Source: Sporobolomyces roseus | Taxonomy: Eukaryota; Basidiomycota; Microbotryomycetes; Sporidiobolales; Sporidiobolaceae | Direction: 5' to 3' | DNA length: 64,000 bases | Assembly (NCBI GenBank): GCA_016617785.1 | Contig: JADILM010000007.1 | Coordinates: forward strand, 1,178,001-1,242,000 | Shown: one piece after another, positions 1 through 64,000 of the stretch | Layout of the letters: the number at the start of each line of letters is the position of its first letter | Position numbering within the stretch: the stretch's first letter is position 1 | Position numbers and translations under genes: made by a program | Notes under the pieces: model-generated | Told to the model about the DNA's origin: nothing | What the model saw: only the letters and a program-made list of their open reading frames with translations | Database searches by the model: none

Positions 1-1613
1 TGGTCTACGATCCTGTCCTTGTTCTCGGGGAATCCATCTCGTTTAGCTCTCTTGACCGGCATCATCGCTAGACCGGTAGCGATAACTCCGAGGAAAGTCG
101 CGATGAAGAATGGGTCGATGGCGCGATTGCGAGCTTCTTCGTCTGGCAACTGTAGAGCAGTGTCGAGAGCTTTCCACTGCGCCTCGAAGGTCGAGAGGTG
201 AACAGGATGAGCGTACCCTGAACCTTGGAGAGTCCGTCAGTTCTGAAATTGTTTCCGAAATAAGAGTAAAGAAAGAGCCTTACAATCGACATATCCGACG
301 AAGTACGTATACGCTGAGTGAGCTTGCTTGCGAGTCGGGAGGAACTTGAGCACTTCGGCTAGTGACGGTGGGTTGCCACCGAATGATGCGGTTCCGAGGG
401 GACTCGGACTGACCATAGAAGCGCGAGACGAGGTGCTGAAGGTGCTGCCAGACGGAGATCGTGGGATCGAGTCGAGCGATGGGTGAGCGTCAGAAGCTTG
501 CCTTGATCGACCGCCGAGTGAAGACGATGATTTTGAAGAGACGGAGAATGCGGGAGCATCAGAGACACCAAACTGTTGTGGCATCGTTTTGAGGAAGAGT
601 CGCGCTTCATCGATGAATTGAAGTCCCCGTTGATTTCCTGGCGCCCATGAATCGTTTCCACTCCCTTCGACCACGACAAACTCCTTGATTGCGAGTTGAG
701 CGATTCCTTCGCAAAGGTCGTTCGCTCGGAGGTCCATGGCGTACGAAGGTTTCGGAGTCTGAGGGTGAGTTTGTGAAGACGACGATGCTTGGCGAGTACT
801 TTTCGAGGGAAATGAGACGACATTGGGTGAGGAAGGCGACTCGGCACCAGCAGGTAGTGGTTCGAAAGAATCTTCGTCGCGTCGTTGCGATGTGAGGTAA
901 CGTACCAGAGATTCGAGTCGAGCAACCTAAAATGCGAGTTCAAAAAAGTTTGTCAGAAGAGCTCGATCGCGAACGGAAGAAACAAAAGCCCACCTGATCG
1001 CGTAACTCTTGAGTATCGGTCTCGTTCCTCCGACTGTAAAGCGGTTCAGCTCCTTCCCAAGAACATTGATCTCCCTGCCCTTTTCTGTGAAGCTCTCGCA
1101 GGGAGGGTCAATTCAACTCGACTTCTCCTTCAGCTTCACGACTTACAGTGTACATTGATCACATGGATCCGCACGATTGCACCTGAGCTTCTTCTTTCGA
1201 CATTGTGCACAACTTGCGGGTTTGCGATTCCTCGTTCGTTTCGTTTTCGACGCTGCTCCGTTCGAGCTGCCGCCTGGTGTAGCTCCCGCACCATCTCCTC
1301 CTCCTCCTCCTTCTCCGGTCTCACTCGTTTGTCGAGAAGCTTTCCCTTTAAGCGAAGGATCGGAGCCGCTTAGAGCGGTTGAGAGAGGTGGTCGAGTCTG
1401 TTTCGTTTCGTTGAGGCTAGAGGTTCTCGAGCGCGAGAGTTCTGAAGGTGCAGGGGTAGATGGAACAGGGAATGGGTAACCGTTCGGCACCGGTGGAGGT
1501 GCGCAAGATGTATCGATATTTAGTAACCGGGAAGAATTTGGATGAGATGGAGGAGGAGGATAAGGTGCGTTCTGGGCGTACATTGTACGGAAATAGTCGT
1601 TGTTTTGATCCAT
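1..1613 (-). CDS. Zn2Cys6 fungal transcription factor, C-terminus cut by window
   Basis: Sequence-specific nuclear regulator of the Gal4-type binuclear zinc cluster class. Four exons fit with consistent phases: 1147-1613, 994-1084, 284-926 and 1-217 (runs off the window). The zinc cluster is split by the first intron: CAQCRKKKLRC then CDQC in exon 1, and the last cysteine in GDQCSW at the start of exon 2. A basic stretch precedes the cluster and a short leucine-containing linker follows. Exons 3-4 (YFVGYVD joined to WYAHPVHLSTFE) resemble the start of the fungal-specific transcription factor homology domain. The N-terminus is Pro/Ser/Gly rich. I chose the ATG at 1613; an in-frame non-ATG extension runs upstream and an untranslated first exon is possible. 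Target genes cannot be inferred. Family call firm, start uncertain. Confidence 0.85.
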
Positions 1614-2748
1614 GCTGAAACCAAAGACCAGCGGGTCAGCTAACAAGATCCCTCGACAACTAAACCTTTCAATTGATGAGGAGGAAGATGAAGACTACTT
1701 GCTCACCTATGCGCTTCGGGTCACTTGCTTTAGCTCCTTGAGAGCTTGTTATTGAGTCTGAACGAGGTGTGGTGGGCGTAGAAGGTGTTGTCGTAGAGTG
1801 AGAGCTCTTAACGGAGTTCCGGTCTCAAAAGAAAAGAGCGAGTAGATAATTGTGTAGTTGCTAACGTTGCTCGTGAGTGATGCGTAAGCTGTCTTGCTCG
1901 TTGTAGCAAGGTCGTAATGTCGAGTCGAGACTGGTAGGATGAAGAAGGAAAGATCCGAAGCGGAAACTTCGTCGTTTCGAGAATCTCGCAAGACAATTTC
2001 TCGAGGTGGAGACATTTGCGACTGATCCAAACTCTTTACTACGCTCCTTCTCAGACGTTGGCCATCCCTAGACACGAGTCTGACCTTTTGATTCGATGCG
2101 TTCCGTCTGAGATGCGACGATATTTCGACGATTTCGCACAGCTAGACAGCGTAGATAAGGACGAATGCCGGTACATTCTCGAGATCACGTCGAACAGATG
2201 TCGATACGAGCCTTCAAGGCAAGTCAAGGAGATTCGGTTCCGCAATTACTGTATTCGATCGGCTAATCTCCGAACTGACCCAATTCAGCTTTGAGTTGTC
2301 GAATGCCGCCCGAGTTTCCGGTGTCGAGAGAACGTCTCTAGGGCCTGATCCTTCGTGGCACTCCTTCGAAGCAATCGACGAAAAGCGTGAACCGTTGCGA
2401 TGGACCAGTGAGTCTGCGATTTCTGCGGTCGATCGATTGAAGTTGCAAGTATACGCTCGAACAGGACGAGCGAGAATCAAAGCGGAAGACAGCGTCGTAG
2501 CGAGCAACCGGTCAAGGAACAGTCACGATCAAGCGCTCTCCTCATCTCTCACACCAGAACAAAGTGTCAGAAGCATAGTCATCCTTCAATTCATATGGAC
2601 TCCAAGAGAGAGGTAGTTATGGAAGAGAGGAGAGAGCAGAGAGAGTAAAAGCAAAGATAAACAACAAAAAGGAGAGTGAGGGAGAGAAAAACGAAAAGTA
2701 GCACCGACGACGACCCGCATCCATTGAATCAAGCGACAGAGTAACCTC
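1614..2748. other. Region between regulator 5' end and H2A 3' end, no supported gene
   Basis: Open frames here are short, overlap on both strands and show neither domain motifs nor a joinable splice pattern. It should contain the promoter and 5' leader of the zinc-cluster regulator and the 3' end of the H2A transcript. The AG-rich stretch at about 2620-2700 on the plus strand reads as pyrimidine-rich on the H2A strand. Confidence 0.4.
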
Positions 2749-3298
<550 letters not shown>

Positions 3299-3703
3299 GA
3301 TTTGGGTTTGTGTGGGTGTTGGGTGTTGGGGGTGAAGTAAGCGAGTGTTGATTACGCGAGGGTAAGTTTTGAGGTGAAGTGAAGGTGTGAAAGAGGCGAA
3401 GTGGGTGGAGTGAAGAAGGGAAGTGAGAGTGACTTGTTTGTTGTGATGAAATGCTCCGATAGCCTGGATTTCGATGCCGTGTTGGCTCCAATTCTCTAAA
3501 AAGTCGTGTCGGCATCTCAAAAAACTGAAATTGAAGACTAGGAAAAGTCAACAAAAGGTTTGTTTGTTTTTAAACTAGGGGCGCGTCCCAAGTCACCTCT
3601 GAATCTTTCTCTTTCCCTTCTCCTCTCTACATCACTCTCTACTCTACTCTAGTCTACTCTACCCTACCTCTCACTCTCACCTACACTTTACCTCTCAATC
3701 AGA
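3299..3703. promoter_or_regulatory. Shared H2A-H2B divergent promoter
   Basis: About 405 bp lie between the two start codons of the head-to-head histone pair. The H2B side is a long pyrimidine run (CTCTACTCTA-type repeats at about 3600-3700) directly upstream of the ATG, typical of leaders in this genome. Head-to-head H2A/H2B pairs are commonly co-expressed in S phase in fungi; I see no motif I can name with confidence. Confidence 0.7.
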
Positions 3704-4356
3704 ATGGCTCCCAAATCCACCACCGCCGAGGTTCGTTCTTCTTTCTTTCATCAGCCACGCGTAGTCCAAAACATCTGACTCCTTCTCCTTGAATCTCAAA
3801 TAGAAGAAACCCGCTTCGACTGCTGGCAAGGCCCCTGCTTCCAAGGCTCCCGCTGGAAAAGCTCCTGCTAAGAAAGCCGTCAAGAAGGCACCCGCTGCTG
3901 AAGGTGACAAGAAGAAGAAGAAGCGTACTCGCAAGGAGACCTACTCTTCCTACATCTACAAGGTCCTCAAGCAAGTTCACCCCGACACTGGTATCTCGAA
4001 CAAGGCCATGCTCATCTTGAACTCGTTCGTCAACGACATTTTCGAAAGGATTGGTTCGTTTTCACATTCTCTTCTCTATCTTGCTCACTGGTAGACTGCG
4101 AGCTGACTCTTATTGTTGTGATCAAACAGCTGGTGAGGCTTCCAAGCTCGCTTCGTACAACAAGAAGTCGACCATCTCTTCTCGCGAAATCCAAACTTCC
4201 GTCCGTCTCATCCTCCCTGGAGAGCTCTCGAAACATGCCATCTCTGAGGGTACCAAGGGTGAGCATCTTCACTTCATTATCTACCCGTCGATCTCAAAAC
4301 TGACTCGGTTCCTCTCTTCTCTCGCAGCTGTCACCAAGTTCTCCTCTACCAAGTAG
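3704..4356 (+). CDS. Histone H2B
   Basis: Core nucleosome histone, about 144 aa. Exons 3704-3730, 3804-4053, 4130-4258 and 4328-4356 sum to 435 nt in phase. The first exon codes only MAPKSTTAE, followed by a Lys/Ala/Pro-rich tail. The fold is clear: [18 protein letters not shown], then [42 protein letters not shown] and the C-terminus AVTKFSSTK. The terminal lysine context contains the site ubiquitinated by Rad6/Bre1 in other fungi. Confidence 0.98.
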
Positions 4357-6276
4357 AGAATAGATCAGTCCCTTCGCTTGTACTCCCTACCCTTCTCTTG
4401 TCCTTCCCTCCCCCTTCGTTTTTCTACCCCCATGTTGATCATCTATGTGCTGTACCTTTCATACCACTCTTTTTTACATGAGTTTTTGCCAACTCTCTCG
4501 CTTGCAAAACCGATTCTTTGCTCTTTCATTCTTCTCTGTTGCGCAAGAGCTGTCGAATCTTCTCCTCTGCCGAGTGAGTGATTGAGTGACACGTCTAGAA
4601 TAGCGCCATTGACGACAGCAAGCACACTTGACCTCTGGCGTCGCTTCGTCAAGTCTTTCGAAATCTCAATTCCGACTTGTCCCTTCTCGACCCGATATGC
4701 CTGACATGCTCGTACTCGCTTTGAGAGGATGCGAGACTTCGGGAAATGATGCCTAGCGATATCGAAAGCAGCAGATAATGCGCAATCTCTCGTTCGAAAC
4801 CCAACTCTTGATTCTTCGCAACTTGAAACAGGTTCGTTTTCTCTTCGTTTCGTTTATATTCGACGCTCTACTTGACCTAATAGCCTCGGATGAATCGAAT
4901 AAGATAGTCAGACTCGTCAGACCTGTGTTTTTCGACCGCTCGATACACTCTGGAGACGTTACCCGATTCGAAATCTCGACGAGAGTCAATAGTCTTTGCA
5001 CTTACGCACTCTGATCAACGTCAATCGCGATCGACGTTGATATAGCTCTGAGTAAAGAGTCAGGGAGTGTGTCTCTCAGAAAAGTGAGAACGAGATCCAG
5101 TTTTGACCAGATTTTGCCCTCCTTTGCCCAAGTTTGGTCTTGTTGTTTCAAAACTTTGCGCTTTCAACCGTCGACAACTAACTTGATTGTCTCTGGTTTG
5201 TCTCGAACAAACGAGCACAGGCGAAAATCAGATCGAAGGTCAAGGTTTCGTTGGAATGGACGAAATTGCGAAAGAGGTCAAAGCAGAGTCGATAGGCGCA
5301 AACGACCCCAGTCGCTCACAGACTCGACCATGAGTCGAAAGATGGCAATATGAGCTCAGCGAGAAGGGTCTCGTCGACAGAACTCAGGTCTAGCGGATCA
5401 GAGGGTTCGTTCCCAAGTGAGTGCTTGACTTTGCACCTTTCGAGTCTCCACAAATCTGAGCACTTCTGTGAGTTAAAGCTGTTCGGGAGTACTTTGAGAC
5501 GACTGCTATCGATCGCACCAGCTTGCGAGTCAAAACTGTACGAAACAGAATCTCGTCAAACCCGACTTTTCGAAAACGAAACGAATTGCGTTCGATAGAA
5601 ACCTTGCCATTTCGCTCAGTGGAGGCTGCAGCACATCTCTAGTCGTCAACTAAACGTCAGGGAACAATACGCTGGAAGAGCAGAGGACTGATGCGAATCG
5701 TTGTGTTGGATCGGAAAGTTTTCGATTCCTCTGTCAAACTGCATTGTATAACAGTTATAATTCTCTAATTTCCGCGATTTTCAAGTCGAGAGCGCTTACA
5801 CGACGTCGCTGAGAAGTATCTCGACTCGGTAGCTGAAAGTTCGACTCGACTTTGAAGAGAATGCGAAAACTTTCTCGAGAGCTCGTTTTCGAAATCCGTC
5901 AAATCTCTTGCGGGTTTGCGCTGAGCTCTTCTGATCGACGAAGCGTTGCCACTTGCTCGATCAGATCTTTGCAACATTGCTTCAACGAAGATAGAGATCG
6001 TCGATGCAGCAGTTCCTCTCTGAAAAGTTGAAACGAGCGAACCAACTTTGCCCGATTTTGCCCTCCTGCGCCCAAATCCATCGTTCTGGTCTCAAAGTTC
6101 GCCGAGACTGCTCGAGCTCCGACATTACATCGACACCTCGTCTCTCAGCCGGGAGGTCAAAGCAGCCTTTGTGATCGATTCCAATCTGAAGAGAACTTTC
6201 CGTAGAGACCTCTTGGTTCCTGGCCCAAGCCCCTTTGACTGATTCTAGGAGCGAGAGAACGTATTCCACTCGATCA
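4357..6276. other. 1.9 kb stretch with no convincing gene
   Basis: Only short, overlapping open frames occur on both strands, none with a recognisable motif or consistent splicing. The first part should hold the H2B 3' UTR. Two related pyrimidine-rich strings (about 5108-5133 and 6047-6071) share a core near GATTTTGCCCTCCT. The stretch 5040-5640 is comparatively A/T- and GA-rich. It may be intergenic, a non-coding transcript or a decayed element. Confidence 0.35.
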
Positions 6277-8208
6277 TCACGACAACTGCGTCCACTGTCC
6301 CAATTCATCCCTCCTCCTCGCTTCCCGATCCACTTCTTTCCTCCTTTCTCCTTTCAAACTCCTCTCGTCTGCCTCCTCATCTTCACTTTCGCTCCTCTCC
6401 TCCACCTCTTCATCTCCCGTTTGCTCTTCGAGCTCGTCTGGCCCTGCACCCGCTTCACCTTCTTCATCCTCTTCGTTCGAACGCATCAATCCATCCCTCT
6501 CCTCTGAACGCACACAAGATCGTTTGCCACTAACTCGTCTAGACAAGTTGAGTGGCCCTTGCGAATCCTCAAACACGTTTCGAATTCTATTCGAAGCCTC
6601 TTCCATCGCTCTCGTGACTCCCGAACTCGCATTCACACTCTTCTTCGCCGCCGTCGGAGGATTCGAGAAAGGATCCGAGTTTGCCTGGATGTGTTGTGGT
6701 GATTTACGTCGGTTCGGATGGGAGGGAGGTGGGGGTGGAGAGAGGGATTGACGAGGTGGGAGAGGGAGAATGATTGAGCTACTTGTGAAACCTGCGAATT
6801 CGGATGGTTTGACTGTTTTGGAGAGGGATTTGCTTGGTGTGGTGAGAGTGGAAGAGGAGGCGATTGGGGAATAAGTATATTCTTTTTCGTTCACGTTTGG
6901 GGGAAGAGAAGTGAGGGATCCACTTCGACTTCGACTAGTCCCTTCTCCTCCTGTTCTCACTAACGAATTCTTTCGACTCCTCCTCCCATTGCCTTCACTG
7001 ACTAGTGCATCGATTTGAGGGAAGGTTGATCCGGATGATCTACGCCCAAGACTGTCTTCGAGACCGATATGAGGATTTCGAGCTGAGGTTGAGGGGTTTG
7101 AAGGTTTCGGAGGTTTCGGAGGAGGCGCAGGAGGAGGAGGTCGAGGTCTTGTTGTAGTAGTGGAGGAGCGGACGAGAGGCGTCGGGAGAGAAGGGGTAGC
7201 GGAAGGAGGTGCGTGAGATAGCGAAACTGATCGACGAATTGGGAGAGGCGGCGCAGGAGAAGGAGTAATGGTCGTTGCGCCAGGAGATACCGGGACAATA
7301 GTTGACGTAGAAACGCTCCGTTGGGAAGTTAGGGTCGAGCTTCGACGCGGAGGTGGGAGGTTTGGTCGAGGAACACTGGTCTGAGGAGAGGTCGAAGGGG
7401 ATTGACGGGTAGGCTCCGTTGGAGGTGGTGAAGTCGTTGAGGGTGTCGTAGTAAGAGGTGGAGGACTCAGGACGAATGTGGAATTAGAAGCAGATGATTT
7501 GAGGAGGAAAGGATTATTCGAAACGGTTGGATTCGGTTTGGGTTTCGAGCATGGACTCAACGGAGAAGTAGGAGATGGGAGACTCGAAGGTGGAGTGATC
7601 AAGCTGCTTCGTCTCTTCTGCTGACACCAATCACTAGATAGGAAAGGATTCGAAGAGGGTTGCGATGAGACGGGAGCGAGGGAGATTGGATCGGTTTGAA
7701 TGAAGAGATGATCTCGAGTAAGGAGAGAGTTGCGTTGAGAATGTGAGGAGAGTCGGAGGAGTGCGAGAAGAGTACGAGAGGCCGAGAGGGACGAAGAAGG
7801 GACGTTGCGAAAGAAGGAGAGAAACTGAATTTGCAGAAGAAGCGAGTCAGCTTATCTCTTTACCCCGGACTAGTATCTCCTGCTTCCAATCACTAGTGTC
7901 TTGCTGTCTTTCTACAGATGAGAAAGATTTCTCCCTCCCTCTCGTTCGCCCCCACTATCGAGTATCGGATCCATTCCTCGCTCTCTCAAAGCCAAGACGG
8001 TAGCAGAGGGAGAGCGACGTACTTCTTTCTCCCGTGTAGCTACTGACTCGTCCTGTAATCGCCCTCTGAGCCATTCCCATACCTTGTTCGGTTCGAGATT
8101 CGAATCTCCAAATTGATGGGAGAAAGCTTCGAGTAGAGGCTGATACGCGTCCCACTCTGTTGGTGATAGAGCTGATTGATGTATCTGGGGTGGTCTGGCA
8201 GTCATTCC
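6277..8208 (-). CDS. Proline/serine-rich protein, exon structure not fully resolved
   Basis: A long open frame covers 6277-7602 and stays open upstream to about 7815. It encodes a low-complexity protein with many PPP and SP motifs, several RRSS/RKNS basophilic kinase-like sites and an acidic C-terminus (DEEDEEGE-like). Upstream on the same strand a second conserved-looking segment begins at an ATG at 8208 (MTARPPQIHQ), with LSPTEWDAYQPLLEAF and KVWEWLRGRL, and ends at a possible GTACGT donor near 8025. A CTGAC branch and TTCAG acceptor near 7830 suggest an intron, but the phases I tried do not join cleanly and a third frame is also open at 7600-7830. Either a small exon is missed, bases are wrong, or there are two genes. 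No family recognised. It is head to head with the RTR1-like gene. Confidence 0.45.
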
Positions 8209-8292
8209 AAGCGGGGTGACAAGTGAGAAGAAAGTGGAAACTCTCGAAAGTTTTCTTGCTTTGCTACACTTGACCACTCCAACTTCGAAGCG

Positions 8293-9369
8293 ATGCCAGC
8301 TATACCTCCAGCCTCACAGTATTCAGCTCCAACAGCATTCCACATTGCGACTTCCACTACACCTCGTTCCTCTTCAACCGAGGATTCACTTTATACATCT
8401 TTCGAATCCGCCGCTACATCGCGAGCACTCTCTACCGCTTCCCCTTCCTCTCTCACCCTCAAACTACACTGGATCGAACAACTGCTAGCACCCGGTGTGC
8501 CACTAGAGACACTCAAAGAAGCTACTCTTCATTTGGATTCGACTTCATGGGATGACTTGACCGATGAACGACATATGGAAGGTCTATGCCCTTACCCTAC
8601 TTGTTCCAACCCCGCTTCGACTCCTTACATTGCGAATCAAGAGGATGAAAGAGGAAATGAAAGGAAATTCAGGTTGGAAGGAGGTGGATTGTATGATTCG
8701 GGATCGAAGAAGGGGGGAAAAGAGAAAGGTGCTTATTGTAGTGTGAGATGTAGGGCTAGGAGTCAATGGTTGAAAGGTTTACTAGGGAAAGAAGGGGTTA
8801 AAGGAGCCGAATTATTAGAGGATGTAGAGAAACGAAGGGAAGCAGTCAAGAATTCTACGAAAGAGATCCTCGCTGAACGCAACGTCGAATCGAAGGAGAA
8901 GGACAGGGAATCGTTCAAATCAGACTTAATATCGACTCTCACGATTCATGAGAAGCCTACTCCAACAACCTCCTATCCTTTGCCACCCTCTCTCTCTTCG
9001 AACCCAATCGATTTCGAGCGTCCCTCTCAAAACGTCCCCTCCTCCTCTCGCTTCCCCCTCACTCCCTCCTCCTCTTCGAAACCTCTGAAAAACTCCTCTT
9101 CCGCCCTCTTACCCTTCACAACAACTTCCCTAGGCCGTACAATTCTCTCCACTTCTCGCCGCGCACCTATCCCAACCGAAAGACAACCGAGGGTCGGACT
9201 GAATGGGTTACCACCCGTACAGTTCTTGGGAGAACCTAGGATGGTAGATGAGAGGGGGAGGGAGGTTGAGTGGATCGAGGAAGAGTATGGGGAGGATGAA
9301 GGGAAGGTGAGGGAATTGTTTGAGGAGGGGATGAGGGTTAGGGAGATGATGGAGAGGGGGGAGATATGA
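8293..9369 (+). CDS. RTR1/RPAP2-type RNA polymerase II CTD phosphatase
   Basis: Intronless, 358 aa. The central region carries the RTR1-type zinc signature: CPYPTC (C-x4-C, residues about 97-102) and CSVRC (C-x3-C, about 148-152), separated by a linker with several charged residues, flanked by helices (LHWIEQLLAPGVPLETL before, SQWLKGLLG after). Known members dephosphorylate the polymerase II C-terminal domain and help nuclear import of polymerase II. The C-terminal half is Ser/Pro rich and ends in an acidic helix. Start chosen at the first ATG, only 84 bp from the start of the divergent proline-rich gene. Confidence 0.85.
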   Translation: MPAIPPASQYSAPTAFHIATSTTPRSSSTEDSLYTSFESAATSRALSTASPSSLTLKLHWIEQLLAPGVPLETLKEATLHLDSTSWDDLTDERHMEGLCPYPTCSNPASTPYIANQEDERGNERKFRLEGGGLYDSGSKKGGKEKGAYCSVRCRARSQWLKGLLGKEGVKGAELLEDVEKRREAVKNSTKEILAERNVESKEKDRESFKSDLISTLTIHEKPTPTTSYPLPPSLSSNPIDFERPSQNVPSSSRFPLTPSSSSKPLKNSSSALLPFTTTSLGRTILSTSRRAPIPTERQPRVGLNGLPPVQFLGEPRMVDERGREVEWIEEEYGEDEGKVRELFEEGMRVREMMERGEI

Positions 9370-10052
9370 GGGGGTCACACGAATTGTGAGATGGAGCCAT
9401 CGTCGACAAGTCTACGGACAAGGGATCAGACGGATCGACTCGACGCTACAGAGTCGTAAACAGAAATAGACCCCGCAAGTCGCTCGAAAGTCGTCGGGAG
9501 GAGGAGAACGAAGGAAACCCGATTCGAAATTCTCGAGGTTTCACCTGATCGACGCATTTCGGATCTCGCTTCGACACCTCAAAATACGATTCCACAACAC
9601 TTCAGTCGATCGGCACGAGTCTCGGAGGACCAAGCGAGAAGGGCTAGTGAGGCGATCCTGAGCGAAGGAGTTTGAAAGACAGAGGAAAAGTGAAGGATTC
9701 AAAGATCGCTCTGTTCAGCTAAGAGAGATGGCACAGCCGCAGCAGGGAATGATAGGATGGAGTATGCGTGAAAGGTCGAGGCAGGAGTAATCGAAGGAAC
9801 GCAATTGACAGTAGCCCAATTTTCGAAACGAGGCTTGCGAAATTTCTTGTTTGCATTCTTTTTTGTCCGCACCGGACGATATCGCACAATTCTCGAGAGC
9901 CTACTACAGTACATACGTGTTCGAATTCATGAGCGGTGAAATTGAATTGAATTGAATGGATAACGTGGGAAGGAAAAATCGCAGATCTTCTTCCCCTCGT
10001 CATTCCCCTCCTTCCTCTTGCTCAACAGCATCACCAGCGAGAGCGAGAGCGT
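9370..10052. other. Intergenic region upstream of the sterol acyltransferase
   Basis: No supported gene. The plus strand before the acyltransferase start has an open frame from 9957 that ends in a stop inside the first acyltransferase exon, so it is probably leader sequence. A short GAATT repeat (about 9938-9956) is present. Confidence 0.4.
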
Positions 10053-12960
10053 ATGAGTTTACCTCAAGAATCAGTACACAGAGCTTTGGAAGCGTTACAA
10101 GGTCCAGTAGCGAGTTCATCAAATAATACTGCATCGCCTCGACCGGCTTCGAAGAGAGGTTCAACTGATGGGAGTCTGTCAGGAGATAGCACAGATGGAG
10201 AGTGAGTACAGCCCTTCTACTAGAATGGGACTACACCCTCCTCTCGGTCAATTCTTGAGAAGAGGGGTCCCGCTTAAGAGAGAGCTCGCTTACTTACTCC
10301 CCTTCTCGCGCTTGTTCGCATGATAGAATCAGGACTACTACGACTATAACAACAGTCAATCCTATGGTGGGAGAAGCTACATCTGAAACGCAAGTTCCCC
10401 TTTCTCTTCCTCCCTCTCTTCAACTCTAGCTAACCACCCTTCTCCTTGATCATAGTATCACTCATGTTGGAGCATCTACCGTCACATCTATTCCCGACCG
10501 TCAAACTGGATCACTCGTCCTCCAACCCATCCCAGCTCGAGGTCGAGATCCGAAAAAGATCAAAATCAAACGATCACGACGGACTCACTTCACTCCCCGC
10601 ACCTCCCACTTCGATAGAGACAACGTTTCTTCCTCTCAAGACGTATTCAGAGGGTTCTGGACTTTGTTCTGGATCGTTCTCGCAACGGCGGCGACCCGAA
10701 CTGTCATGAGAAAGTTTGAGGAGAGTGGTGGATTGTATAGGTGGAGTTTCGCAGAGTTGATCAGTGAAGACGGATTGAACTTGGCTATGAGTGATGCAGT
10801 CATGGTGGGGAGTACGTTACTTTGCGTTCCGTTCGTAAAGGTGAGTCTCGATTCGGGTGCTTCTTTAGTCGCTTTGATGAATGAGCTGACTAGGGCGTCA
10901 CGCGTTTGACTCAGCTGTTGTTGTCGGGTTGGGTCAGGTATTATGGAGCTGGATTGATACTGCAACATTTGGGTCAAGCTGCTTTCTTAGCTATCGCAGT
11001 GAGATGGACTTTCCATCGGTGAGTCTCCGCTTCGTCGTCAGTCTGAGTGAATTTACATGGACTGAGGGGTTTGAAAACGACTCACAGACAATGGCCATGG
11101 GTCCAATCTGGATTCTTGACTCTTCATACGCTGAGTATGTTGATGAAAGTTCACTCTTACATCGCTACGAATGGTGAACTGTGAGTTGTCATCCTCTTTG
11201 AGCTTCGATGATGTAAACGAATGCTAAAGACATGCTGCTGCCCACAGATCCGAGAAGTTACGACAAGTCAAGAAGGACGAGAAACAATTAGCGAAAATGA
11301 TGGAATCATCACCCGGAGGATGGCAAGAAGCCGAACGAGTAGCTCGGGAGAACTGGGAAACAGCATGTCGCGAGAACCCTTCGGAAACGACTTCCAACAT
11401 CACGACCACTTCTTCCTCTCTCACAAACTCAACCACTTCCCTCTCTCCTTCTTCACCACAACATCTCGCCCCAACCCTCGAATCAGAAGTAGCAGAAGAA
11501 GACATCTCCGTCCTTCGACACCGACATTCTATCGCACGTCGACACGAACCGTTATCGGTAACCGAAACAGCGAAGAAATCGAACGTACCGAGAGAAGGGA
11601 TTGAAACTCTGACTTGGCACCCAAAGGAGGAGATCTCGAAGTTGGCCATCTCGACCGCGGAGGAGAAGGAATTCTTGACGAGTAGTGGACCTCAAGCGAA
11701 TGAATTCCCTAACAACGTTGGGTTTGCCAACTTTATCGATTACTTGTTAATTCCTACCTTGGTGTACGAACTCGAATATCCAAGAACCAAAACGTATGTC
11801 CTCTCCACTCTCCCAGTTCTCGGTCAAGAGATTCGATTGCTGAATCGGTGCGAGGGCGGTACAGGATTCGACCCATGTACATCCTTGAGAAAGTAACGGC
11901 AACATTCGGAACTTTCACCTTATTGATCTTGATCGTCGAGCACTCTATCCTTCCCGTCATGCCTTACGCCGGTGAATCGAGTTTCGTCGCATCGGTACTC
12001 GATTTGGCGGTCCCATTCACTTGTTGTTACCTTTTGATCTTCTTCATCATCTTCGAGTGAGTCGACACTGCTTCTTACATCCTCTTCATTCGTGAAGAAA
12101 GCTGATGTATCGTTGTTGTCGAACTCACAGGTGTATCTGTAACGTTTTTGCGGAAGTGACGAAATTCTCGGATCGGGCTTTCTACTCTGATTGTGAGTGC
12201 TCTTACTTCTCCCTCATCGCTTTGTGACAGAAGTTGATGCGACGCTTCGAGCGAGTTCACAGGGTGGAACAGTACGACCTTCGATGAATTCTCTCGAAAA
12301 TGGAATGTACCTGTACGTTGTTCGTCCTGCTCAGCTTCCATTATCTCTCGGCTGAGCAAGCTTCATTCGTCGTACAGGTACACACTTTCCTCCTTCGACA
12401 TGTCTACACCTCGACGATTACAGCCTATCATTTCTCGAAATTCCAAGCTGCTTTCGTCACTTTCTTTTTGTCCGCTTGTGTCGTATGTCGTATTCCTCTC
12501 GTTCCATCATCTGAGCGAGTGCTGATTAATGGAGCGAATTGAGTGACATAGCACGAATTAGTGATGGCGGTAGTAACGAAAAAGATTCGAATGTATCTCT
12601 TCGTTATGCAGGTACGCTCGAACGCTCGCTTGATGCGTCTCGCTAGGTGCAGATGCTGATGTTGGGGGTCTGACGGTACAGATGGCTCAATTGCCGCTGA
12701 TCATCATTGGTCGAATCAAACTCTTCAGAGATTACCCTGCACTTGGAAATGTGGGTCTCTCCGCTTTTGTCTCTACGCTGCACCAGCGACTGATGTGTTC
12801 TTCGGGTGTCCAACAGCTGTTCTTCTGGATTGGATTACTGAGTGGTTTCCCCTTACTCGCAGTTTGGTACGTTTCCCTGTTTCTCTCTCTGAAGTTTGCC
12901 AGCGCTTTTCTCAAAGCTAATTCTTCTCGCTTCTCGTCGAATAGTTATATACGATATTAG
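10053..12960 (+). CDS. Sterol O-acyltransferase (MBOAT family, Are1/Are2-like)
   Basis: Esterifies ergosterol and other sterols with acyl-CoA in the ER membrane for storage in lipid droplets. Fourteen exons (first 10053-10201, last 12945-12960) give 1944 nt in phase, 647 aa. Landmarks: FRGFWTLFWI at the start of the membrane region, the acyl-CoA-binding motif FYSDWWN (split by an intron at 12192), and the active-site histidine in HELVMA (exon from 12552). Multiple hydrophobic segments follow. The N-terminal 130 residues are Ser/Pro/Arg rich, as is usual, and a Ser/Thr-rich insert lies at about 11390-11480. The second intron (10390-10455) uses a GC donor. The last coding exon is only 16 nt. 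Confidence 0.95.
10390..10455 (+). other. GC-AG intron in sterol acyltransferase gene
   Basis: The exon ends GAAAC and is followed by GCAAGT instead of GT. Joining to the acceptor at 10455 (CATAG) keeps the frame from the N-terminus into the conserved membrane region. No alternative GT donor nearby keeps the frame. Confidence 0.8.
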
Positions 12961-13417
12961 TCTTCTCGCCGCTTACTTGCATATCATACCACCTTCTCTC
13001 GTATACGACACACGACGACACAAAACAACGACGAAAAGTTATTTATGATAATGATCACTATGTTCACGCTCTCCAAAGAGCTTTCGTACATGCAGTCGAA
13101 AGGCAGCAATGAGGAGTCTAGTGAGGGTGGCTTTCGAGAGCGAGTTGCGAAATGTGCGAAAAGATGAGACCCTTGCAAGAAAATGAGCGAGAGAGGAAGA
13201 GAGTCTGTCTCCTTCAACCACCGCTCTACTCAGCCAACTAGCAAGCTCTCGACAGCTATCAGAGAAGCTTAGTCGACCCTTCAGCAGAGCTACAGATAGC
13301 TCCCTCAACCTCAAAAGCAAACGTCACTTTTTCAATCAAAAAGTTTCGCTCACTCCATCAACCTCTCTCTCAGACCCACACATACTGTACCAAGCACCTA
13401 TTCTATAAGCCGCTATC
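12961..13417. other. Intergenic: acyltransferase 3' end and DRG1 promoter
   Basis: 457 bp with no supported gene. It should hold the acyltransferase terminator and the DRG1 leader, which becomes pyrimidine/CA rich just before the ATG. Confidence 0.5.
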
Positions 13418-15500
13418 ATGTCCGGAACTTTGGTCGATCGAATCAAGGACATTGAGACTGAGATGGTGAGCAGCTTTTTCTATAGGATTTATCTGGAGGT
13501 ATTGGCGAGCTGGAAAGACAGTAGGGGTACAGAAGGGCTGCAGTAGCTCAATACAACGGCTACGAGGTGGTCAGAAGCAGGGAGGAGGATGTCGCAAGAG
13601 GAGGAGGCATTGAGCAGAGGAGTAGGGATGAAGCAAAGGGATAGTGCGATTGAGGCACTGCAGCGTAGAGGGGGACACTACGCGAGAGAGTGGACTCGAG
13701 AGGGTTGGCAGGTCGGGCTGTTGCAGCCAGGAAGCGTCGTTTCGTTCGATCTTTCGCTAACTTTCCACCTTTTGCCCTTCATCTCCTCTAGGCTAGGACG
13801 CAGAAGAACAAAGCCACTTCTCACCATCTCGGTAAGGTTCTCTCTCTCCATTGTCACTCCACTCGTGCGCAGGAGCTGATCTCAACCTCGTTTGAACGAA
13901 ATCAGGTGGATTGAAAGCAAAACTTGCGAAACTCAAGCGAGAACTTTTGACTCCCACATCTGGAGGAGGAGGTGCAGGAGTGGGATTCGATGTAGCTAGG
14001 ACTGGTATCGCTTCAGTAGGATTTATGTACGTTCAGTTTTCTCGCTCAGATTCAGTCTGTCTCGAGAAGAACAAAAGCTGAGTCGGGAGGCTCCGTACAG
14101 TGGTTTCCCTTCAGTCGGTAAATCGAGTTTGATGAGTGGCTTGACCGGAACTGAATCCGTTGCTGCTGCTTGTACGTTTCTCGCGACGATTCATCAAAGT
14201 CGAGATCGGTTTTGCTGACCTCAATTCGCTTCCACAGACGAATTCACAACCCTTACAACGTGAGTCTCACGAACCGCTAGATCTCGACACAGTCGCTGAT
14301 CCGGCTTGCTTGAGGTACACAGTGTTCCTGGTACTTTGACGGTTCACGGCGCTCCCGTTCAGATTCTCGATCTTCCCGGAATTATCGAGGGAGCGAAGGA
14401 CGGTAAAGGTCGAGGTCGACAAGTCATTGCAGGTGAGTCGACTTGTAATACCAGACAACGAGGATTCCGGCTGATATCAACCTTTCGCTCACAGTCGCTC
14501 GAACATGTAACCTTATCTTCATTGTGTTGGACGTGCTGAAACCTTTGGGAGATAAGGCTATCATCGAGCAAGAGTTGGAAGGTTTCGGTATCCGACTGAA
14601 CAAGAAACCTCCAGCGATTTCGATCAAGAAGAAAGACAAGGGAGGAATCGCAATCACGAACACTCAACCACTCACAAACTTGGATCAAGAGGGAATCAAG
14701 GCGGTGTTGCAGGAGTACAAAATGGCGAATTGCGATGTTCACATTCGATGCGATCCTACTTTGGACGAGTTTATCGATGTTGTCGAGGGAGGTCGAGTTT
14801 ACGTTCCTGCGGTTTACGTTTTGAATAAGATTGGTAAGCACCGATCCTCATTCTGCTCGAAGTCCTCTAACTGATCTCGCTTCGTGATCGCAGATGCCAT
14901 TTCAATCGAGGAGCTTGATCTTCTCTACCGAATTCCCAACTCTGTACCTATTTCCGCGAAAGATTGGCTCAACATTGATGAGATGATTGAGGTTAGCTCT
15001 GAGTAATCTTCGATGCCTCCCGTAACGTGAAGCTGACACTCCTGGCGAAAACAGTTGATGTGGGAGAAACTTGATCTCGTTCGAATTTACACGAAGCCCA
15101 AAGGTCGTCAACCAGATTACACTGCTCCCGTCGTGCTTAAACACGCTCACTGTACTGTCGAAGACTTCTGTAACTCAATCCACAAGTAAGTTTCAACTAA
15201 GCTTCTTTCCTCGAGGTCGTTATTGACTCAATTCGGCATTCGCAGGGAAATCTCGAAACAACTCAAGGTAAGCTCTCTCTTCCTTTTTGATCTCGAAGAT
15301 CTCGTCGCTAAGCATCTCCCTCCTCGCTCAAACAGTACGCCATGGTTTGGGGATCATCAGTCAAGCATTCTCGAGGGCAGAAAGTCGGTCTCAGTCATGA
15401 ACTTGCTGATGAAGAGTACGTCCTCCGTTGTTCCTCTCCTCTGCTCTACATTGACTGACATTCTTCTCGTACCGTGCTCAGTGTCGTCTCCTTGGTGTAG
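13418..15500 (+). CDS. Developmentally regulated GTP-binding protein DRG1 (yeast Rbg1)
   Basis: Translation-associated Obg/DRG GTPase acting on ribosomes with a DFRP partner. Twelve exons total 1101 nt in phase, 366 aa, the usual family length. N-terminal helix-turn-helix region ([14 protein letters not shown]), G1 GFPSVGKS, switch region EFTTLTTVPG, G3 [17 protein letters not shown]4 NKID (split by an intron after 14833), G5 SAKDWLN, and a C-terminal TGS domain beginning around [17 protein letters not shown]. Two exons are only 22 nt (14238-14259 and 15246-15267). The first intron (13466-13791, 326 nt) is far longer than others in this window. Confidence 0.97.
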
Positions 15501-15900
15501 GTTCTCCCCTATCTACGTTTTGAAGGATCGCTCGCTGACATGCCTTTCGCTCTTCTTCCCCTCGCCCTTCGTATCCATCTTCTATCGAATCTACTCTCAA
15601 TTCACAGCAAGAACTAGAGGAACTCTCTCATTATATTCTTCGTCGTCGCTGGATTGTCACGGAACACTCTGTAGATATTCACGCAATTCAACGCTTCTTC
15701 GGAAACAGCTCACTTCGCGATTCCCACTTCGCACCGGCACAATATCGGCAACTTCCGAGCTCGGAGACGCGCAAGAGACGCGGGAAAGTGCGTTCGGTCA
15801 ATCGTGCCCAGTCCTCGAATCGGGTTTAGGACGTATTCCTTCTTTCTCTTTCTCTTTCTTTCCTTTCACGTCGAGTTCTCCCGCGCATCAGTCAGTGATT
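15501..15900. other. Leader/promoter of gene A
   Basis: 400 bp between DRG1 and gene A. An open frame runs in phase into gene A's first exon, but there is no ATG directly in this stretch that I can prefer, so the ATG at 15901 is taken as the start. Ends in a TTTCTCTTTC-type pyrimidine run. Confidence 0.4.
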
Positions 15901-18327
15901 ATGCCGCGTCAACCAAAACACAGCACAGCAGCCACTTCGACAGATAAGATCCCTTACTCTCGATTCCAAGACGCAGTTCTCGCGTTGCAACGAAAGTGGG
16001 AGAAAGAAGGACTAGTCTACTACCCGCCGCTGGACAGTGCTAGTTGGGAGGTACTTGATTGGAGAGAATATATTGAGCGGGAGATACAGCCGATTTGGGA
16101 ACGCCAGTCATTCGAGGCGCAGAAGCGAGTCTGCAAATATGTGGAAACGCAGCGCAATGTCAGAGCCGACATCTTTTCTGCAGAGTTTGTGAGTCCCACG
16201 CCTCCATCAGAAGGCACGCATCAGCTTACAGTGAAATGTTGTTGAAGCCATCACTGGAACGATTGCGAGGAACCAAAGCGGTCAACAAAATAGTATTTGA
16301 AGGCCAAGTTACGGACTCGTGGCTACGTAAGCAAGTGGTGAGCCCTACCCTGTCATCTCTGCAGTCACCGAGTCGCCCACCAGTCTCGCTCTCGCCGTAG
16401 TGCTCCGAAATTGACCGGTTGCGCGAGGTCTCATCGTCAAATTCTGAAACGCAAGAGGATTTCGATACCGCTGTGGCAAGGCTCAAAAGCACAGTCGCAC
16501 ACACCCGTATGCAGCCACTAGAACCTTTGCTCCAATTGGCGACTCAATATTGGAGTGGGTTTATCGACGAAAAGGAGAGGCTGCGATTGATCAGCGTCGT
16601 TGAGGGATGTTACACTGTCGTGAAACGAGCACTGAAAGGAGATGTTTCTCTTCACGTACTATCGTCGTTCTTTGTGCGTATCTGCTCGACCCGCTACCCT
16701 TGTTGAACTATCACTTACACTGATATTTGCATGAGTATAGCCGACTCAGCTTCAGTTCACACATCTCTGCGGTTTAGGCGCGGCATCAAAACTCAACTCT
16801 ACGCTCCCGTCGAATCCTCCTTCGACTGATCCCTCTGGAATTGTCCCTTTTTCGGAGTTCGAAAACGCCGTCCAAGCTTTGCGAGAGAAGTGGGAGTCGC
16901 AGTGGCCACGGTATGGCTCGCTTCACTGGCTTCCGAAGGACTGGGCCACTCAGCTCATCGACGAGATGAGACCATTTTGGACTTCACAAAATTCGCAAGT
17001 TCAACAAGCTGTTTGCAACTTTCTTGTAACGAAGAAACTAGTGCCAATCTTCGATTCTCGAGATTTCGTGAGTTATTGATTGATCCTCTTCGTCTGGTCT
17101 TCCGATTTACAGCTGAGATGAATATCGTTTTAGCCGTCATTCGAAAGACTCCGAGGTGCAGGCAGGGATACACTCAAGGTTGGACGACGCCGCGAGGACG
17201 ATGATTCATGGCTTCACGGTCTAGTTGTAAGTCACTCATCGCTTCGGTTCTTGAACAGCGCAATTGATCCCCCTGTTCGGCCCTGAAAACAGTTGTATCG
17301 TTTGCGAAGCCTTTGCGCTTCTTCGTCTCTTCGCGCCATCGACCCACGTTTCTCGAACGGTCTCGCACGGTATGGCGAAACACCTAACCAAGACGACTTC
17401 AATTACGCTCTATCCGAATTCAGCGAAAACTCTCAAATCGGACGATTCTTGAACACCGCATTACTGGAATCGTTGACCTAGCAAAACTTTTATGGAAGAA
17501 CCATCACGCCGCAACGCAACAAAACACAACTATCAAGCTTCAGATCGTCGATGCGCTGAACGCTGCGAACATCGTGATTCGGCAAGCAATCGACAACGAA
17601 GTCCTCTACATGCTGCTTCGCTATTACCTCGTAAGTCTCCCTTGGTGAAATAACCTCATGAGACAAGACTGAGAGTAGCTGTTTTTACCCATAGCCGACG
17701 TTCGACGAATTCAAAGAGCTTTGTGGGCTAGAGAATTCGATTCCTCTTGAGGTTCGTACTTCTTTTCTCTCTCTCTTTCTTCCCGTCGCGAATGTCCTAC
17801 TCACCGTTGACTCCTTTGACCGATAGCTCAATCCCTTCAGGGTAGGACATCGACGGACCCGTTCGGAATCGCCGTCAGCTTCATCGATTTCCAATATTTC
17901 GCTGTCCCTCAGCTCGATCAATGGAATAGTCGAGGCCGTTTCCGTCGTATATCGCTCACAACTCTCAAGAGATGTATCACCGCTGCTACATTCGCTTGTC
18001 TCTTCATGTCAAGCACGAGATGAACTAAAGCTGCGATGGTTACTGTCCTCCGTTATGCGCAAAGCTCATGAATGTCTCCCATCTGTTCACCAGTTGGTAC
18101 GCTTCAAGATCTCCTACTCACCACTGTACTCATTTATTCCCGAGTCGACAGCCCCGGCACGCACAAGTCCTGGATTTACTGTTTCGTTACTCGCAAATGT
18201 TCACTCGGGGGAATCAAATAAGTGCGTTCTGCAGCTCACGTGCTGTCCGTGTTTCGACATCAATTGACGTGCCCTTATTTGGACAGAACCCCCCGACTTC
18301 TCCTTGCTCGATGCGCCCGATTCGTAG
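15901..18327 (+). CDS. Gene A: unrecognised protein built of repeated helical exon modules, one frame break
   Basis: Function unknown. Exons: 15901-16188, 16248-16337, 16401-16673, 16741-17067, 17134-17226, 17293-17630, 17695-17751, 17827-18096, 18152-18221, 18287-18327. Long helical exons alternate with short exons that start with Pro and read P-x(3-4)-[LF] (PSLERLRG, PTQLQFTHL, PSFERLRG, PTFDEFKEL, PRHAQVLDL). Most introns are phase 0. Long exons share an F-x2-A-[VL]-x2-L start, a W near the middle and a Q-rich helix (IWERQSFEAQKRV; FWTSQNSQVQQAV), so the protein is an internal tandem repeat of about three units. Exon 17293-17630 is 338 nt, one short of a multiple of three: homology to the other unit switches frame between about 17405 and 17470. 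Either a one-base loss or an assembly error. Genes B-E belong to the same family. Confidence 0.6.
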
Positions 18328-18413
18328 CAATCTATGTCGGTCATCGCGAATCTGGTTACACCCGCTTTCCACAATCTGGTTCTCCGCTACCCCTCCAGAA
18401 TGTGTGGTCTTTC

Positions 18414-19732
18414 TTAATCTACCCAAACTCCGTCTACCTCGCTCAATCCAAACAACCTCATTGAATTCTCCGTCGTAATCTTTGCTACTTCCTCCAAACT
18501 TGTTCCTTTCAACCGACTCACCACCCATGCTACTTGACCTGTCGCTAGTGGCTCGTTCCTTCCCTTCACTCCCTTACCTTCCGCTAACTTTTCCTTTTTG
18601 ACCATTGGTACCGTGTAAATCTCTCGCAATTCTTCTGGCAAGCTCTTGAGATGTTCTGAAGAGGCGTGAGAAGGTCTAATCTCGCACCAAGGACAATCGG
18701 ATTCGATCATGAGCGATTCGAGTGGGAGTTGTTCGACGACGGAAAGGTTCTCAGCAGTCTTGAGAGAACAACCGTTGATTCCGATGAAGAGGCCGAAATC
18801 GATCAACTCGAGAGCTTCTTCGAGTGTACCGGTAAATGAGTGGACAACACCGCGTATCGGCGAAGAGTGAGAGCGGAGAATCGAGATGAAGTCGGCGTGG
18901 CAGTTTCGAGAGTGGAGGAAGAGAGGGAGGTCGTGTTTCGTTGCGAGAGCTAATTGAGGAGGGAAGCTCCTGTAGTACAGGCACTCAGTCAGTATCATAC
19001 ATACTGGAGATGTCTCGCGAGAGCTCACTTGAGTTGCGCCTCTTTCGGAGCGAGAAATAGTCGATCGTAGTCGAGTCCGCATTCTCCGACTAGTAGACCC
19101 TCGGAGTCAGCGATGATCATGCCTAGGAGGAGACAGATAGACTCACCAGCCAACGCTTTCCCTTTCCTTCCATCCTTTCCAGCCTTGTTCTCCTCAATCA
19201 TCTGGTCAAGATCCCGAATGTATCCCTCGATTCCTCCCGAATGCTTTTCCATTTCCGTCGCTCGACAAGGATGACAGCCAACAGTAGCGAAAAGCCCGTC
19301 TAGAAGCGATTGAGTCAGCATATTTGACAAGAGTAGAGGATGGAAGGAACGAACCGTATTTCGAAGCGAGTTCTAAAACTTCCCTCGATCCTGAAAGGCA
19401 GTCTCCTGTTAGGAGCTGAATGCCTACGCCAGCTTTACGAGATCTCGAGAGAATCGCATCGAAATCGTCTGGGCTATCGTGAATGTGTGAGTAGAAGAAA
19501 CCGAGTATTAGATTCAGTCACGACTCGGAAACGCACTGAGATTGCTTTCCGTGATAGTTCCCGCGGAAAACTGGGTCACCCAAATTTGAGCCAATATCTC
19601 AACGAGTGTAAGGAAGAGTCAGCATCATCATAGCGAGGGACTGGAGGTGAAGAGACCAATTCGCAGATGAACGAAACATCGGAACTCACCGATGAGTTTG
19701 TAAGCTGTTCTGGGAGTAGAGGATGTCGCCAT
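18414..19732 (-). CDS. TatD-family metal-dependent deoxyribonuclease
   Basis: Metal-dependent hydrolase of the TatD type, implicated in DNA degradation or repair. Six exons (19690-19732, 19537-19597, 19355-19473, 19147-19299, 19029-19122, 18414-18969) total 1026 nt, 341 aa. Family landmarks in order: IGSNLGDPVFRG, VGIQLLTGD, ATVGCHPCRA, GECGLDYDR, LPLFLHSR, GVVHSFTG, ESDCPWCEIRPSH. Metal-ligand residues (E of GECGLDYDR, H of HSR, H of VHSF, D of ESDCPW) are present. The usual N-terminal D-x-H pair is represented by the degenerate D-I-G-S-N start common in eukaryotic members. The exon beginning at 19122 has an alternative acceptor. Divergent from the leucine-rich-repeat gene with a very short spacer. 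Confidence 0.92.
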
Positions 19733-19848
19733 ACTCTTGATTGAGCTCGTATAAGGGGCTCTGAGCAGAGAACGAGCGAATAAAGCCAGAGCGAAGTGAA
19801 GTGTCGGAAGCGAAAGAGCGAATCGATTCTTACTCTCTTTATGTTTGC

Positions 19849-21129
19849 ATGATCCCTAGTCGACCCAGTCAACCCTCTAGAACTACTACAGAATCAGTAT
19901 CAACTCGCCTAAACCGACTCAGATCCGAACAAGCAGCTTCAACTCGATTAAAATTCACCTCCACTTCAACTCGTTCTACTCCGAACACGCCAGCATGGCT
20001 GAGGGTTATAGATGATAGGAGTGCCAGAAGAGTATTAAGAGGACGAAGAGGGACAGCTGGGCCTCCACCTCCTCCTTCCTGGAGTCAGGATTCCGTCATT
20101 TCGACCTCGATCAAGGGGCAACCATCGAAGCCTTTGCGGCTTAAACCTCATCAATTAGTGGAGAGGAGGAAGATTGTCCAGCCTCTCGTCGCGCCTGCGA
20201 GTCCGAACCAGGAGAGCGAGACCGAAACGAACGTTGGATCGTTATTCTCCATCGCAGGAGGTTCAATCGCAAGAGATCTCTCGTTGGGGCCGGACCACAG
20301 TCTCTTGTTAGAGCACGTCGCTTACCTGCCGACATCTCTCAAACTTAGGTTGTTGGACTGTTTCGCGAATTGGAGGAACGAGTCGAGTTTGACGAACGAC
20401 GGAGCGAAGGAACTGCTCAGGACAGATCTCGATGAGATGGAAGATGGTGATTACGGAGCATGGAGTGATGAAGACTCGAACAGCGATACCCAGCGAGAGG
20501 AAGGCGACACCCCCGAGGTCGAGGACCAGTTCAGATCGCTCAAATTCGAAGATGAATTCGCAACTCCGATGTCTACCGCTCTCACAAGACTCGACCTATC
20601 CTTCTCTTTCATCAATCTCAAGACTCTTCGATCTGTCCTCCTCCGACCTTCTTCCCCTCAACCCTCAACTCTCGTTACTTCCCCCTCTGCGACATCAGTC
20701 AAGCTCCTCCCGATCTTCCCTCATCTCCACACCCTTCTCCTCTGCTCGACACCTCATCTGGCAATCCACGATTCTCTCTATTCCCTCCTCTCATCCTTAC
20801 TCTCCCTTCGAATCCTCTCTCTCGCTGGAAAGCTCCTTCCTCCGACCGCCAATTCGACCTTCCTTCCTCGACTGAGCGCATCAACTCCGCTACTGAGGGA
20901 AGTGGATCTTAGCTATATGGAGTTTGAGGTGAAGGAGGTGATTAGAAGAATTGATTGGGAAGGGAAATGGAATGATCTGAAAATCTTGGGGTTGAGAAGA
21001 GAAGAGAACGAGGAAGAGGAATCGGAAGGGTCAACGACGACGAAGCGGAAGGAACGATTGAAGAAGGAAATTCGAGACTGGGTTGCGAGTAAGAGGAAGA
21101 GAGGGAAATGGTTGGAAGTCGTTCTTTGA
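19849..21129 (+). CDS. Leucine-rich-repeat protein
   Basis: Intronless; an in-frame ATG at 19801 would add 16 residues, and I prefer 19849 because the earlier one sits within 70 bp of the TatD start. About 426 aa. N-terminus Ser/Thr/Arg rich, then AYLPTSLKLRLLDCFANW, an acidic stretch (DEMEDGDYGAWSDED), and several leucine-rich units (LTRLDLSFSFINLKTLRSV, FPHLHTLLLCSTPHLAI, LRILSLAGKLL, LREVDLSYMEF, LKILGLRRE). Ends with a basic segment and WLEVVL. Fungal proteins of this layout exist, but I cannot name an orthologue. A further open frame follows at 21170-21561; it may be a separate gene or an extra exon. Confidence 0.75.
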   Translation: MIPSRPSQPSRTTTESVSTRLNRLRSEQAASTRLKFTSTSTRSTPNTPAWLRVIDDRSARRVLRGRRGTAGPPPPPSWSQDSVISTSIKGQPSKPLRLKPHQLVERRKIVQPLVAPASPNQESETETNVGSLFSIAGGSIARDLSLGPDHSLLLEHVAYLPTSLKLRLLDCFANWRNESSLTNDGAKELLRTDLDEMEDGDYGAWSDEDSNSDTQREEGDTPEVEDQFRSLKFEDEFATPMSTALTRLDLSFSFINLKTLRSVLLRPSSPQPSTLVTSPSATSVKLLPIFPHLHTLLLCSTPHLAIHDSLYSLLSSLLSLRILSLAGKLLPPTANSTFLPRLSASTPLLREVDLSYMEFEVKEVIRRIDWEGKWNDLKILGLRREENEEEESEGSTTTKRKERLKKEIRDWVASKRKRGKWLEVVL

Positions 21130-21169
21130 TTCGCCTATTTCCACTTCCTATTCCCTGATCAGCCCCTGA

Positions 21170-21561
21170 AGGATCGATTACGATATTACACTGTCAACAC
21201 ACACAATCTCGAGTCGCCGCTCCATTACCACATTCCTTCCTCGACTCCCTCTTCCTCGAATCCTCCCGCCGTTTCAATCGAGAAAGATCTCGAAGCTCTT
21301 CCCCTCTCGACTTCTTCCACCTTGACCAGTTCTACCGCCGCTCACTCATCCTCCCATTCTCGCGATCAGTTCAAACAACCTGAGTTATGGCACGAGATTC
21401 GAGAAGTTCTGGAAAGGAGATTCGAGGGGGTTGCGAATAAGGAAGCGGAATGTCAACAAGCTTGGGAAGGCATGTTGGGAGGATGTCAGGAATGGATTGA
21501 ACCCGGGAAGAAGGCTTTGATTAGGGAGAGAGTAGGTTACTCGGCGATGGGAGGTTACTGA
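21170..21561 (+). CDS. Unrecognised segment X, copy 1
   Basis: A reading frame stays open from just after a CCTGAAG acceptor-like site near 21170 to a stop at 21559-21561; the first ATG in it is at 21322. The C-terminal 60 residues are highly conserved with a second copy at 24740-24933: helical, with ELW, an ERRFEGVANKEAE stretch, AWEGML, a Cys and the terminus VGYSAMGGY. Upstream is Ser/Thr rich. It could be the last exon of the leucine-rich-repeat gene or an independent small gene. No family recognised. Confidence 0.45.
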
Positions 21562-21869
21562 TTTTGTGCAATTCTCCGTAATGTCGTTTTGTTATTCCGT
21601 TCGAGTGTCGCTCAGTCATCGGGAGTAGCTCTGGAGAAGATCGTTGAGACTGACGATGGCTTCGGATTGCACGAGTGGATGAAGGGAATCTTGGTCAGTT
21701 CGAAGTTTTTTCTTCCTTCTCTCGTTGTTCGACGAGGCTGACGTTCCTCCCTATCCCTCCAGCTTCCTCTCCTAGACGCTAACTCAGTTTGACGATTCCT
21801 CTCGACACTCGAGTCGTGCCCACTTTGATCTCTCCTAAACCCGAAACCGCGGCAGTCTCGGAGACTTGG
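21388..21869 (+). repeat. Direct segmental duplication, copy 1
   Basis: Covers the conserved end of segment X and about 300 bp of following non-coding DNA. The second copy is at 24743-25275, in the same orientation. Long runs are identical or nearly so, for example GTAGGTTACTCGGCGATGGG and the string GAAGTTTTTTCTTCCTTCTC followed by a GCTGACGTTCC branch-like site. Each copy lies directly upstream of a modular-family gene (B and C). Confidence 0.9.
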
Positions 21870-22060
21870 ATGCTGGGTTCATCTCCTTTCTTTCGCTTCC
21901 TCACTTCACTTCTTTGATTCCTTGCCCTTCACTCTTCACTCTTCACTCCGGCAAATCCTCAGCGTCGCCTTCACTTTCGACGCTTCGCTCCTCCACACTT
22001 TCAATGTAAAATCAAGAGCTGCCGACATCCGAGGATGATGATTGGCACAAGATTGAGCTC

Positions 22061-23383
22061 ATGATGAGAGTCTTGAAACGTGCCGTGGAGCTGAGCACGC
22101 ACGCACACCAGGTTCTCGAACAGGACCAGGAATTCCTTGCCTTTCTCCGCGAGAACAGGGTAACTTCTGAAGCTCGCAAGGCGATGCTCCTCCTGTTGGG
22201 TCGAGCCGTGGAAAGCGTCGAACCTGCTTTCGAGAAGTGGAGGGCGGAGCTAAAAGCGAATGCTAGAAGCAGGGGGAAGCGAGGAGCAGGAGAGGCCTCA
22301 GATGCGCGAGAACGTCTTCAACTGGTCGTGAGTTCACGATTCGCGAGCATCGTCTCGCTTGAGAAGTCGCTGACTGACTGTCCACCTCACAGCCTGATAC
22401 GTACGCGCTCCTCACAGCAGCAGAATTCGCCAATCCGTATCAAGAATGGTCAATCAAGCTGCCTCGGGAGGTATTCAAGCTCGCACTCGAGGATTTCGTT
22501 TTAGCAGCCCGTGGTCAAAGCAACTCGCACTCAGCAAACAAGAGGAGTGTCGACATTGAGGCAAGCAGAATCTACACGCACTGGGAGACTTTCGACGCAT
22601 GGCAACAGGTGAAATTGTTGGATGTCACTGTCGGAAGGACGGCTCAGATTGATGAAGAGTGGAATAGCAAGCAGGGTACGAACCAACGCAAGCATATACA
22701 GCAATACTATGTGAGCTTTCAGGTTCTCTCCCTGCTGGCTAGATGAAAAGTGAGCTCAGTTGCTTTCAAAGTCAGCTGGAGCCTCAAGATTACGAACGAG
22801 CGCTAGAGAATGTCCCCGCGTATGAAGATACGTCTCAAAGTGCAGCGGTTGAAGATCCTCACTTCCACAATTCCGAAACAACGGTGTGTTCGCAATTTCA
22901 GCTCCTTTGCGATCGCCGAGCTGACTGTGCTCCCTTTAGGCTGCGACTGACCAGCCATTTCAGGCTCAGCAACGTGACTCAACCCATGCCACTGTGTTCA
23001 GACCCGACTCTTTCAACGACGCAAACGGCACTTTCACTCCTTCGCAAAGCTGTGGCGCCTCTCATCACTCAATTCCGACTCAGCAGTCTCAGCAGTGCAA
23101 CTTCGCATCTTCTACAGGCTCCTCACATCAGCAACAGTTCCATCATCATTCCTTGCGTACTCCCACCTCCGGATTCGACTCATCTTTCGTCGCAAGTCTA
23201 CCGTCGCGATCTTTCGCAACTCAAGAGGTACTGCCTCATCATCAGTCTTACCCCTCATACTCATCATCGACGCCTCCTTTTGATCACTCGTTCTTCGATA
23301 CCCCTGCTCAGCCCGCTTTCAATCAAAACTTCGTCGAACAAGGTCGAAACCAATACACTGGTCCCTACCAAGCATCCGAGTAG
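22061..23383 (+). CDS. Gene B: modular-family protein with Ser/Gln/His-rich tail
   Basis: Function unknown; paralogue of gene C. Exons 22061-22327, 22393-22710, 22776-22883 and 22940-23383 join in phase 0. Exon 2 begins PDTYALLTAAEFANPYQEW, matching PTSYELLKIAQFYQPHQQW of gene C at the same exon position. It ends with an EEW-containing helix and QQYY before the intron, as gene C ends with EEW and QGNY. The last exon is low complexity (Ser, Gln, His, Pro, Phe) and ends QASE. The start is a minimum: the frame continues upstream as DDDWHKIEL to about 22034 and a short upstream exon is likely. Intron positions equal those of gene C. Confidence 0.6.
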
Positions 23384-23978
23384 TCACGCAATCCCTTCTC
23401 GGTCTCGTCTCATGCATCTTCAACCTACTTGCAGCCAAACATCCATCAGACACAAGCAGTCTCGTACTATCCTCCTTCGCACGCTCCTCACATTCCATTC
23501 TACTCAGATCCGACTCAGCAGAGCTACCCCCACTGATCGCTCTTCTTTCATACGATCCTGCCCCTCACTATTCCCTTGACTTGTCTTCTTTGTGCCTTTC
23601 CTTCTGATTGATAGATCTCTTCTTCGTTTCGTTCTCGCAAAATTTGATGATTCCGCTTTGTTCTCAGTCAATAAATCACCCTTCTTCGATTGAAAAAGTG
23701 TCTGTGCGTGCAGTCGAGCGTAACAGGTCTTCTTCAACCGTCCAACAAGCATTCGTTGCGAAATTTGCGAAAGTCTTTCCCGTTCATTTCTGCTTCGTTG
23801 GCCCATATCGCTCAATCTCGCCGTTCGCATACTTCTGTCGTCGCTGCAAGCCCCGGCTCGCAGTGCTCTCCCCCTCGTCGTTCGAACAGTTCGCACAAGA
23901 CAAATCATTTCAAATTGGGAGAATTCGCGAAGAAACGTTGTTCGCCTCTCTTCTTCCTCTTTCTCTACCCCTTCAAAG
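23384..23978. other. Intergenic, pyrimidine-rich leader of the rhodanese gene
   Basis: 595 bp without a supported gene. It contains the 3' end of gene B and the promoter of the rhodanese gene. Open frames on both strands are shadows without motifs. Confidence 0.4.
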
Positions 23979-24596
23979 ATGTTCTCAGTGCAACCACCAC
24001 CAACAGCGACTGCCTCAACAGGAGAGGAGAAACCCTGGCACGCAGATTTCCCTACTCCAACTTCTTCCCTCAAGGACAACTCTCTTTCCTCCATCACCGT
24101 CTCAGAGCTTCGGGAAAAGGTCAAGCAACAACCGGATATCAGTAAGAGAGACTTCCTGGTGGTCGATGTCAGGCGAACAGACTTTGAGGTACGTAGAACT
24201 CATCTCGTAGATCTTGGTTGAATTAGGCTGATCTCTCTCACATGAGGCAACATAGGATGCTTTCATTCGAGGTGCAGTGAACCTGCCAGCTCACTCATTC
24301 TACCCTACACTCGATTCGCTCCTTCCTTTGCTTTCCTCGTAAATTTCCCCGACCACTCGTCTCAGGTTCGAGAAGAGTCGCTGATCGTGATCCACACTCT
24401 CGATAGCTACAAGCAAGTCATCTTCCATTGCCAGTCATCTTCAGGACGAGGACCTCGATGTGCCGCTTGGTATCAGGATCGATTGAATGAGAAGAAGATT
24501 GGGAGAGGTGTGAGCGAGGGAGTTGTTCTGGAAGGAGGGATCAAGAAGTGGATTGCGGAAGTAGGATTAGAAGATGAGGAGACTGTGAAGCACTAG
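23979..24596 (+). CDS. Rhodanese-domain phosphatase-like protein (Ych1/Ibp1 type)
   Basis: Small single-domain rhodanese/Cdc25-like protein. Exons 23979-24188, 24256-24338 and about 24367-24596. Landmarks: VSELREKV, FLVVDVRRTDFE, DAFIRGAVNLPAHSF, and the active-site loop HCQSSSGRGPRCA, a C-x5-R loop preceded by His as in Ych1 and Ibp1; the following RGPR pattern is also typical. C-terminus LEGGIKKW. As read, the junction between exons 2 and 3 is one base out of phase: exon 2 ends in phase 2 at the GTAAAT donor while exon 3 continues in phase 0 at VREESL. A miscalled base or an unseen splice choice is needed. Directly followed by segment X copy 2. Confidence 0.75.
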
Positions 24597-24619
24597 GTAT
24601 TATTTCGAGCTGAGAAACA

Positions 24620-24933
24620 AGAATCTCCTGCCGTTTCGAACCTCTTCCCCCCTCTCCAGTTCCCCCACTCCGACTGATTGTACTATCGCTCATCCATCCT
24701 CCGCCTACCACGATCACATTCAACAACTGGAACTATGGCAAGAGATTCGAGATGTATTGGAGAGGAGGTTTGAAGGAGTTGCAAACAAGGAAGCGGAATG
24801 TCAGCAGGCTTGGGAAGGAATGTTGGGAAGATGTCAAGAAGGGATGTTGGGAGCATGTCAAGAATGTATCGAACCGGGAAAGAAGGCTTTAGTCAGGGAG
24901 AGAGTAGGTTACTCGGCGATGGGAGGTTACTGA
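24620..24933 (+). CDS. Unrecognised segment X, copy 2, with internal 30-bp-scale duplication
   Basis: Open from at least 24620 to the stop at 24931-24933, no ATG in the 5' part. It matches copy 1: LWQEIRDVLERRFEG, KEAECQQAWEGML, then IEPGKKAL and the same terminus VGYSAMGGY. Compared with copy 1 it has extra residues because a GMLGRCQE-like unit is repeated (about 24822-24870). Whether it is an exon of the rhodanese gene, an independent gene or a relic is unclear. Confidence 0.4.
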
Positions 24934-25275
24934 TTTTGGGCAATTCTCCGTAATGTCGTTTCTTCGTTCTCGTCCGAGTGTCGCTTAGTCTTCAGGCTAG
25001 CTCTGCAGAGGATCGATGAAGCTGATCGTCTGTGATGTTTCGGATTGAGCGAGTCGATGGAGGGAATCTTGGTCAGTTCGAAGTTTTTTCTTCCTTCTCT
25101 CGATGTTCGACGAGGCTGACGTTCCTGTCATATTCCTTCAGCTTGTTCTCTCAGCCTAGACTTGATCTCAGTCTTGACGACTCCCAGTCATCCGAATCAT
25201 GCTCACTTTGACCGGCACGAGCCTCGCTTACCTCGCTCCCAAACCCGAATCCGCGGCGCTCGCGGAGATCGTCTG
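24743..25275 (+). repeat. Direct segmental duplication, copy 2
   Basis: Second copy of the segment at 21388-21869. The 3' end of the similarity is still visible in AAACCCGAA.CCGCGGC at about 25239-25260 versus 21838-21858, close to the start of gene C. The similarity in non-coding DNA implies a fairly recent event or conversion, whereas the coding exons of B and C are much more diverged. Confidence 0.9.
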
Positions 25276-25394
25276 GTTAAATAGATGCCGATTTGCTCGC
25301 ACTCTTTTGCTTCTACCATTCACAAATATTCCACACTTGCGCTTCTTCCTTCGACTTCTCACGACACACGGTTCGATTGTGGAGCGTTTGTTCG

Positions 25395-26853
25395 ATGGAG
25401 GAGCAAGAATTGCACGCTTCAAGCTCGAGTGCTCGCCTTCCTAGAGCGTCGGCACTAGTGAGAAGCTCAACATCCGTCGATCGAGAAGTGAGCCCTTGAC
25501 TTCCCTCTTTTTCGCTCAAGTTTCCCGCTACTGTAACCTCGAAACACGTTCCGCCGTACAGATACATTTCCCGCCGGAAACTCGTCCTTATCGCTCCGGA
25601 CATATCCATGAAATTGATTGGACGGCCATGGAAAAGTCGCTTCTCGAGCTCAGGGATCTATTCGGCAATCGATCTTTTGCTTGGGACCGCAAGAAGGAGT
25701 GGCAGGCATTACTCGAACCTCTCTGGACGAGCGCTCTTAGTGTTGAAGCTCGACAAGCAATCCATTATCGAATTGAGACGTCGTTCGACCAAATCATGGC
25801 AGCTATTCGGACGGAAAGGAGCAGAGTCGGATTCAAGGGCTACGAGGCTGCCGGGTTTTGGTCAACGCAGTTCGCGCTCCTTGTGAGTTCCTCAATCCCT
25901 AGCTGTCGAGCTTCGTCTATTTGAGCGCTTGCTGATGATTCTGGCCTCGTCTTCAGCCAACTTCGTATGAACTGCTCAAGATTGCCCAATTCTACCAGCC
26001 TCATCAACAGTGGACGTTCAAGACGCCTCGAGTCATACTAAAAGCAGTACTGGACAATATTGTGCGGAACACTAGATCAAACAACACCTTTCCGACCTGG
26101 CGCAAGACGGTAATGACTAGTCCACTGTTCCAACAATGGGATTCGGTGCTTTCGGCGGCTCAAGTACACGTCCTGGACTACCTCGAAGCAGAATTAGCTC
26201 TAGTTGAGGAGTGGGAGAGGTCAAGGGTCGTCACGTATCACGAAGATCGCAACCGCGCAGAACATGCAGCCTCATGGCAGGGAAACTATGTGAGCCTCGA
26301 ACTGCTCGAACTACTCCAACATGATACCTATTCACTGACGTCTCGCTATGCGCAGCTCCGTCTCAGCTATTGTCTCGAATTGGCGGGATTGCCCATCGAA
26401 TCTCGCAGAACTCGTGTCGAAGGTTCAAGTCCGCAAGCGTCGGGTGGCTTTGGTTCTTCGGCAGGAGGTACCGAGACCTCTTCCGTCGAACTGTCCGGGA
26501 ATGTGAGTCTTTCTTGCGCTCTTCCCGGAGGAATGATCGACTCATTCCGATCTTTCGCATCGCAGATTCGCGCTCCGCGTCATCGTTGGTCTCCGATGCA
26601 TCGTGGATCCTACGAGTCGGCACGTGTGCTCAAGTCGAGCGAGCACGAAGAATCTGCAAGCGACGAGCTCACTGGCAAGGACTCGTCGAAACGGCGATTG
26701 TCTCCTTCCTCTCCCCTTGAAGCCTCGCAGCCGGCGAGGCGACAGCGGGTGCCGCGGAGATCGTCGAGCTCGCCTCGATCTCCACCGCCATCGCCTCCGA
26801 CTCTCCCTCACGATCCTCTCTTCGAAGACTTGACGCATCATTATTCCGTCTGA
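25395..26853 (+). CDS. Gene C: modular-family protein with Arg/Ser/Pro-rich tail
   Basis: Function unknown. Five exons (25395-25487, 25562-25882, 25957-26289, 26356-26502, 26566-26853), all phase 0, 1182 nt, 393 aa. Exon 2 has a helical module: IDWTAMEKSLLELRDLF, then LLEPLWTSALSVEARQAI, matching the W-x(n)-Q/A-helix of genes A, D and E. Exon 3 starts PTSYELLKIAQFYQPHQQW, paralogous to gene B. Exon 5 is a basic, Ser/Pro-rich disordered tail (RRSSSSPRSPPPSPP) ending HHYSV. No signal peptide or membrane segment. The tail hints at nuclear or nucleic-acid binding, but that is only composition. Start is the first ATG in the frame; an upstream exon cannot be excluded. Confidence 0.7.
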
Positions 26854-27058
26854 GATCCATTCTTGTCCAGTCTCGTGCAGAATAGCGCACTCGTGCTTTA
26901 TTCTTGTCTTTGTCCTTTGTTTGTCTACCTTTCGGAAATCGTCTATAATCCTCGCGTTCCTCTCCAGCACCTCTCTCGCCGAGAATGTTCTCCAAGATCT
27001 CCCGAAACAACCGAACCCCGGTGTTGAGATACGTTATTGCGTTGCATTCGATCCATGA

Positions 27059-28351
27059 TCATCGTCTCCTAGGACTTTTACTCCTCTCCCTCTTCGAATT
27101 CGCTGCTCCACTCCCATTATCCCATCTGCTCCTCTTCGCCCCTCCACTTGCACTCGCATTCCGATCATCTCTCTCCCTATACCGACTCTCGATCCCTCCA
27201 GTCGATGCTTTGATCGTCGATGATGAAGATGTACCGGCAGAAGAGAAATTAATTGAACTTCTTGATGATTGAGCGGATAGTTGTCCAGCTTGTTTCGATT
27301 CTGATCGAAGTTTCTGCAGTTCGGCTGTTCAACCCTCGTCCGCGTCAGCTCCTCGGTTTGGTTTGATAAGCTGAGCAAGAGGATTGGGACGAACCTAATC
27401 GTTTCGCATCTCCATCCCTTCCGATTCGCGACCCATCCCATATAGTCTTGTCCCAGCAGTTTCCCGTCTCATTTTCGACGTCCAAGAATTCGACGAGTTT
27501 GTTGTAGATTCGAGGATTCCTGAACGCTTTTGAGGAAGAAAGGGAATCGTTGAAATGTAGGTTTCTTGATTCGAGTAAGGAGTGGAAGTTCGCTAGTTTC
27601 GCCTGCAATCATACCATTTCCCGTCACTTCAGCTTCTAGCCGGAAAGTTTTTGCGAGAGAGTGGGAACTTACCTCTACAGCGGGATTACAAGGACCTGTC
27701 GGAATTGGAGGAATCCCGAATTCTGCGAGACTATTCAGATTCACTCCCATCTCCTCGCTACCCTCTCCCCTCACAGCTGGTGATCCATGACTTATTCCTA
27801 TCGGTTGATCTGCATTCTTTGATTTCGTCGATTCTGGTGCGCTCGCTCTAGCATGCGGAGGTGGACTAGCTGAAGATTCGCGAGTTCGTGCCTTGCGTGG
27901 TGTAGGCGTACTGGAACGAGAGTTCGAGTTTGAGTTTGAGGTGGAAACGACTCCCGAGAGTAAAGGCGAATTCTTGAGTGAGTTTGAGGAGTTCAGACGA
28001 TTCACTTGGGAGCGCGCACGAGAGAACATCAGCCTCGTCTCATCAGGAACAGAAAAGGAGCGAGAACTTACAGACTGATGGAGGTGGAGGAATCAGTTTC
28101 TCGGTCAACTAGCACAAACAAACGAATCGAGTCTCTGCTTCCAGGCGATGATCAAACACAGGGAGGTAGCGACTGACCTGTGATGTAGATGCTACTGGAG
28201 GAGCAGAAGAGGAAGGAGGAGCAGCTCTCGAAGTTGAAGGTTGAGGAGGGGAAGAAGAACCTTCGGAATCACTCCCGTATGAAGCTAGACCTGTACAGCC
28301 AGATGTCAGCGGTATACTCGTAGAGCTGGAGAAATGTATCTCACTTTGCAT
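27059..28351 (-). CDS. SAP30BP/HCNGP-like protein
   Basis: Nuclear protein family linked to transcriptional repression and splicing in animals and plants. The first exon is only 7 nt (28345-28351, ATGCAAA); exon 2 is 28178-28290 and gives MQSLASYGSDSE, the usual start of this family (SLA-Y-x-S-D-S-E). A proline segment LTEKLIPPPP follows. The HCNGP core is clear: EFGIPPIPTGPCNPAVE, then KLANFHSLLE, HFNDSLSSSKAFRNPRIY and KLVEFLDVENETG. The C-terminus is basic and Ser/Arg rich (KRSRWDNGSG, KSPRRR). Several introns lie between about 27270 and 28110; I did not fix every boundary. Confidence 0.85.
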
Positions 28352-28692
28352 GAGGTCGAGTGAATAGCTGAAGATGAAAGAAATCGAAGAGCAACTTTGC
28401 CCTCCTCACTTCAAACCGACTGATCGGATTGGGCCATTTCGAGCTCGAGAGGGTAGAGTAACAACTTAGGGTCACGCCTGCAGACTCTAACCGAAATCCA
28501 CGACTTGTGTCGAATACTACAGTCTAGAAAGGTTCGCTCATCTTTCTTTCCCTTCCACGACTCTGCGGTATCGCTGATCGAGCTAAGAGCGGGACGATTC
28601 GACTCAATAGGAGCTAGGAAGTACCTTCAATCGGAAGCAAGCGCTATCCTCTGAGTGATCATCGTTTGTCGCCCATTTTCGACTTTTTCGTA
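28352..28692. promoter_or_regulatory. Divergent promoter region, SAP30BP-like and Tti2-like genes
   Basis: About 340 bp between two start codons facing apart. No specific binding site recognised. Contains the string ACTTTGCCCTCCTCAC near 28390, similar to the two strings in 4357-6276. Confidence 0.4.
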
Positions 28693-30728
28693 ATGGAGGA
28701 CCTCCTAAAGCAAACACGAGCAGCTGCAATCGCCGCTGATCTATACAAACCGGTACCTTATATCTCACTTGTAAAGCTCTGCCATTCGCGCCGTATTGAC
28801 CCAAGACCTCGATCGTGTAGCTCTCATCTGATCTCTCTCGTCTCGCTAAATCTCTCAAAGAAACGACTACAACTGCCGATACGCTCCCTTCGAACGTCGC
28901 CCAACTACCTCGAGAGATACTTTTGCGGATCGTCGAGCTTCTCAGGATTCCTTACGAGCTAGGGACGGAGAAGGACGCACACGATGAGGAAGATTCAGGT
29001 GGGCACATGGCTTTTCGCGTCTGCAGTTCTGTTGCATCCAGTTGAGACACGCTTGTTCTTCCTCCACAGATACGGCAGCAGCCGCCGAGCAGCTATCTCG
29101 TTCATTCGTCAATCTTTCGACAACATTACTCGAACTCTCGCAATCCCTCGTATCACTCGTTCCGACACCCTCAGATCCACCTCAAACCAATGAGATCACT
29201 CTGCGCTCTTCTCTCTTTCTCGCATTCTCGAAGTTCCAGCAACCCTTATTCTCGAACTACTTCACGAACTATACCCTGAAATCTCTCTCCTCCCGTATGT
29301 CTGCCCTTTCCACTTCTCACTGCGATCATTCCACTGACCTTCTCGATCCGTAGATCTCCTCACTCTCCTTCTCTTCCCCTCTCATGTTCGCTTCCGACTC
29401 CTTCACCATGTCCTCTCGCGTTCATTCCCCTCCCACTTCTCCCCTCATCCTCATCTAAACCCTCAAACGGGAAGAGTGCTGAATCGACCGCTCGGAGGTG
29501 CGAGGGGTAAAGATGAATGGCTAGAGAGCTCGGAGGAGGGATGGAAGAGGGAGATCGGGTTCAATGGAGCTGTTCTGAGCGTGATTAGGGAACTAAAGGT
29601 ACGTTTTCGATGTGATCTTAGCTGTCCGCTAGTGGGATGGGGCTGAGAGAATCGAAGGCGTGCAGAAAGATGAGATGGAAGAAGTATGGCATCTCGTCCT
29701 ACCCCCGCTCATGAGTTACCTGGACGACTTCACCGTCAAGAACAAGATTCTCGGTCTTTCTCTCCTCTACACTCTATTGGATCGAGTCGAGGGAGGTCTG
29801 CTAAGACGTACAGGAGTAGGGAAAGTATTCGAACAGGTACGTCCACAAGCTCTCTCCTGTCACACATCGACGGCATTGATACTCGTTCTAAATTCAGTCG
29901 CTCACCGTAATCTTCTCGAATCTTTCGGATCCACTCTCGCCTCTCCTCCTCTCTACCGCCCATCCAGTAGCTCTCAAACTCCTTCGTCTTCTCCACCCGC
30001 CTCCTTCACCATCAACGCCACCCACGAAAGATCTTCAAACCCGTTCCCAAGTCCACTTCGACGCAATCTGTCGATTATTCGAAGTAAGCATCATCAAAAC
30101 CTGGGAGTTCAAATCTGGATCCATCACTTTCGAGCTCCTCACGCTCGACGCACTCCTCGAAGGGTTGATCAAGGAGATGATGGTGGAATCTTCAGTCATT
30201 CGTTATTTCTCCCTCCTGATTCCTCATCTCACATCACTCATCTCTCCTCCTCATGGCGAGCTTCCATGGACACGAGAAACTATCGAATTACGGATCAAGG
30301 CGGTCGAATGCTTGAGGATGATTGGGGAGGGAGAGAATGAGCGAGGGAGATTGAGGGCGAGGTGGGAGGAATTGATCGTTAGTTCGGTAGGGAAATGTTG
30401 GGTTGGATTGAAGGAGGATGTGGAGGTACAGAAGATGAGGAAGGAGGGAGAGAGGGTTAGGGATTTGGAAGAGGAGATGAAAGGTTTGGTGAGAATGCTG
30501 GTCGGAGAACAGGCGGGTAGGAAAGAAGGTGAAAGAGTGAGTGGAGACTGTCGACTTCTTTCGTACGATAAACAGCAGCTGACGAAAGCTTGTATGACGG
30601 CCGTGTAGGATTTCTGGAGGGAATTGAGAGAGTTGGATCCGATGTTTGAGGAGTTATTCGAAAGTGGCGAGGATTCGGGAGGAACGCAGGAGACGTCGGA
30701 AGACGTCGGGACTCGCGTGCTTGACTGA
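28693..30728 (+). CDS. Tti2-like protein of the TTT complex
   Basis: Helical-repeat protein resembling Tti2, which with Tel2 and Tti1 forms the chaperone complex that stabilises PIK-related kinases (TOR, Mec1, Tel1). Segments join in order: MEDLLKQTRAAA, QLPREILLRIVELLRI, then SLFLAFSKFQQPLF, a long module ending GAVLSVIREL, then WHLVLPPLMSYLDDFTVKNK with GLSLLYTLLDRV, LLRRTGVGKVFEQ, and a C-terminal helical part to FEELFESGEDS. The P-x-L-x-x-L-D-D-x-x-x-x-x-K-x-x-G and R-R-T-G pattern is characteristic. The exon 1 to 2 junction (near 28752-28860) is not resolved in phase, so the start at 28693 is tentative. Convergent with VMA21. Confidence 0.75.
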
Positions 30729-30999
30729 AACGAAGGGCGGAGATCGCCTTGTGTAGGGTTTGCCGCAAACGATTTTCTGCGAAGAGCTGAGCAACGAGAT
30801 CTGAAAACTTTTATCTCGTAATTTGCGCTACTCGCGCGAGATCTATTGATACTGAAGTTGCGACTGCGATTCCATGCGGCTAGTGAGTACAAACAAAAGC
30901 ACTGTGTGTCTTGGAAGATCTCGAGTCAGTGATTGTTTCTCGCAGATTCGATTCTACTCGAAGACCCACAGCAACCGACCCTTTCCTTTCCCTTCCTCC

Positions 31000-31512
31000 C
31001 TATTCTTTCTTTCCCGCCCTAATCTTCTCTTTCGTAAATTCGTCCAACTTCTCTTGCGTAGGTACGTTTTTCGATTCATCCGTATCCTCCATGAACGCAA
31101 CTACGACAAATCCAACCAAAACCAAATTCGCTACCAATGCGGCAGAGATCGCTGCTGGAGTTGGATCACCTGTACGCCTCACTCCTTGTCAATCAGTCGG
31201 AGAGCTTCACAGAGAGATGGGACGGAAAGAGACGTACGGAAGTAGTAGTTGAGAGTGAGGAAATAGGTACCGATTGGACCTAGGATCATGAGGAGAGTGA
31301 AGATTGAGAGTTTCCATACAACTGGGCTGTGCGATCGCTTACTTTGCGTCTATCAGTCTCGAGTCAAGTTGCAAGAGATCGAGGGAACAAGGGAGAACGC
31401 ACGACAAGTTCTCATTCCCACTTGACGAGGAGGAGCTAGAGGTCGTAGCATAAGAAGTAGACGTCGCTTGACTGCGTGGACTGTTGAGGAGAGTAGAGGA
31501 AGAGTTGGACAT
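31000..31512 (-). CDS. VMA21: V-ATPase assembly factor VMA21
   Basis: Small ER membrane chaperone for assembly of the V0 sector of the vacuolar proton pump. Exons 31403-31512, 31238-31326, 31000-31169 total 369 nt, 122 aa. N-terminus Ser/Thr rich and cytosolic. First membrane segment VVWKLSIFTLLMILGPIGTY, then FLTLNYYF, then second segment AAISAALVANLVLVGFVVVA followed by FMEDTDES. The C-terminus ends in lysine-rich GKKE, fitting the KKxx-type ER retrieval signal known for yeast Vma21. Confidence 0.93.
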
Positions 31513-33535
31513 TCTGAAACGAGTTGAATGACGATTGGATCGAGGAGGAAGAGCGAGGGAACACTGGTAAGTAACAAGGGGAGTACACGAGAGCTTGCTG
31601 AAGGTCTGGAGTTGGAGAAGAAGTATCTGGAGCTTTTGAGAGTGAAAGAGGCGAGAAGGGGAAACGACCTCTCGAAACGGAGAACTCTCATCAATTCATG
31701 AGTAAATCGCTTAAAGATCCAGTAAATCAAACTAGCTTGTATTATCTCTAGATCAGCGATCAAAGTTAGCTCAGAGAGTGTTGCGGGAGATGAAGCGATT
31801 CACCTCCTCACACCCGACTGAAGCGGAGGATCGGTCGAGCCTCAGCTCGTGTTCGCCGTAGAGGCTGAAACGGAGACCCTAGGAGGCCCGCAACACCTCA
31901 AATCGAGGCCCTTCGAACCGAGCCTCCGAGGGGTGTCCCCTTCGGAGCCTCGAGGAGCCCTTTAGAATCGCATCCTGCTCGATCGTCGCTTCGACTTGCT
32001 GTCGAAAGCTTGCAGCGACCTCGCGCTCACAGGACGTCTAGCTCGGACATCTCTCAATCCGCTCACCAAGCCAGCACCAGTCACAAGCAAGCATGTTCTG
32101 GACCGGCGTGCTCGCGACAGCTTGCGATAAATCGCTCTCCTGTTCGATTCTGCCGTCTCACGCCGTGGTAGCAGACCGCAGACTCTCAACCTAGTCGCTG
32201 TCAATTGTAGAGGGGAAAGAGGAAAGCGTAGAACCTTGTTTGGCATGTAAAACAGGGATACAAGTATATGCGAAGGGTAAAATTCGAAGAATCTTCGAAC
32301 TTCTCTAAAGTGTCAAGGTTGACTTCTCCAATCTTCTCTTCTGCTTGATGATGACCAGTCGAGCTGATTCATGAGATCTGAACGCGACAGACGATAGTAC
32401 GCTCGGAAGCTGCGGTGAGAGATCGAAGAGGTCAACTCTACTTCTGCGAGACAGAGAGAAAGGAGCGAACTCACCTTGCAAGTGCTCGTGTATACTGTTC
32501 TCTGCAGCCGAGGTAGAGTGTTTGCCGGATCCTAGCGAGTCTATGAGTCCCATCTTGCTGAGTTACGAGGAGGTTAGATGCGAGACCGAAGAAGAAGGGA
32601 GTAGAGGCGAGAAGTGATCAATCGATCGTGGCACGATGTAGTGGAGTTATCTTGGTGCTTGAAGTCCGAGGAGCATGATGAACGAGTAGAGCGGTCGAAT
32701 AGGGTAAAGCGAGTAGTTGAGGCCAGGGATTGGAGTAACTCCAAAACGAGATCGTCATGCATAACCTCCTCGTCTCCCCTCACTCCTAACTGCTACCACA
32801 TACGGTCCCTTCCTTTGAGTGTACTCAGACCATAGGAATCCTCGTCGAGCGTGAGTCTCCTGCCCTTCACCCTCTTCGCTTATGCCGCGAATTCTTCTCC
32901 ATCAAAACGCCCCACTGACGATCTCGCTACATCTCTAGGTCATGTACCTACCATCTGATATTGTGAATATACTCAACAAGCATATTCCTCGAATCCTCCG
33001 GGTTCACGAAGCGTTGATGGACTTGTTGAACGAACTCGACAAAGTTGAGGAGAGCGAACTTGCTCTCTTCGTTGGAGTCTGGTGTGTAGGCTCGACATGC
33101 TATCTTGCCGTGATTTCGAACGTCGAGATGTCGCTCGAGCGCTAGGGAAAGGGGAGTAGGGAAGAAGAGAGAGGAAGGAAGGAAAGAGGTTTGAGAGAAC
33201 TAGAGGACCTTGCCCCAAGAGGAGCCCGAGCTAGAGCGAAAGTACTATTATGCCAAGCAGCTCATAGGAGTCGATCTGGGAAAGGTGAAAATGAGCGTTG
33301 CTCTCGAGAAAGAGAAAGATTCCTCTCTTCTCCTTCCTCTCTCTTTCACAACTCATGCTTTCAACTCGAGCTAAACTACTTATCTCGACTACGCAAGCAA
33401 AACACTTAACCAGCGCTCACACTGGCCCCCGATCTATTCTCTCTACTCTCTCCCTCCTCTCGCCTTCATCGCTCTCGCACCCTTCGACCACGTCTCTTTC
33501 CTCTCCCCCTCAGCTTCTCCTATCCTTGAGCAGTC
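31513..33535. other. 2 kb region between VMA21 and the Fanzor-like gene, weak small-gene candidates only
   Basis: No convincing gene. Weak candidates: a minus-strand two-exon frame starting at the ATG at 32553 (MGLIDSLGSGKHSTSA, intron with a GTGAGT donor, second exon near 32370 ending ...DWRSQP), about 50 aa; and a plus-strand frame at 32942-33145 (MYLPSDIVNILNKHIPRI). Neither has a recognised family. The 400 bp before 33536 are strongly CT rich, consistent with the leader of the large gene. Confidence 0.35.
31919..31952. other. GC-rich near-perfect hairpin
   Basis: Arms 31919-31933 and 31937-31952 pair over about 15 bp with one mismatch and one bulged A, closed by a TGT loop: CGAGCCTCCGAGGGG against CCCCTTCGGAGCCTCG. 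Neighbouring sequence repeats CGAGG and CCCTT elements in both orientations. It is upstream of VMA21. I could not fold it into a tRNA or 5S rRNA. Confidence 0.6.
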
Positions 33536-36500
33536 ATGACTCTCACAGGACTCCATCAAGCCACCGATGCAGCAGCGAAACGAAACATGGAGCAGATTGT
33601 CAAGTGGAGCAAGGAGGAGAAGTTGGGAATTATCACCAAGGTTTTACGTCAAGCGAATTGGGATACTTCAACGGGAGGTGGTCAACCGGTACCTCCTGGA
33701 TTTAGAGGTGACAGTTTCGAAGATGTTGATCAACCTTGGAGCTTCAAGTCGGATAATGCAGACGAGGTAATTGAGTGGATACTAGAGAGCTTACCGCCTG
33801 GCGAGGAACGTGAGTCTCTCGGAACCCTCCTTCCTCACGCCTTTTCCTTCTCTGTGCTGATTCATCCTCGTCCTCGAGAGTAGTTCATCGTTTGGTACTC
33901 GACGTTTCGAACGTTCTCTTCCCCTTCTTCGTCAACTTGGATCGACTTCTCTACGCTCACCACGCTGCCAACCGTCAAGACTGGTCCAGCTTACTCCAAG
34001 AACGACGCTTCCTCGAACTTCGCAAGCATAACGCCGTCCTCGACTATCTCATCGAGAAGATCCACACGATCAAAACGTGTTACTCCATTTACGATCATCC
34101 TTCGAAAAGAAGACCAACGAAGTACATAGCTGAGGAACCGAGACATGATCCAGGAGCGAAAGCGAGAGGAGCGAAGCTTGTGGTAGAGGCGAAGCGGGAG
34201 TATCGAGAGGGAGGAGGAAAAGGTCAGAATCAACCGATACCACGTGAGCTTTCGACTATTGATTCTCTCTTGCTCGTTCAACTTCATTCGTTGTACTGAC
34301 GAAGCGGGTGATCCAGAGATCGACATGCAAAAGGAGGAATCGCGATTCCCTGCTTTCTCTCCTACTACTCCAGAAGAGCTTGTACGTTTCTCGACCTCTT
34401 ATCGCGGAGTGATCGACGTCGTAAACTGATCCTGTACCTGCTGTAGCGCCTACCGAACAACCCTACTCCTCTGCAAGTGCTTATTCATCGTGAAGCGACG
34501 AAACTCCACCAAAGGTCAATTCAGATAGTTTCCCGAAGTGAAGCCGATTCAGTATGTCGCGATGCAAGTCTAGGCCGATACCCTCACCCGAATTATCCCG
34601 TCCACTCGTATCAAGCACCTTCGGAACCGTCTCCTCTTCCTTCGCACTCCTCCTCGAATCAGCCATCCTCTTCCGATCATCCTTCTTCTTCTCGTCCTCC
34701 TTCCTCCTCCTCGTCTATCAACCCTGCGACTCCTACTCACGCGAAGCTCCCTACTGCCGTCGATATCGAGTCCCTCCTTCATACCCCCTTCCCGAATCTC
34801 TCGCTCATCGTCGGAACCGACTCGGACCACCAAGGTCTCAATGACCAATGGTCAGCATCCCACATCCTCGGGCTCTCCTCCTCGCACCCATCTCGAGCGA
34901 CCGATCTCAGGAAACGATTCAACCATTCTTCGGACTGGGGTTACATCGACAGAATCGCACAAACTATCGCGATGGTCGTTGCCGGATGTGACGAAACCGA
35001 TGGTCTCTACGGATACACGGTCGCTGGTATCGCTCGATCCGGTCGTGAAGTCGACAAAAGGACGCCGAAACAATCTCAAGAATTCGTCCTCCTCGACTTC
35101 TGCAACTCCTACGTCAGATTCTTCGAAATGTACGAGCAGGTTCGAATCCCAGGCGGCACGACGACGATCATGGTCGACCAGCAGCAAGTCAAAGTCGATA
35201 TCAGAGGTTTCGAGCAACACCTTTACGAGTGGTTCAAGAAATTCCTTCCCCCTAACAAGGTTTCCGAATTCAAATTCTCGCTTCAGCTATTCCTCTCGAC
35301 TTTCCTCGGACTCTTCACCGATCAATACGAAGTAGTCGATAAGCAGCTTTCGAGGAAAGCGGCGGAAGAACGGGTGGAGAAGGAAACGAATCGACAACTG
35401 GAGGATATCTACCGACGCAAAGGAATGCACAACCACCCGTTCAGCTCGTTGATCCGACACTCGACTACACCGAAAGAGAATAGACGTTCACCTCCTCCGA
35501 ACTTGCAACTCAACTTTCACCTCGTCAAGAATGGACCCGATTCTCGTACTTTCTGGCAAGAGGAGAAGAAGACCGCCGAAGAACTCATCACCACTCAGAG
35601 TCAAACGATGGCCCCTCTCCCTCCCGTCAAAGCTCCTCCGAAGCAGAAGAAGAAACAACCGACGAAATCGAAACCAGACGACGACGGACCTTCGAGCGCT
35701 CTACGAGAAGGACACGGTATCAAGAAGTTCGACTATGCACTCTCAGCAGTCCCGTTACCGCTCAAAGACGCTACTATTCGAAATCTACTCTTCCCCGGTG
35801 AGCCTCCTACTTTCTGATCGTTTTACTCACGACACTGATTCGGTCCGCTCTCAAAGGTATTCCGGAAGGTCACCACTTTCACCACAATTTGGTCAACGTG
35901 CTCAATTCTTTGCTGAATGTCTGGCTCAACGAATCACCTGCTATCAACGAAACTATAAACGGAATCCTCTCGCTTTACTGGCAATTCTCACCTGACCGAC
36001 TCGTCGAGCGTGGATCGAATCCTCGAAACTTCGGACACTTCGTCGCCGCTGTCGTGCTCGAGTGCAAGATCTACTACCGCAAGCATCCGCTTCCACCGAC
36101 GCATCAACCCGACCCTCTCCCTCAATCGATTCCCCCTCACAATCCCTCCCGGTTCCCACAGTGGCTCGAAGATCGAGTTGTAGAATTCCTCGTGTCGGTT
36201 CCTCTTCATCTCCACGCCAGCTTCCGACAGCTAGTCGCCGAATACCGCTTTGTCGAAGGAGAATTCAAGTACTCGAGCACAACCGTATGTTCAGTTCTCA
36301 TCCTTCACCGTCTCCTCTATACTGACCAGTACTGAGTACTCGACTACAGTTCGACTTGGTTGGAGCGATGGTTCTCAAGGAACGTCGTCGTCTTCGTTTC
36401 CCTCCTCCCATCCTCACCAACAACGATTTCATCTCTCTCAACTACACCACGGCTGGAACGGGATTGATGAACGCTTCCGACGCTCGTGGTCGCTCACTCG

Positions 36501-39500
36501 CAAGTTTCCTCTCCAGTAACCTCACCTCCTCTCTCCTCGACTTCTCAAGTCGAATCCCTCTGAATCGTTACAACATCTCGACTGTGGACGTTTCGAACGC
36601 TTCTACCACCCTCTCGAATCTCTCCGACGAAGTCCTTCAAGATCTTGTACCACTCACTCAGGCGAAATCCGTCAAAAGGTTACTTCGACTCCGATTCTTC
36701 TCGGCTCCCCTTCCAAAACCATCTCCATTCGAACATCAAGGACCTGCCGAACCTTCCACCGATGCTACGGATTCAGATTCGACAGGCGATGAGGATGTAG
36801 AGATGTTCAACTTGGAAGATTTGTTGAAAGAGGACGGGGAGACTCGGATGGATTGGGAAGAAGAAGAAAGTTCGGATTATGGTGATGATGAGGACGATGA
36901 AGAAGACGATGAAGATATCGCGATGGATGCGTCGGAGTTGGAGAAGGGATTGGAGGATCGAATCGCAAAACTCATCAGTGATGCTGCCCTCAAGAAGAAC
37001 ACTTATCACGATTCGACTTCAATCTCACAAGCCGCCAAAGCTCTCGCCAAACTCCTCGTTACTTCGGTCGACTTCCTGATCAAGCATGTCGGTATGTCGT
37101 TTGTCGAGGCAACTCGTTGGATCAAGTTGAACGGAGTCAAGTGTAGACGAATTGGAGATATGGTCATGGGAGGAGGAGGGAAAGAAGTCAAGTTTAGGAA
37201 GAAGGACGATTTCTTCGACATCGGGAGGAAAGAACCTGAGGGAGAAGAGTATGAAGAAGCAGAGGAAGAAGAGGATGAGGATGCGAAGAAATCGAGTGCG
37301 AAAAAGGTGTTGAGGTCGATCGTTTTAGGAGTACTCCCGTTCTTCGGCAAGACCTTCTTCGTGAGTCATCCTCCCTGCCTCGTATACTCCTCGTAGCTTG
37401 TACTTACTGTGGGTGCCTCGCTTGATAGAACTTCCACCCAAGAGGATGCGACACGAACATGCCGATCCTTCGCTCGCTCACGAATACGCCTCCTAGGGTA
37501 TCAACGGCTCTCGACCCACCCGATTATCTTCCGATCATGATCTTGAAGCTCACCGATCGTCTCGCCGTCGATTCTCTCATCGCGAACAATTCTCTCCGAA
37601 ACGTTCGATTCCCTCCTTTCGAAATTCCTCCGACCACTTCGCTTCCGCAACGAGAGCCAGCACGACACACGTACGAGGAGGTTCGCAAGTGGAAGGAGGA
37701 GGATTCATTTGTGAAGCTGCAAGCCGAGCACCCCGACAAGATCCTTCTCGCCGCCAAAGACCACTTTCCCCACCTCGAATTCCAGGAGGAGCCTTCATCT
37801 GGTCCTTTCCGAGTTGTCCGACTCACTCAGAACGGACTCGCAACCGCACAAGCTCAGTCACGAACGATCGAAGCGTTCTTCGACAATCTCGGTCTCACAG
37901 CTAAAGATTTGACTCAAGTTGCCCACGAAGCGCTCAACTGGTGGTTCAAGCCTCATATCGGTCACAGACTCTACCACGGTAACTTTTACTTCAATCGCTT
38001 CGAAGTCATTCCGTTGGTGTACGATCCCCGTCGGTTCACGAAAAAAGGATGGAACAAGTATCAAGGTCCGTTCTCTCGCTTCTCTTTTCCAGTGTTCGCG
38101 AGACTGATACGGACCCTTCTGCTCAGGTCGAATCGAAGGAAAGCCATGGACAACTGTTCTCGAGATCCTCGCTTCGGAACACCCCAAGATGCTCGCCGTC
38201 TACCAGAAACTCGAAACCCTCAACTCGGGAAAGGAGCGACGTCCTGCTGTCGGATTCAGCGAAAAAACTCACCAAGCGACGGGAGGACATCCAGTTCCTC
38301 GACCTTCCCGAGCACCGAAAGGTTCAGTCGAAGAGGCAAAGATCGACGACCTCTTCTCGATTCTCAGGACGCAACGAGAAGGGTCGAAAACTGTTCTCCG
38401 TCTCGAACGTTCTCCTCGCGACAAAGTATCTCCTCCTGTTCTAGACGATCGACGAGGGCTCTATCTCCCCTTCAAGGATATCGTCACGCCAACTGGACAA
38501 AGGGTACTCGAAATTTGGGGAAGCTGGATCTTGGCGAACGTCAACTCGGATCCTTCGTATCCTGAACTCGCTCACGTCTTGGACCCGCTCTTCGAACCTC
38601 GTCCTTCCCCTCCTCCTTCTCGACCTCACACTCCCGCTCATCGACCTTCTCGCACAGCTACCGAATCGTCTTCCACCTCTCTCCCCCCTTCTTCGTTCCT
38701 TTTCGACTCTTCCGGCCAAGGGAATCGCAACACCAGTGATACTTCTTCAGCTGCAGCCCTTCCTCCACCGTTCCAAGCAGATCATCGAGTAACGAGGTCG
38801 TCTGCGATAGGTTCGACCTCTCAATCTCAACCTCCTCGTTCCGCGCCACCTCCGGCTTCTCTCGATCAATCTTCTCTTCCTCCCTCGACCGACGGTATCG
38901 CTCCCAAAAAGCGAGGATACCTGATCGCGAACGATCTTGGACGTCGAATTTCAGTCGATTCAATCCTCATCTCGCCTCAAGGGCCTATCAAGTTCTTTCG
39001 GATCTCGTCTGGTCAGAAGAAGAAGCAAGAGCGTCGAGCGAAAGCGCGTCGAACTGCTTTGCTACCGCTGGACGCTCGTGGGAGACTCGTCAAAGGACTA
39101 CAAGGTGAGTTTCGACATCTTCTCTTCACGATGACGATTGGAGCTGACTCTCGTGCGCCCATGCTCTAGATAATTTTGGATCTACCTCAAACGATATCAT
39201 CTCTCTCCTCGCTCGTCTCAGCGTCGATCCCTCTCGGGTCGATTCTCTCGTAGACTTCGAATCCCTTCGACTTCACCTTCCTCCGACCCTTCAACCCTCC
39301 CTTCTCCACGTCGAAGACTATCTCGGATCGAAACGTAATCTTGTGGAGCAGGAACGTCGTCGAGCGAGATTGGACCAGCAAACCGCTCGACAATGGAAGG
39401 ATGCTCTGCCTCCACCTGCCGATGGGAGCAAACTCGAACTCACTTTGATTACCTCTTACGACGGAATCACTGGTGGTGCTGGGTACGGAGCTCGCAACGA

Positions 39501-40109
39501 GAAGGAACAGGAAGATTCGATGATACGAGTTTTGAGAGGGTTCTCGTGGGTGAATCTGTTGTTGCTTCGATCGAGTGAAGCGTATTCGTCGCAAGTCTGT
39601 TCGAAACCTTGTTGTGGTGGAGCGTACGTTCAACCAAATCTTCTCTTCTTCTCTCAACAACTCAAAAGCGAGATACTGACTTTGCTCACTCCCTTTCCTC
39701 GAACGACAGTCTCGTCCACCCAAGTCGACTCGGCGACTCGCTCAACTCCTTCAACCTCCGCTTGGTGGTCTGCATTCGATGCTTCGAGCTCGGACATCGA
39801 GACGACAACGCGGCAGCGAACATCGCAAGGATGGCTCTTGCTCGAGGTCGAGGCGTCCGAGGGAACATTCTCTCTCCCGACAACGCCAAGCTCTCCGGAA
39901 ACAAGTTCCGCGGTGAGAAACATCAGATCACAAGATTGGAACATCAACTTCGGAAACATCTTAGTCCACTCTCAGAGGAAGCAAGGAGGCAAAGGTTGTT
40001 GGAGCTTAAGGAGGGTGATTCTTTGATTACTCTCCTCGAGATGACTGCCGTTGCACTTATGGAACTTGACGAGGACTTCTTGGTCGGAGATGACGAGGAG
40101 ACTGAGTAG
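33536..40109 (+). CDS. Very large protein with C-terminal TnpB/Fanzor-like RuvC and zinc ribbon
   Basis: Ten exons (33536-33809, 33884-34243, 34305-34381, 34447-35797, 35857-36284, 36350-37360, 37429-38065, 38127-39104, 39170-39623, 39710-40109) add to 5970 nt in one phase, about 1989 aa. The C-terminal 350 residues match the TnpB/Fanzor (OrfB) layout: NDLGRR (candidate RuvC-I Asp, about residue 1649), SSEAYSSQVCSKPCC (candidate RuvC-II Glu about 1842 plus first zinc-ribbon cysteines), CIRC, and GHRDDNAAANIARM (RuvC-III Asp about 1888). Known Fanzors are RNA-guided DNA nucleases. The N-terminal 1300 residues have Ser/Pro-rich, Lys-rich and acidic (DDEEDDED, about 36890) stretches and no family I recognise. 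Alternate open frame at 38262-38444 leaves one piece uncertain. It may be two genes, but phases join throughout. Confidence 0.65.
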
Positions 40110-40297
40110 GAGGTTAATGGAGGATTCACAACATTTGAGTATTTTACATTTCGACTGTTCACTTTACTGAAACTTGACCCGTATCTATTGAGCGCAAGTA
40201 ACCAGAAACTACTAAGGCGAGTCGAACGAGAGGAAGTAACGAGAGATTCTATGCTAGAGATGGGAAGAGAGTCAAGCGATTTTGACAGTAATGCTAT

Positions 40298-41384
40298 TCA
40301 TCGAGGAGAGTAGAATCCTCGCGGAGAAATGAGAGGGAACGTCCGGGGACGAGACCCAGCAGGGATAGGTCCAGCTTGAGACGGCATCGCGTAGTACGGG
40401 ACTGGAGGAATGGCGAGGGTTGCGGAGGGAGGAGTAAAAGATTGTTCGAGCGAAGGAGTAGGTTGAATCGAGGACGATGAAGGTTCGTGGACGTTTCGAC
40501 GATGCTTTTCGAGTCCAGCAGATCGAGGGAATTGCTTCGGAGGGGTGCAGTCGTTGCAGACGTGAAGGAACAGCTCCAGATGAGTGAAAGCGAGGTGGTC
40601 GATCAGGTGTTGAACAGTTTCGAATTTACTCTGACACTTCTCCCATCCGCATCTCCACTTCGATTCGTACTCGAAGCGACGAACGAGATGAACTGCTTCG
40701 AGGTGTATTTAAGAGTTGCTCGAGAGTTTCGCACTCTTGAGTACATCCGTCGTCGTCGTTCCATCGACACTGATGGTAGGTAGTTCCTCCTCCAGTCGCC
40801 GATCTCGTCGATGTTAATGCTTGAGGAGCGAAAGGAAGGGCGAACGGTGAGAGATGGATCGGAGGGAAAGCGGCATTTCGAACCGGAGGAATCGAATAAC
40901 TTGGGTTCGACAACTGAGGAGGAAGAGGGGGATGAGGGGAGGCAGGAGATGGCTGGTAAGAGGGAGAGAAGGCGTAATCTGGCGGAGGATGGAGAGGAAA
41001 GGTTGAAGTTGAGTAAAGGTGATTATTGACTCGGAGTTGCGAAAAGGATGATGAAGAGGAAGTGTGGGCACCGCTGAGAGGGGATGAAGGAGCGGGATAG
41101 AGGGAAGAGGAGTGATCTAGAGTAGTTGGGGTGAAGGAAGGGTGGTGAGAGCTTAGGCGTTGCTGGAGAGCGACGAGTTGCGAAAAACTGTGTTCGTCGA
41201 AGTGTTGGAGAAGCTGTTCCACCGAGTCGCACTCAACGTCGCATCCCGGCCATCGACAGGAGTGTATGATCTCAGGCGAATTGAGGAGATGGACGAAGTG
41301 GACGTGCTCGAATAGACTTTGTGGATTTTGATAAAGCTCTAGACAAGGCGAGTTGCTGCTGGCTGACCAGGGACAGAGAGCCAT
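40298..41384 (-). CDS. C2H2 zinc-finger protein with an apparent one-base frame break
   Basis: Probable nuclear regulator. From the ATG at 41384: CPWSAS, a finger-like segment with HVHFVHL, then CRWPGCDVECDSVEQLLQHF with downstream His, a long Pro/Ser/Tyr-rich linker, and CRWNDDDGCTQECETLEQLL. Here the frame ends shortly after, but the histidines needed to complete that finger (HLEAVHLVRRFEY) lie in another frame, followed there by two more fingers (WRCGWEKCQSKFETVQHL with HLAFTH; HVCNDC with LEKHRRNVHEP) and a stop at 40298. The switch lies at about 40700-40712, one extra base, with no splice site to explain it. Tail-to-tail with the Fanzor-like gene. Could be a sequencing error, a true disruption or a programmed shift. 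Confidence 0.65.
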
Positions 41385-41726
41385 GAGGATTCGAGCGGCT
41401 CGAGAGTATCGATTTGACCTATATATCGATGCCGCTGTAGTAGAGAGGATTTCAGCACTGGAGAACTCGAAGGAGAAGAGGAATTGGACGAACCCGCGAA
41501 ATCTGCTCAAGTTGACCAACTCAGGATTCCTTTCCCGAGTATTTCTTGCGAGAGCTTCTGAAAGCGTCGAGGGAGAGCTCGAGAAGGAGAGAGAGGGAGT
41601 AGGAACGACGAGAATCGACTATCGGCGGAGGGGTGAAATTGAGAAGTCGAGAAACCGATTGGCGAGATGTAGGTCTGCTACTGAGCGTGTGATGTACGGA
41701 AGAGGGAGAGAGAGAGAGAGAAAGAG

Positions 41727-42250
41727 ATGTCCACGAGAGTGACTCTAAGCGAGCGAGCGATTCGCTCGTTGGACATCAGCCTTTGTGGGGGATGTCCCGC
41801 GAGCGATTCGAGCAAAACCGAAATTCTCTCTCTTTCTCCTTTCTCTTTCCTTCACTTCACTTTCCACTTCACTCTCTCACCTCACTCTCTTACACTTCAA
41901 TACCAACTCAACTTGGTGATTCAACTCAAGAACAACATCAACCGGCTAACAACATTCGAGAGGAAAGGGAGATGGTGAGTTCTGACCCCTCCTCCTTTCT
42001 CCCTCTTACTCGGGACTCGGGAGCTAACTCTCTCCCTCTCTCTCTTTCTTTCTAGTCTCTATTCTCTCCCGGAGGTGTCTCTTGAATCCTTCCCAAGTCA
42101 ATCTCAATCGCTTGTGGTGAGTAACTAGCCGTTTTCTCCTCTCTTCTTTCGCAACTGATTCGAGTGTTTCTTCTCTCTCTAGCTTTCAAAACTTCTCGCA
42201 TGATTCGTACACCAGTCTCTCTCTACTCAATCTAAACCTATAGTACGTCT
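41727..42250 (+). other. Likely spliced 5' leader (short upstream frames) of SDH4
   Basis: Two typical introns can be read in CT-rich DNA: donor GTGAGT near 41973 to acceptor TTTCTAG at 42056, and donor GTGAGT near 42118 to acceptor CTCTAG at 42182, each with GCTAAC or CTGAT branch-like sites. Splicing the first puts ATG directly before TCTCTATTCTC, giving a ten-codon frame that ends at TGA; another frame from an ATG at 41727 stays open across both introns to GCATGA. This looks like a spliced leader with upstream frames or a small non-coding transcript, not a conserved protein. Confidence 0.4.
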
Positions 42251-42588
42251 CAGCTTGCTACAGTTTCTCAGAACGAGAGCTGACGAAACGATGAGAGTTT
42301 GTCGAAACAGATCTCGCAAGTTGTGCAACTTTCTGCTCTAGTGAGTTCTCCTCTTGCTTTAATCTTCTCTCGATCATGAATTGACGAATTAAGACTCGGA
42401 GGACAGGTCCTGAGTGAAGGATCACGAGCTCGAGGTTCAAGGGGTTGGAAATTGGAAAGAGAGTCTCTTTTTTGTCGATACTTTTTTGTTTGCTTTTTTG
42501 TTTGCTGGCCTCGTTGATACCCTTAAAAGTAGCTCTCCACTAGATCCTCCGAGACTCACGGAGGCACCGACTCCTCCTCCCAAGGAGG

Positions 42589-43619
42589 ATGTCTCAACTT
42601 GCAATGTTGCTTTCGATTCGCTCACTTCGCTCTCTCCTCTCCACCCCTTTCCGATCTCTCAACATGTCGCTCCCTATCTTACGTCAAAGAGCATTCCAAC
42701 AACTCGGTCGAAGGACTTTCACCTCTGGTACGCTTTGCAAACTCACGATTTCGATCTCACCGCGGTTCATTCCGATTCAACCTCACTACCTCACTCCGCA
42801 AAGTAAGCGATGAGCTGACCGAGTTGTACTGGTGCATGTGAACAGGTCGACCAGTATTCGCTGCCAACTCTGCTGCTGCTAAACGTTAGTTTTCCTCTAC
42901 TCTCATCTCACTCGACTTTCCATTTCCACTCTCTCTCTCTACCTCTCGTATTTCATATGCTGACCCTTTCTCACTACGAACAGCTTGTACGTTCGCCCTC
43001 CCTCTCGCATCCACCTCGATCTCGACTTTCCCTCTCTTCTTTCCCCTCTTTTCCCATCCGATCTCGCAGAACTAACTCCCTCGTCCCCCTTGAACAGATG
43101 TCGAAGGTACAGTGAATGACCCTACTCCTTTCCCCGCCCCTAACAAAGCGCATGGATCCTACCACTGGACTTTTGAACGACTTCTCTCTGCCGCCCTCGT
43201 TCCTTTAATCGCTTCCACCGCTGTCACCTCCGTTAATCCCGTACTGGACGGTATCATCTGTACTGCTATCGTCGCTCATTCACACATGGTATGTCTCCTA
43301 CTCCCTCTCTCTCTAGAAGAAGATGAGAACTGATGATGCGTTTTGACGGATTTGAAGGGTTTCGATTGTATTCGAACTGATTACTTGCACGAGAGGAAAT
43401 TCCCGGTTGCTGGAAAGGCTGCCAATTGGTTATTGAAGTTGGCGACTGGTGGTGTGTTGGTCGGTGTTTACCAATTCGAGACGAACGATATCGGTGAGCA
43501 CTTCTCTAATTACTCCATCTCACGTTTTCCAATCGGAGACTGATGGCGTGAAGTTTTCGGTGTTCGCAGGTATCACTGAGTTGATCAAAAAGGCTTGGCA
43601 CGCTGAGAAGAAGGAGTAA
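42589..43619 (+). CDS. SDH4: Succinate dehydrogenase membrane anchor subunit (CybS)
   Basis: Membrane anchor of respiratory complex II in the mitochondrial inner membrane, binding ubiquinone and heme with Sdh3. Exons 42589-42727, 42846-42884, 42984-42986 (3 nt), 43098-43288, 43358-43493, 43570-43619: 558 nt, 185 aa. The N-terminus is an Arg/Ser/Leu-rich mitochondrial presequence; an internal ATG at 42664 would give 160 aa with a still good presequence. Core: GTVNDPTPFPAPNKAHGSYHW, then FERLLSAALVPL, the heme/quinone helix AHSHMGFDCIRTDYLHERKFP, and a last membrane segment. The 3-nt exon CTT converts K-H to K-P-Y; skipping it keeps the frame. Confidence 0.93.
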
Positions 43620-44373
43620 AGGAATAGCAAGGAAAAGAAAAAGGTGGTTCTTCTTTCAGTCTCTTTTTGTGGTTTACTTCGCTCTCCTCTTCCTTCGATT
43701 CGCTTCCTTCTCTTCAGTTTCTCTCATTGTCATTTCAATCTTTTAGTGTCAAATTCCCTCGGGTCGAATGGAGAGCAGGTGAAGAACGAGAAGAGAAGAG
43801 CGAGCGAGCGAGGAGAGCTGAGTAATCTTGCGAGACTACAAAGATCTAGCTTGTATGCTGTTGTTTTGGATATTGCGTCGAGCTCTACAACGAGACTTTG
43901 CTTCGGAGTACTAACCTTGGAGCGAGCGAAAGGAGGAGTGCGTTTTCGACTTGGTGCGAGATTTGAGAATTGGCGAAGAGGGCAAGTTTTTGGGTTCCCC
44001 TCCTCCTCCCAACTCCCCCTCTCAACTCTCTCTCAAACTCACTCGAAGCACTCGTAATACTCGAGCTAGCTATCTATCTACGCTTCTAGCCCAAGCTTCA
44101 CCCCTCCAACAGCTCTCCCTCCCTCAGACTCAACTAGCTTGTCTCACTTCATTCACAACTATCTTCCCCTCTTCCAGCTCACCACTACCTCGAGCAAGCC
44201 TCTCCACCACTACTAGAGACTCTTCCTCAGCTCTACACTCTATCGACCCACTCATCACTCACTCGGGTCCCGTTCACTCCAAATCTTTGAACACCTCACC
44301 CTCACTCTCCCATTCTCATCACCTTCGAATTTCTCACTTTTCCCACTTTCAACCCTCCTCGGACCTCTTCACT
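43620..44373. other. SDH4 3' end and long DHH1 leader
   Basis: 754 bp. The second half is CT/CA rich and carries no conserved frame; it fits a long untranslated leader, common for DHH1-type helicases, with possible upstream ATGs (43949). Confidence 0.5.
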
Positions 44374-46323
44374 ATGTCCTCATCTACACCATCTTCGACT
44401 GGTGCATCTCTACCACAAGCGAGTCAACCAGAAAACTGGAAAGACAAGCTCAACCTACCTCAGAAGGACTCGAGACCTCAAACTGAGGATGTCACAAACA
44501 CTAAAGGAAACGAATTCGAAGATTACTTCTTGAAACGTGAATTATTGATGGGAATCTTTGAAGCCGGTGTAAGTCTACTCTCTCTCTCTATCTTACTCTT
44601 GAGATGCTGATCGAAGAAGTTGCGTTGATTTAGTTCGAAAAACCATCACCTATTCAAGAAGAAGCTATTCCTATCGCACTCACCGGTCGTGACATCCTAG
44701 CACGAGCCAAGAATGGAACTGGTAAAACCGCCGCCTTCATCATTCCAACTCTCGAACGGGTCAACCCGAAAGTGCCCAAGATTCAAGCCCTCCTCCTCGT
44801 CCCTACTCGTGAACTCGCATTACAAACGTCTCAAGTCTGCAAAACGCTCGGTAAACACACTGGAGCTCAAGTGATGGTGACTACTGGAGGAACTACTTTG
44901 AGGGATGATATTATGAGGTTATCGGAAACTGTTCATATCTTGGTTGGAACCCCTGGTCGAATCTTGGATCTCGCAGGGAAAGGGATCGCAGATTTGAGCG
45001 GGTGCCCAATGTTTGTCATGGATGAGGCGGATAAGTTATTGAGTCCGGAATTCACTCCTGTTATTGAACAACTCCTCGCGTTCATGCCCAATCAGAGACA
45101 AGTCATGTTGTTCTCGGCTACTTTCCCTCTCATTGTCAAGGATTTCAAGGTGAGTCCTCTCGATCTTCTCTCTTTCATCCTCGTTTCAGTCCGCTGATCT
45201 CAGCTTTCTCAATCGACTACTCATAGGACAAATGGATGAACAAACCTTACGAGATCAATTTGATGGACGAACTCACTCTTCGTGGTGTTACTCAATACTA
45301 CGCATTCTTGGAAGAACGTCAAAAAGTCCACTGCTTGAACACTCTCTTCTCCAAGGTACGCCCTACTCGCTCTTTATCACTTCAGCGTTCCCTGAATTGA
45401 TGCCGAGCGTTTCGAGGTGTTCAGCTTCAAATCAACCAATCGATCATCTTCTGTAACTCTACAAACCGAGTCGAATTACTCGCCAAGAAGATCACAGAGT
45501 TGGGTTATTCGTGCTTCTACTCTCACGCAAAGATGCTTCAACAACATCGTAACCGAGTATTCCACGACTTCCGAAATGGTGTCTGTCGAAACTTGGTCTG
45601 TTCAGGTGTGTCTCAATCGCTCTATTCACGCTGTTCTCCTCCACAGACTGATCGTGAGATGTTGCGAGGAGCTCCACAGATCTCCTCACTCGTGGTATCG
45701 ATATTCAAGCGGTCAACGTCGTAATCAACTTTGATTTCCCTAAAAACGCAGAAACCTACCTTCATCGAATCGGTCGTTCGGGACGTTACGGACACTTGGG
45801 ATTAGCGATCAACTTGATCACTTTCGAAGATCGATTCAACTTGTACCGAATCGAACAAGAATTGGGAACCGAGATTCAACCGATTCCAGCAGTTATCGAT
45901 AGGAGTCTTTACGTCGCTCCTGGAATGGAGGAAGGTGAGGGAGTACAGAAGGCAGAGCGACCGGCAGGTGTCGGAGGACATGGAATGCAGGCTCCTCAAG
46001 AGCGAAGACAGATTCAGTCATCTCAACCTCAATCTGCTCCTCCTCCTTCAGCTCAATCACAACCTTCGAACGGTCAATCATCGCAACCTCCTGCTCCTCA
46101 ACAACAGCAATCTTATCAACAACGACCGCCTCAGCAGCAATATCAAGGTCAGAAGTACCCTCAACAGAACCAGAACTCGAACGGTTACTCCCAACAAGCT
46201 CCCCCTCAACAAATCCCTCCTCATCTCCTCGCTCAGTACCAGCAACAAGGTCAGCAACTGAGAATGGCTCAGCAGCAACAACAGAACCAAGGGTACCAAA
46301 GAGGAGGTAATGGTGGAAGATAA
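44374..46323 (+). CDS. DHH1: DEAD-box RNA helicase DHH1 (DDX6/Rck)
   Basis: Cytoplasmic helicase of P-bodies that promotes decapping and translational repression. Exons 44374-44568, 44634-45149, 45227-45355, 45425-45605 and 45680-46323 total 1665 nt, 554 aa. Motifs in order: [13 protein letters not shown] (Q motif), AKNGTGKT (I), PTRELALQ (Ia), GTPGR (Ib), DEAD (II), SAT (III), IIFCNS (IV), TRGIDIQ (V), HRIGRSGR (VI). [21 protein letters not shown] is the usual start of the second RecA domain. The last 120 residues are very rich in Gln, Asn, Pro and Tyr, a prion-like tail as in other fungal Dhh1 proteins. Confidence 0.98.
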
Positions 46324-47708
46324 AGGGCGAGATTATTCAGGCAGGAGAGGAGGGAGGAGGCGGCAGTGAGGTAGTAGTGAGAAGGAAGTTGCGGAAAGAG
46401 AACGGCGAAGCGACTGAAACCTGACTGAACATGAACGAACGAACGACACCACCACCTTTCCCCCCCTTCCGAAACGACGAACGACTTTTCCACTTTCCCT
46501 CCATCCTTCCCTCCTTCCTTCGACTATACTCCACTCTCTAGCACACGAGACCCGATACACCCACTTTATCGATTCGATTCCCGCTTCCCTTCCCTTCCCT
46601 TCCTTTCCCCCTTGTCTATCCCGTCTTTCTCTTATCGCAACTTCTCCTCAAACTGTACATCGCGCCTCTCTTTCTCTCTCAATCTGTTTTTCTTTATCCA
46701 TATACCCAAACGGTTACCCCATTCTCCCCCTATCTCTCTCATCTCTCTCTCACTCTCGCTCTCTCTGTCTTTCTCCCTCTCTCGGGGAAGGGAAAGGGAA
46801 ACATCGAATCACCCATCTCTCTCGATCTCTCGTGCTCGCTACACATCACTCTTATTCTCGAAGGAATTCATACACCCACTCGGGAGGAGGAGGGTCCATC
46901 ACTACTCGGCGTCGTCGTCTTCCCCATTCTCAACCCTCTCTCGTCGTTCTTCTCATTTCACACACTATCACCACATCAGTCGTTCAAACGTTTCAGTATT
47001 CGCTCTCGCCGAAGCAGAAGGGAGGAGGGCAGGCAAGAGGAGGGAGGAAGAAAATCAGAAAAAACAACTCGGTCAAAATGAATTATTGGAAAGCGGTTCA
47101 GGAAGAAGGGGAGGAATCTTCAACATGGTTCTTTCTTAGAGTTTCTTTGTCTTGTCAGGCGGATCAAATGGTTGGGGCATTGATTTTGTAGATGCTCGAT
47201 TGGTTTGGAGAAGCTTGAAAAAGAAAAGAACGACCTGAATGGTTAAGTTCTTTTGACGAAACTACGTGCACTCGGACCGATGAGAGATGAGACGAACGGT
47301 GAGGAGGTTGCTTCGGGGATTAGCTAGAAAGGGAAACGCAGGTTCGGCATCTTGGTCGAGCTTGAGCTTCGTTCTCTCTCCTCGATGAACGAAGATGAGT
47401 CCCGACCATTCTCAATGAGAAGCAGACAGAGCCGTCGAAATGAGGGCAGCGAGAATCTCTCGAGGTCCAGGGCAAGGCAAGAAATGAATGAGAGAAAAGA
47501 TGTGTTTGCGAAACGATAGAAACATGCGATCAAAACAACCAAAAACGAGAGGGTATCCACCGATAGATAAAACTTATGAACAAGGGTATGCTACGAAATG
47601 GCGACTAGCGCTCAACATGATACGAGGTAATGATAAAGAAGAGTTTGGGTGGGGGGAATCAAAATGCGAAGTGAACTGACTTTTTACGAGAGAAAGAGGA
47701 AAAGGGTA
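46324..47708. other. CT-rich region after DHH1, no supported gene
   Basis: Contains DHH1 3' UTR, a long pyrimidine tract with TCTCTC microsatellite (about 46730-46790) and several small frames, none convincing. A 37-codon frame starts at 47079 (MNYWKAVQEEGEESSTWF) after an A-rich leader; it is unsupported. The right part is the 3' flank of the serine-rich gene on the other strand. Confidence 0.4.
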
Positions 47709-48863
47709 TTAGAATAATCCGAGACCGGAAGAGGAGGAGGAAGTGGGAGATGAAGCTGGGGTCCTACTGAATGATGATGAGGGAGAAGTATCGATCTGAA
47801 GTTTTTGCATTCTTCGTCGAGAGAGTGACTCGAGTCGTCTTTGAGCTAGAGGCGAGGTCTTCGAGAAGAGAGGCGCGGCTTTCTGTTGTGGTGGGCAGGA
47901 AGGAGAATCGAAGAATGAGGTAGAGGAGAAGGTGGAGAGACAAGCGGTCGTCGGTGAGGGAGTGCAAGGACCTTCGGTTGAATTTGTCGAGAACGAACAA
48001 AGGGAGATGTTTGAGTCTGATCCACATGGCGACGATCGAGTCGATGGTGAAGAGTTTGTCGATGACGATGAGAGCGAAGGAACGGGAGAACCGAGAGGGT
48101 TTTGGCTGACTGTTGGAAGAGATGCGAGGGAAGGAAGGGAGCGGGAAAGGTTTGATTGGTGAGATGATGAGGGAGTTGCGAGGTCGAGACTGATCCTTCG
48201 AGCAAAGATGATGGCAGAGGGAGAGATTGGCGATGATGAGGAAACATCGGATTCATCCTCCCACAGAGATTCGGTAGGGTCGGAGAATGAGCTAGGAGAT
48301 CCGGGCATCTCAGGCGATGAGAATTCTGGTGATCCTTCTTCCCGGTAGAAGTCGAAGAGTCCGAGAGAGTTTGACATCTCTGTGCGAGCGGCGGGAGGGG
48401 AAGAGGAAAGAGCAGGGGTCCATTCGTTTTCGTCGACTCCTGATTCTCGATCTTCGTTGAAGGCATCGTAGGTGAACCTGGAAAGATTTCGGATCCCTGG
48501 TGATCGTCGCATCGGTGATGAAGAGAGTTTGGTAGGAGTAGGAGTCGCAGGCATAGGCATGAAGATAGGAGCGGCAGGAAGGAGAGGAGCGGTGGGAGTC
48601 ACTGGTGATCCGAGTCCTAGGTTGGTAGCCGTCGACAAGGTGAAGAGATGGTTGCGACGACACGAAGCGAAAGTCGCGTCGAGAGGGGAAGGAGGAGCCC
48701 GCTTGCGAGGGTTTCCGTGATGAGGAGGAGGAGGTGGCAATAACTCGAGGGTGGGTCGAACGGGAGTTACTGGAGGTTCCATTGAGAACGAGGACGACGA
48801 CGACGATGATGAAGGTGACGAAGATGAGGTAGAGAGGTACATCGAGGAGGAGAATGAAGACAT
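47709..48863 (-). CDS. Serine/proline-rich protein of unknown function
   Basis: Single open frame, 384 aa. More than a quarter Ser, with poly-Ser near both ends. Many SP, TP and RSP sites (TPVRPTLELLPPPPP, RRSPGIRNLSRFTYDAF) suggest a phosphorylated disordered regulator. A short less biased block RNLSRFTYDAFNEDRESG and a C-terminal basic helix AQRRLESLSRRRMQKLQID are the best handles for homology. Not recognised. No membrane or signal segments. The long antisense frames are shadows of the repetitive composition. Confidence 0.65.
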   Translation of the reverse strand: MSSFSSSMYLSTSSSSPSSSSSSSSFSMEPPVTPVRPTLELLPPPPPHHGNPRKRAPPSPLDATFASCRRNHLFTLSTATNLGLGSPVTPTAPLLPAAPIFMPMPATPTPTKLSSSPMRRSPGIRNLSRFTYDAFNEDRESGVDENEWTPALSSSPPAARTEMSNSLGLFDFYREEGSPEFSSPEMPGSPSSFSDPTESLWEDESDVSSSSPISPSAIIFARRISLDLATPSSSHQSNLSRSLPSLASLPTVSQNPLGSPVPSLSSSSTNSSPSTRSSPCGSDSNISLCSFSTNSTEGPCTPSPTTACLSTFSSTSFFDSPSCPPQQKAAPLFSKTSPLAQRRLESLSRRRMQKLQIDTSPSSSFSRTPASSPTSSSSSGLGLF

Positions 48864-50287
48864 TTCGAACTGAACGTAGGAAGGAATGTCAGAAAATTCG
48901 ACGATGAGAAAAGTGAAGGATTCAAGAAAGAACCCAACTCAATGAAGGGAGAGCTCACTGTGAGAGAGCAGACGTTGGGAGACAAAGAGGTCGAGCGAGG
49001 ACAAAGGACTTGCGAAGAGTGGGTAACTAGAGAGTAGAGGACAAGGGGAAAAAACCGGATGAGATCGACTCGAAGAGGTTTGTGCTTGAACTATGGACGA
49101 CGACGAAAGACGACGACGACGAGGGGTGGTTTCCAAAGAGAAGGAGGTAGTTGGAAGGAGAGAAAGGAAGCAAGGGGAGTGTCGATTTACTTTCTCAAGG
49201 CAGGTCAGCGAGAAAGGATTGCTATTCTACTGGCAGAAGAAACGCGACGTTCGCTTGATCATGTCTTATTCAATGCACAGTAGCTCTTTGTTCCTTGCTC
49301 AGAGGGAACGAAATTGCATGAAACTTTGCATGAAAAGGGAAGCTCGGATCCTCGGTCCGATCAACCTTTTTGGCTCTGCCTCTCCTGCTTGCTGTAGTAG
49401 AACGCTGCGGATTAAGCTGTACTTCATATCGTGCCTCCCATTCCTTCCGACGAGAGGAAGCGACAGAGAACGTTCTATAATTTGGAGCTTGCGAAGAGCT
49501 CAACCTCGACTCGTTTCGTTATTTACGAAGAACGGTAGCAATACCACCGGTTGCAACGTCGGCAATCCCCTATGTACAAAGTGTCAAACAAAGAAGGTTC
49601 CACGAGAGAGTAGAAAAACGACGAAAGAAAGGGAAAGGGAAACTAGCGAAGAGAAGTTTAGCGTTGTTCTTTTTCTATTCTTATTGAAGTTCCCAATTGT
49701 TCTACTCGCTGTTCACGAGAGACAGTCTCATTCATTATCGTTATCTGTCTCTCTCTGTTGAATGGGAACAAGGGGAGCAACAAAGTTGAGGAGAACAAAA
49801 AGAGAAGGGAGAAGGCGAAGCAGGGAAAGCTCACGTCGAAACGCGCTCGTGCGGATTTCCTTTCCTTCGCTCGAGCGGCAGAAAGAGCAGTGGAACTCTG
49901 CCTTACGAATGCCTAGTTGTGGCAGTTTTATGCGAAAGAGAGATGCTAATGCACAATTTCAGTATCGACTGATTAGGGAAGAACCTTAATCGAAATGTAC
50001 CTTGCTCGCTCGAAGTTCCGACGATTAAAAAAGGTAAGAAGAGAACTCCTGCCAGAAATTGTTACATTCTTCAAGCTTTATGACAAGGTTTTCGAAGGCG
50101 CAGGAGAATTGAAACGAAGTGAAGCGAAAAGTCTGCCGAAGAGCTGGAATGAAAAGTTAATAAGCTCGTTATGCAGTCAAGATTGAAACGAGCTTGAAGG
50201 AGACGACGTAGCGTGAACGCGTTCGAAAGAGAGATATGCGTCCTTCCATAGTAGCGAATGTCCTGCATTACTATTGATTTGAGCGAG
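48864..50287. other. 1.4 kb region without a supported gene
   Basis: Upstream of the serine-rich gene and downstream of the PalC-like gene, both on the minus strand. A plus-strand frame at 49093-49761 has unusual composition, no motif and no splice context, so I treat it as chance. A probable long promoter or leader for the serine-rich gene. Confidence 0.4.
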
Positions 50288-52025
50288 CTAGAAATATCCT
50301 CCTGCGTATTCACCATTCGCATCATCGTCACTCTCGTCCGAGCTGTCGTCGAGTGCTAGCCCACCCATCCCTAATCCATCTCCTGAAGCAGGTGGCGGAG
50401 GCGGGACTCGCCGAGGAACAGAGCCATTTACGGGTGTAGACGGTCTGAAAGCGGGTGGCGACGGAGAGTAAGGTTTGAGAGTAAGAGCCGAGCGACCAGA
50501 AGGTAGTCGAGTTTGCAGTGACTGAGCATTCGGAATAGGTTGGAAGTGGACCTACGTTCGACGAAATCTGATCAGTTCCGCCCGACACATTGAGGATGAG
50601 AATTTCGAAGCTCACAGTGTCGTTGACTTTCTTGTAAGCTTTCGTGAAGGCCTGCACACTTTCTATCTCCTCCTGCACCTTTCCTTTCCTCCCTTTAGCC
50701 GCCAACTTGCCCTTTCCAATCTTGAACTTGTTCAATCCACTGTCCTTCCCACTCAATTCTTCCAACGCTTTGCCCGCCAAACCTAGCCAACCCAACCCTT
50801 CTCCCGTCTCTGATCTCTCGCCGTTATCTACTCCTAGCCATTTGTACGAGAGTGAGAGGGCGAGTTGACGTCCGTCGGAAAGGTATCGTCGGATTAAGGG
50901 GGAGATTTCAGAGGAGGAAGAGGATTTGAAGAGTGAACGAGCTTCGTCGTAATAGGTATAGACTTGAAGGTGAAGCTTTGAGAGGAGAGAGGGAGATGGA
51001 TGGGCGGGAGGAAGAGGTGGGCCGGGAGTCGTCGTGGAGTGAGCGACCGATAATGAGCGAGAAAGCAGTCGTCGAATCGCCAGCAGGTTCGCATCTGCCA
51101 AGCACATCCTGTGAGAGAAGGACATCGTATCAGTGCGAATGAAACAGACTGAGGCGAGGAAAGACTCACTTTGATAGGGCAGTTGCAGCGTCTCTCGTAA
51201 ATTCCACTGGTCTCGCTCTAAGCGATTCGATTCCTACCGCAGCTTCCCATCTTGGTATCACCGTCTCTGCGAGGTATAGAAAGACTCCACTAGCTCGACA
51301 CAGCATCTCTGCAGCTTGATTGACCGTTTCGTCGTGAACTGAAATGGCGGAAGATGAAACTGAGGATGAGATCTCGTAGGAGCCGAGAGAGGATACGAGG
51401 GTTGCTGAGGCGTTCGCCAGACAGATGGCGTAGGATAGAAGAGTCGCTGTGAGCTCAAAGTGACTGCGAACAGCGATTTTGGGTGAGTACGAAATGAGCT
51501 GAAAACTCGGAAGAAAGACGAACAAGGATGGGAGCGCGACTTTGATTCGATTCTTCTTGAGCGCTTGCGAAGATAATGAGGACTTCCATACAAAGTCTGT
51601 CACAGCAATTAGGACGGATGAGTACGCTCGCAGACGAAAGAGAGAAGCGAAATCCAGAAGGAAAACTCACAAGGATCCGACGACAACAACAGATCATCTG
51701 CTTCGACGCTCGACAAGATAGCGTATAGATAAGGCAAGTACTCTGCTATAGCCTGTCGAGAGCGAGTCGAGGTTAGTCCTTGTTCCTTGCCCCGCCAAGT
51801 CAAGGTTGCGATCCGAAGAGTAGAGATTAAACGTACTCTAGCTGCTCCAGACCAATCTGCACCTCTCCCATCTTTCGTACGATCCTTCTTCGTAGCTCTG
51901 AGTACAGTTCTAACTCTCGCTCTAGTCGAGTTGGCATCTGCGAGATCTCTTGTGTGGGAATTTGTCGGATCTTGTAACAATTGATGGAAAGCGAGTGGAG
52001 CTGGTGCGAGTGTCGGGAGGATCAT
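50288..52025 (-). CDS. BRO1-domain protein, PalC-like pH signalling component
   Basis: Multi-exon gene. N-terminus MILPTLAPAPLAFHQLL; BRO1-domain features follow: LTATLLSYAICLANASATLV, the stretch AAEMLCRASGVFLYLAETVIPRW, then alternating helices CLADANLLAIRRLLSRSL, HPSPSLLSKLHLQVYTYYDEARSLF and LSLSYKWLGVDNGE, GKALEEL. The order and spacing fit PalC, the BRO1 protein of the Rim/Pal ambient-pH pathway that links to ESCRT-III, better than Alix/Bro1/PalA because it stops soon after the BRO1-like part. The C-terminus is Pro-rich, then acidic and ends EYAGGYF. Exact boundaries of middle exons (about 51120-51165, 51605-51750) are approximate. Confidence 0.75.
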
Positions 52026-52156
52026 ATAGAGCTTAGAATGGACTGATCAGGCTATAGGTAAGGCTCGGTCAGCGATGATTGATGAAGTTGTTTGATGACC
52101 AAAATGCAATTTGCCTTTTCTCGCTCTTCTTTGCTTTCTCACCTCACTTCTAGTGA

Positions 52157-53915
52157 ATGCTTGGTAGACCTCTCAGTCTATTACGAACCACTACCAGACA
52201 ACTCTACACTTCAACTCGATTCTCTCCTTCCTTGTCTCTTCCTCTTCTTCTCCACTCGATCCCCACCTCGACTCTCAAACTTCCCTTCAAACGCAATATG
52301 TCGACTCAAGGACAAGATCAGAAACAGCACAAAGGTGATATTACTAGCTGGGCGAGCAAAGATGGAGAGTTCAGGAGGCAACAATCTACTTTCCGGGATG
52401 CGATCGAAAAGAATGGTCAATTCCCTCCGGAGAAAGGGCGATACATCCTCTACGTTTCCCTCGCTTGTCCCTGGGCGTATGTCAAACTTATCCTCTCCGT
52501 CTGACTGTCACGAGCTGATGAATTCGAATGCAGTCATCGAGCATTAATCGTTCGCAAATTGAAAGGTTTGGAAGATTACTTTGACGTCTCAATCGTTCAC
52601 CCTCACATGGGTGCCATGGGCTGGTCGTTCTACCCTCCAATCCGTGGAGAAGAAGGGGAGTACCTCAAGACTTCGGGAGAAGTTGGCGAGGACGATGGAG
52701 TGAAAGAGGTTATCAAAGATCCACTTTACGACTCGAAGTTCGTTCGAGAACTCTACTTCAAGGTATGCAGTGTTTCTTCGCTTTCTTACCGCGAGTACTG
52801 TTAGTGACGACACTGTGCTGTATAGGCCAATCCCGATTACGATCAACGATTCACCGTTCCGATCATTTGGGACAAGAAGAACGAAACGATCGTCAACAAC
52901 GAATCTTCGGAGATCATTCGATTCATGAACACTGCTTTCAACGACGAGATCGATGAGAAGTTTGCCAAGCTCGACCTTTACCCCGAGGACAAGGAAGTGA
53001 GGAAAGAGATTGATTCGCAAAATGATTGGGTTTACAACACTGTGCGTTCCGACTCTCTTATCGACTGGATAGCTTGGAATCGTGCTGATGGATTTAGAAG
53101 TCGTGCACAGGTCAACAACGTGAGCTTTCGAATTTCTTTGGGTCGTTCTGACGCCTCGCACTGATAGTTCCCTCTTCTTCCTCGTTGACAGGGTGTCTAC
53201 AAATCTGGTTTCGCAACGACGCAGAAAGCCTACGAGAACAACGTGATCCCTCTCTTCGAGTCTCTCGATCGACTCGAGAAGATGCTCGAGGGTGGGAAGG
53301 AATTCATCGCGGGAGACAAATTGACCGAAGCTGATGTCAGGCTTTACACTACTCTCGTGAGTTCAGAGCACTTTAACGATGAAGGTCTGATTGACGACGA
53401 ATCCACGTTATGCAGATTCGCTTCGATTGCACCTATGTTTCTCACTTCAAATGCAACCTCGGAACGTACGTCTTCCCCTTTCTCTCTCGCCTCTTCCTCT
53501 TTTTCGCTACTGACCACTCTCGATCGTGCAGTATCCGTCACAACTACCCCAATTTGAACCGATGGATGAAGAACCTCTACTGGAACTACCCTGCTTTCAA
53601 GGAGACGACCAACTTTGAACACATCAAGGTGAGTCTGCTCTCCCTCTACTCTGCTATTGTACACCTATCTAACGAGATCAATTCCCTGATGTAGATGCAC
53701 TACTTCACCAGTCATCCTCGTACGTCCTCTCTCGTTTCGAGTCTTGAACGTTTCTTGACTGATCTTTCGCTCCTTTCACTACATCCGCAGAAATCAACCC
53801 TACTCGTATTGTCGTGAGTCTATCTGAGCTGCTGTCCCTTCTCGCAAGCCCTGCTGATCGTTCTTTGTCTCGCTCGCAGCCTGCTGGACCTACTCCTCCG
53901 ATCGAATCCCTCTAA
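52157..53915 (+). CDS. S-glutathionyl-hydroquinone reductase (omega-like GST, Gto/Ecm4 type)
   Basis: Reduces glutathionyl-hydroquinones and related conjugates. Ten exons, 1170 nt, 389 aa from the ATG at 52157; an alternative ATG at 52298 would remove a presequence-like N-terminus (Arg/Ser/Thr/Leu rich), so mitochondrial and cytosolic forms are possible. Catalytic motif SLACPWAHR with the xenobiotic-reductase cysteine, split by an intron after the Trp. Then [69 protein letters not shown] and HYFTSHPQINPTRIVPAGP, all family signatures. One exon is 9 nt (53111-53119, Val-Asn-Asn), and two others are 25 and 23 nt. Confidence 0.95.
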
Positions 53916-54354
53916 ACGGGATCGTTTCTATTAGATTCGCTCGTTCAGTACGACTGTGAAATAGCAAAGAAGTCTCATCTGGTACTGTAAAGAGGACGAG
54001 CGATGCATAAGAGTCGAAGCGATCTAATCCGACCATTCGAAAGGGATCGCAACAGTCTTGTTCTCCCGCAGCTCTGAACGTGAACTCGGGATACAGGTGA
54101 GCTCGTTGACGGTAATGACAACAACGCTATCCACATATAGACAAGAGAGGCGAAGGAGAAGAAGAAGACGAGACGGGAAACACAGGAAGAAGGAGATCTG
54201 AAGAATGAGAAAGAGGTGAAAAGAAGAGGCCAGCAAAGGAAGGTACGGTATGTGGAGAAGGCGATAGTGCATATTGAAACGAGGCATCTAGAGTGCCGAA
54301 ACAAGGAAGGTTGAGAAAAATGGGAAAGTGGAATCAAGGGATAAACGCAGGAGC
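53916..54354. other. Convergent intergenic region
   Basis: 440 bp between the hydroquinone reductase and gene D, which face each other. No gene seen; minus-strand frames are short and Phe/Ser rich by composition. Confidence 0.4.
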
Positions 54355-55620
54355 TCAAATGAAGCCATACATGACACTCTTGCGGTCCGAGAGCTCGGCA
54401 CGTTCGTGGCTAAGTGAATTCTGAGCGGCGGATCGAGGAACAAAGTGCTGTAATGAGAAGAAAATGTCAAAAGAAGCGAACCGGCGAAGTAGAAAGCCTG
54501 AAATTCGGGACCGCTCACACTGAGGTCTCGAGCCAAGCCGATCTGGAGCTGCTGCAAAGCGCCTTCGATATCTCCCTCGTTTGGCTAATGAAGGCGTTCT
54601 CTTCAGCTTTAGTCGATTCAATTATTGTTAAAGACGGCACTCACGATCCACCAGCACAGATCCGCTATCTCAATCACTCCATTCTCCATGATGCATTCAA
54701 ACTTCTGGTGCAGAGCTCTGAACAATTCGATTGCGAAGTGCTGTTGCTGCGTGTTGAGATGGTCCCAGCGAGAAACCAAGTTTCGCCTGATACCCGTGCA
54801 AGCCCGGACAAGTGCCCGCGACTCGTGAAGTTCCAGCGTGGTTCTGAACGCCTTGATGAGCTCATCAAGAAGCGCTGCCGGTGTCTCTGATGTTTCATTA
54901 GAAACACCGGAACGAAGACTGCGCCTGGCCTCGGAGATCACAAAAGCGCGCTGGATACGGGAAAGAGCGGGAGGAACAGAGATGACTGTCAGTTGCAGTG
55001 ATGCCAAGGGGGAAAGAAATGGGATGGAAGGGGAAAACAGCTTACAGCTGCATGTTCGAACCACAATCGAGACTCCTTCAAGACTAGAGAATCCGCGGTT
55101 TCCTCGTTGAGCTCGACTCCCTCGAGGAGGACATTGAGAGGAGGCTGCAGCGATCTAATCAGTATCACTGACTGGGCTTGAGAGGGATAGAATCGTAGCG
55201 GGAAGCCTAACTCACGATTACGCCGTCGAAAACGAGACTCTCGGTGCAATGATCTTGTTCTGATAACCTTTGATGTACTGTTTTCAATCGTCTGTACAAT
55301 GTGTCTTGAGTAATGAGTTGCTCCTGAGACCATTGTTGCCGAAAGGGTTTCGTAACGCTTCGCCCCCATTGTGTGATGGAGTGCGAACTGTTCGCGAGCG
55401 CGACTATGGACTCGACGAGCCCGCTATAGCGATCCCAACTCACTCCCCCCTCTGTGAGAAGTGAAAGTGGGCGACCTCCCGAGCCAAAGGTGTCTCCTGG
55501 ATCGGGGCTGAATCCCCATGATCTTTCGAGGGTCGGTTGCGAGTGGAAAGTATGCGGCTGACGATGATCTGATTGGCGTCTGTGATTAGTCACATTGTGA
55601 TAGGAGTCATTGCCAGACAT
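54355..55620 (-). CDS. Gene D: modular-family protein, tandem paralogue of gene E
   Basis: Function unknown. Five exons, all phase 0: 55216-55620, 55046-55144, 54645-54950, 54519-54551, 54355-54447; 936 nt, 311 aa. Exon 1 contains WDRYSGLVESIVALANSS and a WSQEQLITQDTLYRRLKTVH helix; exon 2 starts PPLNVLLEGVELN; exon 3 contains SRWDHLNTQQQHFAIELFRA. The terminus DRKSVMYGFI matches DRKRTLYGFV of gene E. Exons 2 and 5 have exactly the same lengths as in gene E (99 and 93 nt). The pattern of a long helical exon followed by a short Pro-starting exon is that of genes A-C. No membrane segment, no signal peptide. Confidence 0.72.
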
Positions 55621-56561
55621 TGACGACCACGGCCGGTTGAAGGAGAGGACAGGAAGGAGAGAGGAAAGAGGAGGGAGAGGAAAGAGAAAAGAGAAAAGAG
55701 GAACGAAAAGAATGAGGGAGCAAAGCAAACTCCGGATTGCCAGCCCCTCTCGACGTCCGGAAGTTTCCAGCCATGCGTCTCGGCAAGCAGTAGAGCCGTG
55801 CTGCATGCTCAGACCACAGACCGAAGCGAGCAGAAAGTGGGTCAAAAATCGGAAGCAGCGTGTTGAATCAAATCGAAGCGAGGGCAGGCGAGGAATATCA
55901 TCTCTAGCGGATCATATAACAGTACAGCAGCTCTAGCGTTCTCCATCGAGCAAAATCAGCGTGAATACCCTCATTGGAAAGAAAGAGCAGAACTCACCGT
56001 GAAGACCCAAGGAAACCTCTCCTGATATTGCCAGGCAGTCTATAGCAGTACTTCTCCCTATCGCGACACCTCGGTAGTCCTCTCGTCGAATTGTTGAAGC
56101 GAGAGATCGAATTCGAGATGAAATGTATAGAATCGTTGCGGCGAAGCGATTGGGGAGCTGAGCAGCTTTGTGAGACTCGGCGAGCTGTTCTGGTAGAGCT
56201 TGATCATCTGTTGGACGCGGCGGGGGTGAATCAGAGCAGTGGTAGGAAGTCGACCGGAATCGCAGGGTTGACGCTCGCTTGCCGTTTGTACCAACTCGAT
56301 CGAAGCCTCCGAGAGGCTCGAAGCGCGAGAGAGCTTATACAGAATCGCGAAGGTGTCCGTGCAGAGAGTGAGAAGCGAAGAGACGAGAGGAGCGACGACA
56401 ACGCTTATTCTCGTTGATTTCTCTTTCGGTCTCGCATAAAAAAGTTCAGGAGATCAGCAAGTCGTCTACAGTATAGAACAAGCAAGTACAGTACAGCGGT
56501 GAGGAATTGCAAAAGAAAGAGAAGACAAAACATCTCGCAGCTGATTCATCCCCTTACGGAA
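55621..56561. other. Spacer between tandem genes E and D, possible module relic
   Basis: 940 bp. It must include the gene D promoter and gene E 3' end. Minus-strand frames at 56058-56294 and plus-strand frame at 56091-56417 are helical-looking and Gln/Arg rich but cannot be spliced into a family-like gene. They may be a decayed module copy; evidence is weak. Confidence 0.35.
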
Positions 56562-57794
56562 CTATACGAAGCCGTACAGTGTCCTTTTACGGTCCGTAAA
56601 GTTTGAGGTGCTGTGTGCTAGTGATGCGTGAGTGTTAGAGGGTAGTATAAATCGCTGGACATCGAGAAGAAGGAAAGCGTCAGCGACAACTTGAAAAGAC
56701 AGATGACACCGGAGAGACGAAAGGGTGAAACGAAGCAGGACAAACAGGTTCAACGGGATCCACAACGTTCGCATTTCTTCGTAAGCTTCGCGTGGCGGCA
56801 GCGAATTGCTGCGTACTCGGCTGCAGCGACCGTAAATGTTTGAATCTGTCAGCTTCTGAGAAACTTGATCTCGGGAAGAGGTGCAGAAGAAGAGCTCACC
56901 ACCCAGAGACAGAAGAATGCAGGGCTGATGAGTTTCGCTTGACGCATGTAGTGGAAATTTATGTTGAGAATTCGGAACACTGCAATTGCGAAAAGTCGTT
57001 GCTGCGTAGTCAAAGACGACCATTCCTGACGGATCATGGCACAAGTGCGTGAGCATGCCGCTGTTAGGGTTGGATTGGGACGTCTTCCAATCGTTCCGGC
57101 ATAGTAGCGATCGAAGATGGTAAAGAGATCTTGCTCGGTTTGAGGTGGAGCATTCCGGGCTTGAGGCGCAGCGGAGCGGTATATGTCTAAAGCGACACTG
57201 AGTACGTATTGGCGCTGGAGAAGATCAGCCTCGCCTAGTCAGCGAGCGCTGTAGAGAAGAACTATTGAGAAGAGCTCACCGCAGATTGCTCGAACGACAG
57301 CTTTGCTCGTTCGAGGAGCTGAGATTGCTCGCACGCATCACTCACTGCAATTCCGTAAAGAAGAGACTTTAGAGGAGGCTGTAGCAGTAGGATTAATCAG
57401 TCAGCACGTGATACAAGTTGTGAGCGAGAGGCGAGAACCTTACAATCTGTCCGCAGTACAGGAATCTCACTGCATGACGTTCTCGCTCTGCAAGTCTAGA
57501 AATACGACCTTGAACATCCTCCAGACGACGGTGGAGTGCTTGCTGAGTGTGAGCGGTCTCTTGATTCCAAAACGACGCCAACGGTTCCGTAACTGTCTGA
57601 CCCCAGTCTACAGCTTGACGCGAGTCACCGAGAAGGGTGACAATTGATTCGACAACTCCAGCGTAGACCGACCACTCGATCGCCGAGTCAATAGGTGCAG
57701 TTAGCAACCTAAAGCCCGAGTTTCGAGGTGAAACGGGCGATTGAGCGAAATTCCACGAGGGGGACAAGGGGTCATCGGCTTGATCTTGCTCCAT
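56562..57794 (-). CDS. Gene E: modular-family protein, tandem paralogue of gene D
   Basis: Function unknown. Five phase-0 exons: 57444-57794, 57280-57378, 56900-57214, 56746-56820, 56562-56654; 933 nt, 310 aa. Exon 1: WSVYAGVVESIVTLLGDS, then FWNQETAHTQQALHRRLEDV; exon 2: PPLKSLLYGIAVS; exon 3: RQEWSSLTTQQRLFAIAVFRI; exon 4: PSTQQFAAATRSL. Each matches the equivalent exon of gene D. The near-equal total length (310 versus 311 aa) and identical intron phases with clearly diverged residues argue that both are functional and under selection rather than fresh copies. Confidence 0.72.
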
Positions 57795-58535
57795 GGTGTG
57801 CTGTCAGCGGATGAACAACTTCTGATGAGGATCCAAAGTCGGAAAGAGCGAGAGATAACGATTTCACAGCAGCTCCGAAAACCTCCACGGACCTTGGAGT
57901 CATGAGTCATCGGACTCTTGCATCGCATGCGAGGGAAGGTCACTGGCGATGGATGAAACTTCTGGAGGAAGTACCGAGGACGCAGAGGTATTGCGGCTGT
58001 GCCCATCTTGAAGCTGCTTCGGTTTGCTCGATTGCGATGCAGCGCCGACGGGCGACGCAAGCAAAGATCTCCATAAGCATTAGCCTACACAGCCCTTCAT
58101 CGATTACAGAGTCAGCTTACCGAAAAGCGAGGGAAAGAGGAACGAACACTCACCCTCGAGCACCTGGAAACTCGAACAGCCTCGTCGCATACACAATGAC
58201 TTCTCATAGTCCCAGTCGAGGCTCAAAGCAGTGAGTAAGCTGCTGTCCTGAGCGAAAGAAGCGAGATTCAGGAGAAGAAATTGAAGTTGCCGGATCGAAG
58301 CGATGGGAGAGAGAGTGCGCAATCGCGCGGGACTTCCATTGTATTGCTGTCATTCTGATAGTCGATAGGTCGAGTCTGTAGAGACTGAGGATGGGCAGGG
58401 GTAAGGATGAAATCAAACAGATCGAACCATCTTTCAACTTTCTCTTTCCTACCTTTCACTACTCTTCTAGAAATCACCTCAATAAGTCAAGTAGAACGAT
58501 CAGACCCAGTACAAGCTAGCAAACACATCAGAAAC
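57795..58535. other. Divergent region between gene E and AhpC/TSA-like gene
   Basis: 740 bp without a supported gene. Carries both promoters. The last 120 bp before 58536 are CT rich. No specific site recognised. Confidence 0.4.
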
Positions 58536-59430
58536 ATGTCACAAGTAGCGAAAGATGGGTTCCTTCCTCACCTTCCTCCAACTCCTGATCAGTTGCACGC
58601 CGCTTCACAACTCGCCGTATTCGATCAAGAAGGACAATCAGTCATGTTGGGATCACTCATGAGAGGAGACAAGGGTGGGAAGTGTATTGTCATCTTCGTT
58701 AGTTGCTCGATCCGCTGCTATCGATCTGAGAATGTAGGCTAATCACAGCATCGATAGATCCGTCACTTCTACTGTGGACTCTGGTGAGCTTACTGTCCTC
58801 AGTTAAAGCCTTCTCGTAGGAGACTAACTCGATTCTTCGAAAATGTTCAGTCAAGATTTCATCTCTTACCTCACTTCAAAGATCACTCCCGCCGTTCTAC
58901 AACAGCACAATCTCAAACTATCAATTGTTGGATGTGGAGATTGGGAATTAATCAAGCCTTACCGTGATTCATTGGGTACTCCTTTCGAGATTTACTCGGA
59001 TCCTACGAAGGATTCCTATGTAAGTTCCCTTGCTTTCCTTTATCTTCCCTTATACAAGCTGACAGAACATACTCGATTGATGTAGATCGCTTTGGGAATG
59101 ACTCTGAGAACGCTCGATATGGGAAATCACAACCCTGAATATCAAAGGAACGGAATGATCTCAAACATCTTCTCAAGTATCGCGAGGGCGTTCAAGATTG
59201 GATCGATATTCACTAAGAAAGCTGGAGATCAGAAACAACTAGGAGGAGAGTTCGTCTTTGTTAGTGAGTCGACCTTATTTCGCTCTTTCCTCTCACGGTT
59301 CAATCAAGCTGACCTCCCTTTTGATCGATTAGACGGTCAACCGGTATACACGCATCGAATGGAGAACACTCGTGGACATGCTCCTCTCGCAGAACTGTTC
59401 GAAGCTGCCGGTCTCCCAGCTCCCGAATAA
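58536..59430 (+). CDS. Thioredoxin-fold AhpC/TSA-like protein (AAED1/PRXL2 type)
   Basis: Five exons (58536-58697, 58758-58783, 58851-59019, 59086-59263, 59333-59430) total 633 nt, 210 aa. Thioredoxin-like fold: AASQLAVFDQEGQSVMLGSL, then VIFIRHFYCGLCQDFISYL with a C-x-x-C at the active-site position (the motif sits across two introns), LKLSIVGCGDWELIKPY, FEIYSDPTKDSYIALGMTLRT and the tail GHAPLAELFEAAGLPAPE. Fungal homologues are usually described as redox-active AhpC/TSA family members without a defined substrate. Not a typical catalytic peroxiredoxin, which would have the PxxxTxxC motif. Confidence 0.88.
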
Positions 59431-59666
59431 ACCAACTTTCGCTTTTCGACCCCCTTCGAACTGTTACTTTTCCCTCAACTCGTTCTTTGTGCGACTACTC
59501 TCTTCAGTACCACTACTCCTTTACGAACCCTACATACTTAATGCTATACCACCCACTTTTCCCCAATTTTCTCCGAAGATCCCGCGGCGGTCTGCTTAGT
59601 CCTCCTTTCTCGTGTCCCTCCTTTTTCTTCTCTCTTCTTTCCTCTTCACTGACGACCAAGGAGGAT

Positions 59667-61048
59667 ATGCTTATCCCACCACCCCAAGATCTCTACCCAT
59701 TAGCAATCGAGTCCCTCACTACTCAACTCCTCAAACGTACTTCAGAAATCACCAATTCGACCGTTTCAGATGATTTGGATCACTTTGAACTCTCTCATGC
59801 GCAGTGGGTCAAGGTATATTACATTCAAGCGACAGTGGTGTTGTATCTTTTGGGATGGAACTTATGGATTGCGAGGAGTTTGTTATTCCCGTTGAGTGCG
59901 CTCGTCTCTCGTTTCATCTGCGTTGTCGAATCAGCTGATTAGTTCGGGCGACGGCTCACAGAGCTCACAGCTGTTGCTTATCACGAGATGTGTCATGCCG
60001 TTGTCGGAACTTTGACGGGAGGTAAAGTAACCTCTGTAATCCTGGATCCGAATCAAGGAGGAGCAACTACGACTCAAGGTGGTTGGCCATTCCTCTCTCT
60101 CCCTGCCGGTTGTCAGTCCTTTTCCCTCACACACCTCTTCCCGTGCGTGCGAGGACTGATTTCCAAGGTGAGCTTGAGCAGATATCGGTTCGACTTCGAT
60201 CGGAGCAAGTCTGATCTTTGCGAGCTTCGACGAGAGAGCTAGTAAGATAGCTGCAATCCCCGCGTTCTTGTTATTGTGTTTGGTCAGTTGGTGGAGTCGA
60301 AAGAGTAGGTTTACGTTAATCAATATCAACTTCATGAGTGGTTTACTCGTTATCGCTTGTAAGTCAAGCTTCTATGATCGTTCTCCTTTCTTCTGTATAG
60401 GCGAGTCGTGAAGTACGGTGAGGAATCAGAACTGACGAGAGGGTCTCGACCTGAGCATAGTTTTCGTTTCGCAACCCGTCGCTTTACCTTTCTTGCTTAT
60501 ACAAATCGGCGTAATGAACGGTGCGTGTCTCTGACTTGTTCATTACTCAATTGAGGTGTACTGATTGGCAGGAGTGGATTCACAGTCATGGCAAGTTCCG
60601 ATTCATCAGAATCTCGACGAAGTCGTTTGAATTGATGCTAATCCGTACTGTCTTGCAGTATTCCATATTCGATCAAATCGATGATCTAGTACTACACAAG
60701 ATCAATGCCTCAGGTAAGCTCTCACTGCTTCTCGCTGTCCTCGTCTCTCGGTTCACATAATCGCGAAATCTGACCAATCATGAGTTTTCCTCTTCTTCAA
60801 TAGACGTCTGCGCTTTCCAAGAGATGTATCCTTGGTTACCTGCTCAAGTTTGGGGCGCTATCTGGACGACCAGTAGTCTCGTTAGTCGTGAGTCGAGCTC
60901 TCGGATCAGTCATTATTGACATTTCTTCGACTGACTGAACTTGTCAACTCGAACCACAGTTACTTTATCCATCATTAGCGGGATCATCTTCTTCAAAGAT
61001 AACTTTGCGGATCAAGCGATTAGCGCGAAAGGGTTCTTAGGGGTCTGA
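59667..61048 (+). CDS. M50B-like membrane metallopeptidase
   Basis: Polytopic membrane protein with the zinc motif HEMCH (HExxH) in LKLTAVAYHEMCHAVVGTLT, followed by GGKVTSVILDPNQGGATTTQGG, which is the usual sequence after the motif in fungal M50B-like proteins. Exon 1 is 59667-59895 (donor GTGCGC) and exon 2 starts at 59962, giving the characteristic LFPLKLTAV join. Further membrane segments: IGASLIFASFDERASKIAAI, FLLLCLVSWWSR, and near the end LSIISGIIFF. Exons between about 60110 and 60990 are small and some junctions are not fixed. Ends KGFLGV at 61048. Possible site-2-type intramembrane protease; substrate unknown. Confidence 0.8.
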
Positions 61049-61209
61049 CTCGTGCTTGCGTAGAAGATCGCAGAGTTAGTTCTTGACAACAAGGCTTGAC
61101 AATCCTCGTTTCGCTCTTTTCTTTCCGATACTAGGCCTCATGACGAGAGTTCCGAGCTCGTAGAGATAAGCACAATTCAAACAAGACTTTCGTTTTCGTT
61201 ACATATAAC

Positions 61210-63212
61210 CTAGTCCACGTCTTTACTTATACTCCTTTCACTCGAAGTCGACGGCGGCATACTCTTTCTCTTCCTTATCGAGCTTGCCCTGTCTTTGTCA
61301 CTCCTACTCTCCGACCTCTCCCCAACCAACGCTGCACCCGAAACTCCCTTATTCTCACTTCTCCTCCTAACCTTCTCCTTCTCCCTTTCTTTCTCAATCT
61401 CCCTCTTCTTGACTCCCTCTCCCGCTGCAACTCCTGAGACTCGTTCAGTTCTTTCGACTAATCCAGCTCGTCGAACCCAAGCTCTTCGACGAGTGTAGCG
61501 TCCCAATCCTCCCTTGGGTCCCATCTTTTCGAAATGATTATCACCGTATTGCCATCCTTCACCATCTACTGCCCAGTGTTCAAAGATCTTCGAGTGTGAA
61601 TCAGAGATCAATGAGGTTGGGGAAGAGAACGCGGAAGGAGTTATTGGGGATGCTGTGATTGAGGATGCGTGCGAGAGGAGGGAGGAGGGTGGTGAAGGTA
61701 AGGAAGAGAAGATTGAACTGGACGAGGTTGTGGGCGAAGAAGGAGGGAGTGATGGCGATCCGGTTGCGTCGGATGGGGGCAGAGGAGAAGAAACGGGCAG
61801 AGAGACGGTAGGGAGAGGTTCACGGAGTACTCGCCATTCTGGATCTAACCATTTCCATGATGTGATCTTTTTCAATTTCGAGAGGGGACCGGTCGGAGTT
61901 GGTGAAGGAATGTAGGTGATTTGAGGAGCGGGGAGAGTGAAGGAGGAAGGAGGATTCGAAGGGTTCGAAGAAGGATCCGTCCTAATTTGCGAGTAAGAGC
62001 GAAATCAGATCACCTGCCACTGTATGAGCACAAAGAGAGGGCTTACCAGCTCGCACGTTCTCCGGGTAAGAGGGCGTGAGTCCAATCCAACCCAACCCAC
62101 CACCTCTGATTTTCGAAGACTGTGAATTGTACTTCTACATCCTCTTCGCTCTCTTCCTCTTCCTGCTCAAACACCTTCTCGACATGATCCGGATCGACCT
62201 TGTCCAACTCTTCTACGACCAACGAGTTTGACGAGATTGAAACAGGAATTGAAGCCTGTCGTTTCGGAGTTTTAACAATCTTCTCCTCGACGACGACAAC
62301 TTCACCATTCTTATTCTTGTAACTCCTCTTCCCTACTAACCCTGGTAATCCAACTCCACTCTTGGTCCTCTCCCATTCACTTTTGAACCCTTTTCCACCT
62401 TTCAGAGTGACACTGACGAGAACTCGAACGATCCATCGAATTCCTGCTGAACGCCAAACTAGTTCTCGAAGGGTCGTGAAGAAAGGTGCGTTCCACAAGA
62501 TGCCAACTGAACCGACTAGGAGGAAGACGTATCGAAGAGGGACGAGGTAAGTGAGGACGAGATAGAAAGGGTAAGAAGTTAAAGCGAGTCGAGCAGTCGA
62601 GTAAGCGGGAGCCGGGATCGAAGGTCGGAGAGGAGTGAAAGAGAATTGTTGTGAGATGGGGTAGAGGAGTTGAGTTCGGAGTGCTTGAAGGTGAGTGAAG
62701 AGGAAGTGGGAGGAAGTCAAGAGTTGAGAATAAGCTGCTGGAGTGAGAGTTGGCGGTCTCGAATTCCTCGAACTCGATGTCGATGTCGTCGCTTTCCCGG
62801 TGACTTGTTTCGATGCGGTAGAGAAGTAACGAATTCCGACAAAAACGAGGATTGACAAGTTGAATCCATATTTGACGATCCACTTCCCGAACAAACAAAC
62901 TCCCCACCAACTCAACAGTAACAACAGGGATTCCCAAAAGTTCTTTTCATTCTCCCACGTGATCAATTGACAGATATAAGTTGCGAGATTGAGGAAAGGA
63001 GCGATGAGTGCGAACAATTTGAGGAGAGTTGGAGGAGTAGCGAGGAGGAGATCGGTAGGTGAAGGTTCGAGAGATGCTGGTGGAGTAGTCGAAGAGAGTA
63101 GAGGGGAAGCGCTAGAAGCTGAAGGGAGGAGAGAGGAGGGAGACCGAGATGAAGTTGAAGAGGAGGAAGTTTGAGGTGCGGGTGGAGAAGTGGTAGAGAT
63201 TAAGGGTTTCAT
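61210..63212 (-). CDS. Dysferlin-domain peroxin (Pex24p/Pex30 family)
   Basis: ER/peroxisome membrane protein of the Pex28-32 group that controls peroxisome number and ER contact. Two main exons, about 62043-63212 and 61210-61980. N-terminal Ser-rich stretch, then membrane-associated reticulon-like segments (LFALIAPFLNLATYICQLI, FWESLLLLLSWWGVCLFGKW), a basic linker, then DysFN (ENQRWWVGLDWTHALLPGERA, joined to WTD) and DysFC (SWKWLDPEWRV, GWQYGDNHFE, RYTRRRAWVRRA). The C-terminus is a charged disordered tail. The ATG at 63212 is a minimum: the frame can be extended by a CTAATACAG acceptor at about 63256 to an upstream exon around 63310-63460, whose start I could not fix. Confidence 0.9.
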
Positions 63213-63245
63213 CGTGAGTACCCGTAGGCTCGGATCAGTCCACAA

Positions 63246-63880
63246 GGTATCTATCCTGTATTAGCTGAGGTGTGAGTGAGTTGAAGGAAACAGAGAGTTG
63301 AGAAGGGAAAACTCGCGTGAAAGCCGAACGACGTCACCAACAGCTGAACTAGAGGTGTTCAGCTTGACTGTGACTATTGTAGGTGTATCGTTGTAAGAAG
63401 AGTAGTCGGATATGCTCTCGAGATGATGCGCGCGAGGGAGAGAGCTGAATTGAAAATGAGGTGGGGTTGCCGACAATGAAAGCGAGGCCTTGACAGTGTG
63501 CTACTTGAGGTGTGATCAGGAGATGAAAAGGGCGAACGGGGAATTGAAGGATGAACAAGTGAGATGAGAGAAGGGAACGAAAAAGACTTTCTTCTTCGCA
63601 ACTCTCTCGGCGACCTTGACTTTTCTTCCTCTGACAGCAGTGAACGACAAGCAGAACCCACAATTGCAAAAGTAACGAGGGATTATATAGAAAGCTATAT
63701 GGTATACCAAAATCACAGAGAACCTAGAACGAAACAACCCTCAAGAAAATCTAAAATATCAACAAACTCTCCTCTTCTACCTCTCGCTCACTCGCCCTTG
63801 ACCCCTCATGAGCTCGTCTGACATCAGAGTTGTCCCTACCGCTTCGATGTGGCTTGCCCTCCCGCCAAAGTCTCGTCTTT
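63246..63880. other. Upstream region of the peroxin gene with a possible 5' exon
   Basis: On the minus strand, a frame including IVTVKLNTSSSAVGDVV can be joined by a GTTTTC donor (about 63322) to the peroxin frame. No ATG fits clearly. The rest, including an A/T-rich patch at 63670-63770, shows no gene. Confidence 0.4.
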
Positions 63881-64000
63881 CTAACCGCTCATCTCCAATA
63901 ACCTTTCAACCGCTTTCCCAACATCTCCTCCTTCCGCCCAAAGTACCATCTCTACCACTTCCCTCTCCATTCCTTCTCCCTTTCCCTCCTCTCCCACTCC
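63881..64000 (-). CDS. C-terminal fragment of a gene running off the window
   Basis: The minus strand is open from the window edge to a TAG at 63881-63883. It encodes a Gly/Glu-rich linker and then a helix EVVEMVLWAEGGDVGKAVER, ending LLEMSG. This resembles a small helical C-terminal domain (UBA-like spacing G-G-D-x-x-K-A-V-E-x-L-L). Too short to name. Confidence 0.5.
   Translation of the reverse strand, partial: GVGEEGKGEGMEREVVEMVLWAEGGDVGKAVERLLEMSG

Follow-up and report, generated by a model that had tools for sequence, protein, structure and literature searches.

Fanzors are eukaryotic RNA-guided nucleases. The described proteins are 400-700 aa long, and their natural role is given as unknown (excerpt of PMC10432273); most Fz1 proteins have 600-700 aa, and the catalytic triad of SpuFz1 from Spizellomyces punctatus is D383-E541-D606, with spacings of 158 and 65 residues (excerpt of PMC11423790). 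The Bao-Jurka motif of Fanzor and TnpB proteins reads D-X(125,275)-[TS]-[TS]-X-X-C4 ribbon-X(5,50)-RD (excerpt of PMC3627910). Two fingerprints are described for Fanzors: RuvC-I reads DPG, and a Glu precedes the zinc ribbon by six residues. TnpB proteins have ~400 aa and their canonical Glu lies ~50 residues upstream of the ribbon (excerpt of PMC10711439).

Here, we analysed a window (the whole stretch of DNA under study, 64,000 nucleotides long, C7:1178001-1242000) from a genome of 22.4 Mb in 15 contigs, which is probably fungal to judge by its compact genes rich in introns. Its forward strand carries a giant Fanzor-like gene at 33536-40109, running from an ATG at 33536 to a TAG at 40109, which splices to a single open frame of ten exons and 1,985 aa; the nine introns are all GT-AG and 59-86 bp long. 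The exons are located at 33536-33809, 33884-34243, 34317-34381, 34447-35797 (exon 4, with flanking intron positions on both sides common to both paralogues described below), 35857-36284, 36350-37360, 37429-38065 (exon 7), 38127-39104 (exon 8), 39170-39623 (exon 9) and 39710-40109 (exon 10). Exon 7 holds most of a conserved family block, at residues about 1208-1405, upstream of the putative nuclease domain. Exon 8 ends with a RuvC-I-like strand bearing D1645 (codon 38933, in a DLG tripeptide), exon 9 encodes E1838 (codon 39577), the candidate Glu of RuvC-II in the alternative place, as well as the first ribbon Cys (39598), and the second ribbon half (CIRC) follows in exon 10 together with the candidate RuvC-III residue D1884 (codon 39801). 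The earlier note on this DNA had proposed a ten-exon gene of ~1989 residues, which our model bears out; all the motifs it named are present and in frame, and its residue numbers are 4 higher (D1649, E1842 and D1888 instead of D1645, E1838 and D1884) because of different splice choices. The model is supported by a second copy of the gene on contig C2, which preserves the entire frame and differs by two 3-nt indels only. An exon-chaining script returned the identical ten exons, which is a consistency check only, as the stop was supplied and the script was trained on the codons of this gene.

Two diverged single-copy paralogues of similar size were found, P3 on contig C3 (2,142 aa) and P2 on contig C2 (2,055 aa); their models were derived from splice rules and the codon scores of the window gene, with least certainty in the first exons. 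We compared intron positions on a protein alignment that was built blind to introns. Out of nine introns of the window gene, seven had a counterpart of equal phase no more than six alignment columns away in P3 (~20% identical), and six had one in P2, while P3 and P2 shared six of eight (position and phase). Random sites gave means of 0.12-0.14 (0.14 for P3) and a maximum of 4 in 5,000 trials. The first shared intron lies at residue 234. Since introns are shared with the paralogues in position and phase, the long protein is not an annotation artefact, and most of the N-terminal half was already linked to the nuclease end when the family diverged. Judged from these gene models, the giant architecture is genuine and of old date. 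The earlier note had considered a fused Fanzor; a recent fusion does not hold, because all four family members have the long N-terminal part and its introns in common, whereas a fused and an ancestrally giant protein are inseparable on this evidence. There are at least four members, and searches of the same genome with P3 gave no fifth. In the family alignment the two copies of the window gene are 98% identical to each other, and all other identities are 19-36%.

What, then, is the C-terminal end of this protein? We searched it against Pfam at E <= 10 in three pieces, and only the last piece matched any family, namely PF07282 (Cas12f1-like_TNB / OrfB_Zn_ribbon), at 29.0 bits (E 1.2e-6, cut-off 26.3); a 275-residue C-terminal piece reached 30.3 bits (E 4.7e-7, same cut-off). 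The reversed C-terminal 608 aa, used as a control, matched no Pfam family. Fanzors have WED and REC domains N-terminal to RuvC; outside the TNB region there was no Pfam match above cut-off in the giant protein or its paralogues, and the giant protein contained neither PF01385 nor PF12323. The Bao-Jurka motif is complete: D1645 is followed after 195 residues by SS, the ribbon Cys are C1845, C1849/1850, C1874 and C1877, and RD stands at 1883-1884, 5 residues past the last ribbon Cys. The candidate catalytic triad would thus be D1645, E1838 and D1884. Six residues separate E1838 from C1845, as in the alternative Glu fingerprint of Fanzors, whereas in RuvC-I the element copies have DLG instead of the DPG fingerprint. 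Thus, the TnpB/Fanzor-like C-terminus of the earlier note gained support from PF07282, the complete motif and the alternative Glu.

We also asked how common this Glu position is among TnpB proteins. Among 119 TnpB frames (duplicates included) from 136 viral and bacterial loci, one had a Glu near the alternative place by a loose rule, and none of the 119 combined it with DPG; this control is biased towards the canonical Glu, because similarity to canonical TnpB was the criterion by which the loci had been chosen. Eight cyanobacterial genomes searched with PF07282 gave 324 matches, of which 30 were fetched as loci. In a profile-profile comparison of the family with 110 de-duplicated TnpB frames (300-620 residues), ~60 TNB columns were aligned with E 1.1e-4 and a probability of 57%, and a comparison with 16 TnpBs aligned the ribbon region only (E 0.0044 and 0.0066, probability 8% and 6%). 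The alignments with TnpB stop short of RuvC-I, and a sequence search of the PDB at E <= 10 returned no TnpB, Fanzor or Cas12 chain, only chance matches with E 0.15 or worse. Since neither comparison supports RuvC-I, its assignment rests on the motif, on invariance in the family and on a low-confidence model. In that model, predicted from the single sequence of a single-exon piece (pLDDT 62, pTM 0.25), strands were placed at 10-13, 19-22, 24-26 and 34-36, followed by a helix at 43-55, with strands on both sides of D1645 and the order beta-beta-beta-alpha around it; the exon-9 piece was modelled more poorly (pLDDT 50).

It could be argued from the profile alignment, which ends before RuvC-I, from the missing PDB chain and from the paralogues, one scoring under the Pfam cut-off and one without a match, that the C-terminus is no RuvC-TNB module but a zinc ribbon that arose differently and happens to be preceded by a DLG. 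We consider this improbable. PF07282 scores above its threshold and the reversed sequence gives nothing, NCBIfam TnpB models match the same TNB stretch, if weakly (E 0.0013 and 0.0085, far under their cut-offs; none of them matched P2), and the beta-beta-beta-alpha order is what the low-confidence model has around D1645. Moreover, all four family members agree in D-x-G (DPG in P2 and DGG in P3), the alternative Glu, HRD, NIA and three of the ribbon Cys. The best reading of the last ~340 residues is a RuvC-TNB nuclease module of apparent TnpB/Fanzor lineage, of which the profile comparison backs the TNB end only.

When set beside SpuFz1, the locus has in common with it the C-terminal D ... [TS][TS]xxC ... 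RD motif, the alternative RuvC-II Glu beside the ribbon, a eukaryotic host and, apparently, carriage by a mobile element in which no transposase was found either (for SpuFz1, excerpt of PMC10432273). The order of the triad is the same, with spacings of 193 and 46 here versus 158 and 65 in SpuFz1 (excerpt of PMC11423790). However, the protein, with 1,985 aa (2,055 and 2,142 in the paralogues), is about three times as long as known Fz1, ten exons stand against the single ORF of SPu-1 (excerpt of PMC3627910), and the element is 10.8 kb long, has a second gene and no terminal inverted repeats, and encodes DLG instead of DPG. With the TnpB of IS200/IS605 and IS607 elements (e.g., ISDra2 TnpB) it shares PF07282, a D-hydrophobic-G RuvC-I and the RuvC-III RD, but it is giant, where TnpB has ~400 aa, and its Glu is in the alternative place, not in the canonical one (excerpt of PMC10711439). 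The marks of an IS607/IS605 TnpB were also missing in that PF01385 was found neither in the protein nor in the six-frame genome. The same six-frame search gave no PF07282, a miss that is likely due to the interruption of this domain by the intron at 39624-39709. Because the protein has the Bao-Jurka motif and PF07282 but neither DPG nor Fanzor size, we call it Fanzor-like and not a strict Fanzor; a giant variant of the TnpB/Fanzor kind is the best reading of its sequence.

The gene sits in a discrete element present in two copies, which the earlier note had missed. One copy occupies 31809-42609 of the window and the other lies on the reverse strand of contig C2, at about 1605669-1616479. Comparison of their DNA gave one continuous match, 96.0% identical over 10,866 columns and abrupt at both ends, and the sequences beyond are unrelated apart from a 2-bp agreement at the edges: CT stands at both 31807-31808 and 42610-42611 in the window, and AA on both sides of the C2 copy. 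These edges, two cases only, suggest 2-bp target duplications; by simple arithmetic, the chance of flank dinucleotide identity in both copies is 1 in 256. Terminal inverted repeats could not be detected (the best end-to-end alignment scored 30, under the best of 200 shuffles, 39), in line with what the earlier note had remarked. No transposase was recognised within the element. Queries of 600 bases from each element end, run against the same genome with very common words skipped, returned the two copies and 59 bases at C7:962265 only. A search with the last 575 residues found pieces of the C2 copy, 87-95% identical, plus two weak matches with E 5.7e-4 and 0.12, which proved to be the paralogues; the window itself scored only 86-99%, because exon joins were misread. 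The fungal PlavakaB elements, with target duplications of 2-3 bp and ends CA...TG (excerpt of PMC12730594), come closest to the edges of this element, with its short candidate duplications and CA...TG ends, which is a lead only. In contrast to Plavaka, the element lacks terminal inverted repeats and a recognised transposase, and a search with the Plavaka model PF18759, run without a positive control, had no match in the genome.

Could the block have been copied by chromosomal duplication, its sharp ends being chance break points? The finding of two copies only, with no terminal inverted repeats and no recognised transposase, fits such an event, which we hold improbable in view of the 2-bp identity at both ends of each copy (CT/CT and AA/AA) within otherwise unrelated flanks. 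The element is apparently mobile, as far as transposition can be judged from its edges.

In the left part of the element, three fragments (32312-32370, 32373-32431 and 32442-32722; 88, 86 and 79% identity) are collinear with a locus at C7:962265 and beyond. They are probably captured and decayed pieces of that locus, so that the element seems to have taken up DNA from elsewhere in the genome. This uptake has a bearing on a different explanation, according to which an old host gene family co-opted the Fanzor-type domain, e.g., to bind DNA or RNA in repair or in chromatin, while the element carries a captured copy. The two single-copy diverged paralogues have the same architecture, and each has lost one ribbon Cys; P3 scores 12.3 bits with PF07282, under the 26.3 cut-off, and P2 does not match at all, as would be expected if the module had decayed. 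On the other hand, in the element copies the motif is complete and no ribbon Cys of the four is missing, catalytic and ribbon residues are the same in both copies, and the paralogues themselves keep D-x-G, the alternative Glu and HRD. Capture together with all introns and a second gene is possible, and it is not needed. We find this explanation rather unlikely. For the window copy, the suggestion of a domesticated or host gene gained no support, as this copy is one of two in a discrete mobile-looking element. A host-gene reading may apply to the two paralogues, which look like resident descendants with a decaying ribbon.

The two giant frames, both open, were further compared for signs of selection. 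Codons with a single change comprised 46 synonymous and 48 non-synonymous changes over 1,457 and 4,498 sites, respectively (Fisher p 3e-7; 8 codons with multiple changes were excluded), and the NG86 method, with a slightly different intron 1, gave dN/dS of 0.37 (0.0133/0.0362). The giant frames are under purifying selection.

At a probability of about 0.5, our reading of the whole locus is that a mobile element encodes a giant nuclease of the TnpB/Fanzor lineage, whose RNA-guided cutting helps the element to persist. The 10.8-kb block would be a mobile element with two copies in the genome, and a giant, old and intron-rich protein would be the product of its main gene. This protein would cut DNA at sites which an RNA made from the element helps to choose, where the guidance is argued from kinship only; we infer both RNA guidance and cleavage by analogy with related nucleases. 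Restoration of lost element copies by repair from a remaining copy has been proposed for TnpB and considered for Fanzor, and cutting by the giant protein may promote persistence in the same manner. The lobe that binds RNA and DNA would be provided by the long N-terminal part, which perhaps also contacts partners. Such a family would stand out by three times the usual size, a conserved extension of >1,000 residues, a DLG in RuvC-I and a second gene in the element. Together, the mobile-looking copies with open frames and the older paralogues in single copy also form a natural series, in which the benefit of the nuclease to its carrier and the way such nucleases turn into host genes can be studied.

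Relatives were sought more widely, and in a set of 5.8 billion proteins no homologue was found at E <= 1 among the best 7,986 word-sharing candidates scored for residues 1290-1987 of the giant protein, or among the best 7,983 for residues 840-1500 of P3; both are weak negatives. Viral contigs gave 62 pattern matches with 0 relatives among them. In the open-licence literature on Fanzor and TnpB in fungi, introns, domestication and fusion, titles and abstract openings mentioned no giant Fanzors. As regards a guide RNA, folding of the element ends and of the frame end yielded no clear candidate: z-scores were -0.65 to -1.30 at the element ends, -2.29 for the final 150 nt of the frame, and +2.01 directly past it. 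The left flanks of the two copies had no common motif that could serve as a TAM candidate. Past the stop, 182 aligned bases (40113-40297) contain 0 substitutions and 3 gap columns, a weak signal given the 0.8% divergence of other non-coding parts.

The giant gene is followed, before the element ends on the right, by a probable C2H2 zinc-finger gene (40301-41384, reverse strand) that is convergent with it. All its Pfam matches are below cut-offs: FOXP-CC at 28.2 (cut-off 28.9), DUF7565 at 23.8 (27.1) and zf-C2H2 at 20.5 (25.2). Its frame is broken by a frameshift near 40710 in the window copy and is open in the C2 copy, with 358 aa from the chosen Met; at E <= 0.1 the protein found only the two element copies in the genome (7 candidates scored). 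One may speculate that the locus represents a distinct class of mobile elements, in which a ~2,000-residue protein combines an RNA-guided Fanzor-type nuclease with its own N-terminal mobilisation module, has the zinc-finger protein as a partner and has left at least two host-kept descendants with decaying ribbons, though we regard this as a long shot. Divergence between the copies differs by region: it is 0.8% for the non-coding DNA on the left, 2.4% for the introns and 15.7% at 41385-42609, and this patchy distribution suggests recombination with other copies.

The two copies of the element, the one in the window (31809-42609) and its counterpart on contig C2, proved to differ from each other in a mosaic fashion. 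Copy-to-copy comparison gave a difference of 15.7% in the right 1.2 kb (41385-42609), whereas the left 1.7 kb of the same two copies differed by only 0.8%. This uneven distribution, as read from the sequences, points to recombination of the element with another source. We also compared the stretch directly 3' of the stop codon of the giant Fanzor-like gene (40113-40297), where no substitutions between the two copies were observed in 182 aligned bases. The left part of the element contains pieces (32312-32722) which resemble another locus of the same genome, on contig C7 around position 962265, with 79-88% identity. In the window copy a frameshift at 40710-40714 interrupts the zinc-finger-type frame, which is open in the C2 copy.

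BLAST comparison of the element protein with its diverged paralogues, P2 and P3, revealed a conserved block ahead of the nuclease domain. Residues 1208-1405, encoded at about 37560-38214, are the best match of the protein to each paralogue (E values of 1e-16 and 9e-9). Both paralogues keep the D-x-G motif, the alternative Glu (the Fanzor-type RuvC-II residue beside the ribbon) and HRD, and both lack the last ribbon Cys; the Fanzor DPG is present in P2. A TnpB frame of 540 residues from an Oscillatoriales genome has DLG, together with a Glu near the alternative place.

A candidate start codon of the adjoining gene lies at 42664, approximately 55 bases past the right end of the element, and thus the element may be located within the upstream region of that gene.
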